Source of the DNA: Farysia itapuensis
Taxonomy: Eukaryota; Basidiomycota; Ustilaginomycetes; Ustilaginales; Ustilaginaceae
Length of the DNA stretch: 64,000 nt
Direction of reading: 5' to 3'
Assembly (NCBI GenBank): GCA_023212645.1
Contig: JALBYC010000003.1
Span: 868,001-932,000 of the forward strand
Shown here: positions 1-64,000 of the stretch, in pieces
Layout of the letters: every line of letters starts with the position of its first letter
Position numbering within the stretch: position 1 is the stretch's first letter
Made by a program: the position numbers and the translations under genes
The notes under the pieces: generated by a model
Database searches by the model: none
The model's input: the letters and a program-made list of their open reading frames with translations, nothing else
What the model was told of the DNA's origin: nothing

Positions 1-948
1 ATGGACGGCTTGCCCGAGCACGACGAATTTTACCACTACCTCGAGCAGTGGCTCATCAGTCCTACCGACCAGACCTGTCCCCTCGGTGGACAGGCTGCCT
101 ACTCATCGGCACTCAACATCTCGACCGATCCCGCTACCGGGGCCAAATCGGTGCGGGCTTCCCACTTCCGCACCTACTTTTCGCCCTTACGCTCCCAAGC
201 TGATTTCATCGAGGCGCTCGAACAGTCACAGCGTATCTCTGATGACGTCTCGGCCCGGGTAGGGTTCAAGGTCTTCCCCTACAGTCTGTTTTTCATCTTT
301 TTCGAGCAGTATACCTATCTTCGCTCGATGGCGGTGCAGGTGCTTGGCTCGGCAGCTGTGGCGATCTTTGCGATCACGACACTCTTGTTGGGCAGTTGGC
401 GGACGGGAGCGATTGTGACGGTGTGCGTCGCCAGTGCGGTGCTGGGCGTGGGTGGAGCGATGGGCTTCCTCGGAATCCAGTTCAACGCGCTCACCCTGGT
501 CAACCTCAGCGTGTGTGCGGCGATTGGCGTCGAGTTTTGCGCACACATTGCTCGGGCGTTTATGCGCGCTCCCGGTTCGTTACCACGCTCGCACCCGATG
601 TCGCAAAAGGAGCGCGATGAGCGTGCCTGGGCTGCCCTCTCCGACGTAGGCAGCGCCGTGGTCAGCGGCATCTTTTCGACCAAGCTCATCGGCGTTGGCG
701 TACTCATCTTTACCAAGTCGGACCTGCTGAAGCTCTACTACGCCAAGACGTGGCTCAGCCTGATCCTCCTCGGCGTGCTTCACGGCCTGATCTTGCTCCC
801 TGTGCTGCTCAGTTGGCTCGGCGGACGTGGATGGTCCAACGGCGAGGACGAAAACGACGTCAAACGTAGACTCAATCGCGCCGGATCCGAGTACCGACCC
901 CTCATGGCGCCCGACGTCGACGCGAGCGACAACGAGGACGATCTCTAA
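1..948 (+). CDS. NPC1/NCR1-type sterol transporter, C-terminal part (5' truncated)
   Basis: This is the last 315 residues of a Niemann-Pick C1 family protein, a multi-pass vacuolar/lysosomal membrane protein that moves sterols out of the lumen and belongs to the RND/Patched superfamily. A lumenal segment (about residues 1-90) with a C-x-LGG-x-A-x-Y motif is followed by the second bundle of hydrophobic helices (about 95-275). It contains the family's typical run G-x-QFNALTLVNL followed by a helix ending V-E-F-CAHI. The frame is open to the first base, so the ATG at position 1 is almost certainly internal: full-length family members exceed 1100 residues. The C-terminus is an acidic cytosolic tail ending at a TAA. 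The gene faces LSM12 tail to tail. The family call is firm; which sterol it carries is inferred. Confidence 0.9.
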   Translation: MDGLPEHDEFYHYLEQWLISPTDQTCPLGGQAAYSSALNISTDPATGAKSVRASHFRTYFSPLRSQADFIEALEQSQRISDDVSARVGFKVFPYSLFFIFFEQYTYLRSMAVQVLGSAAVAIFAITTLLLGSWRTGAIVTVCVASAVLGVGGAMGFLGIQFNALTLVNLSVCAAIGVEFCAHIARAFMRAPGSLPRSHPMSQKERDERAWAALSDVGSAVVSGIFSTKLIGVGVLIFTKSDLLKLYYAKTWLSLILLGVLHGLILLPVLLSWLGGRGWSNGEDENDVKRRLNRAGSEYRPLMAPDVDASDNEDDL

Positions 949-1009
949 TCATAGCACTGCATTTGCTCTCTCTCTCCCCCCATTCATTGTCATGTAATAG
1001 CTGAGACAA

Positions 1010-1916
1010 CTAAGAAGCGAGTATCTTGCGCCGTTCTCCTTGAAGCTGTATAATTCCGAGCTGATTAGTACATAAGATGGTGAGGGGGTGGGGAGGAGCG
1101 AGACTTACGACTTTGACGACACGGTTCCAGCTATTTGCCTTTGCTTGTGCGCCAGGAGGTACAGTGCCTTTGTGCGTACCGTCCACGAGCGACTGCAGAT
1201 CCTGGCGCGCGTATCCTGGCACGTTGGTCGACTCTGGATCATACCCCGGACCGGACTTTTTGAGAGAGTAGCATCAGCGACCGTGTGAGAGACTACATGA
1301 GTTTGGAAAAATGACTTACAATGACGACTTCCTCCATGACGAGGATATGTGATTCGTGCCAGCGGCATGGGAGGGTTTTGCTGAGGGCGTCAAAGACGAG
1401 CTGTCCAAGCTTCGAGACATCCTTACCCGTGCGTGCTACTTTTGCCAGACTCTGTCGAACGGCCTCTGTCTCACGCATCTGGGCTGTTTTGAGCGAGACA
1501 GGATGAATAGGAGTCAAATCGCTTTCAGAGGGAGTAGCGACGACAGCAGCGCCATTCGAGTCGGAGGGCGGGTGCGTGTCAAAGACAATCTTCTTGATCT
1601 CTGCGACCTTGACGATACGGAAGCCGACGGCAGGTGAAGGCTTTCCAGAACGACTGGCCTGAGAAGCCTGTGCGACACTAGCAGCAGCAGCCGGTGCCGA
1701 GCTGAGGATAGTCTCGAGCTTGACAGCCTCGCATTCCAGAGCGACGATGCCGAGCGCAGGATCGTAGGCCCACAGCTTGCCAGACATGGTCCGCACCTCT
1801 TTGTCGCCGAGTGTCAGGGTGACACTCTGACCGAGCAGCTTTTCGACGTTGGCAAGCTGCACTGCGGGCGACACAGGCGTGCGTGCACCGCTACTGGCTG
1901 CTGCCACCGCCGTCAT
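1010..1916 (-). CDS. LSM12: LSM12 homologue (LSM fold plus anticodon-binding-like domain), three exons
   Basis: Model: exons 1320-1916, 1109-1255 and 1010-1045 on the minus strand, joined by two introns with GTAAGT donors and AG acceptors. All junctions are in phase and give about 259 residues. The N-terminal half carries an Sm-like region (an SVTLTLGDKEVRTMSGKL-type strand pair), in which animal LSM12 binds NAADP. The C-terminal half is the LSM12 'AD' anticodon-binding-like domain, including a W-x-x-xx-I-x-VM-x-x-V-V-I strand and a basic V-x-K-V-L-x-x-x-R end. I chose the ATG at 1914-1916 because the upstream in-frame Met falls in the promoter shared with the divergent Cactin gene. LSM12 proteins associate with ataxin-2/Pbp1 ribonucleoprotein complexes. 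The fungal role is inferred from the family. Confidence 0.82.
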
Positions 1917-2052
1917 ACTTGATGCGAGAAGCGAATGGTGATGGCCGTGTGCCAACCGATTTATTGGAACAATGTTAATTCTACAGCCAAATTTGGGCTT
2001 CATTTTAAGCCCATTTCTGGTGGTGCAAGACCATCATCAACACCTCGCCACG

Positions 2053-3885
2053 ATGTCGTCCAGTCGACACAACGGCGATCGTTATCACGACGATCGTAGA
2101 CGGTCAGACGGGGATCGTCATCGATCAAGTAGCAGTCGCAAACGAAGTCGTGAAGAAGACGGAGAATCACGCCACCATGCCAGCAGCAGTAGTCGCTCAG
2201 ATCGGCATCGAGACGACAGGGAGGAGCGTCACTCTTCACGCAGACGAGAGACGTCTGTCGAGCGACGAGAGCGCAAAGCAGCCAAGAAAGCTGAGAAATT
2301 GCAGCAGCTTGCCGACTCCTTCCGCGAGGACGATGAGCAGGACAGTGCAGCCAAACGGACCGAAGTCGCCGACCTACTCATGTACTCTGCCGACAACAAC
2401 CCATTCAACGACCCCACGCTCGGACAGAAATTCACCTGGGCCAAAAAGCAGGACAAGGAGCGCAAGATGGGTCTATCCGCGCAGGAAGCTGAGCGGCGAG
2501 ACGCTGAGCGAAGACGAGAAGCAGCGCTCGAGATTGAGAAGCTGAATGCCAAACGTGCCGAACGCGAACGGCAAGCAGTGCTGCGTGAGCAGGAAGAATC
2601 ACGCATGGCACGCCTGGCCGAGTCAGCCCAGATGGCCAGCTGGGTGGCCAAAGAGGACGACTTCCACCTCGAACAGGCCAAACGCAGAGCCGTGATTCGG
2701 GTCAAAGAGAACAGAGCAAAACCAATCGACCTGCTCAGCATCAATCTCAAATGGGCCGACCCTGCCGTCATCTCCGACCCCGCAAACAACGGCGAAGCAC
2801 GCCTGCACGACGACCACGATGAAGAAGACGATGCAGCTCTCGAAATCGACTTTGACGAACCATACGACATCTTCAACGGCCTTTCCGAGGCGGAAACACA
2901 GGAACTGCATCAGGACATTCAGATGTACCTGTCGCTCGAGACGAACGAGGCGAATCTCGAGTTCTGGCGCTCCATGCTGATAGTATGTAATGACAAGCTG
3001 GACGAGCTGAATGCAGTTGGCACAGCCGATACCGATGAGAGGGGGCGGATCAATGCCATGCTGTCGGAAAAGACGCACGACGAGCTCAAGCAGTTGCAGC
3101 AGCAGGTGCGCGCCAAATTGACGTCGGACGAAGCGGTAGATGTCGAGTACTGGGAGCGCGTTCTCGCCTCGATTGTCGTCTGGCGCGCCAAATCTCGGCT
3201 CAAAGACCTCCACGAGGCAGTCCTATCCAACCGCATCGAATACCTACGCCGGAAACAACGGGATGAAGCCACGACAGCCGTGGTAGACACTGACACTCCT
3301 AGATCGTTGCGGGGGGAGCTGTCTCAACTCGTTTCGGCGCGCCATCAAGCGAACGGCGCACCTCCCGCCTCTGATACGGTGGCTACCGAGGAGATGGACG
3401 AAGAAGATCCAGCAGAACGCCTGTTCATGCAGGAAGCAGCACGCGCGCTTGACAACGAGGAAGAAATTTGGACTGGCGACGAAGTAGTCACCCATCAAAC
3501 ATACAACTGGGAGGACAAGTATCGCCCGCGCAAACCGCGCTACCTGAATCGCGTCCACACTGGCTTTGAGTGGAACAAGTACAACCAGACGCACTACGAT
3601 ACCGACAACCCCCCGCCCAAAACAGTGCAGGGCTACAAGTTCAACATTTTCTACCCGGACCTCATTGACAAGACTGTCGCGCCGACGTACAAAATTGTCA
3701 AAGAAAAGGGGTCGGACGATACTGCGCTGCTGCACTTTTCCGCCGGTCCACCGTACGAAGACGTTGCGTTTCGAATCGTCAATCGCGACTGGGAGTACGG
3801 ACACAAGCACGGATTTCGAAACAGCTTTGACCGGGGCGTTCTGCAGCTCCACTTTAACTTCAAGAGACTTCGATACCGCAAGTAG
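2053..3885 (+). CDS. Cactin, spliceosome-associated factor
   Basis: A 610-residue Cactin homologue. Cactin is a conserved nuclear protein of the late spliceosome, needed for faithful splicing; the name comes from fly Cactus binding. The first 80 residues are an RS/RD-rich charged region. Next comes a long charged helical middle (about 80-250) with an NPFNDP-x-L motif, then an acidic segment. The C-terminus is the diagnostic cactin domain: Y-x-W-x-x-KYRPRKP-x-Y-x-NRV, then G-x-x-WN-K-YN-x-THYD-x-DNPPPK, and finally a basic FNF-x-x-x-R-YR end. The start at 2053 removes a 27-residue hydrophobic extension that would overlap the promoter shared with LSM12. No intron is needed. The stop lies only 10 bp from the stop of the opposing ASA1 gene. 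Confidence 0.93.
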   Translation: MSSSRHNGDRYHDDRRRSDGDRHRSSSSRKRSREEDGESRHHASSSSRSDRHRDDREERHSSRRRETSVERRERKAAKKAEKLQQLADSFREDDEQDSAAKRTEVADLLMYSADNNPFNDPTLGQKFTWAKKQDKERKMGLSAQEAERRDAERRREAALEIEKLNAKRAERERQAVLREQEESRMARLAESAQMASWVAKEDDFHLEQAKRRAVIRVKENRAKPIDLLSINLKWADPAVISDPANNGEARLHDDHDEEDDAALEIDFDEPYDIFNGLSEAETQELHQDIQMYLSLETNEANLEFWRSMLIVCNDKLDELNAVGTADTDERGRINAMLSEKTHDELKQLQQQVRAKLTSDEAVDVEYWERVLASIVVWRAKSRLKDLHEAVLSNRIEYLRRKQRDEATTAVVDTDTPRSLRGELSQLVSARHQANGAPPASDTVATEEMDEEDPAERLFMQEAARALDNEEEIWTGDEVVTHQTYNWEDKYRPRKPRYLNRVHTGFEWNKYNQTHYDTDNPPPKTVQGYKFNIFYPDLIDKTVAPTYKIVKEKGSDDTALLHFSAGPPYEDVAFRIVNRDWEYGHKHGFRNSFDRGVLQLHFNFKRLRYRK

Positions 3886-3895
3886 CGCATTCGTA

Positions 3896-5043
3896 TTAAT
3901 GATATTCCCAAAGCGAGACTTTGCCGTCCCGTCCACCTGCTGCGAGTGTGTAGTCGCAAGTGCCGTCCGTGCTCGAGTCTGAATTCGAGTCAGCGTAGTC
4001 GAGTGCTTTGCGAGACGGACAGAATGCTAGTGTATCGACCGTGTCTCTGTGGTAGCGCAGCGTGCCGAGGAGATCGAGCGAGTCTGCCGAGTAAACGCGG
4101 ATTCTGACATTGGCGCGAGAGTCAGCATGCAAGTGGACTGAGCACACACCGCGAAATTTACTTACAACCCGTCCCAGCCACCGACGACAAAGGTATCTGC
4201 GTTGGGCGCAACAGCCACGCTAGCATTACCCGGCTTCGATGTTGTCACCAACTTGTCAAGCGTGCCAGTTTCCACGTTGAACTTGGCGATGCGGTCATCT
4301 GCACCGACCGAGATGCCAAAGCGGGAGGCACTACCGGTGCTGTGCGAGAGGGCGGTAGCCATTACTGACTCGGAATGGCACTGCGTGCGCCAGACTTGCG
4401 CGCCGTCGTCGAGCAGCCAGCGGGCAAGAGACCCGTCCTCGTATCCAGCAATGACCGAGGTGGAATCGAGAAAGTGCAGCGACATGATGATCGGCTGTCG
4501 TGCCCCAGCCCGGCTTTTCTGCGAAGCAATGTCCGGTCGCGAGACAGCTTCATGCAGACGACGACCAGTGCTCAGATCCAGTACGTCGATGTAGGCTGGA
4601 TCCAAGGTGTTCGGCACAGCGACGCTTTGCAATGCAGGACAAACGCTGCACGGCGCAAAGTTGAGCGCATTGACGCCAATCTTCTTTACCAGCTTCGGTT
4701 GGACTGCATCAAGCCTGGATGTAGAATTGGGCGCAGAGCCATTGTCTTCGTTTGGCGGCGTGAGGTCCCATATTTTGATACAGTTGTCGCGAGCATGTGT
4801 CAAGACCTTGTGTGAGCTTAGTACAACCACGGTGAGGAGAGCATCGTCGTGTGCAGTCCAATGCCAGATGGACCTCAACGTCGCCAGGTCCACCAACGAT
4901 ACAAGACCGTGATCATCACCGATAGCGAGCCAGAAGTGATGGTAATCAATCGACCGTATCGCTTTGGAGCCGTGCTGACGCAGGATCCAAAAGGGCTTCA
5001 TTGCCCCACCATGGTCGTTTGTCCCAACCCCCCAAGTTGTCAA
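3896..5043 (-). CDS. ASA1: ASTRA-associated WD40 protein (ASA1/GNB1L-like), two exons
   Basis: Exons 4166-5043 and 3896-4103 flank a 62-nt intron (donor GTAAGT at 4165, acceptor CAG at 4104). Splicing restores a WD repeat reading GWDG-L-IRVYS. The product is about 361 residues, or 347 if translation begins at the second Met (5001), where the conserved-looking ILRQH segment starts. It consists of WD40 blades, among them HDDALLTVV with NCIKIWDL, and a final GGRDGKVSLWEYH. The pattern fits the ASA1/GNB1L family, a subunit of the ASTRA/TTT chaperone system that matures PIK-like kinases (TOR, ATM/ATR relatives). WD40 proteins are easy to misassign, so the family is likely rather than certain. The promoter is shared with the N-acetyltransferase gene. 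Confidence 0.75.
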
Positions 5044-5062
5044 ACATGGCGGTCTCGCGAAG

Positions 5063-5100
5063 AATTAAATCGAATTAAACGCGAATTAAATTGAATTAGC
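5063..5100. promoter_or_regulatory. Four helically phased GAATTA(A/G) repeats in the shared ASA1/NAT promoter
   Basis: The octamer GAATTAAA occurs at 5063, 5073 and 5084, followed by a degenerate GAATTAG at 5094. The spacings are 10, 11 and 10 bp, about one DNA turn. The block sits between the ASA1 start and the N-acetyltransferase start in otherwise GC-rich DNA. The repeats are seen directly; a role as a protein-binding array or bent DNA is inference. Confidence 0.5.
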
Positions 5101-5139
5101 AGCTTTCCCGTTAGACTAGCGTTACTCCATACGGCAATC

Positions 5140-5146
5140 TATATAT
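5140..5146 (+). promoter_or_regulatory. TATA-like element of the N-acetyltransferase gene
   Basis: A TATATAT heptamer lies about 44 nt before the ATG at 5190, a usual distance for a TATA box serving the plus-strand gene. Confidence 0.45.
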
Positions 5147-5189
5147 CAAGGCATCGTGCTCTCCTCAATTCTTGGCGACTAGCATCACA

Positions 5190-6482
5190 ATGACTGGCAA
5201 GGAACAGCACGCTGCAGCTCGGCCAGCTATTGTGCCTTCCGCATACAGCGAGACACAGCTGCGTCAATTCCTGCAAAAGATACAGTACCCTGGCTTTGCA
5301 GACGTAAGTTAATTCGCACTGTGCGATGCTGTTCCCGCACTGACGCAGGTTCTGCATGCAGTCTAGTACGACGGCTCCTCTGCCTTTGCCGACGTTGGCT
5401 ACGCTTGCACTCGTGCAGATCCACTGTCTGACGACGTTTGCGTTCGAGTCCCTGGCTTTGCACTATGAGCCTCCCAAGGCAGGGCACGACGCGATGAGCT
5501 TGGACCCGGAGTATGTCTTTCGGCGGTATGTGACCGCAGGAGAGGGTGGCGGGTACTGTTTCCAGTCCAACTACTTGATGTTGCAGATGCTGCGTGCGTT
5601 GCGCTTTCGCGTGTTCCCGGCGCTGGGGCGGGTGTTTAACCCGACGCTCAAGGAGAGTCGACCGTACCGCGAGTGCTTTACCGGCCTAACGCACATGACG
5701 CTCCTCGTCCACCTCCCCTGCCATCTGACGAGTAGCGGTAAGAAACGCATGTCGTACTACCTCGTTGATGTTGGCTTTGGTAGAGGCGCTCATCGTCCCA
5801 TGCTCTTGGCAGAGGGTCATTCGGAAGAAGCGTCCGCTGGTGTGCATTACTCGCTCGACAAACCTGCGCTAACCGACCACTCGACCTTCACCGACACCGA
5901 CGATGACGATAACGACGACGACGACGATGATGATGGGGATCCAGAAGCACACGCCATCTCCCGCGCCAATGCAGACCTATGCTGGCGTCTACAACGCACA
6001 GATTCGAACGGCACCGAGACATGCTACATCTTCAACCCGACAGAATGCCTCACCGCCGACTTTGCCGTAAGTTAGGACCCCCACCCATTCGACCCTCACC
6101 CGAACAGGACTACCTCCGTACTCACCACCTTTTCTTTTGCGCTTAGACGTCGAATATCGCCGCTTCCACGTCGGGCGATATGTCGCTCAGCCCGTTTTCA
6201 AGCATGGTTCTGGTATGCAAGTTCTTCTTCACGCCTGATGCCAGCGTCGGATCCGGCAAGAACGATCTGTACCCCTACGCACCTGCCCAGGTCGTACTGA
6301 AGACCCTCGCTGGAGCAGCATTCAAGAATCCTGCGGGTGAGAAAGTCGAGCTGCACACGGAAGAGGAACGTGTCGAGACGCTCAAGCGCGAATTTGGACT
6401 CCTACCCCACGTCTCCACGTCCGAAGCTGTGCGCAACATCCACGGCAAACGATCAGCCATACAGCCCCCACCCACAACATAG
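5190..6482 (+). CDS. Arylamine N-acetyltransferase, three exons
   Basis: Exons 5190-5303, 5362-6066 and 6147-6482 are joined by introns of 58 and 80 nt with GTAAGT donors and phase-0 junctions, giving 384 residues. Arylamine N-acetyltransferases move an acetyl (or malonyl/propionyl) group from CoA to aromatic amines and hydrazines. The catalytic triad is visible: Cys104 in EGGGYCFQ, His149 in GLTHMTLLV and Asp174 in LVDVGFG. A very acidic low-complexity loop (about residues 218-236) is inserted after the triad and is unlike bacterial NATs. Fungal NATs detoxify plant benzoxazolinone breakdown products in some grass pathogens; whether this one does is inference. The first exon is short and its ATG follows a TATA-like element. 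Confidence 0.88.
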
Positions 6483-6547
6483 CCCGCATTGCACGCGCGC
6501 ACAACTGTAACGAAGCTGGAAGTGTTATTGCCCAAGAATATTTGTGC

Positions 6548-7237
6548 TTATTTCCAGCCAGCGCCGCCGAATCGAGATCCACCACGGGAGAGGACGGGAA
6601 GGAGACCTATGGCACGCGCTCTGCGGATCGCTTTGCCAATCGACCGTTGACTCTTTCGCGTGAGCCCTGTCTGAGCCCGGGGCAAGATCTTCCCCATCTC
6701 GGACATGAAATTGGCAATGATGGGGGCGTTTTTGTACGAGTCATCGTGCAGCGAGGGTTTGCCCGGGTTAAGGCTGTAGATGTGGAGTAAGTCTTGCTGT
6801 ACGGCTTCCTTCTTGGGTGGGCCGAGGATGGGTCGTGCGAGGGGTTTGGGTTTAGCGGTGATGGAGTCGTAAGACAGGGTTTGCGGGTTGTAGTAGTGAC
6901 CGTTTAGGAAAGCGCGACCGGAGACGGCCTGACGATCTCGCACGGAGGACGTGGTTGCGCGCGGGTTAAAGACGGAAGCGGTGCCTCTCTGTGCCTTTTT
7001 GGCGGAAAGTTGCTCGATGGATGAAGAAAGGTCGTTCAACGCCGACTGTGCGCCGCCTTGGGGTGCAGCGGAGGTTTGCGAACCTGCCTGGTGATGATCC
7101 CTACCCCGCCGCTCGCCGTCCCACCGACGTGTTGTGGAGGAAAACAGGCGTGCGCTTGGTGCTGATGTGCTCGCGCATGTGCAGCGATATGTCAGAGCGT
7201 ACGTCCTACTCGCCATCGCCATCTTTGCTGGAATCAA
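6548..7237 (-). CDS. RSM18: Mitochondrial small ribosomal subunit protein bS18m (RSM18)
   Basis: A 229-residue protein with an N-terminal Ser/Arg/Thr-rich mitochondrial targeting region ending near an RLFSSTTRR-type cleavage site. A poorly conserved linker follows. The C-terminal ribosomal S18 core (about 165-215) contains NFMSEMGKILPR, TGLTRKSQR and IGKAIRRARA-GLLP, which bind 16S-type rRNA and the S6 partner in the small mitoribosomal subunit. Several in-frame Mets lie at the start (residues 1, 6, 8), so the exact initiator is open. The core call is firm. Confidence 0.92.
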   Translation of the reverse strand: MIPAKMAMASRTYALTYRCTCASTSAPSARLFSSTTRRWDGERRGRDHHQAGSQTSAAPQGGAQSALNDLSSSIEQLSAKKAQRGTASVFNPRATTSSVRDRQAVSGRAFLNGHYYNPQTLSYDSITAKPKPLARPILGPPKKEAVQQDLLHIYSLNPGKPSLHDDSYKNAPIIANFMSEMGKILPRAQTGLTRKSQRSIGKAIRRARAIGLLPVLSRGGSRFGGAGWK

Positions 7238-7395
7238 TGTCGGTGAGGAAGAAAAAGAACTCTCTCTCTCAACTTATGGCGCACATCACAGTCACGTGCC
7301 AGCGCCCAGAAAACCCCGATATAACATTATTAATTCCTTCTCCGCGATCGATTTTTTTTTGGTGAAAAAATATATATGTACAGGGAGGGAGGGGA

Positions 7396-10300
7396 TTACT
7401 TTGTGCCTGCAAAGGCGTTGAGAGCGCCGTTGGCACGGAGGTGAACCATGTTCTGTAGACTGTACTTGCCCTTTCGACCTTTGTCCTCGAGAGTTTTTTG
7501 GGAGAGGACGAGGTTGAGTTGCTCCTTTGCTTCCGGCACACGTCCGCGACCGCCGTACAGTCGTCCGAGTTCGTAGTGGGCAAAGTAGACGAGCCAGTGG
7601 TCGAGTCGCAGGTGGTGGCCGTGTTCGATGACCGTCTTGAAACTGATCTCGGCTTGCTCGGCAGCCTCGTCTTCCGGAATGGGCGATTCACGCGGTCGCA
7701 CCTTGGTATGCGGCTCGGGACATGCGATAAACTTGAGACAAACGCCGCGCAAAAAGTGGGCCAGACACAGATCGTCATAGTACTCTTCGCCAGAATGGTA
7801 CTGCGATGGATCCTCGACGTCGTGCAATTCGGCCAGCGCATCGCTCACCAACAGCAGCGACTCATCGCACAAAATGTACCGCGGCGCATTCGAAAGACAG
7901 TGGTAGACGTAACTGAACTCGAGTCCCGGCAAAAGCAGTCGACCATACTTGATAAACTTCTTGCTCTTGCGCGCCACGAATTTCTCCATGGGAATCGACT
8001 TGCCGGCAATCTTCTGCGTAAGTGTCGGCACCTTGTGGAAGATCTGCGCCGCTTCTCGTAGCGCTTTGTGGTCTTGACCCGCTGCACTTTCGTACAAAGT
8101 TGCTCCACGGCCGTAGTTGTAGACAGCTTTCGACCAGTTGTTCTCCTCGGCGAGGATAGCGAATTGATCGTGGGCGCCCTTCCAGTGGCTCAGCGACATG
8201 TTGCACAACGCCAGATCCCAAACGCAAATGTGCTTGAGCTGCACGTACTCCTTCTGCACGTCGCGCGCCGTCTCAAACTGGGTAATGGCCTTTTCGGACA
8301 ACGCCTGGGTCGAGTAGAGCCGACCGGAGAAGTACAGGAAAAAGACGCCCTCGGGGTACCGCTTGAGATTGTAGTGCAGCACCTTGTCAGCAAAGTTGAT
8401 GTCTACACCATTGACAGGGATGAATGTCGAGATGACGAGATGATACATGAGCAGAGCCATGTCACAGATCTGTCGACGGACGCCTTCCTCTTTGATCGTG
8501 ATGCCTGGTTTGGTCTGTTTGGCGTTGGGACTCCACTCGCCGGCCTTGCTGAGCGTCTTGAGTGCCCACTCAGTGTCACCCGTGTAACCAAAGACCTCCA
8601 TAATCTTGAGCACTTTGCCCGGAAGCAGGCCCAGAATCATGCTGATCAGACCGTTGCCCAGATACACACCAGAGCGGAAATCCTGGTCAATCTCTGAGCC
8701 GCCCTTCTGGTCGACGTGCTCGACGTATTTGGACAGCGAGCGGTAGATGCCGTACGCGTTTCGCATGTTGAGCGCTTCAGAGACAAAGGCGAAGAAGTCA
8801 CCGGCGTAGACGATGCCGAGTACGGCTTTGAGCAGGACTGACTCGGCGTACACGAGTTCAGCATGGCGCTGTACATCGTCCATGGACGCCATGGCCGACG
8901 GCGATTGACCGGTACCTCGCACAAATCGGCCGAAATTGGAGACTGCATTGGTGGGCTTGCGCAGCAAGTTGGCAATCGTCAGCGAATCCTTGCACAGCGA
9001 GATAGCGACGGCCAAATCTGCCGGCTCAAAAGTCATGAACCCCTTGATGGTCGCGATCAGAGCGTATCCGAGGGCGTAGTACAGCCGACGATCTGCATGC
9101 TCCTCAATGATCCGCTCGGCTTCCAACATGCGCGAGTTGAGGAATAGATTGAGTGCACCACGCGCCACTTCGATATCGGCACGCAGGTCCGAGGTAGAGA
9201 TCTGCACGTCGGCAGCCGTGAGTTTGGCAACGCGCGCTGCTTTATCCCGGACAGCCTGTGATACGTCGCCTTTGGCTTTGGCGTCGTTGGCCGTCTCGGC
9301 CAAAGCTTCTTTTCGCGATGACTTGACCGGACGTGCTGCACGACCGTTGGCGGCGGGAGCTGAGCCGTTTGCATCGCGCGACCTCTGCTGACGACGACTC
9401 TGAGCCGCTGCGCCCGCTGCGCCCGCTGCGCCCACCGCACCAGCCGCAGCACCGGCAGCACCCACGCGACGACCATTCCGATGATCGCCCTCCTCATCGG
9501 ATTCTTCGTCGTCGTCATCATCATCATCATCATCATCATCGTCGTCCTCCTCGCCTTCGGTAATGTCAGCAAGCATGGCATCGTGGAAGTCGTCATCATC
9601 CGAAGAATCTTCGTCCTCTTCTTCTTCGCTCGACTCTTCCTGCTCTGACGACGCTTGGTTTTTTTGAACGGCGCCAGTGATGCCCTTGGCAGGAGCTTCT
9701 TCCTCGTCGGATTCTTCCTCGGAGCTCTCGCTGCTTTCCGACTCGGGTGCGGCTGCTTTCTTGCCATTGCCGTTGACTTTGGGGCTAGCAGGTGCTGGGG
9801 TAGATTCGTCTTGTTCATTGGACAGGCTTTTGGAAGACTTTCGGCGGGAGAGGCCAAAGACGGCTCCAGCAGCGCCTGCTGCGCCAGCCATGGCGCCGGA
9901 CGTCTTGGCGGTGGTCGAGCTTAGGAAGGACTTGGATCGGCTTACTGACTCGTCAGCCTGGTCGCCGCGGTCGATGACCGTGTCATCGCCGCCAGCAGGC
10001 GGAGGGGTTTGAGCAGAGTTGCCAGACTTGGAGCGGGACCGAGCGCGGGCGAGGGTCGAGTCGGCTTTGGCAAAAGGGTCTCTGAAGCCGTCTGGCTGGC
10101 TATTGGACTTTGTGAATTTGCGAGTGCGGCCGGAACCGAGGGGACTGTCTTCCGTGGGGGAGGCGGGTGAGACGCTCTTGTATCCCTCGACCGTCTTTCG
10201 CGTGGACGGGTAGAGGGGTGCGACGGACGCGATGGGTGGCAGAGTAGGTGGTCCCTCGGGCACCGCCGCTTCCTGATCCATCGGCTCCGGCTCATCATAC

Positions 10301-10908
10301 ACACCACCCTTGATGGAGGCAGATCTGCTTCTAGCCTCGCCGTTCCCATTGGTCTTTCTCGAGACGGAGCTGAAGGTTCGCAATCTCGACGTACCACCGG
10401 TGTTGTACTCGGTGGGAGAAGACTCAGCAGCCTGGGCGGAGAGGTTGCTCTGGGAAGCGTTGCGACTTCGAGTACGGAGGAGGTTGGAGAAGCTGCGTGC
10501 GAGCGAGGGTCTGCGCGAGTCGATCGACTTGTTGTCGTCGCCACCAACGCTACGATTAGCCTTGTTATTAAGACCTACGCTGCCGGACGACGTGGTGCGG
10601 GAGCGAATCGCAGTTTCAGGGGCGACATAGTCACTGTCCTTGTCCCTGCGCGATGTACGAGAAGTGATGGAGTTGCTCCTCGACTTGCGGCCGAGGGTGC
10701 TGCTCTTGTCATTGTTGCCGTTGCCGTTGCCGTTGCCGTTGGTAGCCTCTGAGCCTCTACGGGTGCGGAGAAGAGAGTCGGTATGGGAGAGCGGAATGGC
10801 CTGTTGGTCTGCATCATAGGTGATGGCGGATGCACTGATGCTTGCCAAGATGGCTTTGCGACCGCCGCCGACGGTGGACGATCTGGAGAGAGTCTCTTGT
10901 TGCGCCAT
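7396..10908 (-). CDS. IML2/TTC39-family protein with TPR-like repeats
   Basis: A 1170-residue intronless gene. The C-terminal half (about residues 560-1165) matches the IML2/TTC39 family (DUF3808): DLRADIEVARGALNLFLNSR, then ALGYALIATIKGFMTFEP, and the late EFSYVYHCLSNAP and ELGRLYGGRGR blocks. Yeast Iml2 sits at mitochondria and in the cytosol and helps clear inclusion bodies through lipid-droplet-linked sterol chemistry. The N-terminal half is disordered: Ser/Arg-rich, Ala-rich runs, and a long Asp/Glu tract encoded around 9500-9620 with TCA/TCG repeats. That acidic N-terminal domain is much longer than in yeast. The ATG at 10906-10908 is the first in frame. Confidence 0.85.
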   Translation of the reverse strand: MAQQETLSRSSTVGGGRKAILASISASAITYDADQQAIPLSHTDSLLRTRRGSEATNGNGNGNGNNDKSSTLGRKSRSNSITSRTSRRDKDSDYVAPETAIRSRTTSSGSVGLNNKANRSVGGDDNKSIDSRRPSLARSFSNLLRTRSRNASQSNLSAQAAESSPTEYNTGGTSRLRTFSSVSRKTNGNGEARSRSASIKGGVYDEPEPMDQEAAVPEGPPTLPPIASVAPLYPSTRKTVEGYKSVSPASPTEDSPLGSGRTRKFTKSNSQPDGFRDPFAKADSTLARARSRSKSGNSAQTPPPAGGDDTVIDRGDQADESVSRSKSFLSSTTAKTSGAMAGAAGAAGAVFGLSRRKSSKSLSNEQDESTPAPASPKVNGNGKKAAAPESESSESSEEESDEEEAPAKGITGAVQKNQASSEQEESSEEEEDEDSSDDDDFHDAMLADITEGEEDDDDDDDDDDDDDEESDEEGDHRNGRRVGAAGAAAGAVGAAGAAGAAAQSRRQQRSRDANGSAPAANGRAARPVKSSRKEALAETANDAKAKGDVSQAVRDKAARVAKLTAADVQISTSDLRADIEVARGALNLFLNSRMLEAERIIEEHADRRLYYALGYALIATIKGFMTFEPADLAVAISLCKDSLTIANLLRKPTNAVSNFGRFVRGTGQSPSAMASMDDVQRHAELVYAESVLLKAVLGIVYAGDFFAFVSEALNMRNAYGIYRSLSKYVEHVDQKGGSEIDQDFRSGVYLGNGLISMILGLLPGKVLKIMEVFGYTGDTEWALKTLSKAGEWSPNAKQTKPGITIKEEGVRRQICDMALLMYHLVISTFIPVNGVDINFADKVLHYNLKRYPEGVFFLYFSGRLYSTQALSEKAITQFETARDVQKEYVQLKHICVWDLALCNMSLSHWKGAHDQFAILAEENNWSKAVYNYGRGATLYESAAGQDHKALREAAQIFHKVPTLTQKIAGKSIPMEKFVARKSKKFIKYGRLLLPGLEFSYVYHCLSNAPRYILCDESLLLVSDALAELHDVEDPSQYHSGEEYYDDLCLAHFLRGVCLKFIACPEPHTKVRPRESPIPEDEAAEQAEISFKTVIEHGHHLRLDHWLVYFAHYELGRLYGGRGRVPEAKEQLNLVLSQKTLEDKGRKGKYSLQNMVHLRANGALNAFAGTK

Positions 10909-11166
10909 GTTGCGGGGGGGTGTGAGTGAGTGTGGGGAAGGAGGAGGGACTAAGGGGCAAAGGAGGTAACCTGTGCGTTGCTATTTCAGAGAGCGAGAGA
11001 GAGCGAATTGGGTCATCGACTGCTGAAAGCGTCATTCCGTTGTATTCCAAATACACTTTTTCTATTCCCCCCTTTTATTACGCCCTCGCGACTGGTGACA
11101 TGTTTCGCTTAACCGCAATCGGGGGCGGCTCAGACGCACTCTGCTGCAACGTTGATCGTTTTCGTC

Positions 11167-13302
11167 TTAACCGAGCGTCAGCATGTCAGATCCAAGCAAG
11201 TCCTGCCAGTAGACCAGATCGTGGGCATTGAGACAGTCGGTCAGGCTGTCCAGCGTGTCCTTGTCGTCCAGCAGTGGAATACCGTGGCTGGAAGCGTTGT
11301 CAGAGATGGTCTCGTCTGCCAGCCCAGACCAGGGAGAAAGAGGAGCGCTGTTCGTGACCAGGTGCGGCGGCATTATGGTCGTCGTGGCCGTCGCTTGGGA
11401 GGGAGACGGTGCGTGAGGTGTGTGCTGAGCACTGCGATGTCGATCCATTCTTGCATTGGCACGATTCAGCGCGGCGTTGAGGCCAGAGTCGAAGAGTGCC
11501 TCGAGGAAGCGGACAAGGTAGCCTGGCGCCTCTCGCTCGGTGTTGGCAACCTCGTTGGACGGCAAGAGCTGCGGCTGTCTACACTCGTGTTCAATCTCGC
11601 GCAGATCGCCGACGGCCGTAATGAGTGAGACCTTGTCCAAGTAGTTGCGGTACTGGTAGATCCACTTGGCCGTCTGACTGATTGTGATGACCAGATAGTC
11701 GTGGCCAACCTGCAGATGACCGGGTTGGACGAGGTTGTGCAGAAACAGACGCAAACACCGCAGAGCCGCCTCTACGGTTTGCGAGAAGCAGAAGCGCGAC
11801 TGCATTGCGAGATAGTCGGAGGAAGCGCCAGCGTACTTGCTCGTACTGCTACTGCTGTTGCGGCGCTGTTTGGCAGTGACAAGCTGGGCTGTCCAGTGCC
11901 ATATTGCCTCGCATATGAAAAAGGTGCGATGGGCATCCAAGTAGGGCAGTTCCGCCACTGCCGAAGGGTCCATGGGATAGCGCGGGGTGTAGACTCCTGC
12001 GTCCGACACGGAAAAGTAGCGCGATCGGACCATGGCCATTCTGGAGCGGTAGCGCTGGAAGAAGGCGCCAAAGGGGGTTAGGTCGTCGCTCTTGGTGATC
12101 AGGTCGAGCATGGGGTCGAGTTCGATCATGAGCAGGCATGCATCGAGGGACCAGGCGAGGCGCGAGTCGACGGAAATCACCACATCGCCGCCCTGTTGCA
12201 GCCACACGTACGGGTCCGGATGGTCTTCGAGCGGAATCGGCCGCGCTCGCATCTTCGTCGTCTTATCATCCTTGAACACCACCATCTGGATCAGACACAG
12301 GACGATCCATGTCCGTTGTCGATCGCGTTCGAGTCTGCGGTAAAGCACATCATCTGCATGGTTGTTGGATGGCTCTGCGAACGAGACGTGTAGGCCGAGC
12401 TCGTAGGCATAGCCGATTGCACGCACGGCTTTGCGCACAGTCGTACGATCTGCCGGATCCTTCCAGGTAATCACCAGGATCAGCGCCTGGATATGGTCCA
12501 GCGAGCAGATTTCCTGCACGGCCGCCAGATTCAGCACCGACCTCGCCACACGCTGACAGTGGCGATACAGAGACGGACGGAAGAAGCGGGCGGAGACGGC
12601 GAGGATGGTGGAAAAGAGGATCGGCAGATGGTGCTGGCAGTACTCGAGCGTGTGCAGCGAGCAGTCGAGCGCGGCCAGCGGCGGGTTCAAGTGGGCAAAG
12701 TACAAGTCGAACAGTTCCTGTGCCTGTTGGGGGGAGAGGATGTTCTGGCGGAGGACATTGTCACGCAGATCGGGGGCGACAGAGACGTCGCACGCTTCAA
12801 GGGCGTATGCGCGGTCGGTCGAGGGAGTGCTCCACGATGGCGCTACATTCCTTTCGTGCACACTACTACTACTAGCAGCAGCACCACCACCACCACCACC
12901 ACCACCTCCGTTGCCACGTTTGCGCGAAGAAAGGGGTAGAGCTAGAACGTGCTGCAGATACGGTCCTAACCAGCGTCCACTCGGTGACCCCTGCGGACTT
13001 GGCACATCCTCGACGTCTTCCTCCTGCTGCAACTCTTCCCCGCCTCTTGCTCTCCGGGACGCTGCAACGTCGCTGCTATTCTCGGTTTTGACCCGCTTGG
13101 GCTTGCGTCCACGACGATGCTCCTTGAACTCGCACTCCAGGTCTAGGCGTGTGCACCGCCGACATCGTTCATCGCTAGCGTTGGCCAGCGTGCACCGTAC
13201 CTTGATTGCCCGACACTTGAGACAGGCCAGGTTGGAACCGCGTTTGTCCGGCCTCTCCCACTCCACTAGCGCTCGTGCTGGCGAAACCCCGGCACTCTCC
13301 AT
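11167..13302 (-). CDS. Zn2Cys6 fungal transcription factor
   Basis: 711 residues with an N-terminal binuclear zinc cluster: Cys27, 30, 37, 47, 50 and 57 (C-x2-C-x6-C-x9-C-x2-C-x6-C), followed by a basic RRGRKPKR linker. A poly-Gly run (about 132-142, CCA repeats on the plus strand near 12881-12909) separates it from a middle homology region (about 180-600) with helices typical of fungal transcription-factor domains. Target genes cannot be told from the sequence. It is separate from its neighbours and not clearly part of a metabolic cluster. The layout resembles the second Zn2Cys6 regulator in this window (22258-24495), including the order cluster, linker, helical domain and low-complexity tail, so the two may be distant paralogues. 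Confidence 0.9.
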   Translation of the reverse strand: MESAGVSPARALVEWERPDKRGSNLACLKCRAIKVRCTLANASDERCRRCTRLDLECEFKEHRRGRKPKRVKTENSSDVAASRRARGGEELQQEEDVEDVPSPQGSPSGRWLGPYLQHVLALPLSSRKRGNGGGGGGGGGAAASSSSVHERNVAPSWSTPSTDRAYALEACDVSVAPDLRDNVLRQNILSPQQAQELFDLYFAHLNPPLAALDCSLHTLEYCQHHLPILFSTILAVSARFFRPSLYRHCQRVARSVLNLAAVQEICSLDHIQALILVITWKDPADRTTVRKAVRAIGYAYELGLHVSFAEPSNNHADDVLYRRLERDRQRTWIVLCLIQMVVFKDDKTTKMRARPIPLEDHPDPYVWLQQGGDVVISVDSRLAWSLDACLLMIELDPMLDLITKSDDLTPFGAFFQRYRSRMAMVRSRYFSVSDAGVYTPRYPMDPSAVAELPYLDAHRTFFICEAIWHWTAQLVTAKQRRNSSSSTSKYAGASSDYLAMQSRFCFSQTVEAALRCLRLFLHNLVQPGHLQVGHDYLVITISQTAKWIYQYRNYLDKVSLITAVGDLREIEHECRQPQLLPSNEVANTEREAPGYLVRFLEALFDSGLNAALNRANARMDRHRSAQHTPHAPSPSQATATTTIMPPHLVTNSAPLSPWSGLADETISDNASSHGIPLLDDKDTLDSLTDCLNAHDLVYWQDLLGSDMLTLG

Positions 13303-13470
13303 CGTCGTACCTCCTCATCCTCCCCGCCATCCCCGCTTCAAATTCTCGTTTTCCCCCTCCACACACACACACCAAACCCCTGCCCGGGTGAAGGAAAAAC
13401 AAAAAACCAAAAATGTCCATGCCAAAGGCGCGCTAATGTACAAAGAAGAGGGTGGTGGTGGAGAGAAGAA

Positions 13471-16400
13471 CTACGTGTTGTACGCTCTAGCTGCGTCCCA
13501 GAGCGTTTGTCCAGCTTGCTGCTGTTGGTGTTGGTGGTGGTGCTGGGGAGTGCGTTGGGTTGCTAGGGGCGTGTTGATGCGAGGTGGTTGGTCGAAAGTG
13601 AGTGCGTCCGAGTTGAGGTTGCCGTGAGCGTCGAAGAAGGAACGTTCGTCGAGGGTGGGGGGTGTTGAGTGTGCCGGGGTGGCGATGGCGGTGGTGAAGC
13701 CGGTGGGAGGGGTGATGGCGGGAGTTGTGCCGGTCGAGTCGGGTGCGGCGGCGTGGAGGAGTTCGGCTTGCATGGGTTCAGCCAGCCTGCCACGCGACGA
13801 ACCGGGACGCGCCGAGGGGGTGAAGGACAGCTGTGACGGCGGACGTGAAACCCAGAACGCCTCTTCATCCACTCTGCGTTCAGACGGTCGAGAGCGTACC
13901 ACCTGACGTTGCTGCGACTGTTGCTGTAGGACGCCGGAAAGAGGGTCGCCCGGTGACGGCGTCTCGTCCATCGCGGCTGTATCCGGCGCAGTGTGTAGCA
14001 GCGCGCCGACCGTGCTTCGACGCGCTCGTTGAGGCGGGCGCACAACTTCAAACGCACCATTGCTTTTCGAAACCAGCCCATTCTCCGACGACGCAGGCTC
14101 CAGGCTGGTCTCTCCAACCTCCTCTGGCACTCCTGCTTTACCCCCAAGACGAGCTGCCAAAACCCCCATGGCTGCACTCATCTTGTTCAACCCACGCCAC
14201 CCACCCTGCGACCTAAACGGACCCGACCCATCCTCCTCGTCATCGTCATCATCATCATCATCGTCATCATCATCGTCGTCGTCGTCATCATCGGGGGGAT
14301 GGGTCGCGCCGTTGCGCTTTTTCCAAAAAGCCAGACCGGTCTGCTTATTCTTGCCCCGTTTCGGCTTGCTGTTCGGTTGGGACTGTCGTTCTTCATCGAC
14401 GGCCATCATGCCACCCATGGAGGAGGTGGGGCGGAGGGGTGCACCGCCGCCGGTCGAGTATCGCTTGATGGACGAGTGGCGAGCTGCCGCTTCCGTCGAG
14501 GTGAGACTGTTGGGATCGTCCGGTGGCATGGAGAGACGGTGGTGGTCGTAGTACGATTCGACAATGGCGCTTTGCGAGAGCGGTCGGGGACGGGGTCTCG
14601 CCATGGGGAAGGTCTCTCCCGTGGCGGCAGCGGCGGCGGCGGCGGGGGAGATGCCACCGCTGCTTACGGGTCTTGGTCTGGTTTGGTAGGGGGCAAAGTC
14701 GGTAGCGCGGCCACCACCTGTGCGGACAAATGCGGGCGTTGACGGCGGTGAAGAAGGGCGCGAGGCGTGCGACGGCAGTGCAGCCATAATGTAACCCTCG
14801 TCATTCAAGTCACCGCGGAAATAGCTCGAGTAGGCATTGCTCGGATCGGCAAGGAGCATGTCGGCGGGCGATCTGCGGCCGTACATCTGCTGGTCAAAGT
14901 AGGATGCGTACGACGTCTGGCGTGAATGAAGAGGTATACGACGCGTGCCGGGAGTGTCGCTACCAGCAGCAGTAGCGGCAGCGAGTCCACTACTGGTGCC
15001 TGTTTGGGCGGCGTTGGCCAGCATCAACGTCTGCGTGTTGGTCGAACCAGACCGGTTGAGTGTGCTCTTGGGGTTGGCAGTGATGACGCTGGTGGCTGCC
15101 TGTTTGCGTCGACGACGAATATCGCGAATGGCACCGCCCAATCCGGAAGTGCGTGGCGAGGCGCGTTCGTCAAACGACGCACCGCCCACCAGACGCACTA
15201 CACCTTCCACCACCTTGACCACAAGCAAGATGGCCGCGCACACATACAGAATCGCCTGAATGAGCAGAATGACGTAGGTAATCCACCCGATCGGCTCTCT
15301 CCGGAAATCGACCAGCGGGGTGAGCAGCACAACGAGCACGGCGGTAATGATGCGCAACACATTGGCGATAAAGCTGACAGGTCCCATCATGGCACCCTCC
15401 CCCCAGGGAAGCCACAAGCTGCAAGCCAGCGCAAACATGATTTCCACCACGAGCACGATAATTGCCTGCGCCGTGCCACTCGCCTGAGCCGCGCCGACGA
15501 CGATCCCCAAAATGAGGGAGTGTGCAAAGTCGACGGCTGCGAAAAGCTGCGAGCCAGGGCTGTAGGTGTTGTACAGGGGCCCCAAACTACTCAACGTTTC
15601 GACCGAGTCGTAGAGCTTGGCGGTGGGAGCCCTGCTGGTGTAGTAGAGCAGGTAGGATGGGATCAGGATGGAGAAAAAGGAGAAGGAGAGCGCGGCAAGA
15701 CTGACGGCGGTGACGGAGAAGGTGTCGGCATGCGACATTTCGTAGGTGGTAAAGATGGTGATGGGCAGATGGAAGAGGGCGACGGCGCGGGCAAGATTGC
15801 CATGCAGCATGCGGAGATGGATGACGCTGTTGGTGGAGGAAGGGTTGAAGAGGCGTCGACGGTGCGGGGAGCGTGTGTAGCCCAGGAAACGGTATCCACC
15901 ACGTCTGCTGAGCGATGAGCGAACCTCTCCGTCGTCGAGCATGGCCTTGTTCTCGGGCGCGCCATGGTCGTTGGCAATCTGCTGATTTGTCAAATTATCC
16001 TCTCTGCGCTCGCGCGCATACTGCACCGTGTCATGGAACGAGTCAATCACCCAGGCAATCAGAGAGACGATGACAACAGCAGCGACGAGGAGGAGCCAGA
16101 TCGAGACACACGTCCCAAACAGGTCTTTGGGCCGCAAGCCGATTACGTGGGCAAACGCCTCCATGCCGGCCGCAGCTCCATCGAGGTTGAGCAGCCGGTT
16201 GGGCACCTGGCTGTTCATATACAGCGGGGAAGTGGCATTGCCAAACTGATCGCCCAGATCGCCCTGCGGCAGATTGGCATTGGACCTGAGCAAGTTGAAC
16301 TGGGAGTCGAGCGTCGATGGGCGAATGAGGGTGACGTTGCCTGTCAGTGTCGCCCATGCGGCCTGTTTGAAAAAGGGGTAGGCGAATTCAGGCCACCTTA

Positions 16401-17523
16401 CGGCCAGCATGGAGAGGGCGGCGACGAACTGGGTGTGGAGGATAATGTCGCAGCAGCCCGGGGTGGAGAAGCGCAAGAGGGCGGCACTGAGGGCCAATTT
16501 CTGGCCACTGAGGGCGGCTATGAGGGTGGGACCGACGGTGTCCTTGATCATGTTGGGCGCACTGCCCTCCCTTGCCTTGTTGCGAAAGGCCTGTGCACGA
16601 GATGAAGCTGCGGCAATGGTACGAGCGAGGGCAATGACGATGAAAAAGGCAATGGTAAGGGCAATGGGGAACCAGAGGAGCAGACGCCAGTACCACTTGT
16701 CCGGGTTGTAGGGACTCGAGTAGACCTCGAAGCAGGCAATGTCGAGGGGTGGACTGGAAGTGTCACTGACTCTGACGCGGGTCCAGAGCGTGCCGAGGGT
16801 ATAGGTATCGTTGAGAGGGATCCCCACGCCGATCGAGACTTCGCCAGGCCCGTACAGACAGCCGGCGGGGACGATGAGGGTACCATTTGGATCCGGGGTG
16901 GAAGGATAGATGCTATCGCAGAGGTACGAGTCGTTGCGAAAGACGTCAAAGGTCAAGAACTGCGTTTCCACCGAGAGGGTGCTGAGTAAAGGCGGATCTG
17001 ACTGCGGATTGGCCGACCTGGCCTGGGTATCTGTTGCGCCGACGGCGACTAGACGAAGCACGCCGCTCGAGTAGGGATACTGTGCGGCCAGAACAGCACC
17101 GGCAGAACGATCTGCTTCGAACTGGGTGTAAACGGCCGAGATGTTGAGACGGAGCGAAGGGTCGACGTAGTTGACTTGGTCGGGAGGACAAGCGGTGAAG
17201 AAAACGTCCTTCATGCGCGTCACGGCGCTGTTGGAGCGGAGCTCATCGTCCTGTGCGGGCAAGGGTTGTGCAAGCAGGTAGGGTACTTGTGCGCCGGTCA
17301 GGTCGAGGTCTGGAACGACCGTCTGTGTGACCTGGGCAGCTGTGCGAGTTGTGCTTGCGGTACCCGGTGCTGCTGACCTGGAGGTGGGAGCATTGAGCGA
17401 AGCTGAGCCAGTGCTCTGCCCATGCACACACGCACACCACACCACCACCAGCCATACGACGCCGCTGGCAACCGCATGCGCCCTCATGATGGTTGTGCAG
17501 AAGGCTGGGAAAGGCTGTGTCAT
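13471..17523 (-). CDS. TRP-like ion channel / FLC-Pkd2 family membrane protein
   Basis: 1350 residues (1338 if the second Met, at 17487, is used, which begins directly with a signal-peptide-like hydrophobic run). A lumenal/extracellular N-terminal region (about 40-270) with paired cysteines precedes a series of hydrophobic helices (about 278-800). This is the arrangement of the fungal TRP-like family that includes S. pombe Pkd2 and yeast FLC proteins, implicated in calcium and cell-wall homeostasis. The long cytosolic tail (about 830-1350) is disordered, with Ser/Pro/Arg runs, about 20 consecutive Asp/Glu (14231-14292) and a Gln/His-rich end. The tail is larger than in yeast relatives. Family call is good; channel activity is inferred. 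Confidence 0.8.
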   Translation of the reverse strand: MTQPFPAFCTTIMRAHAVASGVVWLVVVWCACVHGQSTGSASLNAPTSRSAAPGTASTTRTAAQVTQTVVPDLDLTGAQVPYLLAQPLPAQDDELRSNSAVTRMKDVFFTACPPDQVNYVDPSLRLNISAVYTQFEADRSAGAVLAAQYPYSSGVLRLVAVGATDTQARSANPQSDPPLLSTLSVETQFLTFDVFRNDSYLCDSIYPSTPDPNGTLIVPAGCLYGPGEVSIGVGIPLNDTYTLGTLWTRVRVSDTSSPPLDIACFEVYSSPYNPDKWYWRLLLWFPIALTIAFFIVIALARTIAAASSRAQAFRNKAREGSAPNMIKDTVGPTLIAALSGQKLALSAALLRFSTPGCCDIILHTQFVAALSMLAVRWPEFAYPFFKQAAWATLTGNVTLIRPSTLDSQFNLLRSNANLPQGDLGDQFGNATSPLYMNSQVPNRLLNLDGAAAGMEAFAHVIGLRPKDLFGTCVSIWLLLVAAVVIVSLIAWVIDSFHDTVQYARERREDNLTNQQIANDHGAPENKAMLDDGEVRSSLSRRGGYRFLGYTRSPHRRRLFNPSSTNSVIHLRMLHGNLARAVALFHLPITIFTTYEMSHADTFSVTAVSLAALSFSFFSILIPSYLLYYTSRAPTAKLYDSVETLSSLGPLYNTYSPGSQLFAAVDFAHSLILGIVVGAAQASGTAQAIIVLVVEIMFALACSLWLPWGEGAMMGPVSFIANVLRIITAVLVVLLTPLVDFRREPIGWITYVILLIQAILYVCAAILLVVKVVEGVVRLVGGASFDERASPRTSGLGGAIRDIRRRRKQAATSVITANPKSTLNRSGSTNTQTLMLANAAQTGTSSGLAAATAAGSDTPGTRRIPLHSRQTSYASYFDQQMYGRRSPADMLLADPSNAYSSYFRGDLNDEGYIMAALPSHASRPSSPPSTPAFVRTGGGRATDFAPYQTRPRPVSSGGISPAAAAAAATGETFPMARPRPRPLSQSAIVESYYDHHRLSMPPDDPNSLTSTEAAARHSSIKRYSTGGGAPLRPTSSMGGMMAVDEERQSQPNSKPKRGKNKQTGLAFWKKRNGATHPPDDDDDDDDDDDDDDDDDDEEDGSGPFRSQGGWRGLNKMSAAMGVLAARLGGKAGVPEEVGETSLEPASSENGLVSKSNGAFEVVRPPQRARRSTVGALLHTAPDTAAMDETPSPGDPLSGVLQQQSQQRQVVRSRPSERRVDEEAFWVSRPPSQLSFTPSARPGSSRGRLAEPMQAELLHAAAPDSTGTTPAITPPTGFTTAIATPAHSTPPTLDERSFFDAHGNLNSDALTFDQPPRINTPLATQRTPQHHHQHQQQQAGQTLWDAARAYNT
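14231..14292. repeat. Asp-coding trinucleotide microsatellite in the TRP-like gene
   Basis: About 60 bp of CAT/CGT triplets encode about 20 consecutive Asp/Glu residues on the minus strand. It lies within the disordered tail of the TRP-like protein. Confidence 0.7.
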
Positions 17524-17585
17524 GACAGAAAATAATAAAATAAATTAAATGAAAATGATTTTGTAGGATGAGTGGGAGGAGTGTG

Positions 17586-18335
17586 TCAGCGTATCAAGGG
17601 TAGTTTGGTGCCAACGCTGCGCTGGTAGTGCACATACTCTTGGCCAAAGAAGTCGACGAGGTACTTTTCTTCGATGCGGATGCGTCGGCTGAAGAAGTGG
17701 TGGAGGGCGAGAGCAAAGCCGAGTGTGGCGATCAGGTTGCCCAGGAGGATCTGCGTGCCGAGGGCCCAGTAGAAGAAGCCGACGTAGCTGGGGTGACGTG
17801 TCCAGCTGTAGACGCCCGTCGTGACCAGCTGGTGGTCTGTCCGCTTCTTGTCGGCGACAATGTGGCTGAAGTTGTTGGCGGCATGCACCATGGCTCCACT
17901 GCGCATCAGCTGGCCAAACACAAGCATGGCGAGACCCAGCAATGTTGACCAACCGGGCGTCTTGCGGTCCGGAAACAGCGCCGCTGTCACGGCAAACTCT
18001 ATGAGAGCCACCAGATGGGCAATGTGGTACTGTGCGCCGTTGTTGAGCAGGAACGAGTCTGAAAACAGCCGGGTCGGGTTGTACGATGCGGTAACGGTGA
18101 ACTCGAGCAGATGGAACACGGCCCATGCGACGAGATACATGTGCAGCTGGGGAAAGGTCCACCATCCCGCCTGGTCGAGTGTGCTGCCGATGAGCAGCCA
18201 TTTGAGCGCAGTGGGCAGGACAAGGCCACACAGTATGCCTAGCGGAAAGGCAGTGATGCAGATCTGAAGCGCAGCAGGAGCATACGCCGGCGGAATCGCA
18301 TACTGCACCGTCCACTTGTCCACCACAGACGTCAT
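17586..18335 (-). CDS. STE14: Protein-S-isoprenylcysteine O-methyltransferase
   Basis: An ICMT that methylates the C-terminal prenylcysteine of CaaX proteins such as Ras, Rho and a-factor-type pheromone precursors in the ER membrane. It has several hydrophobic helices, then the family's C-terminal signature: T-GVYSWTRHPSYVGFF, and RI-x-x-EEKYL-x-x-FGQEY-x-x-Y-x-x-x-V-x-x-x-LP. I start at the Met at 18333-18335 (249 residues) rather than the Met at 18386, because a TATAAAAG box on this strand (18399-18406) would place transcription start downstream of 18386. The longer form adds 17 Ser/Arg-rich residues and cannot be excluded. The gene is divergent from MED21. Confidence 0.9.
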   Translation of the reverse strand: MTSVVDKWTVQYAIPPAYAPAALQICITAFPLGILCGLVLPTALKWLLIGSTLDQAGWWTFPQLHMYLVAWAVFHLLEFTVTASYNPTRLFSDSFLLNNGAQYHIAHLVALIEFAVTAALFPDRKTPGWSTLLGLAMLVFGQLMRSGAMVHAANNFSHIVADKKRTDHQLVTTGVYSWTRHPSYVGFFYWALGTQILLGNLIATLGFALALHHFFSRRIRIEEKYLVDFFGQEYVHYQRSVGTKLPLIR

Positions 18336-18398
18336 AACCCTTTTTCGATGGAGAGGAAGAGAAGAAGAGGAGGCTCTTGTGCTCACCCGCCCTTTGCT

Positions 18399-18406
18399 CT
18401 TTTATA
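18399..18406 (-). promoter_or_regulatory. TATA box of STE14
   Basis: The minus strand reads TATAAAAG here, 64 nt before the preferred STE14 ATG and only about 13 nt before the alternative upstream ATG, which favours the downstream start. Confidence 0.5.
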
Positions 18407-18578
18407 CATCCAGCATCGTTGGGGGCAAAGGCAACAAAGGGGGACGGAGGTGCAGAAACGTCTCCCATTGTGTGCGAATCGCGAATCGCTTAGTCGCACC
18501 TTCGCACGCAAACTGTTAGGGTGCTCTCCCTCCCTCCCTCCTCATCGCCATCATTGTGATTGTGGGTCGTGTGATGCG

Positions 18579-19031
18579 ATGGACCTGTTGACGCAGCTGG
18601 ATTCCGAGGTGGATCTGCTGCTCAAGATCATGTCGTCGTCGATTGCCTATGTGTCGCGCAAGGCAGAGCATCAGGTGTTGCCGGGATCGTCTGTTCCACT
18701 CACCGTGCTTGGGCAGACGGAAGCCATCCCTGCCGCCGAGATGCACGAGAGCGCCGCCGAACTGGTCGCTGACCTGGTCCAGAAGGCGGCCGACATCAAG
18801 TCCATCCTTCTCCATCTGCCGTCTGGCAACGAGGACGACGACCAGCAGCTGTGCTCCGACCTGCACACACTCGAAACCCAACTGCACGATGCCAACGACG
18901 AGTACAAGGCCGCCTGCCGTCAAGCTGCCCACCTCCACTCCACCATCACGGGCATACTCGCTCAACTCTGCGCACATCAACAGGACCTCACCGCCTGGCT
19001 CGCCTCTACTACCACTACTACTGCAGCATGA
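18579..19031 (+). CDS. MED21: Mediator complex subunit 21
   Basis: A 150-residue protein beginning MDLLTQLDSEVDLLLKIM, the MED21/SRB7 signature, followed by an SSIAYVSRKA block and two long amphipathic helices (about 58-140). MED21 pairs with MED7 at the hinge of the Mediator middle module and links activators to RNA polymerase II. An upstream in-frame Met exists, but the family N-terminus begins at this ATG. The region upstream of about 18500 belongs to the STE14 promoter. The protein ends in a short poly-Thr/Ala tail. Its stop is near that of the convergent Sec39 gene (stop at 19046). Confidence 0.93.
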   Translation: MDLLTQLDSEVDLLLKIMSSSIAYVSRKAEHQVLPGSSVPLTVLGQTEAIPAAEMHESAAELVADLVQKAADIKSILLHLPSGNEDDDQQLCSDLHTLETQLHDANDEYKAACRQAAHLHSTITGILAQLCAHQQDLTAWLASTTTTTAA

Positions 19032-19045
19032 AAGGGCTAAGTGAT

Positions 19046-22000
19046 TCAGTGCTTGTCTTCGCCAATGAGCCAGCCTACGCCTTTACTGAGTGAGAATCCA
19101 GAACTTGGCGCCGCATCCGCCTGGGGTGGTTGTTGTTGTTGTTGTTGAGAGCTCTTCCAGCCGAGAAAGTCGCGTGCAGCACGAGCAGCGCGCACCGCCC
19201 GTTCCGTCGGGTCAGCGTGCGTCTGCGAGGAGGACGACGACGGGCCAAAGTCGAACAACCTTGCCGCACGGTTCTCGCTTCCATCACCACCAGGTTGTTC
19301 GGCGGTAGCGGCGGCGGTAGACGGCTGCTGGTGGGTGTTGAAGTAAGCCAGGGGGCTGAAACTGAGCGGAAGCAGGTTGGCGGCAGCGTTGGCGCCCATA
19401 CCGACAAGTCCAGCGCCGACACTGGCTGCAGTGGCAGCAGCGTTTTGTGCCGGAATCATCGTCGCCGCCGTTGTTCCGCCTACCGCGCCGCTGCTGCCAA
19501 TAGTGAGCCACCCCGCTGCGGCTTTCTTCGTCGAGCTAAACTGTTTCCCCTGCTCGAGTTCGGTCACGAGCTGCTGGTCTAGCTGGGACCACTGTTTCAG
19601 CAGCGACGGCAACTGTGCTGCAGGACAGAGTGTGAGTGCATGTGCAAGCATCGTGATGCGTGACGGCGTATCTTCCCATCCAGGATGCTTTGACAGCTGG
19701 TAGCACGACTTCCACCCCAACTCTACCGCCGACGCCAGTAGTACCTCCCCCGCCGTCCCGGCCGTTGCACCCCCCCGCGCACGCAGGATACCCACTTTGT
19801 CCACCAATCGGTGACAAAACGCCGCCGCCTCGTCGAAGTCGTCGGAACTCGTCGCTGAATCAGCGAGCATTGCCAGCGTGCGGATTTCGACCAACGTCCG
19901 TTGCGCCGCCGCGCTACCGCCTGTGGCAGTGTTGGCGCTGAGCTTGGTGGCGATTTCGAGAACAAGCTCCGGTGAGCGGTATGCGTCTTCCTGCGTCGCC
20001 AGCAGACGGCCGATGAGATCCATCCGGTCCGACGTTGCCCGAATCTCGCCTGGCTCCATCAACGTCCCCGGCCGGAGGCGCGATTTCACCTTGAAGGAGC
20101 ACAGTCGGCAGGAAGCTTGAATGAAGTCGCGCTGAGCGTGCAGGCGCGATGATGATGATGACGGCGGTGCAGATGTGGGAAGGGCGTCAAGCACGTCGGC
20201 CGCCAGTTTCATGTCTTTGTTGCGCATCGACCCGACACTGGCTTTGTCGTACAGCTCGGTGGAGACGGTGAGTACGAGCGATTCGAGCTCGTCTGGTGCC
20301 AAGGCTTGTGTTACTGACGGTTGTGCCGCGAGTGTTTGGAAGAGGTCGGTATCGCCGGTGTGGAGGACGCCGCTGAGGAGCAGGTGGACTGCTCGTGGTA
20401 CCGTCAGCGCTGCCAATGGTGCATCCACGGTTGATGAGCACAATGCCAGGGCGTCTTGGAAAAACGTCGTCCATGCAGCTTTGATGCGTAGCGAGGCGAC
20501 GTCAAACCCACCCTTGTCTGAGCGCGAGGCAGGAAAGGCGGCTGCGAATGTTTCGATTAGCTGCAGTAAGGCTTCTTCCTGCTTGGCTGCTGCTGATGGT
20601 GACACGGGAGCGCCGGCATACGCTGCGAGCCAACACACGTCGAGCGCAACTCGTCGACGACGACCCACACCCTGCACCACCCGTGCAATCGCAGTAAGCC
20701 AGTTCAGATGCTTCACTGCATCCTCCAGCGTGCCTTGGGCAAAAGAGTAGAGCTGACACGCGGGGACAATACTGGCCGCGTCCATGTCGAGTGCGGAGCG
20801 GAGCATCTCGCACAGAGACGAGTCGGTAGGTGTGGTGGCGCCTTGCGAGGGCAGCAGTGTGGTGGCGGTCGTGGTGAAGAGGTTCAGGAGGGCGGGTGAG
20901 CAGGTTGCGTCGATGCGAAAGGCGCCAGCGGCCGGACGGGCGTAAAGTACGGCGACAAACAGCGCCGACAGCTGGGCAGGCGCTAGCGAAGTGTGGCCGT
21001 TGATGATGGTGAGGATGTGTGCTCGGACAGCCTCGCCGTCACGCACGTCGACCATCTGGACCAAGTCCGCCGCCTGCATTGACGGTGTCATGTGCGCAAG
21101 AGTGTTTGCAGCAGCGCGTGAACGCTCCTCGCTGCTTGCACTGAGCTGCGGTGCCGACCGCGCCAGGGAAGCGATCCTGGCTACGTCGACGATGCCTGAT
21201 CTGGTCTGCTCTGCAGGCTGCGTTGACGTTGTGAGCGCTGATTCGATGCGTTGAGCTGCTGATTGACCGTCGTCGCCGTTTAGCTCCGAGCGTAGAACAG
21301 CGCAGAGCGAGCGAGCTTCCACCTCACACCCACTCTCGCACAACGACACGACCTGTTCGATGTAGAAGCGGCTTAATGGTCCGATATCGAGCCGAGGTTC
21401 GACGCGGGACTGCGCCCATACGCTCGCTTCTGACCCGTGGTGCCATGCGATGAGCAGACCCGATGCCGCCAATTTGTCCAACTCGGTGCGTGCACTGCGA
21501 ATGAGCTGAGCGACGATTGCGAGCCGCGCAGGAGCCGAGTCCACGACGAGCGCGGGGTGACGTCGCAGCAGGGGTGGTAGCAAGTCGGTCGATTGGGGCA
21601 GCACGGCCAAGGTCGTCAGTAGTGAAGCTGCTCCCTGCGACAGTACAAACTCGAGCGGCAACGGCGGCAAAGCCAGCATCTCGGCAAGTCCTGCCAACGT
21701 CTCGTATACGGAGAGCCGAGCGAGGAGCTGCTCAAAGGATGCGAGTGCCTCGGCGACGCTGCGCGCGTGCTGTTCATCGCTGAGTTGGGAAAGGTACGGT
21801 CGACAGAGCGAGTGAATGGCCAGCTGGAGCAACTGCTGCCCAAGCTGCCGCGCATCACTCGATGGCTCCCTCGCGCTGCTGCCGCCGCCGCCGCCGCCGT
21901 CGCCAGGAAACAGAACGGCGGCAATGGCCATCTGAAAAGCGACAATGAGCCAGTCGCGCTGGCGGACTGTCTTGACAATCACCTGAGAATGGTGTGTGAT

Positions 22001-22141
22001 CTGTTCCAGCAGCTCGACACGGTCTGCGTCTGGAGCGCGAGTCCAGGCATCCATCAGCTGAATCCATCGTCGCTGTGTCTGCCTCTGCTGCTGTCGACGC
22101 CGACGATGCTGTCTGTCCGCATGCTCGGCAACAGCAGCCAT
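19046..22141 (-). CDS. Sec39/NBAS-domain protein of the Dsl1 tethering complex
   Basis: 1031 residues, intronless, starting at the Met that opens MAAVAEHADRQHRRRR. An all-helical Sec39 domain fills most of the protein. Recognisable parts are a DLVQMVDVRDGEAVRAHI block, the V-KSRL-x-PG-x-LM segment, and the late AVELGWKSCYQLSKHPGWED and ALTLCPAAQLPSLLKQWSQL blocks shared with the Sec39/NBAS C-terminal part. The Dsl1/NRZ complex tethers Golgi-derived COPI vesicles at the ER. Length lies between yeast Sec39 (about 700) and human NBAS (over 2300). The last 150 residues are low complexity with a poly-Gln run (GTT repeats near 19127-19146). Confidence 0.8.
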   Translation of the reverse strand: MAAVAEHADRQHRRRRQQQRQTQRRWIQLMDAWTRAPDADRVELLEQITHHSQVIVKTVRQRDWLIVAFQMAIAAVLFPGDGGGGGGSSAREPSSDARQLGQQLLQLAIHSLCRPYLSQLSDEQHARSVAEALASFEQLLARLSVYETLAGLAEMLALPPLPLEFVLSQGAASLLTTLAVLPQSTDLLPPLLRRHPALVVDSAPARLAIVAQLIRSARTELDKLAASGLLIAWHHGSEASVWAQSRVEPRLDIGPLSRFYIEQVVSLCESGCEVEARSLCAVLRSELNGDDGQSAAQRIESALTTSTQPAEQTRSGIVDVARIASLARSAPQLSASSEERSRAAANTLAHMTPSMQAADLVQMVDVRDGEAVRAHILTIINGHTSLAPAQLSALFVAVLYARPAAGAFRIDATCSPALLNLFTTTATTLLPSQGATTPTDSSLCEMLRSALDMDAASIVPACQLYSFAQGTLEDAVKHLNWLTAIARVVQGVGRRRRVALDVCWLAAYAGAPVSPSAAAKQEEALLQLIETFAAAFPASRSDKGGFDVASLRIKAAWTTFFQDALALCSSTVDAPLAALTVPRAVHLLLSGVLHTGDTDLFQTLAAQPSVTQALAPDELESLVLTVSTELYDKASVGSMRNKDMKLAADVLDALPTSAPPSSSSSRLHAQRDFIQASCRLCSFKVKSRLRPGTLMEPGEIRATSDRMDLIGRLLATQEDAYRSPELVLEIATKLSANTATGGSAAAQRTLVEIRTLAMLADSATSSDDFDEAAAFCHRLVDKVGILRARGGATAGTAGEVLLASAVELGWKSCYQLSKHPGWEDTPSRITMLAHALTLCPAAQLPSLLKQWSQLDQQLVTELEQGKQFSSTKKAAAGWLTIGSSGAVGGTTAATMIPAQNAAATAASVGAGLVGMGANAAANLLPLSFSPLAYFNTHQQPSTAAATAEQPGGDGSENRAARLFDFGPSSSSSQTHADPTERAVRAARAARDFLGWKSSQQQQQQPPQADAAPSSGFSLSKGVGWLIGEDKH

Positions 22142-22257
22142 GGTTGGTGGGTGTCTTGAAAGCACGCATATTCCAAAAAATGGGGCACCACACACACGCG
22201 CGCGCACAGACGTAGGCAACAACAGCGCAAATTTTACAAGTACAGTGCGAAAGGGAA

Positions 22258-24495
22258 TCACGAGGTATTGGAGATGGACTGGAGGAAAGTGATGATGGAG
22301 TTGTCGTCGACAGTGTCCCAGTTGATGGGGTAGGCGGGGGGCACGAGACTGTCCGAGAGGAACTGGACAGTGGAATTGGCTGGCCTGTACACGGACGAGC
22401 CAGAGGCATGGTGGTTCCCGCCGCCGCCAGCTGTGCCGTCCACGTTGGAGGGACTAGAGTCAAAGTGTAGGGAGCCGTCACCGATCTGCATGGGAAAGTT
22501 GTGTTGTTGCTGCTGCTGCTGCTGCTGTTGTTGTTGTTGCTGGGTGTGTGGGGAGAGGATGGAGGGCGAGCCCGAGACGGAAAGCTTGGTATTGCCGTTG
22601 GTCTTGTGCGCATAGAGCGGATAATGATCATGCATCGGCATACCATGCAACGGAAACGATGAAGAAGACGGCATCATTGACCCCGACGCTGTCGATGCAA
22701 ACGACGGCGAGGGCTGCGAAAAGGGATGCAACCCCATCGCCCACTTTGTATCCTCGGATATCACCAGATCTTCGGCATTCATCGGCGAGTTCTCGTTGAT
22801 CGAGATGGTGGAAGGCAGTTTCTTGCAGCAGAAGCGCAGGAAGCGCGACAGGTAGGATCCCTGCTCCAGATAGTTTTCCAGCGTGGGCGAGGTAGCGTCG
22901 GCGGCCTGTCTTATTGCACTGCACGCCTGTATCGCCAGTTGCTGTGGCATTGCTCTCCAATTGTCGCAGATCCACACCGCCGCCACGGCCAGATTGAGAA
23001 TGACAATGTCATGCACATACCGATAGTAGCCAGACTGACCATACGGCCCATTAAGCAGTTCAAACAGCTCCACTGACAACTCGGAACACCGCTGAAAGGC
23101 TGCCTGTCGATCGTCGGAGAAGGCGGCGCCAGAGAGGAAGGGAGAGCCGTAGATCGAGTACAGCGCACGGTAGTAGTTGAACAGGGTATTTGTGTTGTGA
23201 AACAGGAGGCACGGTCGACCAGAGTGCTGGCAGGCGATTTCGCTCGCGGGCGGGTTCTTCCATGTCTGGTAGGAGCAGATTTGGGCGGTGATGGTCATTT
23301 TGATCAGCCGTGCGTTGCGCAGGCATGTGGCCCGACTCAGCTGGACCGGGTTGGGACTCTTGAGGTTGGACAGCTTGAGTTGGTCGATCAAGTCTCGTTT
23401 CATATTGGCGTTTTCGCGCGAAGCGGCAAGACGAACGTCAATGTCCTGCACCATGTCGCCCAAGGAATCGATCCATTCGCGCGGATCTGGCAAGAGGGTG
23501 GGATCAATGGCCGGTGGCAAATGTCGTTGATCGCGGTAGCCATCTTCAAAGCACGAGAGCTGCATAAATGTGCGCTGAAGCTGGATAAAGGATCGAGAGG
23601 GCCCGCCTTTGGACCGTCGTTGCGGCGCAAAGAGCTCGTGCAGGCCCAGCTCAAAGGCGTGGGTAATGGCAAGTCGCACTTTGCGCCAACTACTCCCGTC
23701 CTTGGGATGCTTCCACATGGCGAGAATCGAGAGGGACTGCACAATCTCGAGCTGTGGCGGCACATCGTCCGAGGCGATCCGCGCAAGAGCAGGCTTGAGA
23801 AACTCGAGACTGTCCAGGTAGCGACTGACCTTGATAAACTTGGCGGCCACAGTGCAGATGGCTGCGAGGAGGATGCGGTAGTCTGGATTGGTGCGCAGCG
23901 CCTTGAGCGTGTAGATGTGCGAGTCCAGCAGAGCAATGATGGGGTTGAGTCTGTCGTAGTAGAAGCGGACCAGGTCAGCCACCTCGTCCTCGTCAAACAG
24001 CCCGGCGACGAGGACCGACTCGATCAGCGGTCGTTTGGCAGTCGAGCTCGACACCTTGAACGCCGGCTGTTCCTGCAGATGCGAGTGGAAGGTGGACGAG
24101 AGAAGCGCCTTGCTTGCACTCTCCTGGTTGTTGCTCGTCGTATCCAGCAGAGACTGCACCGAAAAGGGGTTGGTCGAGATGGATGCCGAGCCATGGCTGT
24201 CGTCGTCATCACTGCCACCATCCACCGTCTGGTCCTGGATACTGCTGCTGCGACCACTGCTGTCGTTAAAGTTCGACATGGATCTGCTGCTACTGTCGCC
24301 CTGCTCGAGCTTGACACCGCGGTGATGGCTCAAGACGGTGCACTGAATCCCAAGTCGAGTACAGCGAGTGCACGAGGTGGCAGCGTCGGGAAAGATGCAG
24401 CGAGACTTGATCTTTCGACAGCCACTGCACGCCTTTCGCTCTGCAAACGGTCGACGCTGTTCCTTGATAATCACGTCGCACTTGGCAGGTGGCAT
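22258..24495 (-). CDS. Zn2Cys6 fungal transcription factor with poly-Gln tail
   Basis: 745 residues. The zinc cluster uses Cys23, 26, 33, 42, 45 and 52 (C-x2-C-x6-C-x8-C-x2-C-x6-C). A Ser/Asp-rich linker is followed by a helical middle homology region (about 165-560) with VRFYYDRLNPIIALLDSHIYTL, a motif also found in the regulator at 11167-13302 in related form (a segment reading LFDLYFAHLNPPLAALD). Near the C-terminus lies an uninterrupted Gln run of about 15 residues (codons 22505-22543), a possible activation segment. Target genes are unknown. It is tandem with the BRE4-like gene on the same strand, about 140 bp away. Confidence 0.9.
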   Translation of the reverse strand: MPPAKCDVIIKEQRRPFAERKACSGCRKIKSRCIFPDAATSCTRCTRLGIQCTVLSHHRGVKLEQGDSSSRSMSNFNDSSGRSSSIQDQTVDGGSDDDDSHGSASISTNPFSVQSLLDTTSNNQESASKALLSSTFHSHLQEQPAFKVSSSTAKRPLIESVLVAGLFDEDEVADLVRFYYDRLNPIIALLDSHIYTLKALRTNPDYRILLAAICTVAAKFIKVSRYLDSLEFLKPALARIASDDVPPQLEIVQSLSILAMWKHPKDGSSWRKVRLAITHAFELGLHELFAPQRRSKGGPSRSFIQLQRTFMQLSCFEDGYRDQRHLPPAIDPTLLPDPREWIDSLGDMVQDIDVRLAASRENANMKRDLIDQLKLSNLKSPNPVQLSRATCLRNARLIKMTITAQICSYQTWKNPPASEIACQHSGRPCLLFHNTNTLFNYYRALYSIYGSPFLSGAAFSDDRQAAFQRCSELSVELFELLNGPYGQSGYYRYVHDIVILNLAVAAVWICDNWRAMPQQLAIQACSAIRQAADATSPTLENYLEQGSYLSRFLRFCCKKLPSTISINENSPMNAEDLVISEDTKWAMGLHPFSQPSPSFASTASGSMMPSSSSFPLHGMPMHDHYPLYAHKTNGNTKLSVSGSPSILSPHTQQQQQQQQQQQQQHNFPMQIGDGSLHFDSSPSNVDGTAGGGGNHHASGSSVYRPANSTVQFLSDSLVPPAYPINWDTVDDNSIITFLQSISNTS

Positions 24496-24632
24496 CGTCG
24501 AGCACTCGCCAAATCCAGTCCCACTCTACAGCATCAAAGTGAAGCAAAGGAGGCAGCAGCGGGCGCCAAACGCGGGGAACGCACAAAGAGAAAAGAAAAT
24601 TCATTTCGGAAATGAGCAATATCGCTGAGGTA

Positions 24633-27600
24633 TTATTCACCAGAAGCAACAAGTGTGCTCGACCGCTGGTTTGAGAAAGTAGAGGCGGTCGTCCCCGTGG
24701 CGAAGCTGGCTTCGAACTCAGCCACGCTGCCACCCCAGGTGCCAAAGTTTTGCTGCGTGAGACGGCCTAGCTGCTCCAATTGGTCAATAACATCCTTCAT
24801 AGCAAGCGCGTACGAGTAGAATAGCAGGTAGGCACTTGAACCACGCACCGCCCGCCGTTTTACCACGGGCAGATCTCGGATCTTGTCCAGCAGCCGTGCT
24901 CGACACTGGTCCGCTGGCGGAAAGTACGGCGGTACGGGCGACTTGAGGTGGAACGCCGAGCCGAGCGTGTAAAAAAAGAGCAGAATGTTGCCCACCATTT
25001 CGCGCCGTTCGGCATTGACTGGAATGACAAAGTCGCGCCGAACATGGCGGGACCAGTCCTGTCGCCCAGTCACACATCGCATGCTGTGCAGTTTGTCCAG
25101 AATGTTCTGACAGCATCCCAGCATGGACTTGTACGTGGCTACGGGAAAGGGACCCTTGAGGCGAGGCTCGTGCTTGGTCTGTGCCAGTAGTCCCTCTAAT
25201 TTGATTAGTGAGACCTGCAGATGCAGCTCGATCGCTTGGAACTCATCGCGCTGCCGGGAGGCAGCCGCGCCCAAGAGTGCCGTCTCTTCATCGTCTTCCC
25301 AGTCATCGCGCTCGCCAGGTGCTGCCGTGAAACTCGTCGGATTTTCCGAGTAGGACAGCACTAGTCGTTGATACAGCCAGGCCAGCTTGAACAGCACGTC
25401 CGAGACACCCAGAGCCAGCTGCCGTCGCGCCTCAAACGGCCAGACGAGCTGATTGAGCACTGTTGCCCACAACACGCCAACAACGACCGAGACAGTGCGC
25501 TGGTACGCAATCTGCTCTACCTCTATCCCCGTCTTGCGCAGGTTGTAGCTGTACAGCGCCGTGAGGTTGTAGGTCAGCAGGACGAACCGGCCGCTCGAGG
25601 CAAGCTGAGGCTTGCCGACAATGTACTGGAAGCACGGGATCGAGAACAGCACGCCAAAGATGGGCATCACCACGTTGTTGTCCGGAAAGAGCGTGTACAC
25701 CGAGACAGCGGCGAGAGCGCCGAGCACGGTACCAAGGATGCGATGCAGACTCATATGGTTCGACTGTCCCACTGTTGGACTCAGCACCACCATAAAGCTG
25801 ACTAGCGCCCACTGGCCCTGATACTTGGTGAAAATCTCTCGGGTCGAAAGAAAGAAGGCCGGACTCGCCAGAATGGCGCTGCCCACGCCCGCCTTGATGG
25901 CAAATTTGGTGTCTGGCTGTCGGAAGAACTCACCAATGCTCCAGACGAGCTGACTGAGCTTCTCCTTCCACGTCAGTGCCGCTGGTGTCTGATGCGTGTC
26001 GACCATGTGTCGTCGCGTCGATGGGAAATCAAGGGGCGTAGTCATTTTCTTGGACGGAGCTTGGCGAGAGCGTCGACTGTTGAGAAGGTCGCGATACTCT
26101 TTGCCCATACTGCCAAACGTGCGGAAGAACAAACGCACTCGCATACGCCACGACATCTGCCGAGCCAGAGCAATGCGTTCCTCGGCCTGACGGATCGCCT
26201 CGAGCGCTTCGATCAACACTTCCAGTTCTTTGGCAAACTCTTCCAGGTTGAAGACGAAGAAAAAGATGAGGAAAATCTCTTCGTCTGGATGCGTCTTTTG
26301 TGCCAAGGGGTTGTAATTGTGAAGACCAAGGGCTGGCTGCATTCTCGGGTCAGCTGATGTTTCTGCCATCTTCTTGGGTTCCATGGTGTAGATGCGTTTG
26401 ATTGCAGCGGTTTGTTCGTGCTCGAACCGACGCAGAGCTGAGGTGATTTCCGTCTCCAGCCCATCAAAGCTCAGACCAGGGTTATAAGCTCGCTTTGTAG
26501 ATCCGTACCCCATCGTCTCACCGGGCAGACTGTCCATGGGCCCGTGTTCAGCAGTGGGCAATGCATCAGCACTCGCAGCGTCTTGTGCGATAAATGTGGA
26601 TCGCAGACCTTTCAGCGTACGACAGCAGGAAAACACAAGACTACGCATGTGCGGCCCGACACTGGCGATGAAATCTTCAAACGCCGAATTGTCTGGCACA
26701 CTGAGGACCGGGGTGGTCTGTCCTTCCAGCGTGTCGCGCTGTGCTTCCTTGCGAGTCATCATGATCTGATGTTGTAAACCACAACTGCTTCGCAAACCGG
26801 CAAGATGTTGTGCGAGACGATTGAGCGAGTCGGTTGCCTCGACATATTTCCCACTCATGCCTCTCATGCGCAAGTCAAAGAGCGACTCGAGTTTGGCTTC
26901 GGCCAGATTCTTCTTGAGCGACGTGAAACTGTCGTGATGGTCATCGATGGCGCGCCGAATGTGGTCGCTCTTGAAATGAAAATTGGAGGGATCTTCGAGA
27001 AGAAAGGTCTTGGTTAGGACACGAAGCAAGGTAGAGAATCCGCGTAGGTTGCGCACGATATCGCTTTGCAGATTCGAGGTGGCACTTTGCGGCCAGATGT
27101 AGAAACAGACAAGATTGCTGATCAGCGATCCAGCCAGTACGACCAGCGTGACCTGAAATGTCTTGTCGGTGGAGAAGCGACCGAGGTGGAGCGATCCCTC
27201 TTTCACAATCACGGTGAAGGCGATGATCGAGACAAGAGAGCAGGCTGTATTGAATTGTGGCTTAGCCACTTTGATCTTTGCATAGCCCACCAGTGCCATA
27301 CCGAATCCGAGAAAGACAAGCACGCTGATAATGTCGGAGATGATCAGGCGATTCGACTCGTGCAAGAACACGGCAACCGCCATGGAGCAAAACCCGAGTG
27401 CTACGGCATACAGAAAGGCACCTAGGGCGAAGAAGTCGGCTTCGATCATAGCCCCGAGCGTCTTGGCCGGATGGAAGTAGACGGCCACAGTCGCTATCAT
27501 GTGCAGATTGGAAAAGGGGACTTCGTCGTCCGGATCGTGTTGCGGGAGCAGAGACGAGAGCCAGCGGCTGAGCCATGGAGAGTAGGTAAAGAGAGAAGCG

Positions 27601-28631
27601 ATGAAATAGGCCAGCGCGCACTTGACGATATTGCGACGGAGGGTGGTAAGGTGCGCGTAGCCTTTCAGCTTCGAACTCGTGCTTGCAGAAAAGAAACGAA
27701 ACCTGGACGAAGTTGCCGGAGCTCTGTGAGACGTTATGGTGGGCCTTGTGGGGATCGAGCTCTCACCAAAGTTGTGTTCGTGAACAAACAAATCGTCATC
27801 GGAATCACTTGAATCTGTATCAGACTCCGAGTCAAGCAGATGCTCTGCAGTAGTATACTGCAGTGGATCTTCGCCGAGGGGCGTCTGTTCAGCGCCGTCG
27901 GCAAGTAAGCTGACGGGCTCTTCGCTGATAGACAAACGGGTATCATCAACGACAATGTCGGGTTTCTGTTCTGCACCAGAGTTCCACGGAAGATCTGCAA
28001 GAATGTTGGTCGAGCTTTGTCGGTCCTGAGAGAGTCGGGATCTTAATTTGATGCTAGATGGGCCTCTGAGGCTGGATGGACCAGGAAAACTTGCGGAAAG
28101 CAGCGAATCATCTGGATTGAATGTGGGCTCGTCAGCCGACACTCCAGCGCGTATAGGTTTTGGCTGGGTATGTGCGAAGGTGGAGGTGGAAGCTGATGAA
28201 GGTAGCAGCATTGAGGAGCGCTTGCTTCTTCTTTTGGGTATACGCTTAGTGCCGTTTGTGTTTTCGTCGAGCAGGTGTGCCAGCGATTGCCATTGCTCGG
28301 CATACTGGCCCGGTGCAAGCAGATGAGTGATGTCGCCGCGCAGGGTATCAGAGGTAAGACCCTCATCGTCAAAGCGACGTTCGTCCTGAAACATGCGTGA
28401 GCGACGGTTCTGCTGTCCCTCTTCCCTCAAAGCAGCCGAGACACGGACTCGACTACGCACAGCATTCCAGAGTGTCGACTGCGTGGTGCGTGCATCTGGC
28501 GACACGGAGCGAGACAGTCTCGAGCTGGTATCGCGAGCAGAGACGACACGTCGCGTGACGGGTCTGCTGGAAGGTGGTAGAAGCACTGACCCGCCGACTG
28601 GCTGCTGATGCTGGGTATCTTGACGCGACAT
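24633..28631 (-). CDS. BRE4/FUSC-like ArAE-family membrane protein
   Basis: 1332 residues, taking the ATG of MSRQDTQHQ; the longer open frame upstream overlaps the neighbouring gene's start. There are two hydrophobic blocks of about six helices each (about 335-500 and 940-1130), separated by a soluble helical region, plus a long cytosolic C-terminal domain. This order fits the fungal aromatic acid exporter / fusaric-acid-resistance-like family (ArAE_2_N plus DUF2421) to which yeast Bre4 (brefeldin A sensitivity) belongs. The first 330 residues are Ser/Arg-rich and disordered, with an acidic ESDTDSSDSDDD stretch. Substrate is unknown. Divergent from the small gene at 28747. Confidence 0.82.
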   Translation of the reverse strand: MSRQDTQHQQPVGGSVLLPPSSRPVTRRVVSARDTSSRLSRSVSPDARTTQSTLWNAVRSRVRVSAALREEGQQNRRSRMFQDERRFDDEGLTSDTLRGDITHLLAPGQYAEQWQSLAHLLDENTNGTKRIPKRRSKRSSMLLPSSASTSTFAHTQPKPIRAGVSADEPTFNPDDSLLSASFPGPSSLRGPSSIKLRSRLSQDRQSSTNILADLPWNSGAEQKPDIVVDDTRLSISEEPVSLLADGAEQTPLGEDPLQYTTAEHLLDSESDTDSSDSDDDLFVHEHNFGESSIPTRPTITSHRAPATSSRFRFFSASTSSKLKGYAHLTTLRRNIVKCALAYFIASLFTYSPWLSRWLSSLLPQHDPDDEVPFSNLHMIATVAVYFHPAKTLGAMIEADFFALGAFLYAVALGFCSMAVAVFLHESNRLIISDIISVLVFLGFGMALVGYAKIKVAKPQFNTACSLVSIIAFTVIVKEGSLHLGRFSTDKTFQVTLVVLAGSLISNLVCFYIWPQSATSNLQSDIVRNLRGFSTLLRVLTKTFLLEDPSNFHFKSDHIRRAIDDHHDSFTSLKKNLAEAKLESLFDLRMRGMSGKYVEATDSLNRLAQHLAGLRSSCGLQHQIMMTRKEAQRDTLEGQTTPVLSVPDNSAFEDFIASVGPHMRSLVFSCCRTLKGLRSTFIAQDAASADALPTAEHGPMDSLPGETMGYGSTKRAYNPGLSFDGLETEITSALRRFEHEQTAAIKRIYTMEPKKMAETSADPRMQPALGLHNYNPLAQKTHPDEEIFLIFFFVFNLEEFAKELEVLIEALEAIRQAEERIALARQMSWRMRVRLFFRTFGSMGKEYRDLLNSRRSRQAPSKKMTTPLDFPSTRRHMVDTHQTPAALTWKEKLSQLVWSIGEFFRQPDTKFAIKAGVGSAILASPAFFLSTREIFTKYQGQWALVSFMVVLSPTVGQSNHMSLHRILGTVLGALAAVSVYTLFPDNNVVMPIFGVLFSIPCFQYIVGKPQLASSGRFVLLTYNLTALYSYNLRKTGIEVEQIAYQRTVSVVVGVLWATVLNQLVWPFEARRQLALGVSDVLFKLAWLYQRLVLSYSENPTSFTAAPGERDDWEDDEETALLGAAASRQRDEFQAIELHLQVSLIKLEGLLAQTKHEPRLKGPFPVATYKSMLGCCQNILDKLHSMRCVTGRQDWSRHVRRDFVIPVNAERREMVGNILLFFYTLGSAFHLKSPVPPYFPPADQCRARLLDKIRDLPVVKRRAVRGSSAYLLFYSYALAMKDVIDQLEQLGRLTQQNFGTWGGSVAEFEASFATGTTASTFSNQRSSTLVASGE

Positions 28632-28746
28632 GATGGTGTTGTTCTGAGCCACGAGAGCGGTGGTGGATTTTATCTCGGAGTTCGTGTTAATTTGACTGCA
28701 GGGTCCAGTCACAGTCACAGTCACGCCTCCCACCACCCAAAACAGC

Positions 28747-29384
28747 ATGGGTCTCTTTACTCGCTCGCAGCAGTCCAGTCGCACCGTTCCGCTGAAACGC
28801 CAAGCGAGTGGCGCAGCCGCACTACGCGGCAAACAAATCAAATCCGGACTCAGCGGTGACAGCGAAGATCAAGACAGTCTGCCAGAGCTGGCCAGTGACA
28901 TCGCTTTACTCTACCAGCGATGTTGCCCAATAGAACACGCTCTCGGCTCACACTGCACCAGTGAAGTCTCCATTCAAGATCAGATCGCAGCATATGTTGA
29001 GCAAAGATACTTCTACGCGCTTGGACTGGACCGTTTGCTGGAGCCGATTGGAACACAGGTGCGGACAGTGCCGTTCGAAACGAGAGCTCCTCGCTTCATC
29101 TCGATCCACGCAATTCGACGCAAAGAGCTCGAACGAGACTATACTCAACCGCCAGATACATCCGAAACGTGTAAGCGTAGATCCGACTGTTCAGGCCGAT
29201 GCTTGCTGGGCCAAAGCTGTCCTTCCCCGGTCACATAGCGACGTCACCTTTTTTCCGCTCAGCGCACAACATCGTGACTTGCTTACGAAAATGCATCAAC
29301 CGCGAGACCACATTAGGCTCTCTTGAGCTTCCTGCTTATATCCAAACGAACGCAAGCACGGACAGCAAAGCTAGATCGTCCTGA
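28747..29384 (+). CDS. Hypothetical small protein, proposed two-exon model
   Basis: The unspliced frame runs 28747-29238 (163 residues). A better-looking model splices 28747-29170 to 29263-29384 (donor GTAAGC, acceptor CTCAG after a pyrimidine run), giving 181 residues. It replaces a Cys/Ser-rich tail with a helix-like LRKCINRETTLGSLELPAYI segment. The shared part has a basic N-terminus (MGLFTRSQQSSRTVPLKR) and a central helix-rich block (about 47-90) with EQRYFYALGLDRLLEPIG. I do not recognise a family. The gene is divergent from the BRE4-like gene with about 115 bp between starts. Existence as a gene is supported by amino-acid composition only. Confidence 0.45.
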
Positions 29385-29623
29385 TACCCTCATCGATGTG
29401 CACAATGTATGCAAACTACGATGTCGCGATGTATGCCACTTGAAGTGTTAGAGCCGTCCTTAGGAAAAAGTGGAGCGTGTGGAGCGTGGAGCGCATGGAG
29501 CACGGAGCACTGAAGCTCTGTGTCCAACGTTCCCCTTTTACGTCGAGGACGGCGACGTGGTGGCAAGAACGATTGATTTGCTCCTTTGCACCGACTGTCA
29601 CGTCATTCGAGCGTTGCATCAAG

Positions 29624-29953
29624 ATGTCAAGCGGCTCGCTACAGCCAATTCAGGTGGACGATGAGGGTATCGACGACAGCAGCCGCGAGCCCAACAGTCA
29701 GACGATGAACGGGGATGACTCGGCGCATGCTCCCGCAGACTCAAACAAGCACACTACACCAACGCACATGCACAAAATAGACGATGCGGACGACGATGCG
29801 ATGCTAGTGGATACACAGATTGACAGAAGAGCAGAAGACAGGGTACGTGCGAGTGCGACAGGAAGTGCACCATCATATGCTAACCCGGGCTACCTCTGGC
29901 AGCTACTGGACGACAAGATCCGATCTCGCTATATCCAGGGTAGGTGTGTCTGA
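29624..29953 (+). CDS. Hypothetical small acidic protein
   Basis: 109 residues from the ATG of MSSGSLQPIQ. The first 90 are acidic, polar and probably disordered. The C-terminus is a compact GYLWQLLDDKIRSRYIQ helix-like segment that looks conserved in style. A possible 34-nt intron (donor GTAGGT at 29940, acceptor GTAG ending 29973) would replace the last four residues with Glu-Asn and a stop at 29981, but that is very short for an intron. No family recognised. It converges on the CDC26-like gene. Confidence 0.4.
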   Translation: MSSGSLQPIQVDDEGIDDSSREPNSQTMNGDDSAHAPADSNKHTTPTHMHKIDDADDDAMLVDTQIDRRAEDRVRASATGSAPSYANPGYLWQLLDDKIRSRYIQGRCV

Positions 29954-30053
29954 GCTCACATGGCTTTGCGTAGAGAACTGACTTTGTTGCTTTGGACCCT
30001 TGCGCTGCCATGGCTAGAACTTGGCGATATCTTCCAGGACCACAGTTGAACAA

Positions 30054-30329
30054 TTATACATTGTTGCTCTGATTCGGATTCTGGTTCTCTTGCTGTGAGA
30101 GTCCAGGTTGCGTGCCTGGGTCTTCTTCTGCGCCAGACTGCGCGGTGTGATGATGTGGGTGCAGATGATGGGTTGAATATGGATCGTGGGAATCGTCTTG
30201 GCGCATCGAGGCAAAGGACGATGTGGTGAGGTTGGGATTGTGCTGGTGCATTTTGGCCAGACGGTAAGCCTTGAGTGTCTCGACGTCGGACTCTTGCACC
30301 GAGAGCTGCGTCGGAGGCCTCCGAATCAT
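30054..30329 (-). CDS. CDC26: CDC26-like subunit of the anaphase-promoting complex
   Basis: A 91-residue protein starting MIRRPPTQLSVQESDVETLKAYR. The N-terminal M-[LI]-RR-x-PT-x-L-x-x-x-x-x-D-[IV]-E-x-x motif is the hallmark of CDC26/APC12, whose N-terminal peptide sits in the TPR superhelix of APC6/Cut9 and stabilises it. The rest is His/Gln/Asn-rich and disordered, as in other CDC26 proteins. The open frame runs further upstream, but only this ATG gives the family N-terminus. The gene is easily missed because of its size. It is divergent from the coiled-coil gene at 30585. Confidence 0.75.
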   Translation of the reverse strand: MIRRPPTQLSVQESDVETLKAYRLAKMHQHNPNLTTSSFASMRQDDSHDPYSTHHLHPHHHTAQSGAEEDPGTQPGLSQQENQNPNQSNNV

Positions 30330-30584
30330 GGTGCGCAAAACAAGAGAGGAGGTGGGGGGCCAAGCGTGGGAACAAAAGTGACAGACGGGAAGGTAGTCAA
30401 AGGTGGACAAATTAGCCGCGTCGGTCATTTTTGCCAGAATGCCCAGGGAAAACCTTGTCAACGACGACAAACCACCACGACCACCTGCCGCCGCCGCCGG
30501 AAAGGGATCCGATAGAGTCCAGTGAGAAAAAAATATGCTTTTAGCGCTCATACGTCGGTGAGGTGCCGAGCTATCCCTCCAGCC

Positions 30585-31751
30585 ATGTCAGGCCCTTCAC
30601 GTCGGCAGCAGCATGCCCCATACTCGCAGACATTCCAGTATCCCGATCCATATGCTCAACAGCATGCCTACCCGCAGCAGTATCAGTACTATGCACCAGC
30701 TTACCCGCAACAGGCTTCATATCCAGCATTGTACGGTGCCCGGCCAGTACCCAATCAGCACAACTATGGCATCAACAGCTTGAGTCAGCACATGTCTGCA
30801 GTGCACCTCGATGCTGCCAGAGAAACAGGATCGCACGACATCCTGACTCAAGACCAGTACGGCTATCAGCCAAATCCCGCTCCTCAACACTGGAACGCCG
30901 CTCTGCCAGGAGGCGCTGAGCCATCTCACGCAAGACATCCCGTCCCGTCTTCATATCCTGCTCCGTTCAGCTCATCATCCACGCCAGATGACCGACAGTC
31001 AAGCGTAGAACGACGATCGAGCATCTCCCTGCGCTACCCGCCTTTGCCAGACATACCGCTTCGCAGTCCGTCTCCAGCTCCTAGCGAGCTTGGCGACGAT
31101 GTGCGCAAATACATTGACTCGCTCAAGGCAGTCATTCATGCATACGAGCAGAGGGACGATATGCTACGTCTCAGGACGGAAGCCGTGGGCTTTGAGCCCA
31201 AAAGAGCCTGGCTCGCACACCACGGCCAGCACGATGTAGCTGACGAGGCGGACGACAAAACACATCCGATCCTAGGAGTACGTCTGCTGCAGAGAGTCGA
31301 TCAATTGACAAAAGAGAACGAGGAGCTGGGCGTCGCGCTTGAAGAGAAGATTGATCAGCGCAGTGTCAGCAGCGACGAGCTGGCGTCGGCACGCAGTGAG
31401 ATTGCCGACTGCCACCGTCTGATCGCCTCGCTCGACCAGGCTCTGACGAAAGCAGAGTCGCGAGCTTCTGCTGCTGATCGAGCACTCCAAGTGGCATGTG
31501 CTTCCAACTCGACATCCATCACGGTCAGCGCCACTCCCAGTCCGCCGCCACGGACTGACCGTGTGGCTACCAATGGCGCACATTCCGCTACAACGGAGAA
31601 ACAGCAAGCACGACCGCAGACCAAACCCGCGTCGCGTCCAGCACACAGCAGCCCCAGCAACGGCCGAGAAAGTATCCGCCACCGGGCTTTGCCAGCAAGT
31701 CTACCGCCAAATCCCCGTCCCACCCGTCGACCCAGCGCGGCAAACCAATAG
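30585..31751 (+). CDS. Coiled-coil protein with SIKE/FGFR1OP2-like segment
   Basis: 388 residues from the second in-frame Met (MSGPSRRQQH); the first would add 21 residues. The N-terminal 160 residues are Pro/Gln/Tyr-rich and disordered. A helical block (about 170-310) contains KYIDSLKAVIHAYEQRDDML, then HPILGVRLLQRVDQLTKENEEL followed by VALEEKIDQ. The order (short helix with AYEQRD, a spacer, then L-x-x-L-x-x-EN-x-EL-x-x-x-LEE) resembles SIKE/FGFR1OP2, coiled-coil partners of the STRIPAK phosphatase complex. This likeness is by eye only. The tail is Ser/Pro/Arg-rich. If not that, it is an uncharacterised coiled-coil protein. Confidence 0.6.
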   Translation: MSGPSRRQQHAPYSQTFQYPDPYAQQHAYPQQYQYYAPAYPQQASYPALYGARPVPNQHNYGINSLSQHMSAVHLDAARETGSHDILTQDQYGYQPNPAPQHWNAALPGGAEPSHARHPVPSSYPAPFSSSSTPDDRQSSVERRSSISLRYPPLPDIPLRSPSPAPSELGDDVRKYIDSLKAVIHAYEQRDDMLRLRTEAVGFEPKRAWLAHHGQHDVADEADDKTHPILGVRLLQRVDQLTKENEELGVALEEKIDQRSVSSDELASARSEIADCHRLIASLDQALTKAESRASAADRALQVACASNSTSITVSATPSPPPRTDRVATNGAHSATTEKQQARPQTKPASRPAHSSPSNGRESIRHRALPASLPPNPRPTRRPSAANQ

Positions 31752-31845
31752 CACACACCACCCCAATCATTGCAACAGGTACGGGTTATCCACACGTGAC
31801 TTTTGTGTTTCTATTAGCGTGAGTGAGAGAGATGGGAGAGTGAGG

Positions 31846-33741
31846 TCAAGATCGTTGGTCGAGCAGGTCGGGATGTACGAGGAGGACTTTCGAATCGCGC
31901 ATGGCCGTGGTTGTGGGCGTGGCGGGTTGTACGGCGAGGTGTCTGTACTTGCGCGAGTAAGCGCTGGTTCCTAGTAAGTCGAAGGGGTCTGTGCGGATAC
32001 GGTCTGCATGGGTGTGGAGCCATTGGCGTTTGATTTCGTACATGTGGTTTTGCTTTTCTTCTCGAGCTGCGTCCCAGCTGTGGTGTGCGTGGAAGGTGCG
32101 TGCGCGGTCGGGATGGTGTTGGCGGAGCTGGGCGAGGAGAGACTGTGCAAATTCGAGTTCGTTCGGAGGTCCATCGACAAGACTGCCACCGATAAGATGA
32201 TAGTTACTGGCAAACGTGGTGGTGTCTTCCCTGTCAATGGTCGCCGCAGTGGTGGAGGAGAGTTTGCGGTGGTAGAGGTAGTCGAGTCGTTGGCGTTCGA
32301 ATGCCAGCCGATCGCGGATGGCTACGGGCACGGTTGCGATTCTGCCCGACCAAACGGCGACGATCCAGGCCGACATGAGATCAGCCATGTTGAAGGGCCA
32401 AAAACTGACCACCAACCCCACAAAGGCGAGCGATAACGAGGGGGAGGGAGACCAGAGGGCGTGATTGTACATTCCGGGCACACGCGTTCCTTTCAACTCG
32501 TCTGGCGTCAACGGCACCGTCTTTGGCTCCCCCTTGTTGGGCGGTAGCAACTCGCCGCTGTCGGGATCGCGCGGGAGGACGTGGACAAAGGGATACTTCT
32601 GCCCGTATCCCGTGCCAAGAATGACATAGTCCACGTCCTGGATGATTGATCCGTCGGCGAGACTTACGTCAAGTTTGGTCGGCAGTATGGCGGTGGGGTC
32701 GTTTGGGGGGGTTGGTTTGAGCGTGTAGCGCGTAATGAGACCGACGTCACGCACACGCTCGTCTGGGAGCGAGGGGCATTTGGCAATCTGGGCCGATTTG
32801 CAGCTCTTGTAGACGGGATGCTGCCAGGTTGCAAAGAGGGCGAGGTGGGTGGCTACTTCGTTGGCGCTGTTGTTGTTCCCCACGACGACGACGCGCGGTG
32901 CTCGGGGCGCTTTGGACGGCACCGTGGGAGCATAGGCGAACGAGTCGCGGTAGTGTTTGCAGTGATGAATGTGTCCAGCTTGCCGTGCTTGCTGCGTGCC
33001 GGGTACGTCAGGGTAGAAGGGAGTATCGTACCACCCCGCCGCGACAATCACCCTGTCAAACCGCCGCACCTCGACCTGCTCTGCCTCTGGTCGGTCCCAG
33101 AATCGCAACGTCGCCTGCCAGCCTTGACCCTCGCCACGCAGCTCGTCGATACGCACCACTTCCACCCTGCACTGCACATAGTCGCTGTAGGGACGTGCAA
33201 ACTCCTGCAGATATTCGCACGTCTCCTGCAGCGAGGGGAACGTCTCGCCGTCTTGCGGGCGCTTAAAGGGCGAGCCGGAGAACTCGAGGAATTCAGGGAG
33301 TACGTTTCCGCGCAGGTTGAGGTAGGCGGGGGATGGCCAGTGTGGTTTGCCGTCCTGGTCGACGATCGGTGACTGACCCTGAACACGGGCAGGACCAAGG
33401 CGTTGTTCGAGAGCATAGGTTTCATCAGACCAGTACCAGACCCCGCCCAAGGCCTCCCTCCGCTCGACGAGCAGCGGCGCAAAGAGCGGGTAGCTCCCCT
33501 CCTCGTCCTGGCCGCGTTCCTCGACGAGATTGCGCAAAGAGACGATGCCGGTAGCTCCTCCGCCTACGATGAGGACGCTTTCGGGTCCCTGTGAGCGGGT
33601 GCGTGGCGTCAAGCGCACGCCATCACTGGGCGAAGACGCACGAGTCGAGCTGAAGCTCGTCGTCGTCGTCGTCGTCGTCGTCTGGCCACCACTGCTCTCA
33701 CTATCAACAGCCATGGATGGGGTGGAACAGAGCAGCGGCAC
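31846..33741 (-). CDS. Flavin-containing monooxygenase-like protein
   Basis: 631 residues (622 from the second Met at 33714). An FAD-binding GGGATG motif lies at residues 60-65 after a short Thr-rich leader encoded by a GTC repeat. The FMO-type motif appears as G256-x3-H260-x3-Y264, with Gln in place of the usual leading Phe. A second Rossmann motif, VVVVGNNNSANEVATHL (284-300), binds NADPH. The family oxidises nitrogen, sulfur or ketone groups using NADPH and O2. Substrate is unknown, and no biosynthetic cluster surrounds it. Convergent with the upstream coiled-coil gene. Confidence 0.85.
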   Translation of the reverse strand: MPLLCSTPSMAVDSESSGGQTTTTTTTTSFSSTRASSPSDGVRLTPRTRSQGPESVLIVGGGATGIVSLRNLVEERGQDEEGSYPLFAPLLVERREALGGVWYWSDETYALEQRLGPARVQGQSPIVDQDGKPHWPSPAYLNLRGNVLPEFLEFSGSPFKRPQDGETFPSLQETCEYLQEFARPYSDYVQCRVEVVRIDELRGEGQGWQATLRFWDRPEAEQVEVRRFDRVIVAAGWYDTPFYPDVPGTQQARQAGHIHHCKHYRDSFAYAPTVPSKAPRAPRVVVVGNNNSANEVATHLALFATWQHPVYKSCKSAQIAKCPSLPDERVRDVGLITRYTLKPTPPNDPTAILPTKLDVSLADGSIIQDVDYVILGTGYGQKYPFVHVLPRDPDSGELLPPNKGEPKTVPLTPDELKGTRVPGMYNHALWSPSPSLSLAFVGLVVSFWPFNMADLMSAWIVAVWSGRIATVPVAIRDRLAFERQRLDYLYHRKLSSTTAATIDREDTTTFASNYHLIGGSLVDGPPNELEFAQSLLAQLRQHHPDRARTFHAHHSWDAAREEKQNHMYEIKRQWLHTHADRIRTDPFDLLGTSAYSRKYRHLAVQPATPTTTAMRDSKVLLVHPDLLDQRS

Positions 33742-33842
33742 ACTCCCGGGTTTGACAGCTCAATCTCTTACAGGCAAAAAAACAAATATCACAAAAACGG
33801 GTGGAAGAAGCACGCAATCCGTATTTCACACCTCTATTCTGG

Positions 33843-34781
33843 CTATAGCTCTGCGAGGAGCATTGTGCCGAGGGACTGGACGATTTGATCGCCCATGGCC
33901 TGTTCGACCGCGTCTTCGAGGTGGCGTTTGGGATCCTGCTTGCCGACGTGGCGCGTCTTGAGCTGGTCGGCAGAGAGGGTGCTTTCCTCCTGGACTGACT
34001 TTGTGTAGGCCTCGGAGAGGGTGAGCATGCGTTCGATGGCGGTGCGGTTGTTGCTCTTGTGCTGGTCAAAGTCGCGTAGACGGAGGGATTCGGTCCAGTT
34101 GCGTTTGTGCAGGTTGTTGAGCATGGACTGTTCCAGCTCTGTCTTGCGGTATCCGATGGCGATCGAGTAGTAGTGGCGGTTGAGGCCGTGGATGAGCGAC
34201 TGGATCGAGGGTTTGGTCAGGTGGCCAATGTTGGACGTCGTCTGTCGTGGTTCTTGGCCCAGCATGACGGTGCTTGGGTTGATCAGACGGAAGGCGTCAA
34301 TCACCACTTTGCCCTTGACCGACTGGATCGGGTCAACCACCACGGCCACCGCCCGTGGGTTCAACTGTTCAAACGACTGCTGCGTGTTAATGTCGACGTT
34401 ACTCAACCAGCATCCAAAGCCCGGGTGACTGTGGTACCAGCCGACGACCATTTCAGGTCGACCGGTCTGGCGGAGCATATCGAGCATCTTTGTCTGGAAA
34501 ACTGGATCCACCGCTTCTACCGAGACACCTGTACCAGACTGAGGCATGGCAAACACGTCCACCACCGACACGGTATAGTCGTCGATAAAGGATCCCAACA
34601 TGAGGCCCATGACTTCCATCGGCACGCCTGCGCGTCCATGCTTGAGCATCTTGATCAACGCCAACGACGAGATGTACACCATTTCGGCATTGTCGTTCTG
34701 TGGTGAATCGCCGGGGGGGCCTCCTGCCCCTGCGCCACCTCCGCCCATACGCGCCTGCTGCATCATGGCCTGGAAATCCAT
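33843..34781 (-). CDS. RPN11: 26S proteasome lid deubiquitinase RPN11
   Basis: 312 residues. RPN11 is the JAMM/MPN+ zinc metalloprotease that removes ubiquitin chains from substrates as the 26S proteasome degrades them. The catalytic set is visible: Glu56 in EVMGLMLG, then H117-S-H119-P-x7-S127-x2-D130 in [17 protein letters not shown]. The C-terminal helical half, with [18 protein letters not shown], binds the lid partner RPN8. Length matches the family. Intronless; divergent from ARL8 with 177 bp between starts. Confidence 0.98.
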
Positions 34782-34958
34782 CTTGTCGCGGAGGGGGTAT
34801 AGCTAGGGAGAGAGAAGGACGAGGTGAGGGGGGCCGCGTTGGTGGTGATCGTTCTTTGCTCCTCCACATGTTAGATCTCCAAAATTCACCATCCACGGGC
34901 CACGATTGCACGATTTGGCGGCGGCGGCTCCCATCTGCAGGCACTCTGCATCGCAACC

Positions 34959-35612
34959 ATGTCGAGTGGTGGCGGGATCACCTCGCTGTTTTCCTCGCTG
35001 TTTGTCTATCTGCGGTCGCTTCTGTTCTCCAAGCATCTGGAAATATGCGTTGTGGGGCTGCAGGCTGCTGGCAAGACGAGCTTGGTCAACTTGCTCTCGT
35101 CCGGCCAATTTGCTGACGAAATGGTCCCTACGGTGGGCTTCAACATGCGCAAGGTGCGGTCCGGCAATACGACGATCAAGGTGTGGGATATCGGTGGACA
35201 GCCACGCTTCCGCAGCATGTGGGAGCGATACTGCCGTGGAGTCAGTGCGATTGTCTTTGTCGTTGATTCCTCCATTGCCTTACCGCAAAGTGGTGGTGGT
35301 GGTGGTGGTGGTGGTGCGGCAGTGGCAGGTGCAGACGGTACCACAATATCGGCCAATGCGTGGGAAGTAGCTGCCGACGAGCTGCATGCGCTCATTCAAC
35401 GGCCGCATCTATCAGGTGTACCCCTGCTGGTACTGGCCACCAAGAACGACCTCAAACAGGCAGCCCGCGTCGACGACGTGATCCGCGTCCTGAAACTCGA
35501 CACCATCGCCAATCGAGAGGTAAGCTGTTACAGCATCAGCTCCAAGAACCAGGTCAACATCGACGTCACACTCAAATGGCTCATTGCACGCAGTCCCGCC
35601 GGTGCACGCTAG
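34959..35612 (+). CDS. ARL8-type small GTPase with glycine-rich insertion
   Basis: 217 residues. An N-terminal amphipathic helix precedes the P-loop GLQAAGKT (33-40), switch I PTVGFNMRKV, switch II WDIGGQPRFRSMWERYC, and the base-recognition TKNDL. These ARL8 features mark the Arf-like GTPase that places lysosomes/vacuoles and recruits tethers and motors. Between the FVVDSS strand and the following helix is an unusual Ala/Gly-rich insertion of about 30 residues encoded by a GGT microsatellite (35290-35316); typical ARL8 proteins are near 186 residues. The core motifs are otherwise intact, so the protein should be active. Confidence 0.93.
   Translation: MSSGGGITSLFSSLFVYLRSLLFSKHLEICVVGLQAAGKTSLVNLLSSGQFADEMVPTVGFNMRKVRSGNTTIKVWDIGGQPRFRSMWERYCRGVSAIVFVVDSSIALPQSGGGGGGGGAAVAGADGTTISANAWEVAADELHALIQRPHLSGVPLLVLATKNDLKQAARVDDVIRVLKLDTIANREVSCYSISSKNQVNIDVTLKWLIARSPAGAR
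35290..35316 (+). repeat. GGT microsatellite inside ARL8
   Basis: GGT repeats encode an eight-Gly run inserted in the ARL8 GTPase between the FVVDSS strand and the next helix. The run is in frame and may vary in length between isolates. Confidence 0.6.
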
Positions 35613-35639
35613 TCGCCTGGCAATTGTATAGAATGAGAA

Positions 35640-37118
35640 TTAGAGCTTGGTGGGCGTGTCTATGGGTCCGACGTGCTTGTCGAGGTAGACGAGCAGACGA
35701 TCTGCTTCGCGTTGGCCGGTAATGTAGGCGCCGGCAGCTGAGCCGCGGTGGTCTAGATCCGTGTGTTCACCCGCAAATCCAAGTCGGCCAGACCACAGTG
35801 GTCGTCCGAGCACGGTAAAGTCGAGCGGCGAGTTGCATTCGCTCACCGACACGGGCGATGTGGTAGCACCCCCTGTCAAAGCCTGTCTGCCCCAGCGCGA
35901 GTAAAAGACATGCTTGGGCGCCGATGCTCCTGCAGCAGCCTTGAGACGAGCGGCGAGATAAGCGTGCAAAGCCTGTCCCACTTTCACCCTCTCGTGCTTC
36001 TCAAGCTCGAGTGCAGCCTGTCCTCCCATCATGACGAGCAGCGAGTTGCTGCCCGCATTCGGTGCGTAGAGGGAGGATACAATGAGTGTGTTACCGGCAA
36101 ATAATTTGCTCAGCTCATCGCCGCCTGCGTCCTTGGTAGGCAGGACGATGAACGTGCCAACGTCCTTGTTCCACCAGACGGAATCGTAGTGCAGCAGCAC
36201 TTTGTTCAGGTTGCCAACCGAGGTACGCTGGATGGTGTCTACTCTGCGCTCGGGCAGGGCGGGGTCGAACAGATTCGTACTGCGCTTGAGCACGGCGAGC
36301 GGGATAGTGACCAGCGCTGTGCGTGCCGTGTACTCAGTTCCACCCTTGACTGTCACTTTGACGTGGCTCTCTTGATCCGTGATGCGCTCGACGTGCTGCC
36401 CTACCTTGACCTGGCTGCCCAGCTTGGTCGTCTCCTCCACCATCTTGTCGATCAGCGATCGGAATCCGCCTTGGGGAGCTGCGTCGGTCCCGGCGTAGGA
36501 ATGCTCAAATCCAGTCCACCTGAGCGCAGCTTTCTCCAGCTCGATGCCGAGAGGGATGTGCAGCATGCGTGCCGTTTCGCGTGCGTACTCCTTGTCCTCC
36601 TCCGACTCGAGACTGGTGAAAAGTGCCGAGGTGGGGCTGTAGAGAAAGTCGGCCAGCGACACTTTGCTGTCTGGCGGTTCGGCGACATTGGCAGCCCGGT
36701 TCTTTGCTTCGGCCTGTGCTTTGGCGAGATTGCCGGTCAACTTGCTCGACAGTTGGTGGGAAAGGGGACCATGAGCACCGACGACGATGGTGTCTCGCGG
36801 CGCAGGTACAGTGACGGGTACACGGTATCGTTCGGCCAGTTGCTTGAGAGGACTACCTTCGTTGTAGCCGTGCATCCAGGAACAGCCAAAGTCGCACCAG
36901 TACTCGTTCCCGCCGCTGGGATCCGCCGTGCGTGCCGTGTCGTGGAGGGTAGTGTTGTCATTCCAGGTGTGGGTAAAGGCTCGTCCCCCGACCCGCTCCC
37001 GTCCCTCGAGCAGCACGACCTTGCGACCGGCCTGTGCCAGTCTCACAGCGGCAGAGAGACCCGACCAGCCTGCGCCGACGATGAGGACGTCGGTAGTAAC
37101 GGCTGCTGCTGCTGCCAT
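35640..37118 (-). CDS. FAD-dependent amine oxidase (polyamine/monoamine oxidase family)
   Basis: 492 residues from MAAAAAVTTD; the frame extends upstream but would run through the start of VPS52. An N-terminal dinucleotide motif, DVLIVGAGWSGLSAAVRL, and the flavin-contact E-x-RERVGGRAFT are followed by a substrate region. The C-terminal FAD segment ends RLGFAGEHTD-x-DHRGSAAGAYITGQREA. This fits flavin amine oxidases, which oxidise primary or polyamine substrates to aldehyde, H2O2 and ammonia or amine. Substrate cannot be deduced. No peroxisomal SKL end is seen. Divergent from VPS52. Confidence 0.9.
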   Translation of the reverse strand: MAAAAAVTTDVLIVGAGWSGLSAAVRLAQAGRKVVLLEGRERVGGRAFTHTWNDNTTLHDTARTADPSGGNEYWCDFGCSWMHGYNEGSPLKQLAERYRVPVTVPAPRDTIVVGAHGPLSHQLSSKLTGNLAKAQAEAKNRAANVAEPPDSKVSLADFLYSPTSALFTSLESEEDKEYARETARMLHIPLGIELEKAALRWTGFEHSYAGTDAAPQGGFRSLIDKMVEETTKLGSQVKVGQHVERITDQESHVKVTVKGGTEYTARTALVTIPLAVLKRSTNLFDPALPERRVDTIQRTSVGNLNKVLLHYDSVWWNKDVGTFIVLPTKDAGGDELSKLFAGNTLIVSSLYAPNAGSNSLLVMMGGQAALELEKHERVKVGQALHAYLAARLKAAAGASAPKHVFYSRWGRQALTGGATTSPVSVSECNSPLDFTVLGRPLWSGRLGFAGEHTDLDHRGSAAGAYITGQREADRLLVYLDKHVGPIDTPTKL

Positions 37119-37247
37119 GGTAGAGTATGGTGTCTGGAAGAGAAGCACAGACCAAGCGCAGAATCGAGCTCTAACAGCCGTTTGCCCCTGCTTCGCATGC
37201 TTTGATCCTTCGTTCAGTGCCATCATACAGCTGCCGGACAGCGCATC

Positions 37248-39370
37248 ATGTCGGTCGACGATGCACAGGCAGAGTCCTTGGCCGCCAAGGCAGAGCATTT
37301 CGCCAACCTCACACGCTCTACCGACATTCAGACCCTCTATACTCAGGCGCTCAATGAGCAACGTGCGGCACAAGACAAGCAGGATCAACTGTACTCCTCC
37401 CTCGTCCCCACCTTTCTCGCCCTGCACCAACAGGCAGCGTCCTCACAGCAGCTGCTCACCTCGCTCGAGCAGTTCCTCTCCACCTTTCAGTCCGATCTGT
37501 CGGCGCTCTCGACCCACATTTCGGCGTTGCAGACAACGTCACAGCAGATTGATTCACGCTTGGATGCGACAAGAGACGTCGAGGTGCAGCTGGCCTCGTT
37601 TCTGTCCGGCATTGCGTTGAGTCCGCGCATAGTCGATCTCTTCCTCGACTCGGAGCCAGAGGCAAGACCCGAGTTGTGGCTCAAGGCCGTGGTGCAGCTG
37701 GAAAAAGTGCTGGACGCTACGAGTGCAACCGAGTCGGCGGAACTCGCCCAGTCACAGGCGGTGCAACAGGTGCAAGCCGTCGCTCAGGCTTGTCGGCACA
37801 TTGTCACTGCCAAGTTACGGCCGTATCTCACCGCACCCCATGCGGCGATCAAGGCGTCAGTCACGACCAATGTGCAGGTGCTTCAGACGAGCGTGCTGCT
37901 TAGGCATCATCGGCCCTTGTATGGCTTTTTGGCAAGGCAGGCACCGCGGGTTGCCATAGATGTCCAGCGCAGCTATGTCGCCGCCGCCCGGCTGTATTTC
38001 GAGACTGCCTTTCGCAGGTATATCCGCAGTCTGAGCGGCGCGCGCAAACGGTGGACCGAACCGTCAACGCTCACCCTCATCACCGACACCAAATCCAACC
38101 CGCTCCCTGCCGCTTCTGCTCAGCCCACCGATGCGGAAGCCATGTCGTCGCAGTACGCAGATCCTTGGTTGTTCCACCCGCACCGCTTGCAGTATGCAAA
38201 GCTCGACGGACCCTCCACCGTGCTTGGGTACATGGCAGACGATGCACAGTACCGCGCGTGTCCCGAGAATCTCTTCCGCAGCGCCTCGCTCGTCATGCTG
38301 GACAATGTGTGTTCCGAGTACACGTTTCTCGTTCGGTTCTTTGATGGATTGGAAGCGCACCAGTCCGCCGCCGCTGCGCCGACATCGTCGCCTGCGTTGC
38401 AGAGCGGGACGGATGCAGAGAGTGCAGTCGAGGAACCAACAGCTGTCGAGCCGGAAGCATCCGTGGTACAGTTGACCCGAGCCGAACAGTTCCGTCTCCA
38501 GCCACGGCGTGGAGCAGTAGACCTGATCTTCAAGCAGATCTTTGAACCCTCTATTCTCAGCTGGACTGCGTTTGCCGACTCGATGCTCCCCTCGTCGGCC
38601 TCGTCGTCGACAGCCTCCACCGCTGCCATGCCCCCCTTCTTGTCGCTGCTCAGCATGGTCAAGCTCAACGACTCGTTGCTGCAGCTGCTCGAGTCACGCG
38701 GCTGCTCGACTCCCCTCGTGGAATCAGCGCTGATGGGGTTCAAAATCCACGCCTATCCCCTCCTCAAACGTCAGCTCGACGACCAAATCGCAGCACTCGT
38801 CCAGCAGCGTGGTGGCACAGCCACCATCCCCAGCACTTCCACCTCCATGTGGAACTTGCTAGGCGGCGGCAGTGGTGCGACTTCTGCCAAACCAGACTCC
38901 ACCACCGAAACCCTCGCCCTCACCATCGCCAACCGGTATGCTAGCTTGTTCACCAAGACCGTCACTATTCTCGACGACGCTGTCGACGACGGTCTCTTTG
39001 CAAAGTACGTTCCTCCTCCCTCCCTCCCCCACATTGCACGTTTGCCTGTTTTCATGCGTACTCATGTTGTTTGTTTGTTCGTAGCTTGGTGCGAATGCGT
39101 CAGGAGCTGGAGAAACTTCTGGCAACCAGTCCGGCGCTTCGTCCGCACAAGGCCAAGGTACTGCGCACTGTTCTGCACGCCATCGAGGTACGTCGGCCTT
39201 CTTCCCCCCCACTGAAACACCGCATTGCTGACTTACTTCCCCCCATTTCTGGGCTTCGCCCCCCCCGGCGGGTTGGTGTGTAGACTGGAGCTTCGTCACT
39301 CACCCATCCCAAAATCCAGAACGAAGTCAGTTACTGGAACGAAGCCCTACGCAGCGCTTCAACGTCGTAA
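37248..39370 (+). CDS. VPS52: VPS52, GARP complex subunit, three exons
   Basis: Exons 37248-39004, 39085-39187 and 39284-39370 give 648 residues, with GTACGT donors and in-phase joins. VPS52 is the core subunit of GARP, which tethers endosome-derived vesicles at the trans-Golgi network. An N-terminal coiled-coil region (about 20-130) is followed by the conserved helical middle, with a YFETAFRRYIRSL segment. Then come WLFHPHRLQYAKLDG and a C-terminal half interrupted by an acidic/Ser linker (about 375-410). The last intron has a second in-frame acceptor 36 nt downstream (exon starting 39320) that would drop 12 residues. The ending NEVSYWNEALR is kept in both forms. Confidence 0.87.
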
Positions 39371-39481
39371 CATCATACCCTCGCGCGCAAAATCACACCA
39401 ACAGAGCAATATTGGCTATCTGGCAATTTGACAGGCGCGAAAGGTGGCGCCGCGAAATTCGGGAGGGGGGGGAGAAGGGTT

Positions 39482-42025
39482 CTACTTTGCGACATCAGGG
39501 TTGGCGTAGTAGCAGCTAAAGAGGCAGTCGACGTCTGAATTGGGTGTCGGCTCTGTGCTGTCGGTGGCCGGCGAGGATTGGGCTGCTTCTGGACGCTTGC
39601 TCTGTCGGCGGAGACTTTTGAGGAAGCGACGTAGTTTCCCACTTTTCGGCTGGGTGCGCTCCACCTCTGCTATTTCGGCGGCTGGGGTGGTGGGGGAGGT
39701 TGGTGCAGTCGAGGGGGCAGCTTTGCTAGCTTCAGCTGATTGCGAACTACCGCACGACTCTGAGTTCTGCCTTTCCCCTTGACGACTTGGCGGGAGGAAC
39801 TCTGGTCGATGGGTGGGAAATCGCGGTACGGCTTCCGACGCACACCTGCCGGCCAGACTGTCAAATTCATCCGTTTCCTCCTGGTCGAAATTGGCACTGC
39901 CGCTGCTGCTGCTGCTGCTGCTGCGACGGTGGGTGGCGAAGCGCAGTGGTGTGGTGGTAGGAACGCTTTTTCGGACAAACGCAGTGCATCGCAGTGCAAA
40001 ACGCTGTGCGCGGTGTGGGTGGAAGAAGTCGAGCTGCATCTGGGCTAGTTCGCGCGCTCTGTAGGTGGCAAGGTGTTCGTGTAGCTGCGCGTGTGTTGCG
40101 GCAGGGTTCCCGGCGAGGTTGGCGAGGTAGCGGTGCTTGTTGGCGAGAATAGCGGACCAATGCTGTGTGTTACCGACGGGCGGATCGACAGTGGTGCTGG
40201 GTCGAGTCCATGGAGCCCCGAACTGTACTGCGGCTGAACTCGCGTCGGTCTGTATGATGGAACGGACAACGTCCTTGACACGCTCGACAAGCTGGGAGGA
40301 CGAGCCGTTGTGGGGTACGATCTGGTCGACGAGGCCGATACGGGCGGCGTGGGTGGCGGACATGGGCAGCATCCCGCGCACAAATTCCGACGCAACCTGA
40401 TCACCACAGCGTTGAAACCAGGAGTAGGTATGCCACTCGCTTCCATGCAGGCCAAGTGAGCGATAGTGCGGGTTGAGAACGACATTCTCAGCGCAGAGGA
40501 CAAAGTCGGCGACGGTAGCGAGTGCTAGCCCTCCAGCTGCGGCATTCCCGCGCAACGCCGAGAAGGTAACCACCCCTGCTGGCGCCAGCAACTCCTGCAC
40601 AACATCGTCTATGGCGTGGATGTTGGCCCATCCTTCCGCAGCGCGATCCGCACTGCCTTCGATAACGTTCAGCGCAATGCCGTTACTGAAGTACCCCTCC
40701 CCGCCCATCATCACCACGGCCTTCACCCCGGACTGGGACAGCACCCAACGAATCGCTTCGAGAAGCCACTGACACTGCGTGGTCGAAAAAGCACCGTTGT
40801 AAAACTCGGTGTAGATGTAAGCGATGGGAGGTTCGAGCTCGACCCACACTTGCTGGTAGGTGTGCGGCTGTTTCGCCCACGGATTGATCGGGTCGATGAC
40901 CTCGAGTGGCCATTCCGGCACAGGGTCAGGCACAGAGCTGCTCAGGTTGAGCGCGTATGCAAGGCTGGGTAGGTCGAGCAGGGCCATGACGGCAGGTAGC
41001 TTGGGATGCAGCGACTTGTCTGTTTTCGCCTTGGGACGGCGAAGAAGCCCAATCCAGATGGGGTTATCGGCACCTACGTTGACCAGCACTGCTCCTTGAC
41101 GCGTCGCCATGACGCTACCGATTTTACGGCCACGAGCACGCACATGCTCTGGCAAAGCGCCGCGCTCTACAACAGCGTTGTACACAAACAGCGGTGCATC
41201 CTGTGCAAAAATCGTCGACAGCACGCCCGGTTGGGAATCAGCACAACGCATGCGCTGAAGCACAAAGTCAGCCGAAACACGCGTGCCAACAGCTGCGGCG
41301 GAAGTGGTGGTGGGTGCAAAGTCTCGGTCTGCTGCTTTGAGGAGGGGACGTTTGTGCGTGGGGCCTCCTGCGAAGGGCTGGCTGTGCGAGACGCACTGGT
41401 GGCGATACGCGGGTGTGCATGTCAGCGTGGGGGGCAATCTGGTGCTTGTCGTCGTGTTGGCGGTGGCGTTGTTGATGAGGTGGGCTGATTGGAGGCGTTG
41501 CACAGCTGCATGGACTGCCATCACGGCACAGCGGGTGACGGGTCCGCGGTAGAGCTCGCTCTTGGTCATGGGTGCTGTCTCGCCGGACAGCTCGAACTGG
41601 TCAAAAGCCCATACAGGACCAGCGTCGAAAGTCTCTACAGCCTGAAGCACTGTCACGCCCCAATGAGAGCGAGCAGGGGCAACAACGAGCGGCTTGTCGC
41701 AGCACGGCGATATTAGCGATTTGGTGAAGGTACTTTCGCCGGAATCACCCATCAGGCACCAATCCATCGCCGACGGACCTTCATCTCCCGGCGGACCAGG
41801 ATGCACGATCAGCGTCATACATTCCGTGTAAATCTCCGCCGGGACCCGCTTGGTTAAAAAGGGACACAGCACAAGATCAGGCTGCGCCAGCCTCACTGCT
41901 TCCACCATTACGCCTGGCGACAGTGCATACTCGATCGAAACCTCGTGTCCGCCTCGTTCCGTAAGCTCCAGAGCAAGCCGCTGCGAAAGCGAGTTGTAGG
42001 CCGTACAGATGAACAGAATCTTCAT
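39482..42025 (-). CDS. HypX/HoxX-like protein: formyltransferase-like domain fused to enoyl-CoA-hydratase-like domain
   Basis: 847 residues, intronless. Residues 1-185 form a formyltransferase-like domain with the HypX hallmark LIVHPGPPGDEGPSAMDW (His75) and WGVTVLQAVETFDAGPVW (Asp134). Residues 226-350 hold the HypX linker/FMT-C-like block (RPLLKAADRDF, ADSQPGVLS, IWIGLLRRP). Residues about 400-580 are a crotonase-like domain with EFYNGAFSTTQC, FSNGIALNVIEG, AIDDVVQELL, the oxyanion segment ALRGNAAAGG (490-499), and VVLNPHYRSLGLHGSE. In hydrogen-oxidising bacteria HypX turns N10-formyl-tetrahydrofolate into formyl-CoA and then CO for the [NiFe]-hydrogenase ligand. The fungal copy adds a linker of about 40 residues (185-225) and a Ser-rich, basic tail of about 170 residues. 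It lies among ordinary fungal genes. The function in a hydrogenase-free fungus is unknown; bacterial origin is inference. Confidence 0.88.
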   Translation of the reverse strand: MKILFICTAYNSLSQRLALELTERGGHEVSIEYALSPGVMVEAVRLAQPDLVLCPFLTKRVPAEIYTECMTLIVHPGPPGDEGPSAMDWCLMGDSGESTFTKSLISPCCDKPLVVAPARSHWGVTVLQAVETFDAGPVWAFDQFELSGETAPMTKSELYRGPVTRCAVMAVHAAVQRLQSAHLINNATANTTTSTRLPPTLTCTPAYRHQCVSHSQPFAGGPTHKRPLLKAADRDFAPTTTSAAAVGTRVSADFVLQRMRCADSQPGVLSTIFAQDAPLFVYNAVVERGALPEHVRARGRKIGSVMATRQGAVLVNVGADNPIWIGLLRRPKAKTDKSLHPKLPAVMALLDLPSLAYALNLSSSVPDPVPEWPLEVIDPINPWAKQPHTYQQVWVELEPPIAYIYTEFYNGAFSTTQCQWLLEAIRWVLSQSGVKAVVMMGGEGYFSNGIALNVIEGSADRAAEGWANIHAIDDVVQELLAPAGVVTFSALRGNAAAGGLALATVADFVLCAENVVLNPHYRSLGLHGSEWHTYSWFQRCGDQVASEFVRGMLPMSATHAARIGLVDQIVPHNGSSSQLVERVKDVVRSIIQTDASSAAVQFGAPWTRPSTTVDPPVGNTQHWSAILANKHRYLANLAGNPAATHAQLHEHLATYRARELAQMQLDFFHPHRAQRFALRCTAFVRKSVPTTTPLRFATHRRSSSSSSSGSANFDQEETDEFDSLAGRCASEAVPRFPTHRPEFLPPSRQGERQNSESCGSSQSAEASKAAPSTAPTSPTTPAAEIAEVERTQPKSGKLRRFLKSLRRQSKRPEAAQSSPATDSTEPTPNSDVDCLFSCYYANPDVAK

Positions 42026-42549
42026 ACTTGTGCGCTGTTTTGACCTTCAGCGGCGGTTTTCGACACAAAGCAGGGGAGAAAAGATGGACGGGAAACAGAG
42101 CGGCAGGGCGCAGACCCTGCTGCCTTCTTATGCTGAGAGGATGTGAGAACAATAAGCTCTGCCAACCCCCCCACTCACACGCACTGCTCAGATGAAGGGT
42201 GCGATAACATTCGTCAAAGTGTGAGTATGAAGTGGGAGCGTTCTTCCGAACCTCTCAAGCTCTGAGGTTGGGAATACTTTTTCCTCTTCCCGGTCGTAGC
42301 GGACACCGTGATTCCCGTTCGAGCTGCACAGAACAAGTGCGTGCAGCGCAGCACGCTTCCCATGCACTGACATGAGAGCACCACGGGATGTAACCAGAAG
42401 ATGAAAACATCCGCTTTTCAGACAGGTGATTGGTCGTCAACCACGAAGCATATGTCGAGTGGTTGCACTCAGCTCACAGTCGTTATTGTCCTCGTCGCGC
42501 ATCTTCATAGATGTAAGACATTGGTATTAAGTGGGATAGAACTGAGGCT
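42026..42549. other. Intergenic region between the HypX-like gene and the PQ-loop gene
   Basis: 524 bp holding the promoter of the minus-strand HypX-like gene and the 3' flank of the PQ-loop gene. Only short frames without recognisable domains occur. No tRNA, repeat or clear TATA box was seen. Confidence 0.5.
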
Positions 42550-44631
42550 TCATGAAGCATCGCCGTTGTGGGGCTGAAAGGTGCTCTTTGGCGGGAGTAG
42601 CATACTCTGGGTCATTCCTGTAGTCGAGCGAGACCGGGATGTCTCGTTGCGCCAAGATGATTTGCGTTCAGAACGACGACGTAGCGGGCGGGTAGTTGCC
42701 CGATGCTGCTGCTTGTGAGCCGGCTCTTCATCATTCGACAGCTCTTCTGAGCCGCCTTCTTCTTCTTCCTTGTTGTCGCTCCACATCCACCACTGCACGA
42801 TAATGATGAGGTCAAACACCAGCGTTCCCCCGGATCCGAGCAGAAACGGAAGACTCTCTTGTAGATAGCCGCGTCTGGCCGGCCCAGCAGCCTCGGGGTT
42901 GGTCAAGATCGAAACAGTGTACAGCAAGTTGCCCAGGAAGGCCGCAATGAAGAGCAGGATTGACAGGCCCCGTACCGATCTGCGCATGTAATTTTCCCAG
43001 ATCTGCGGCAGTCTTGAAGTCAAGTAGAGCACTGTGCATGTCCATGCAGACATTCGCCCAACCAGTCTCTGCCAGGACCCTATCTGCACAAGCAACGACG
43101 CAGCGCCAAGTCTCGAGTCCGACTGAGGTATAGAGGCTGCATCACCTGGCAGCGAAGCCAGCATCATGACACCCAACAGCACCATTCCGACGGATCGACG
43201 CGCCGACGACGGCGACTTTGTTCCAGTCCGACTTCCTCTCGACACCCGCTTGGCAACAGAACGAGAGGAGCGGGATCGCTCCATCAGTCGTTTGGGCCCT
43301 AGAGAGGGGAGCGCAGAGAGCGACTTGTGCATTTCTGTAGCTGCAACATCATGTTCATCGTCTTCGTCTGAGCTTGAGCTTGCTGATGGCCTTGGTCGAT
43401 CGACCTTGGCCGTACCGTTCGATGATCCTGGAGAAGAATGTGGGAGTGGTGTCTCATGTCCGCCTGCGGGCTGTGCTGTTTCAGTCACCAAACGGTTCGA
43501 GTCCTGCGGTTCTACTCGATTTGCCGTTCGTGTCATGTCGCGTCCTCGCGGCTCGGGAAGGCTGTCTACACTGTCGTGCATATCTGCGTCTAGATCGAGT
43601 GTACCTAGACTCGACGTACTGTCGAGCATGGCAGACGGTATGCTGGTTTCCAGATTATGATCGCGGTCTGATTCGGTCTCGTCTGCATCGCGCCCAGACT
43701 CTCGAGTTGGGCTCAGAGCTGAGGGCACAAAGTCGCCTGCAGCACCACCCACTCTTCGCACCCGTTGTCTGGACCGCTTTAGTCCAGCTTGTCTCGAGGG
43801 CTCAGGTGGTGGACCTTTTTGCGTCAAGCTGTTTGAGCGAGACCGTGAGCGCGATGAATGCGGTGTGCCACCCGATTGAGATCGTCGCTGATCAGCAGAG
43901 GGAAAGCTAAAGTAGTTGTCGATGTCAGACTCCGGTAGCAAACCAGCGAGCGCCTCTCGTCGTCGTGCAGCCTGCTGTGCCAATTGCGCGACTGACAGCG
44001 CAGCATGAGACAGAGCGCGATAGTTGGAGAATTGTGCATCATAGCCATACTCATACCCTGTAGAGTCGGAAGACTCTGATCGAGCGAGAGCCAGCCGCGA
44101 GCGAGAGCGGCGCGAAGAGGGTCCTGCCGCCAAAGCCGAGTAAGGGAGATTTTGCGATTGAGACAGACTGCGCTTCTGCAGCGATGTCGAGCGATGGTGA
44201 TGAATGCGGAAGCTGCTGCGTGGGCCCAACAGCTCACTCGTCTCTGACAGCATCGAATAGGGATTTGTCGGGTAGCCATGCGTGAAGGACGCTGCCATTC
44301 CCGTCAGACTTTCGAGACGTGGCCGTGGCCCACGCTTGAGCTTGGATCGACTGCGTCTGGCTTTACTCCAGTAGTAGACATACTGTACCATGATGCATGC
44401 ATCGACGCAGCAAAAGTAGGTCGCGACGGCAATCTGGAAGGGAAGCTGTTGAGTCAAGACACTCCCTATCAAGTTGGTGAAATCTCCGAGCATCCATTGT
44501 ATCAGGAAGACGGGGGAAAGACCGTCGACTGATCCTCTGCGATAGTTTTCGTACAGCTGCGGAGATTGAGCAAAGAGCCATATGACGAACGAGAGCGAGC
44601 CGGTCAAGCTCGAGATCGTTGCTCTGTCCAT
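42550..44631 (-). CDS. PQ-loop repeat vacuolar transporter (YPQ/PQLC2-like)
   Basis: 693 residues. The first PQ-loop repeat (about 5-75) has WLFAQSPQLYENY-RRGSVDGLSP, and the second (about 530-600) has RLPQIWENYMRRSVRGLSILLF. These two proline-glutamine helices typify the seven-helix YPQ/PQLC2 family that moves cationic amino acids across the vacuolar/lysosomal membrane. A very long Ser/Arg/Asp-rich insert (about 90-480) splits the repeats, far larger than in yeast Ypq1 (about 310 residues in all), though long loops occur in other fungal members. The C-terminus is basic. Transport specificity is inferred. Confidence 0.88.
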   Translation of the reverse strand: MDRATISSLTGSLSFVIWLFAQSPQLYENYRRGSVDGLSPVFLIQWMLGDFTNLIGSVLTQQLPFQIAVATYFCCVDACIMVQYVYYWSKARRSRSKLKRGPRPRLESLTGMAASFTHGYPTNPYSMLSETSELLGPRSSFRIHHHRSTSLQKRSLSQSQNLPYSALAAGPSSRRSRSRLALARSESSDSTGYEYGYDAQFSNYRALSHAALSVAQLAQQAARRREALAGLLPESDIDNYFSFPSADQRRSQSGGTPHSSRSRSRSNSLTQKGPPPEPSRQAGLKRSRQRVRRVGGAAGDFVPSALSPTRESGRDADETESDRDHNLETSIPSAMLDSTSSLGTLDLDADMHDSVDSLPEPRGRDMTRTANRVEPQDSNRLVTETAQPAGGHETPLPHSSPGSSNGTAKVDRPRPSASSSSDEDDEHDVAATEMHKSLSALPSLGPKRLMERSRSSRSVAKRVSRGSRTGTKSPSSARRSVGMVLLGVMMLASLPGDAASIPQSDSRLGAASLLVQIGSWQRLVGRMSAWTCTVLYLTSRLPQIWENYMRRSVRGLSILLFIAAFLGNLLYTVSILTNPEAAGPARRGYLQESLPFLLGSGGTLVFDLIIIVQWWMWSDNKEEEEGGSEELSNDEEPAHKQQHRATTRPLRRRSERKSSWRNETSRSRSTTGMTQSMLLPPKSTFQPHNGDAS

Positions 44632-44919
44632 CGCTGATACGCGATCACCAAATCATGTGCTTGGACGTTTGCACCTCAGCGCCTCATTTTGGCCGCTTTG
44701 TCTATGATGCTGCAATGCCGTTTGCGCTGTCGAGTGCGTGTGCGCTGTCGAGATTCGGTGTGGTGGTGTGAGTGCAACACGCATATACGCATGAGTGGAT
44801 CCTCGGCTCATGCAAAAACTCAACCGATAACGCGACTCTCACGACCTAACATGCAAAGCACCAACGATGATCCGATGACATCAACGGGAGAGTATACTAA
44901 TACGAGTACAGCTACACAT

Positions 44920-47900
44920 CTAGGAATCATCTGTGATCGTGCTGAACTCGGAGTCGTTGCGCAGCATCGCCTGACGCTGGTGCTCCTCTTTCGAGTACTG
45001 CAGGTCTGCAAATAGGGCTGGGTATCCTGGGTGTGTGTGGTTAGGATGGCCGGGTACGTGCTGAGGGGGTGGCGACTGACTCAACACGGCTGCACCCTCG
45101 TCTCTGAGTGAAATGGGCTTGGGCTCTGCAGCCTCGGGATGCTTGTCCGGCGACTTTGCAGATGGTGCTTTGCCGTTTTGCTGCAGCTGGTGCTGAGCAA
45201 TCTGCTGTTGTCGATAACTGAGGGAAGCGCTGAGTGTCAGACTCGGATTGTATGGCGTCGTAATGTTGGTGCCTCCGGTGGAGGTGCTGCCATCGTTGGA
45301 CCACTTGCTGCGCAGGCTGTTGAGCGATGACACGTTCCGATCTAAGCTCTTGAACGCGCCAGCTCCCAGGCCTGGCGTAGCAGGTGCTCCGCCCGCAAAG
45401 GGATTGTTGAGATTCCCGGAGTCCAGCGATCCGGACGAGTAGCTTTCGTCATCGAGACCTTCGCCCTGCGTGCCTGCCAGTTCGGCCGCGGCCTCGGCTT
45501 CATTGGCAGCGTCCAGTTCCTCAATCAGACTTCGCATCCAGGGATCCTCTTTCAGCTGGATCGCCGAAGGTCGTTGTCGAGGACTGATGGTCAAGCACTG
45601 GCGAATAAAGTCGATACCCAGATCCGAGAGCTGGCTAGAGTCTGGAAGAGCTGGATGCTGCTCGGCCATGCCAATGTGGAACATGATCGCCCACTCGTTG
45701 TCAAAGTTGCTCCACGGCCGTTTGCCCGTGGCGAATTCCAGCACGACGCATCCCAATGACCAGATGTCGGCGGCGAATTGCGGACCGTCCGAAGTTCCCT
45801 TGATGACCTCGGGCGACATGTACATGGGTGTGCCCTGCAAAGATGCCATGGCACCTGCCGGGCCGCCTTGCTTGCCTCCTTCGCCACCAGCTGCCAGCAT
45901 GCCCATTCCGCCCATCGGCCCCGCCTTGCGTGATCGCTGGATGGTTCGGCTGTTCTTGGCCAAGATCTTGGCAGCTCCAAAGTCGACAAACTTGAGAACT
46001 CCCATGTGGTCGAGCAGAATGTTGTCCGGCTTAATGTCCCGATGAATGATGCCCTGGGAGTGAAGGTAGATCAAGCCTTCCACCATTTGCAGTGTATAGA
46101 CTTGGATCACAGTTTCGTCCTCGATCCTACCGTGTTCGAGGAGCGCTGCCAGCGAGCCACCCTGACAGTACTCTTCAAAGATGTAGACACGGTCTCGGTG
46201 TACCTCGATGCCGTAGTACTCGACAATGTTGGGATGGGAGAGCATGGACATGACCTCCATCTCGTCTTTGATCTGCTGATAGAGCGTTGGACTCGACGAA
46301 ATGTCTTGGAATCTGATCTCTTTGACGGCCATCAGTCCACCACTGTCTAAGTTTACCGCCAGGTATACAGTACCAAAGGTACCGCCGCCAATAAACTGAC
46401 CCTGCTGCCATCGGATCGTGATCTTGGACGCTGACTGCGCAAGGAACTGCAACGACCGATCTTCGAGACGTGTGTCGTCCAGCACTCTGCCCACGATGCG
46501 TTGCTCGACCTCGATTTCGCTTCGCGCCGTGTCCCACTCCAGCATCTTCTGGATCCAGCGTTCCTCGGTAGCCTGAATCGCTGCATCCAGCTTGTTGCAG
46601 CGCATTTGTGCACCCATACCAGGACCAAGAGCGACCGACAACTGTGATTCCTCTTCGCTGCTGCCGTGAATTCGAAGCGCTCGGAACTCCTCAGCGGGTA
46701 CAAGGCTAGGCTCGGCGTTGGCGGTGATGCGTTGGCGGTCAGCCTTGTCGCGCTCTCCCCGCTCCTGTTCCTCTTGCGCTTTCGCTACGCTGCTCCTTGC
46801 TCCCAAAATGTCAAAGTGCGAGATGAGCAGAGCCATGCAGGCACCTACTTTGGAACGAAGCATGGCAAAGTCTTGCTCGTTGAGGCGGAAGATGTTGTCA
46901 GACGAAGTAATGTGGTTGGCGTTGCCCAGTGCAGATACAGCCCATCGGAACGTCTTGCGCTCGCTTGGTACACAATCGTCGCAGATGAATGCAATCCAGT
47001 CGATTGCAAGACGTCCCAAGGCCAGCGTCATCTGGTCTCGCAGCCTTGTCGACTCGATAAAGGGCAAGGCGCGTCGTCCATGTTCGGCAGCCATTGAATA
47101 GCAGTTCTGGATCAGCTCGTCAGAGCCGCCACTCAACGCTTCCGGAATCGCCTCGCGCACGTGCGATCGGTGAGACTGAGCACGACCGCCTTTTCGACGA
47201 AGTCGTCGACGGATCTCTGGCACTTTGCGAATAATGGTATCCGAAAGCATGTACACGCCTTTATTAATGTCCTCGAGACCCGACTGAATACGTCCCATGT
47301 GTGCCATTTGATCGACCAGGATCTCGAGTGGAAAGAGTCCCTCGCCGTCGTCGGTTGCTGCGTCCGCTTCACCGGACTGTTGCGCAAAGATGCTCTGAAA
47401 GTGGCGCTTGCACAGCTCCAGCCGTCCTTTGGGTCCATCGGCGACCAAACGCAGCCTGCGATCAGCCAGAGTGATATCGACGCGTGGCATGACGTGGTGC
47501 ATAACTTTACCCGTCCACATGAAGGGATCTCGAGGACTGAGGAGCAGAATGTACCGGGGCCGTTCGTCGTCGTCTGCTCGCATCGAGTTGGCCTGCTTCT
47601 CGATTTGCTCGCGCAGAGCATTGGCCTGAGCCCCTTCTTCGGCAGCATCGTCGCCGTCCGGATTGACGGCATTCGCAGTTGTCTCGGCAGCCATACCCGT
47701 ATCCTCCTCGCCAGGACGCACTCTCTGTAGACACTTGCAAACAAGGTCGTGGATAAGTTCCGGCTTGTCGTGTAGACCTGGTTCGGCAATCAAGTAGATG
47801 CCGTTCTCTTCGAGTGTCTCGGTATATACCAGGAAGTAATCGTGATCGATCAGTGTCAGCATAAAGTCACTCAGCGTCATTTGGCTATGATTGACCACGT

Positions 47901-50415
47901 CGATCGTTTCCGCTCGGGGCAAGTCTGGGTCCTGATACTCGCTGGATGGACGCAGTGTACCAAGATCGTACTCGGCGGCATTGTCCAATCGATTACGAAT
48001 GTCTCGAGAGAAGCCAAGCAGCTTTCGCGATCGAATTCGAACACTGTCAAACACGCTATGGATCCACTTTGCGCGATCTTCGATCGAGATGTTTGCCTTG
48101 CCTGCTGTGATGCGGCCAGCGGCGGCACTCGATCCGATATTGGGACCTTGATCTTGCTTGGCAAGGCCGACTGGTCCGCTGGCCGTATTTGCAAGACGAC
48201 GGTTGTGCTGATCGTGCTGCGCGATTGTGGCGGTCAACTCTCGGGTAAAATAGCGCGCAATGCGGTCAAAGAGCTTGTTGACGAAGCGGGTGATGTTTGT
48301 GGCAACGATGATGTCGCCTCCCTCGATGGATTCGACGGCGGTGCTGAGGAATCTCCATTCCGGCTCCAAGATCTCGGTTTCCTTAAAGTAGATGCTGGCT
48401 TTGAGCTTGAGTCGGAGAAGCTTGAAGAAAAATTTCAGCGCCTGGCGTAGCACAGAGTCGTATCCTTCCGAGATGCACGGTGCCAAGTCCCATCCGCGTT
48501 GCGGATCGGAAACGATGATGCCAGAGTACTGCAGCTTGACTCTGCAGGCCATAGCCAGGGCCGCACGCAAGTCGTCTGTGAGCGAGTCGACAATAAGGAC
48601 ACTGGGCTCTGCCAGCTTTCCGGCGTAGTCCAGTCTGAGACGCAGAGCTCCCTGCATAAGTCGAGTGGGGAAATTGATCAGTGTGATGAGCTCCGCCTCA
48701 AAGGAAGGCAGTGCCATGCGTTTGAACTGGGCATGATTCTGCAATATGGTGTCTTTGGCCTTGGAAATCAGCTGGTACAGGCTGGAGAGGGTGCGCTTCT
48801 CAAACGTGGACTGAAGGGAGCCCTCTTTCTGGATGCGCTCGATGAAAGTGCTGTCGTCGTCTGCTGCAGGACGTCGAGAGCGCGGTTGCTGGTCACGCTG
48901 ATCCTTGTCCTGGGCGTCGTCCTTTTCGTCCGAAACCTTGTGCTTTGTTGCAAGTGATGCAATCTCAAGTGCTTCTGACCCGGTCCACTTCTGCAGGATA
49001 CTGATCTGAAGACGAAGTGATGTGGTGACGTTGTACCAGCTGTACAGCACGGCTAATTTGGCTCGCAGTTCGCTATCGCCCCATGTAGGGACAATCTCGA
49101 TGGCCTTCTTTGTACTGGGGAACTGTTCCTCTGCGCTGTCGATACGGCTGAGCAGCGATCCAATTTGTGCAAGAACGCCAGCTTTGTCTTCCTGCAGGAC
49201 CTGCTTTGGGTTGGGTACACACGACTCTGAGGGTGGCGCGTCTTTAGACGGATCTTGTGCATTGGCAGTCATTGATTGGTCATCTGCTTGGGTCGCTTGA
49301 CTGTCAGCGTGGGCAATGTGTTCTGCCCTGCAAGCCTTGATCTCTTCGACGAGTTCGCGAAGCATTTTGCCGTAACCTTGCTTGAGTCGCTTTTCCTCTT
49401 CTTCTACTGCGCCACGATGCAAGCCTCTGCCTCGCAGCGTTGCCTTGATGTCGAGCCAGCGCTTGTAGCTGATCTGTTGTCGCGTCAAATCCGGTGTGTC
49501 GACCGAGTTGATTCGCTTGGTTTCTGACTTGAGCACTTCCGAGTTGAGCACAGACTCGAGCATGATCTGCCACTCCATGCGCTGCTGCGGATTGAGGATA
49601 GGCGTTTCAACTTCGCCAACGTCGGCCGGGGTATGAAGGTCGACCGGAAAGCTTGGACCAGGAGTCGGCGCCACACCAGAGGCAGTATCTCTAGAGAAGG
49701 GAAACTGCCCTTCTGACGGACCTAGGGAGCGCGATCCTGCGGGATGAGCCACAAAAGGCAGACGCTCGGCATCCCAGTCATCACTGTCATCGCTAGCGCT
49801 CGTGCTCGAGTTCTGCACCGCTCTATCGGTCATCTTGGCCTTGTTGGACCTGCCCTTGTTCCTGACGAGGTCGGATGAAGAAGTGCTACGCGAGAAGTAG
49901 TCGAAATTGCCACTGGACTCATTCGGACGCGGCTGAGAAGCAAAGCCGTAGCCTTTCGGGTCGTCCTCGTCATCGTCGTCGGCGTCTGAGTCAGCCAAAA
50001 CATCGGCGTCGTGATGCATTTGCAGAGCGGCCAAACGCTTTTCCTTGTTTACGTGCTTGGCTACAATGCTGGTGGAAGGATCGTGACTGGACCCATAGAC
50101 ACTCCCAGATACACTGTGGTCTTCCAGCACAGGAGGGATGAAACCAGACGTGCGAGCTTTTGCGCTGCTGACGTGACGAAGGGTTGAGCTGGTACGTGGT
50201 GCTGAGCGAGGGCCAGTCCTTGTACCTACACCAGCTGCTGGAACGCGAGTCTGTGATGATGCAGGAGCTTCGGCAGCAAAAGCCACGCTGCCATTGCGGC
50301 GATTGGCAGCATCGTTCTTGGAAGGCTGTGGCTTCTGCTCGTCCTCTGCACTCTCATCTTGCTCGAGAATAGGCGATTCTCGCACGGACTGCTTGATGCG
50401 ATCAATATCCGTCAT
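44920..50415 (-). CDS. SSK2/Wis4-type MAPKKK of the HOG stress pathway
   Basis: 1831 residues from MTDIDRIKQS; the frame upstream overlaps the RIC1 promoter. A long N-terminal regulatory region includes helical blocks typical of SSK2/SSK22/Wis4. The kinase domain (about 1330-1640) has the Gly-loop FIGGGTFGTVYLA, the Lys in LMAVKEI, the catalytic IIHRDIKPDN, VDFGAAK, and GTPMYMSPEVI. The segment between DFG and SPE is longer than usual and Gly/Met-rich. These kinases phosphorylate the MAPKK PBS2 after a signal from the SSK1 response regulator, activating HOG1. A disordered tail follows the kinase. Divergent from RIC1. Confidence 0.93.
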   Translation of the reverse strand: MTDIDRIKQSVRESPILEQDESAEDEQKPQPSKNDAANRRNGSVAFAAEAPASSQTRVPAAGVGTRTGPRSAPRTSSTLRHVSSAKARTSGFIPPVLEDHSVSGSVYGSSHDPSTSIVAKHVNKEKRLAALQMHHDADVLADSDADDDDEDDPKGYGFASQPRPNESSGNFDYFSRSTSSSDLVRNKGRSNKAKMTDRAVQNSSTSASDDSDDWDAERLPFVAHPAGSRSLGPSEGQFPFSRDTASGVAPTPGPSFPVDLHTPADVGEVETPILNPQQRMEWQIMLESVLNSEVLKSETKRINSVDTPDLTRQQISYKRWLDIKATLRGRGLHRGAVEEEEKRLKQGYGKMLRELVEEIKACRAEHIAHADSQATQADDQSMTANAQDPSKDAPPSESCVPNPKQVLQEDKAGVLAQIGSLLSRIDSAEEQFPSTKKAIEIVPTWGDSELRAKLAVLYSWYNVTTSLRLQISILQKWTGSEALEIASLATKHKVSDEKDDAQDKDQRDQQPRSRRPAADDDSTFIERIQKEGSLQSTFEKRTLSSLYQLISKAKDTILQNHAQFKRMALPSFEAELITLINFPTRLMQGALRLRLDYAGKLAEPSVLIVDSLTDDLRAALAMACRVKLQYSGIIVSDPQRGWDLAPCISEGYDSVLRQALKFFFKLLRLKLKASIYFKETEILEPEWRFLSTAVESIEGGDIIVATNITRFVNKLFDRIARYFTRELTATIAQHDQHNRRLANTASGPVGLAKQDQGPNIGSSAAAGRITAGKANISIEDRAKWIHSVFDSVRIRSRKLLGFSRDIRNRLDNAAEYDLGTLRPSSEYQDPDLPRAETIDVVNHSQMTLSDFMLTLIDHDYFLVYTETLEENGIYLIAEPGLHDKPELIHDLVCKCLQRVRPGEEDTGMAAETTANAVNPDGDDAAEEGAQANALREQIEKQANSMRADDDERPRYILLLSPRDPFMWTGKVMHHVMPRVDITLADRRLRLVADGPKGRLELCKRHFQSIFAQQSGEADAATDDGEGLFPLEILVDQMAHMGRIQSGLEDINKGVYMLSDTIIRKVPEIRRRLRRKGGRAQSHRSHVREAIPEALSGGSDELIQNCYSMAAEHGRRALPFIESTRLRDQMTLALGRLAIDWIAFICDDCVPSERKTFRWAVSALGNANHITSSDNIFRLNEQDFAMLRSKVGACMALLISHFDILGARSSVAKAQEEQERGERDKADRQRITANAEPSLVPAEEFRALRIHGSSEEESQLSVALGPGMGAQMRCNKLDAAIQATEERWIQKMLEWDTARSEIEVEQRIVGRVLDDTRLEDRSLQFLAQSASKITIRWQQGQFIGGGTFGTVYLAVNLDSGGLMAVKEIRFQDISSSPTLYQQIKDEMEVMSMLSHPNIVEYYGIEVHRDRVYIFEEYCQGGSLAALLEHGRIEDETVIQVYTLQMVEGLIYLHSQGIIHRDIKPDNILLDHMGVLKFVDFGAAKILAKNSRTIQRSRKAGPMGGMGMLAAGGEGGKQGGPAGAMASLQGTPMYMSPEVIKGTSDGPQFAADIWSLGCVVLEFATGKRPWSNFDNEWAIMFHIGMAEQHPALPDSSQLSDLGIDFIRQCLTISPRQRPSAIQLKEDPWMRSLIEELDAANEAEAAAELAGTQGEGLDDESYSSGSLDSGNLNNPFAGGAPATPGLGAGAFKSLDRNVSSLNSLRSKWSNDGSTSTGGTNITTPYNPSLTLSASLSYRQQQIAQHQLQQNGKAPSAKSPDKHPEAAEPKPISLRDEGAAVLSQSPPPQHVPGHPNHTHPGYPALFADLQYSKEEHQRQAMLRNDSEFSTITDDS

Positions 50416-50601
50416 AGCTGGGCAAATCTGGATGCTGTCTATAGGATCATTGAGAGATGGAGGAGTAAGGAGAGATGATGAGATGATGGTGGTGTGGAAA
50501 TTTGCTTTCTTGTCCAACGCAAACAGGACCCTTTTTGGTCCTACCACCCCCTTGCACAAGCCACTCGCACTCACACTCACACTTGGGCGAGCTATCATCC
50601 A

Positions 50602-53600
50602 ATGTATTGGCCAACGTCGTCTGCCAAGCGACTGCATCTCTCTCCCTCGGGGTTGGATCAGTCGCGCTCCTATTTGCATTTCGATGCAGATGCGGCACAG
50701 CAGCTGGCAACTGCCCCGGACGAGGATGAAGAGTTGATACAGCTCGCGCGCTCTCGCAACGGTATGATGTGGGCTGGACTGAGCCACAGTACGATCTCCA
50801 TCTGGTCTGCTCGCCCTGCGCAGGTAGTCGCTGCCCTCGTTCGCACGCCGCAAAGCTTGGCCGACTACGGCAAGAATCGACGGCTGGAATGGAGACCCGA
50901 TGCACGAGCCCTGCTGGTCGAGACGGATGAGTCGTACCTGCTCATCTATCACGTCGTCTACCGAGCCCATGGCTCAATATACAGCTACGTTCCACCTTCT
51001 GGGTCTGGATCCAAATCGCGCACCGGCGAGAACCTGGCACCTGGACCCAGCTCGTTGGGCAGCTCTTTTGCGCCGGGGGCCGGTGAAAGTGCTGCCGCTG
51101 GCGACATGAGTCTCGGAGGGCTGTCCGGCGAAGCGTGTGAGCTTCGCTTCAGACTTGTCCTCCGTATCGATGCGGGACTCAGGACGGCAAGCTGCACAGA
51201 CACCCACATGCTCGTCAGCACCACTTCGCCCGCCGCCATTCAGTGCATTCGTTGGCCAGACGACGATCCAGACGCGCCCCCGCCAGACCCCAAAGACCCC
51301 ATGACGCGAACTCGCACCACGCTCGTCAGCTCTTTGCCATGGGTCGTGCAAGACTCAGCCCAAACAGAGATCACAGAGATTGTCCACTCGAGGCCCATGG
51401 ACATGTTTGTTCTGCTCACATCCGATGGCAGAGCCTATGCGGCCAACCTAGACATGCTTAGCGAGTCTTCACCCTGGACAGGAAAGTGTTTTCACGGCTC
51501 GCCCCCTCGGCGACCCTCTCGCACAGCGCCAGACACCTCGGAAGCAGAAGTCAATGGCGATACTAGTGGGGAGCACATTCTGACGAATCAACATCGCGGA
51601 ATCTCTGTGGCCATCAATGCCAAGTTCAGCTTGATAGCAATCGGTCTGGAGGACGGCACTGTTTCTGTCTACAACTACCGCGCTCCTGGACGGACACCTT
51701 TGTTCTCACATACTGTCTCGGTGCGTCATGCGCTCAAGTCAACAGCTAGCTATCTGTCTACCGGCCCCGTACGTTCCTTAGCCTGGACTAGTGATGGCTA
51801 CGCACTGGCGACAGGCTGGGAACACGGCGTTGCTGTCTGGTCGACCTATGGCAAGCTGATGGGGTATACCTTGCGCGAAGACTGGGAGCTCGCCTCGAAA
51901 CACTTTTCCGACGCATTCATGTTTGGCGCACGCAGTCTCTTCTGGGGGCCAGGCAACACGGAGCTATATATCCTATCCCTGCGCAAAACCAACCGAGCCT
52001 TCAAAGCAGACAATCAGCTCTTCGTCCTGCCCTTTGCCAAATCTGCCGTCGCTGGGCAGCATTCTCCCGACAACACACGCTATGCTTTCTTTCAGACAGA
52101 CGACAGTGTGCATGTGTATCGAGGCGCCGATCAGCCCGACATGTCTGTCATCACTCCCGAAAGCGACGTTTGGCAACACATCAAGGTACCTCAATCTTAT
52201 TTGGCTGCCAATTGGCCCATTCGCCATGCTGCTATCAGTGGGGATGGAAACCTGATCGCCATTGCTGGACGTCGCGGGCTGGCTCACTTTTCCACTGAAT
52301 CGGGCCGATGGAAGACGCACAAAAGCGTCGCGCAGGAGCAGAGCTTTCTCGTTCGAGGCGGACTGCAGTGGTTCCAGCATGTACTTATCGCCGCTTGCGA
52401 TGCAGGTGGAGAGCATCAGCTACGTCTGTACTCGAGAGACGCCGATTTGGACTCTGCACAGCTGCTCGACCTCCTTGTCCTCTCCAGCCCCGTCGTGCTG
52501 ACTTCGCTGTTTGACAACAGTCTGTTGGTCTACACAGCCGACAACACCTTTTATCATTTCCTGATCGACCTCACGCCAGACCGTATCCGCCTTCGCTTGT
52601 GTGGGTCCATCACGTTCCAGGGCGTGGTGGGTGAGCCTGCGCGCGTCCGGGGCATGAGCTGGATGATTCCCGAAAGCCAACAGCGCTTCGGCGATCCTGT
52701 AGACGACTTGACCGTAGCGACCATCATTTTTCTGATCGATGGAAAGCTCGTCCTCCTCCGTCCACGCAAAGGCGCAACTCGTGGTCATCGCCTCGATCCC
52801 GAGGATGACGACAACGACGACGCAGAGATGGCGTACGACATGCAGATTTTGGCAGACAAGATCGAGTACTACTGGACTCACTTGCAAGGCATTGGAACGC
52901 TCGAAAACTCCTTGTGGGGCTATGACGGCAGTTGCATCAAGTTGTGGCTAGACGCTCTGCGTATAGCTACCCCGGACGCTAGTGATCTTGCCAGCGGCTC
53001 AGAGGACGAAGACGATGGAGCGGTCGAGTACAAGACGATCGAATCATCCGTCTCCATGCCGCTGGACTTTTATCCGCTCTGCGTTCTGCTGGAGAAAGGC
53101 ATTGTCGTAGGGATCGAGTCCGAAGTCTCTCTGCGCAAATCTCTCGACTTTGCCATATGGCGTACTGTGACCAACACGCATCTCTTCTTGCACCAGATCC
53201 TGCGTAACTATCTCGAGAAAGGGCTGCTGGAAGAAGCAGTCTTCTTTGCCTCATCGTATCAGAATCTGGTATATTTTGCACATGCTCTCGAGATTCTTTT
53301 GCACGCCGTACTGGAGGACGAAGCCGATGCTGGACTTGGCGATGCACTCTACTTGCGCAAAGGCTCTGGCTCTATGCTGCAAAAAGAGCGCAGCATGAGT
53401 TCGCTGCTTGCCGACATTGCTGAAGACCATTTCGATTTTACGCACAATCAGACCCCAAAGCGAGACCTGCATGACTTGCCGCAGTCGCCAGTCAACGTAC
53501 GCTCGCCCTCAAAGGCGACGCTTGACCTTCCGCTGGAACAACGATCGCGTGCTGCCTCACTCGTCACAAAGCTGGAGCAAAAGGCTATCCTGCCTTTAGT

Positions 53601-54360
53601 GGTGGAGTTCTTGGATCACTTCCCTGAAGCGCTTGAAGTGGTTGTCGGCTGTGCACGAAAGACCGAGGTGGCGCGGTGGGCGTATCTCTTTGACGTGGTT
53701 GGCGCACCCCTTTCGCTGTATCAGAAGTGTATCGAGGCCGATCAACTGCGCACGGCAGGGATGTACCTTTTGGTGCTGCACAACCTGGAGCCCTTAGACG
53801 TTTCGATCGCCTACACCATTCGACTGCTCAAGCTGTGCGTGGAGAAACAGGAGTGGGCCATTTGCCAGGATCTGTTGCGTTTCGTGTCGAGTATCGACCC
53901 GTCAGGTGGTGCGCTCAAGATTGCTGTGGACGAGGCTCAGATTCTGAACGATGGGCAGCAGCAACAGCGACCTACCGCGCTACTGCTTCGGACTACTTCA
54001 GCGCCGGTAACTGCATCGCCAAGCACACCCACCAGGCTGGATGTCATGCCGGAAGAGGACGAAGAAGCGGAAGGTGCAATGTTGGCGCCTGAAAGACCCG
54101 GTGTGGGAACGCGTTCCAAATCGGCAAGTCTCTCAACGCCATCCGATTCGCCCAGCCGGCAGATACCAGACTTGACCATCAACGGTCAAGCGCTGTCGCC
54201 CCGACTTGCAGCCATGGGCATCGGTTCCGGCCTCCGTGGACAGGTGCGCCACGGCGTCGGTCTCAGCCTCAGCCGCGTAGGACTGCGAAGCAGCACAGAC
54301 AGAATTTGGGACCAGCCTGTCAGTCCAACATCTCCTTTGTCTCAACTGCCAACCGAGTAA
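50602..54360 (+). CDS. RIC1: RIC1, subunit of the Ric1-Rgp1 Rab6/Ypt6 exchange factor
   Basis: 1252 residues from the MYWPTSSAKRL start, which matches the RIC1 N-terminus; an upstream Met would add 36 unlike residues. The N-terminal half is a WD40-like beta-propeller region, with blocks such as RGISVAINAKFSLIAIGLEDGTVSVY and the GPVRSLAWTSDGYALATGW repeat. The C-terminal Ric1 domain includes YPLCVLLEKGIVVGIE, ATNTHLFLHQILRNYL-type helices, and the later ARWAYLFDVVGAPLSLYQKC block. With RGP1 it loads GTP on Ypt6 at the Golgi for endosome-to-Golgi retrieval. The last 150 residues are a Ser/Pro-rich tail. VPS52 in this same window is an effector-side partner in the Ypt6 route. Confidence 0.92.
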   Translation: MYWPTSSAKRLHLSPSGLDQSRSYLHFDADAAQQLATAPDEDEELIQLARSRNGMMWAGLSHSTISIWSARPAQVVAALVRTPQSLADYGKNRRLEWRPDARALLVETDESYLLIYHVVYRAHGSIYSYVPPSGSGSKSRTGENLAPGPSSLGSSFAPGAGESAAAGDMSLGGLSGEACELRFRLVLRIDAGLRTASCTDTHMLVSTTSPAAIQCIRWPDDDPDAPPPDPKDPMTRTRTTLVSSLPWVVQDSAQTEITEIVHSRPMDMFVLLTSDGRAYAANLDMLSESSPWTGKCFHGSPPRRPSRTAPDTSEAEVNGDTSGEHILTNQHRGISVAINAKFSLIAIGLEDGTVSVYNYRAPGRTPLFSHTVSVRHALKSTASYLSTGPVRSLAWTSDGYALATGWEHGVAVWSTYGKLMGYTLREDWELASKHFSDAFMFGARSLFWGPGNTELYILSLRKTNRAFKADNQLFVLPFAKSAVAGQHSPDNTRYAFFQTDDSVHVYRGADQPDMSVITPESDVWQHIKVPQSYLAANWPIRHAAISGDGNLIAIAGRRGLAHFSTESGRWKTHKSVAQEQSFLVRGGLQWFQHVLIAACDAGGEHQLRLYSRDADLDSAQLLDLLVLSSPVVLTSLFDNSLLVYTADNTFYHFLIDLTPDRIRLRLCGSITFQGVVGEPARVRGMSWMIPESQQRFGDPVDDLTVATIIFLIDGKLVLLRPRKGATRGHRLDPEDDDNDDAEMAYDMQILADKIEYYWTHLQGIGTLENSLWGYDGSCIKLWLDALRIATPDASDLASGSEDEDDGAVEYKTIESSVSMPLDFYPLCVLLEKGIVVGIESEVSLRKSLDFAIWRTVTNTHLFLHQILRNYLEKGLLEEAVFFASSYQNLVYFAHALEILLHAVLEDEADAGLGDALYLRKGSGSMLQKERSMSSLLADIAEDHFDFTHNQTPKRDLHDLPQSPVNVRSPSKATLDLPLEQRSRAASLVTKLEQKAILPLVVEFLDHFPEALEVVVGCARKTEVARWAYLFDVVGAPLSLYQKCIEADQLRTAGMYLLVLHNLEPLDVSIAYTIRLLKLCVEKQEWAICQDLLRFVSSIDPSGGALKIAVDEAQILNDGQQQQRPTALLLRTTSAPVTASPSTPTRLDVMPEEDEEAEGAMLAPERPGVGTRSKSASLSTPSDSPSRQIPDLTINGQALSPRLAAMGIGSGLRGQVRHGVGLSLSRVGLRSSTDRIWDQPVSPTSPLSQLPTE

Positions 54361-55080
54361 AGTGCAACGTGCAGCACGCCTATATGCCTATCTCCATGTG
54401 TGTTTTAAGTGGAACCAGTTCTTCGATGGATGCGACCAATTTGGTTCCCTGCTCTGAGTTCGAACCGCGCTCTCATACCGCCGGCTGGGTCTTTGCATCC
54501 TGTGCCACTCGCGCCACTAGCTGCCGTGTACGAGAATTTGTGAGGCCGATTGCGTGGGGGTGCCACATTGTATAGCCAAGCAAACGGAGGCACGACCAAA
54601 CGTGACCTCGGCAAAGCTCAATTTCTCTGGCCAGCAGCCAGTGCGGCAGGAGCCAAGGGTCTGGCGTTTAGCCGAAGTGTGCGGGCGCTGGACTTGTTAG
54701 TGCTTGCACTTCGCTAAGGGACGGTGGAAAACTCTCATCAACCTCGCTTGGCACACCAGGGGTTTGCTGGGAATGAATTTATCCCGCAGCGGGCGTGAAA
54801 TCCGAAACGGCGTTTTCTGAAGGCATGAGAGGGGGGACTCCGGGACTTGGCGTATTCCACCCCGGCCCCGCGTCGCCTCGCGTCAAAGCGGGCTTCTAAT
54901 CCATCGAAAAATGCGGGGTTGCCACGCAGCGCTTTCACGACTGGCGTCGTCCAGGCACCCCTTCCATGGAACAGCTGATTTTCAAGGTGCATGGCGGTCA
55001 CCACACCGCCAACTTAAAAGGACGTCGAGGTCGAGCTTGGATAGCGGCGCACGGTACGAAATTGCGCTTTTTCTACAGGG
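54361..55080. other. Intergenic region with FAD-oxidase promoter
   Basis: About 720 bp without a recognisable gene. It holds the 3' flank of RIC1 and the promoter of the FAD oxidase. A TTAAAAG TATA-like element lies at 55014-55020, 61 bp before the ATG. GC-rich CCCCGG/CGGGG stretches around 54838-54925 could be zinc-finger repressor sites, but this is weak. No RNA gene was found. Confidence 0.5.
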
Positions 55081-56964
55081 ATGACTTCTTCCACCTATCT
55101 AGGCCTGCTCGTTGCAGCCTTCTTCGCTGCTTTTGCTGCTGTTAGCAATGCTTCACCTGCCGCCGAGTCAGTCTTCAAGCGGGCCTCGACCAACTCGTAT
55201 TGCACTCCAGGTCAAAAGTGCTGGCCTACCGACAAGCAGTGGGCTGCCTTCAACAGTACGGTGAGCGGAAACCTGATCAAGGTGACGCCGTGGCAGAATC
55301 CATGCTTCAGCAACCCAGGACCCTTTGATCTGGCGGCATGTGAGCAGGTCAAGCTCACTTACCAGGACGGCAACTCGCGCGCGAACCAGGTTGGTGCCAC
55401 GCAGATGGACAACTGGTCCTATTGCTACACCAACGCCGGTGAAGTTGGCGACTGCACTTTGGACGCGGCCATCTTGCAGGGTCAGATCAAGCTTGGCCCA
55501 GAGCCTGCTAATAGGCAGTGTCGACTCGGGAGATTGTCGCCATACGCTGTGGCTGTAAGCTCCAACGCCGATGCTCAGGCCGCCGTTGCTTTTGCCACCA
55601 AGAACAATATCAAGATGGTGATCAAGAACACCGGTCACGAGTACCTGGGACGAGGCACAGCGCCAGACACGCTCATGATCTGGACGCACAATCTCAACTC
55701 GCTCACCTTCAACCCCAATTTCAACGGCAATGCGGCCGTCGTTATGGGTGCCGGTGTACAAGCCGAGCCAGCCTACCGCTTTGCGGCACTGAATGGACAA
55801 GACATCACACTGGGCGCTTACGGCTCCGTTGGTGTCGCAGGTGGTTTCGCTCTCGGCGGAGGCCACGGACCTCTTCAGCCCACGTACGGTCTGGCAGTCG
55901 ACAACATCCTGCAATACACGGTTGTCACGGCGGACGCCAAGGTAGTCACTGCCAACGCACAGCAAAACACTGATCTGTACTATGCGCTCCGTGGTGGCGG
56001 AGGCGGCACTTGGGGTGTGGTGACAGAAGTGGTATACAAGACGTACCCGTCGAAGCCAATCGTTGCTGTAGTGTTCAATTTGACCATCAACCCCCTCTAC
56101 ACGCAGGCACAGAAGCTCGCTGCGATCTCGGACTACGTTCAGAACCAGGCAATGTACGAAGTCGGCTGGAGGAAAAAAGGCTGGTCAGGCTACACATTTA
56201 TCACGACAAGCTACATCCTCTTTTCGCACTTCTTGCCTGGCGGATCGGTGGTGGACGGTACGAACGACATGGCCCAGTTCCTACTGTACCTGCAGTCCAA
56301 GCAGGTGGCTCTGCAATGGGTGGTCACTCAAAACATGATTACGCCATTCCCTAACTTCGAGCTGTGTCGTGAACTCATCTTCCGCTTGGGCGAACCAGAG
56401 ACTCCTGTTGCCTACAGCGAACGACTCAGCAGTCGCTTGGTCAGCATCCAACAGTACGACACTGACGCCTCGCGCAAAGCTCTCGGTGACGCCGTTGCCG
56501 CTGCATATGGAGATGCCAACAGTGACGACGGTATTACACCTGCCGATATTCCATACCGCACTGGCGAGTCTATTCAGCTGTATTCGACCGGTCCACCGCC
56601 AACACAGTTTGGTGGTCCTTCCGGTTCCGACACTGGGGTTAACCCGGCATGGCGCAGCAGTATCTGGGAGGTGCTCCTGTTCACCAACTGGATTCAAGGC
56701 ATCTCTCAGGCTGGTCGCAATGCCATTGCGCAAAAGGCGAGCAAGGCTATGGATCACGTGCGTCCCTTTGGTCAAGGAACCTACTTCAGCGAGTCCGACG
56801 TTCTCGAACCCAACTGGCAGACTTCCTTCTTCGGCGCAAACTACAACAAGCTTGTACAGATCAAGAAGAAATACGATCCCAAGAACGTATTCACGGTGTA
56901 CAAGGGCATTGGTTACGAGGGCCAAGAGAATCAACAGGCTTTCCGGTGTTATCAGCAAGCATAG
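55081..56964 (+). CDS. Secreted FAD-linked oxidoreductase (berberine-bridge-like)
   Basis: 627 residues. A clear signal peptide (about 1-24, Leu/Ala/Phe-rich, ending near SNASPA) is followed by a VAO/BBE-type FAD-binding domain (about 150-345). Its flavin site is K-NTGHEYLGRG, where His is the usual covalent anchor. The second BBE anchor, a Cys in the glycine-rich GGHG region, is absent: here GSVGVAGGFALGGGHGPL has no Cys, so a single covalent link is expected. A C-terminal BBE-like segment ends with YDPKNVF, the family's closing motif. These enzymes oxidise sugars, alcohols or secondary metabolites. Substrate unknown. It is followed 520 bp on by an MFS transporter on the same strand. Confidence 0.88.
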   Translation: MTSSTYLGLLVAAFFAAFAAVSNASPAAESVFKRASTNSYCTPGQKCWPTDKQWAAFNSTVSGNLIKVTPWQNPCFSNPGPFDLAACEQVKLTYQDGNSRANQVGATQMDNWSYCYTNAGEVGDCTLDAAILQGQIKLGPEPANRQCRLGRLSPYAVAVSSNADAQAAVAFATKNNIKMVIKNTGHEYLGRGTAPDTLMIWTHNLNSLTFNPNFNGNAAVVMGAGVQAEPAYRFAALNGQDITLGAYGSVGVAGGFALGGGHGPLQPTYGLAVDNILQYTVVTADAKVVTANAQQNTDLYYALRGGGGGTWGVVTEVVYKTYPSKPIVAVVFNLTINPLYTQAQKLAAISDYVQNQAMYEVGWRKKGWSGYTFITTSYILFSHFLPGGSVVDGTNDMAQFLLYLQSKQVALQWVVTQNMITPFPNFELCRELIFRLGEPETPVAYSERLSSRLVSIQQYDTDASRKALGDAVAAAYGDANSDDGITPADIPYRTGESIQLYSTGPPPTQFGGPSGSDTGVNPAWRSSIWEVLLFTNWIQGISQAGRNAIAQKASKAMDHVRPFGQGTYFSESDVLEPNWQTSFFGANYNKLVQIKKKYDPKNVFTVYKGIGYEGQENQQAFRCYQQA

Positions 56965-57485
56965 TTTGACGCTCTTTAGCTTCGTGTAAGCTTGTAATAC
57001 CAAAGTCACTTTATCGCCAGGCATTGTTGGTAGAATTGGCAAGGACGAGGGCAGAACTAGAACTGAAGCGCTCGCTCGGTGAATTCGACTTTGAAAATTG
57101 ACCGAAAAGTAGAATTTTGGGATTGGGATTTTTTCTTGGAATTAATGCCCCCACGCCAAGGCCGTTGGCAGCTGCAGTCGTTTGCGGCAAGTGGCTGCAT
57201 GGCCCGCAGGTTTCGTCTGTCCCGTCCAATGACAACGGGCAGTGGCGGCTGTCGGCTGTCGGGAAATTTTTATTCAGTAATTCGGGTATGTGTGTAGTTC
57301 AACCCCCCGCGGGGTCATTGTGCCAATCAAACGTTGGGGATGGCGAAAACACCGTTTGCGCTCTGCAGAACCGAGGTAGGTCATGAGCAGTCAGTCGCTT
57401 GCACAAGAAGAAAACATGTTCGCATATAAGAGCGATCCGCATGGTAAATGCCTTCCCCTTCGACCTCTTCCAAGACCCGTGCACC
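56965..57485. other. Intergenic region with MFS-gene promoter
   Basis: About 520 bp with no recognisable gene. A CATATAAG element at 57423-57430 lies 56 bp before the ATG at 57486, which supports that start over the upstream ATGs at 57399 and 57441. Confidence 0.5.
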
Positions 57486-59144
57486 ATGTCGCATTCACCG
57501 CACTTTAGCACGATGAAGGATCCTATTGAGGAGATGCACAAGCAGCACGATGGCTCCAACACGGAAGGCAGTAAACATGACGAAGCACTCTCCACTTCCG
57601 ACAGCCACCAAGACAACCATATTAGTGCCAAGCATGTCTCGTCTCACCCTCATTCATCGCTTGACCCGACATCGGACGAGTACAAGAGGCTGGAAAAGGC
57701 ATTGGTGCGAAAAATTGACATCCGTCTCATGCCCATCATTGTCATCCTATACATTCTCAACTATCTTGATCGAAACAGCATCACGACGGCACGCGACCGT
57801 GGTCTCGTTACAGACCTCGGCTTGACAGACCCACAGTACCAGACAGCACTCTCAATCCTGTTCGTCGGCTACATCACCTTTCAGATTCCCTCCAATTTGC
57901 TCATGACCAAGCTGGGACGACCTTCGTTGTACATTCCTGCGTGCGTAGCGCTTTGGGGCGTTGTTTCCGGCTGTACGGCTGCCACAAAAAATTACCACGA
58001 TTTGCTCGCCGTCCGCATCCTTCTGGGTGTGGTCGAAAGTGCCTTTTTCCCAGGCGCTCTTGCCCTGCTCTCCTTCTTCTATCGAAAAAATGAGATGGCC
58101 ACCCGAACAGCCCTCCTCTTCTCTGGCAGTATCATCAGCAATGCCTTTTCCGGGTTGATCTCGGCCGGAATCTTGGGCGGTCTGGACGGCAAGGCCGGTT
58201 TGGCAGGATGGAGATGGCTCTTCATCATCGAAGGCGCCATGACTGTGGTCGTTGCGCTACTTGCCATTTTCATTCTACCCGATTTCCCGGGCAATTCCCG
58301 CTTTCTTACCGTCGAAGAACGCGAAATGGCTGTCAATCGACTGCTTCTGGATGCCGGTACCAGCTTGTCGCCCAATGACGAGGACGGCACGCCGATGCAA
58401 GGTTTCATTATGGCCGTCAAGGACATCAAGGTCTGGGTTCTCGCATTCATGCTCACCGCCGTCACCGTCGGTGTGGGTTTCAACCAGTTCTTCCCCACTC
58501 TGGTTGGGACACTGGGTTACAGCAAGACCGTCACTTTGCTGCTCACCGCCCCAATCTGGTTCTTTGCCTTTTTGGCGTGTCTCGCCAACGGTCTGCATTC
58601 AGACCGTACCAAGGAGCGCACATTCCACATTATTGGCCCTCTACTGCTCGGAATCGTCGGCTTCATTATCTCTTCCACCACCACCAGTCTCGGTGCGCGG
58701 TTCTTTGCGCTGTTCATCGAAGCTTCCAGCTACGCGGGCTATACTTGCGTCCTGGGCTGGATTGCCCCATCCATTCCCACTCCCAAGTACAAAAAGGCCG
58801 TCGCTCTCGCCCTGATCAACGCCTTCTCACAGCTGGGAAATATCAGCGCCAGTTACACGTTCAAGAAGACCTGGGGTCCGGTCTACTGGGAGTCCTACAC
58901 CATCTGTGCGGCTACTTTTGTCGCATGCATCCTGCTCGTCGGTGTTCATCGATGGATTCTCATCAATGAGAACCGAAAGTTGGACGCTTTGGCAGCATCA
59001 GTATCGGCAAGCCCAAACAGTGTCGCCGCCTATCACGAGGACGGAACGAAAAAGGACGATCCGGAATCCGTCATCAACCCTCCGAGCGAAAAGGAGCTCA
59101 CTCGACTCGCAATGGCCAAAAGCTCGTTCCGCTACATGCTATAG
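57486..59144 (+). CDS. MFS transporter of the anion:cation symporter (allantoate/Dal5) family
   Basis: 552 residues from MSHSPHFSTM. About 75 hydrophilic residues precede twelve predicted hydrophobic helices. The first reads RLMPIIVILYILNYLDRNSI, then the A-x-D-x-GL loop and the R-ILLGVVESAFFPGAL helix. The sugar-transporter-like DFPGNSRFLTVEERE loop between helices 6 and 7 is typical of the Dal5/Tna1 (ACS) family, which imports allantoate, nicotinate or other small organic anions with protons. Substrate unknown. Its position after the secreted FAD oxidase suggests, without proof, uptake of the oxidised product. Confidence 0.87.
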   Translation: MSHSPHFSTMKDPIEEMHKQHDGSNTEGSKHDEALSTSDSHQDNHISAKHVSSHPHSSLDPTSDEYKRLEKALVRKIDIRLMPIIVILYILNYLDRNSITTARDRGLVTDLGLTDPQYQTALSILFVGYITFQIPSNLLMTKLGRPSLYIPACVALWGVVSGCTAATKNYHDLLAVRILLGVVESAFFPGALALLSFFYRKNEMATRTALLFSGSIISNAFSGLISAGILGGLDGKAGLAGWRWLFIIEGAMTVVVALLAIFILPDFPGNSRFLTVEEREMAVNRLLLDAGTSLSPNDEDGTPMQGFIMAVKDIKVWVLAFMLTAVTVGVGFNQFFPTLVGTLGYSKTVTLLLTAPIWFFAFLACLANGLHSDRTKERTFHIIGPLLLGIVGFIISSTTTSLGARFFALFIEASSYAGYTCVLGWIAPSIPTPKYKKAVALALINAFSQLGNISASYTFKKTWGPVYWESYTICAATFVACILLVGVHRWILINENRKLDALAASVSASPNSVAAYHEDGTKKDDPESVINPPSEKELTRLAMAKSSFRYML

Positions 59145-59240
59145 TAAACTCTGCAATGTACAAGTATGTATTAATGCGCCTGGGGTGCAGCTTCGTATGG
59201 AAACAATGTGTGTGCGTGGCGGGAGAAGTCTATGTCAAGG

Positions 59241-60260
59241 TTAGAGGTCGTCGTCCATGCCGAGGGGAATCTCGACTTTTTGACCAGGCTCAAAAGCAGG
59301 AAGGCCGAGGTAGGGACAGCTGGAACAGCGGAAGGCATCGCCGAGGAAGCACGAACCGCAGGAAGAGGTGGCGCCCTTTGTGTCGACCTGGATGCGCTTG
59401 ATCGTCTTGGGTTTGCCATCCTTTCCGATGATCGTTTCCGAAACTTCCGTCCTTGTGCCTGCTTCGGCAGGTGCAGAACCGGCGGGCATGTCCATATCGG
59501 ACTCGTCCAGTTGCACAACATTGAACTGTGCTTCTTCCTCCTGCAGTTCGCGCAGACCACAGGTGCAGCCCTTGCATGCTTTCTTCTTCTTGCCCTGTCC
59601 CGGTCCAACGTCACAATCGGGTCGCTTGACTGCCGTGGGTGCGACGAAATCACCGTCCTGAAGCAGCGTTGACTGATCAATGAGATCCGAAGATGCAGGC
59701 TGGACTGACCATAGCGCCTTCTTCGATGCTGCGGACGAGGCAGGTTTACCGTTGGCTAGCTTCTTCCGTAAAGGCAGGGCCGAAGACGAGCCAATGGCAA
59801 AGGAAGCAGGTGCCGACTTGACGGCGGTGATGAAGCCGGTGGAGGCATCAACTTTGACGTCGACGAAACCGGCAATGGCCAATTCGGAGCGGACGTTGTT
59901 GGCGGCAGTGGCATCAACCAATTCGGCAGCTTCGACGACAAGGCTGCCACTTTGCTGCAGAGCTGTGTGCAAGCTGGACAAAACCAGGGGAGATACTGCA
60001 TCACTGTAAGGCGTCACAAGATGGGCGAGCGGATAGGAGGACGGCGCTAATGTGGTAGCTCCATCCGTGATACGATCGACGAGGTGCATTTCCACCTGGC
60101 GTCCCGAATATGACTCGACCACTTTCTGATATGCTCCGCTCTGTGCTGTGGCCATAGACCCAATCACAATCACCGTGCCGGACGGGTCTACCGAAGAAGA
60201 CGACACTACGCCAGACGAGGCGTGTGCGAAGCTGGAATCGGTTGCTACAGGAGGTGACAT
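59241..60260 (-). CDS. DRE2: DRE2/anamorsin, Fe-S electron-transfer protein of the CIA pathway
   Basis: 339 residues. An N-terminal methyltransferase-like domain (about 1-135) is followed by a linker. The C-terminal CIAPIN1 domain carries a C-x12-C-x2-C-x-C motif (in CDVGPGQGKKKKACKGCTC) and the twin CGSC-x7-CSSC motif followed by PYLGLPAF. These cysteines hold [2Fe-2S]/[4Fe-4S] clusters. DRE2 takes electrons from TAH18 to drive cytosolic Fe-S assembly and to activate ribonucleotide reductase. Length and order match the family. A palindromic MITE-like element lies about 125 bp upstream of its start. Confidence 0.96.
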   Translation of the reverse strand: MSPPVATDSSFAHASSGVVSSSSVDPSGTVIVIGSMATAQSGAYQKVVESYSGRQVEMHLVDRITDGATTLAPSSYPLAHLVTPYSDAVSPLVLSSLHTALQQSGSLVVEAAELVDATAANNVRSELAIAGFVDVKVDASTGFITAVKSAPASFAIGSSSALPLRKKLANGKPASSAASKKALWSVQPASSDLIDQSTLLQDGDFVAPTAVKRPDCDVGPGQGKKKKACKGCTCGLRELQEEEAQFNVVQLDESDMDMPAGSAPAEAGTRTEVSETIIGKDGKPKTIKRIQVDTKGATSSCGSCFLGDAFRCSSCPYLGLPAFEPGQKVEIPLGMDDDL

Positions 60261-60384
60261 GCTGCTGAGTATGGTGGTAAAGAGGCTACAAACCAGAAAC
60301 TTTGATTTGCAAGCAAAACTTACAAACGCTATCTCCGTCCTAGCAATTCTTACGCCAAATTCATATTCAAATCCTCATTCGTAT

Positions 60385-60526
60385 TAGGGAGCTTTCGGTG
60401 CACCAAAATACCGCTTTTTTAGAGCTAAAAAAATGTCAAAATCGACAAATTTGGCTGGTGTTTAGCAGATTTGGCTCTTTTTTTAGCTCTAAAAAAGCGG
60501 TATTTTGGTGCACCGAAAGCTCCCTA
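60385..60526. mobile_element. Mariner-like palindromic MITE
   Basis: Arms 60386-60433 and 60478-60525 are perfect 48-bp inverted repeats (outer sequence AGGGAGCTTTCGGTGCACC), or 49 bp when one more flanking base on each side is counted. They surround a 44-bp AT-rich centre. If the outer TA on each side (60385-60386 and 60525-60526) is the duplication, the element is TA-GGGAGC...GCTCCC-TA, as for Tc1/mariner insertions. It has no coding capacity, so it would be non-autonomous. It lies between DRE2 and MDM12, upstream of DRE2 and downstream of MDM12. Confidence 0.75.
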
Positions 60527-60549
60527 TTGAGCTGATAATCATAATCAGA

Positions 60550-61923
60550 TTACATCTGTCCGCCACCAGACTTGGAAGCGGGCAGGTCAATGGTATAGTA
60601 GTTGGGGAACACAAGCTCGTCCTCCAGACCTTTGCGCAGCACCTCGCCGATGAACTTTTCCACCTTGCCCACATTCTTGAGCACGTGCTTGTCGCCTTGG
60701 CCCACCTCGCTCTCAAAGCTAAGTGTCGGCAGTATGCTGTTGCCCGGGCTTTGTTTCTTTCCTCGCGCTCCATCGGCTTGAGAGGCCGGATAGACGAAGC
60801 CTGGTCGAGTCTCTTGGGGAGATTCAGCCGACGTGCTATCCTCATCGTCTTCTGTGAGACAGACGTGCGCCCGTCTGCGCTCTCCTTCTAGGGCAATGAT
60901 GACGCCCGCCTTCATGACCAGACCAGTGACAGACAGCGTGAGCGGCAGGCTCATGAAAGCCGGGCTGGGATAATTGATCAGGATGCTGGTCGTCACTGTC
61001 AGACGGAAACTTGACGTTGGCCAGACAAGGGACAATTGCATTTGCAAGCTTGGCAAAGATGACTGTGAGGGTGGGCCGTCGTCCTGCTCTGGACCTGACG
61101 GCGAGAGTGGCCCAGAGACGGAGCGATAGGACGCCGCCGGCGTGGAACGAAACGACGGTCTACGACCATATACGGCAGAAGGAGGCTGGAGGCTATCGCG
61201 CTGTCTGTACCCTACCTGGCTGACACTGCTGTGAGGGCCAGGTCCACGCATGGACGAGGCATCAAAGCTAGTTTGCCGTGAGTTGTTGGCCGAGTATGGA
61301 GGAAACAAGCCAGCCGACAATGGAGGGGCCAATGAAGGCGCAGGCTGTTGCTGCTGTTGTTGCCAATGTGCGAAATAGCCTGGGGACGGCGGAATTGAAT
61401 CCATGGGGCTGACAGGTGCTGTGCCAAGTCCGACAGCTTTGATGCCCCTCGAGGCAAGCGCTGCAGACCACTGCTGGTAGTACGGGTGCGACGGGTTGAC
61501 TGAGGCAGCTGTAGGCGCCATACTTGTCGACATGACGCTTGGTGGACCATGGATGCGATGCGGTGGAGCTGTGTCGTCAAATTGGGTATACGTTCTCATC
61601 GGCAGGTCAGCCGCTGGCGCAAACGACTCGATTGGCGACTCTACTAACGTCGTAGTGTTAGACGCAGGTGTGACTTCGCGCGAGACGCCGGTACGCCGCC
61701 GGACCGGATCCTGTTCGAGGGAAACAAAGTCGGGCCATATGTCGCCAACCGACCGAATGGTGAGGTCGGGAGCATGGGTGCCAAAGTGCAAGTCAGTAAA
61801 GTGCACTTCGCCCAGAAACGAGGGTCGTTTGGATGCCGATGACTCCAGTGCCCTGTTGATGGTGTCGAGAAACCGCACCGACAGCTCATCGTCTAGCAGA
61901 TGCCAGTCTAGCTCCAGCGACAT
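60550..61923 (-). CDS. MDM12: MDM12, ERMES complex SMP-domain subunit
   Basis: 457 residues. MDM12 is the cytosolic lipid-transfer subunit of ERMES, bridging ER (Mmm1) and mitochondrial (Mdm34/Mdm10) partners. The SMP domain begins MSLELDWHLL and continues to PSFLGEVHFTDLHFGTHAPDL with DIWPDF. It resumes after a long Ser/Pro/Gln-rich insert (about 80-295) with MQLSLVWPTSSFRLTV, SPAFMSLPLTLSVTGLVM and VEKFIGEVLRKGLEDELVFPNY. The insert is common in basidiomycete MDM12. Intronless. Confidence 0.93.
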   Translation of the reverse strand: MSLELDWHLLDDELSVRFLDTINRALESSASKRPSFLGEVHFTDLHFGTHAPDLTIRSVGDIWPDFVSLEQDPVRRRTGVSREVTPASNTTTLVESPIESFAPAADLPMRTYTQFDDTAPPHRIHGPPSVMSTSMAPTAASVNPSHPYYQQWSAALASRGIKAVGLGTAPVSPMDSIPPSPGYFAHWQQQQQQPAPSLAPPLSAGLFPPYSANNSRQTSFDASSMRGPGPHSSVSQVGYRQRDSLQPPSAVYGRRPSFRSTPAASYRSVSGPLSPSGPEQDDGPPSQSSLPSLQMQLSLVWPTSSFRLTVTTSILINYPSPAFMSLPLTLSVTGLVMKAGVIIALEGERRRAHVCLTEDDEDSTSAESPQETRPGFVYPASQADGARGKKQSPGNSILPTLSFESEVGQGDKHVLKNVGKVEKFIGEVLRKGLEDELVFPNYYTIDLPASKSGGGQM

Positions 61924-62098
61924 CTCGAGCGTCAGCTTGGCGTGCGTTTCACAACACCGTGGTCATCATGGGATGAGAGCAAGCTTTAAAAGGTACACAC
62001 GGAGCGAATGATTTTGCATTTCGACATTTTCTTCGCGGCTTTATGGCGTTGCGTTGGTAGACTGCCAGCTCTGTGGATACTATCTACTGCGAAGCATT

Positions 62099-63034
62099 CT
62101 ATTTGGACAAGATGTGCGGCAAGGGACCTCGCGGGACGATACCATTGGAGCCACGCACGCTAGCATAGCCGCTCTTAATGTGGTGGAAGTTGCTGTAGTC
62201 CTTGAATTCAGGATAGTCCCAGTAAAGCGCTCGCAGGTAGCGATGAACGTGGGGATAGTCGTGTCGGATCATGCGCACGTTACACTTGAACAGCGTGTGG
62301 TAGGCGGCATCGAAACGAATCAGCGTTGGGTACAGACGTATGTCAGCTTCACTGAGACCAATTTCGGGAATCAAATACTCTCGACCATCCGACAGAATGT
62401 GCTCGATGCGATCCAGAGCAGCAAAGAGAGTGTCGACTTCCTTGAAGTAGACCTCTTGCGTTGAGGCGAATCCGACCTTGTAGACGCCGTTGTTGATCTC
62501 ATCGTAGATCCACGAATTGAGCTCGTCTATCTGGACACGGTGTGAATCAGGGTAGTACGTCTTGCCTTTTGCTGGACTATTGGCGGGCAGGAGGTCGTCG
62601 AATGCTGTGTACAGGATTCGGATGATCTCGGACGATTCATTGTTGACAATGGTTCCCAACTTCTTGTCCCACAGAATGGGTATCGTAAAACGAGCAGAGT
62701 AGTCAGGATCAGCGCGAAGATAGAGTTGTTTTGTGTTGGCCGATTGATATACTGGATCGCCGGTAGCTTCCGAGGTACGCTTTGAGAACGTCCAACCCTC
62801 GGGAGTAAGCTCGTAGTCGACAATAGCTACATCAATGACATCCTCCAGCTTCTTGAGGGCTCGCACGTGCAGGGCTCGACACGCCCATGGGCAAATCAGG
62901 CCAACATACAGAATGTAGCGGCCAGCCTCTGGCTTGTGCGGACCCGATGATGAGACGGTATTGCGGAACGAAGAGACCTGACGACGAAAGTTGCCGTCCT
63001 TGTCGGCATGTACCTGAACGCTGTGCTCCACCAT
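62099..63034 (-). CDS. S-glutathionyl-hydroquinone reductase (Xi/omega-class GST, ECM4-like)
   Basis: 311 residues. The active-site motif LICPWACRALH (Cys48-Pro-Trp) and the YVGLICPW context mark the Xi-class glutathionyl-hydroquinone reductases (YqjG/ECM4/GTO type). These use glutathione to reduce S-glutathionyl-quinones or -hydroquinones. Further family marks are IPILWDKK-x-x-TIVNNESSEIIR in the thioredoxin-like domain and the C-terminal helical domain with LSEADIRLYPTLIRFD-x-x-Y. Fits smut-style detoxification of plant phenolics, which is inference. The start at 63034 is preceded on this strand by a TATATAA box (63083-63089). Confidence 0.93.
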   Translation of the reverse strand: MVEHSVQVHADKDGNFRRQVSSFRNTVSSSGPHKPEAGRYILYVGLICPWACRALHVRALKKLEDVIDVAIVDYELTPEGWTFSKRTSEATGDPVYQSANTKQLYLRADPDYSARFTIPILWDKKLGTIVNNESSEIIRILYTAFDDLLPANSPAKGKTYYPDSHRVQIDELNSWIYDEINNGVYKVGFASTQEVYFKEVDTLFAALDRIEHILSDGREYLIPEIGLSEADIRLYPTLIRFDAAYHTLFKCNVRMIRHDYPHVHRYLRALYWDYPEFKDYSNFHHIKSGYASVRGSNGIVPRGPLPHILSK

Positions 63035-63082
63035 GCTTCGCTGTGTAGCTTAAGCCATCGACTCACCGTGACTGGTGGTGCA

Positions 63083-63089
63083 TTATATA
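63083..63089 (-). promoter_or_regulatory. TATA box of the GST gene
   Basis: The minus strand reads TATATAA here, about 50 bp before the ATG at 63034. Confidence 0.5.
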
Positions 63090-63215
63090 CATGTGGCGGG
63101 TTTAACCCACAGAATTATCTCCGATTCTTATACCAACAATGAAAAATGTGTTATTCACAAGACGAGGATGACGAAATACGATATAGAGAGAGAGGTGAGG
63201 ACCATCACGGTGTCG

Positions 63216-64000
63216 TTACTTCATGCTATTGACCCAGCCAAGTAGATCGACATCGGCAGCATCTGCTTCAACCACGTATCTATGCTTGGTCAGATCTTTG
63301 GGCGTGGGGCGCTGTGCGGGTTCCTTGACAAGGCAGAGATTGACAAACTCTTCCATCGCCTTTGGGAATCTGCCGTCCGGCAGCTTGGGCGGTGGCTCGT
63401 TGACAATGTGTTGTAGCAGGTCGAGAATGGACATTTGCGCTCCCGAGCCTTCCAGACTTACGCCGAGTCTGGACTTGCGTCTGCTTTGCTTCTCTTGCTT
63501 GATTGATGCTTTGGGTAGTGGTTTTGTCGGTGACAGTGTGCTCGCTAGATCCTCGTTGAGGTAATCCGGTTCATCATCGTCGGAACCGCCGTCGTCTTCG
63601 GCGAAAGGGAAGCGTCCTAAGGCAAGCTCGATAACAGATACACCCAAGCTCCACACGTCCGACTTGACACTGTACTGGTCACCTTGAATGCGTTCCGGAG
63701 ACATGTAGGTGCTTGTGCCCACGAATGTGTCCGCAATACTGTTGATCAGCTCGCCGCTGACACCAAAGTCACAAATCTTGATCTGTCCGGCGCCATTGAC
63801 GAGGATGTTGGAGGGCTTCACGTCCCGATGAATGATCCTGTGCACGTCATAGAGATACGTGAGCCCATTGACGACGACGACAGCAATCTTGCCGCACACT
63901 GGTGCCGGTATCGGGCCGTATTTCTTATACACAGAGTCCAGAGAGCCCTTGTCCATGAACTCCATACACATGCAGATGTGTGGTTCGTTGAGATAGGCGC
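63216..64000 (-). CDS. STE7/Fuz7-type MAP kinase kinase, C-terminal part (5' truncated)
   Basis: The 3'-terminal 260 or so codons of a MAPKK; the frame is open to the window edge, so the N-terminus is missing. Visible parts are AYLNEPHICMCMEFMDKGSLD, the catalytic IIHRDVKPSN, DFGVSGELINSIADTFVGTSTYMSPER and the subdomain-IX SDVWSLGVSVIEL. Ser and Thr in S-I-A-D-T are the activation sites. An acidic insert (about residues 125-170) with DDGGSDDDEP resembles the insert of Ustilago Fuz7, so this is probably the pheromone/filamentation-pathway kinase rather than PBS2. Fuz7 works downstream of the MAPKKK Kpp4/Ubc4. Confidence 0.88.
   Translation of the reverse strand, partial: AYLNEPHICMCMEFMDKGSLDSVYKKYGPIPAPVCGKIAVVVVNGLTYLYDVHRIIHRDVKPSNILVNGAGQIKICDFGVSGELINSIADTFVGTSTYMSPERIQGDQYSVKSDVWSLGVSVIELALGRFPFAEDDGGSDDDEPDYLNEDLASTLSPTKPLPKASIKQEKQSRRKSRLGVSLEGSGAQMSILDLLQHIVNEPPPKLPDGRFPKAMEEFVNLCLVKEPAQRPTPKDLTKHRYVVEADAADVDLLGWVNSMK

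Follow-up and report, generated by a model that had tools for sequence, protein, structure and literature searches.

In the literature examined, HypX is treated as the supplier of the CO ligand for [NiFe]-hydrogenases made under oxygen (PMC6802093; PMC12134894), and one of these sources states that the bacterial protein was shown to form formyl-CoA and then CO (PMC12134894). Among the closest known systems to the gene described here is the HypX protein from Aquifex aeolicus (PDB 6j0p and its variants), in which His74, Asp80 and Asp109 were proposed to act in formyl transfer and Tyr416 and Glu426 in decarbonylation, and in which Ser194, Gln195 and Asn306 mattered most for CoA binding (PMC6802093). 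The same source describes Tyr416 as perfectly conserved among the HypX homologues that it lists and reports that HypX function in Ralstonia eutropha requires the equivalents of Tyr416 and Glu426 (PMC6802093). In Cupriavidus necator H16, hypX (pHG1) comes directly after hypE within the hyp operon, and the regulatory hydrogenase genes lie just downstream. Titles and abstract openings of the open-licence literature yielded no treatment of the function of a fungal or other eukaryotic HypX.

A HypX-Type Gene in Farysia itapuensis

The window analyzed here is a stretch of 64,000 nucleotides from the genome of the basidiomycete Farysia itapuensis (assembly GCA_023212645.1, contig JALBYC010000003.1, positions 868,001 to 932,000). 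On its minus strand, which carries all features given below, lies the gene of a HypX/HoxX-type protein of 847 amino acids (39482..42025), a single open frame of 847 codons with an ATG start and no internal stop. A search of the 13.7-Mb assembly (53 contigs) found the HypX-type gene once, as one open frame without stops. The protein begins with a formyl-THF-type formyltransferase domain (residues 1–180; 41486..42025), delimited by the Aquifex HypX match and containing His75, Asp81 and Asp134, within which length comparison and alignment reveal a fungus-specific insert at about residues 93–121 (41663..41749). A linker or Formyl_trans_C-like block (about residues 225–345; 40991..41353), recognized from alignments and from Pfam matches in relatives, bears the CoA-contacting pair Ser264-Gln265 and precedes a crotonase-fold domain (residues 391–600; 40226..40855; ECH_1 and HypX match) with Tyr521 and Glu530. 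The C-terminal helices and the HRR end of the bacterial-type core follow at residues 622–705 (39911..40162), as judged from alignment and the predicted model.

Sequence and fold similarity to HypX covers nearly all of the bacterial protein and takes in the overall HypX fold, with both domains and the joining linker. Among PDB sequences, phmmer matched Aquifex HypX 6j0p with E = 5.3e-87, with good matches spanning residues 1–93, 121–177 and 254–588, and plain ECH proteins matched far more weakly. The start of bacterial HypX aligns with the start of the window protein, the C. necator protein can be aligned from residue 1 to about 700 with identical catalytic residues, and the predicted model superposes on HypX up to residue 705; residues 446–448, in the crotonase domain, form a low-confidence stretch (pLDDT < 50).

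Profile searches gave ECH_1, as expected for HypX, as the sole Pfam call, above cut-off. Neither Formyl_trans_N nor Formyl_trans_C matched the window protein at E up to 1, so that the formyltransferase assignment rests on the direct HypX match. Formyl_trans_C scored above cut-off in the fungal relatives P0004 and P0047 and below it in P0034, and Formyl_trans_N was absent from the Pfam listings of all three and detected in both bacterial HypX proteins examined. A methionyl-tRNA formyltransferase (FMT) or a plain enoyl-CoA hydratase was rejected, the best 25 of 56 NCBIfam families all lying below cut-off. The original prediction of a three-block HypX architecture was thus borne out, with the quoted motifs present, 6j0p and ECH_1 matched, and the formyltransferase recognized through HypX and not through Pfam; sequence and fold group the protein with HypX rather than with unrelated two-domain fusions. 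By homology, predicted fold and kept residues, the window gene is a fungal HypX-type enzyme.

A Conserved Active Site and the Reaction It May Carry

The window protein was compared with two collections. Fungal relatives were the best 120 matches of each search; the 120 found with the window protein were counted as fungal-type by name or similarity, many being unnamed metagenomic proteins and one (P0076) coming from the transcriptome of an unidentified eukaryote. The bacterial set comprised 87 loci, 80 of them among the matches listed in a scan of genome contigs and seven from plasmids, which were probed by tblastn with nine Hyp and hydrogenase proteins of C. necator. A hydrogenase or Hyp gene lies near HypX in 54 of the 87 and none does in 33, a ratio that understates linkage since many of the loci are short.

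Alignments equate Aquifex His74, Asp80 and Asp109 with His75, Asp81 and Asp134, and Tyr416 and Glu426 with Tyr521 and Glu530, so the HypX catalytic residues are retained. All 120 listed fungal-type matches have the His and the two Asp, and 119 have the Tyr and Glu, the remaining one being gapped there, which fits its being a fragment (P0032, 491 aa). A Rhizoctonia query added 66 further listed matches: all show the Tyr/Glu loop pattern, 65 the His/Asp motif and 64 the second Asp motif. As for CoA contacts, Aquifex Gln15, Ser194 and Gln195 correspond to Gln15, Ser264 and Gln265, kept in the listed fungal-type matches where aligned; in the fungal relatives, the counterpart of Arg131 (Arg160) is nearly invariant and that of Asn306 (Asn410) is invariant. 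Aquifex Arg9 is replaced by Ala in the window protein, and Arg542 pairs with Lys686 in a part of the alignment that scores weakly.

Fungi have one residue fewer in the loop from Tyr to Glu than classical hydrogenase-linked HypX. A loop length of 5 occurs in 40/54 linked and 7/33 unlinked bacterial proteins, so that loop length was discarded as an absolute indicator of hydrogenase use. The Asn form GNLxGSE is found in 40/54 linked and 0/33 unlinked proteins, but many of the proteins concerned fall in one clade. Together, the shorter loop and the change of Arg9 to Ala mean that the fungal chemistry could have shifted. In seven hydrogenase-linked HypX proteins, all of Bacteroidota (L040, L042, L048, L049, L064, L073, L075), the position of Tyr416 is taken by Thr (NPHT).

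In the mechanism proposed for the fungal enzyme, the N-terminal domain would use His75, Asp81 and Asp134 to transfer the formyl group of 10-formyl-THF to CoA, the CoA arm would swing over to the crotonase domain, and Tyr521 and Glu530 would split formyl-CoA into CO and CoA, so that 10-formyl-THF would be converted overall, in the cytosol, to THF and CO. The product would have a use other than in a [NiFe]-hydrogenase, as a CO ligand or signal, or the reaction would recycle surplus formyl-THF. The reaction, location and purpose that we infer are probably the right ones: a fungal HypX-type enzyme converting 10-formyl-THF to THF and CO in the cytosol and serving a purpose outside [NiFe]-hydrogenase. 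The cytosolic placement follows from the absence of an N-terminal extension and of a PTS1-like end, and a peroxisomal location was rejected on finding such an end in 0/120 listed fungal-type matches.

The fungal enzyme might instead hydrolyze formyl-CoA to formate, in a net formyl-THF hydrolysis that recycles THF in a PurU-like manner and yields no CO. The crotonase fold does house CoA thioester hydrolases, and the fungal loop is shortened, with NPAY in place of NPHY beside the catalytic Tyr in 74/120 listed matches. However, that short loop also occurs in 14/54 hydrogenase-linked bacterial HypX proteins, and the nearly universal retention of Tyr521 and Glu530, whose equivalents are the residues needed in R. 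eutropha (PMC6802093), makes hydrolysis unlikely.

Genome Content and Possible Sources of Formyl-CoA

The window had been noted to hold no hydrogenase or maturation gene, and this observation extends to the whole 13.7-Mb assembly, of unstated completeness, for three families: six-frame searches that were positive in control genomes gave no match to HypD, to the [NiFe] large subunit or to the HypF C-terminal domain. Of the Hyp proteins this search took in HypD and HypF only, and among fungi it covered the F. itapuensis genome only. A role in hydrogenase maturation would call for a [NiFe]-hydrogenase and a HypC/HypD partner in the same genome, and the three families searched gave no sign of them, in contrast to the setting of hypX in C. 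necator. A formyl-THF synthetase (FTHFS) domain is present, which means that the substrate can be made, and so is a heme oxygenase domain, which means that HypX need not be the sole source of CO.

The genome also encodes three members of the CoA-transferase III family, a family that includes formyl-CoA transferases. Since formyl-CoA is the meeting point of both half-reactions, the enzyme could conceivably draw on formyl-CoA from oxalyl-CoA decarboxylation or 2-hydroxyacyl-CoA cleavage, and either get rid of it as CO or pass its formyl group back to THF. This seems quite improbable, given that the CoA-transferase III members may use other acids and that none of the 120 listed fungal-type matches has a peroxisomal C-terminus. 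Moreover, two reports state that CoA was bound inside bacterial HypX as purified (PMC6802093) and that formyl-CoA is said to remain with the enzyme (PMC12134894), which argues against free exchange.

Spread of the Family Among Fungi

HypX-type proteins related to that of F. itapuensis are widespread. The closest relative among the matches listed is a metagenomic protein with 70% identity by alignment (66% by BLASTP), followed by proteins from smut fungi and related taxa with identities of about 48–56%. Named matches to the window protein come from Ustilago, Sporisorium, Tilletia, Puccinia, Melampsora, Rhizoctonia, Venturia, Zymoseptoria, Fusarium and Beauveria, and those of the second search include Kwoniella, Cryptococcus amylolentus, Cutaneotrichosporon, Vanrija, Colletotrichum and Claviceps. 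The presence of HypX in such a fungus, as first proposed, is confirmed, but its architecture is not special to F. itapuensis: it is, as far as sequence comparison goes, the mark of a large Dikarya family, partly labeled HoxX already. The parts that make bacterial HypX a CO synthase are present and have been retained over much of fungal history, and such retention in many Dikarya speaks for an active enzyme.

A careful 66-row tree, from which redundant and long-branched rows had been thinned out (leaving 16 of 121 fungal-type and 50 of 87 bacterial), answers the earlier suggestion that bacterial HypX and the fungal homologues be placed together: the fungi occupy one side of a branch with support of 100/100 and a stem of 0.92, and lie outside a clade (99/99) of 17 hydrogenase-linked rows that includes C. 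necator and an Aquificaceae row. A quick tree of 106 rows likewise set the fungi on one side of a branch (100) and contained fungus-free clades made up entirely of linked rows, one of 35 rows at 98 and one of 41 at 82. An actinobacterial and Pseudomonas group that appeared as the fungal sister in the quick tree was dropped, and no bacterial sister is claimed for the fungi, because the bacterial backbone is unresolved in the careful tree. A recent bacterial transfer, a contamination or a dead gene without lasting function, for which the sole point is that bacteria are where the family is otherwise known, is hardly credible, given a single intact frame within a long contig, a kept active site and fungal-type relatives (41–70% identity) that form one fully supported branch among the sampled rows; the fungal clade and the intact locus rule out recent transfer and contamination.

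Several fungal entries of the same family are labeled "hydrogenase maturation factor HoxX" in public databases, a role for which no support was found here, which suggests that the label is misleading for the fungal proteins so named. Because family membership is already recorded in databases, the gene itself is not new; its distinguishing points are an insert and a tail peculiar to the conserved fungal branch and, in this genome, the missing hydrogenase genes of the families searched. Three other fungal HypX-type proteins (P0275, P0282, P0294) are named as a C-type cyclin or an RNA polymerase II CTD kinase subunit, perhaps through naming or gene-model errors.

A Fungus-Specific Insert and C-Terminal Tail

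Compared with Aquifex HypX, the fungal protein has an insert in its first domain, one residue fewer between Tyr and Glu, and the Arg9 to Ala change, and it carries an additional long tail, disordered and bearing acidic and Cys-Tyr-Tyr motifs. The insert shows in the spacing from GPSxxDW to WGVT, which is 28–39 residues in 120/120 listed fungal-type matches; in bacterial HypX it is 8 residues in 66/87 and 15 in one, 20 being unparsed. Its similar length in all listed relatives rules out an intron retained in this gene alone or a gene-model artefact.

Just past the end of the bacterial core lies the acidic motif EETDEF (residues 716–721; 39863..39880), in a well-ordered block of the predicted model (mean pLDDT 91). 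A loose pattern for it matched 109/120 listed fungal-type proteins and 0/87 bacterial ones, and a second pattern 126/186 fungal-type proteins as against 1/87 and 0/120 bacterial ones. The extra Ser-rich tail of the original prediction, which may be regulatory as suggested there, does exist, as a disordered Ser/Pro-rich stretch (residues 745–828; 39542..39793; pLDDT < 50), and is followed by a conserved C-terminal motif, FSCYY (residues 836–840; 39506..39520), identified from CYY counts and the fungal alignment. CYY occurs within the last 120 residues of 105/120 listed fungal-type matches and of none of the 87 bacterial proteins; it is not found in the remainder of the fungal-type proteins, and 0.07% of shuffled tails contain it. 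An alignment of 69 rows chosen from 121 fungal-type ones shows no variation at the Cys or at the final Tyr. Strict CYY is weaker in the second fungal set (41/66), because the tails of many tremellomycetes have PCLV, PCLT or PCLF ends instead; a wider pattern, devised after these ends had been seen, matched 169/186 fungal-type proteins and 0.6% of shuffled tails. The motif may dock on the enzyme core, its block having a mean pLDDT of 74 in the model of the window protein but only 50 in that of P0044.

Beyond cytosolic conversion of 10-formyl-THF to CO, a bolder and more tentative possibility is that Dikarya make CO purposely from one-carbon metabolism, independently of heme, as a ligand or signal, with the Cys-Tyr-Tyr tail handing over or gating the CO and hydrogenase maturation being one use only. 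If so, CO synthesis by HypX would be a general biochemical function. Even the narrower case, a fungal branch active without a hydrogenase, would give enzymatic CO synthesis from formyl-THF another physiological use.

Bacterial HypX Away From Hydrogenase Genes

HypX in bacterial genomes where no HypD was found points to the same wider use, if true. Whole-genome searches covered 28 genomes among the 33 unlinked loci, with both control loci positive, and found HypD elsewhere in 19/28, which overturned the idea that an unlinked bacterial HypX denotes a hydrogenase-free genome. None was found in 9/28, namely Pseudomonas (L082, L087), Andreprevotia (L043), Peribacillus (L055), Nocardia (L068, L069) and L053, L066 and L027, some of these genomes being metagenome assemblies of unstated completeness. 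The named genera resemble the fungus in having HypX with no HypD found, but the fungal tail motif occurs in 0/87 bacterial loci.

Neighboring genes were clustered over 40 bacterial loci (the 33 without a nearby hydrogenase gene and seven others), and among the top 30 clusters those with at least three genera were considered. Beyond HypX itself, no cluster occurred in more than eight of the 40 loci, so no functional link is drawn, and gene neighborhood revealed no partner or pathway. The HypX gene of Mycetohabitans endofungorum, from Rhizopus microsporus, is carried by a megaplasmid (L006:8001-9755). Hydrogenase genes are absent for about 8 kb around it, and genes for an acyl carrier protein and for an amino acid-[ACP] ligase lie a few genes away. 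A HypX frame of Chloroflexi (L022:580-3246) has 888 codons, about 300 more than its relatives, and is possibly a fusion.

Two reports on Chromobacterium violaceum also mention a HoxX-like gene or its protein. The gene CV_4142 was lowered, like the hcn operon, by a leaf extract that inhibits quorum sensing (PMC4167859), and the protein appeared in control gels only and not with cyanate (PMC3927592). Both reports are compatible with a use of HypX outside hydrogenase maturation.
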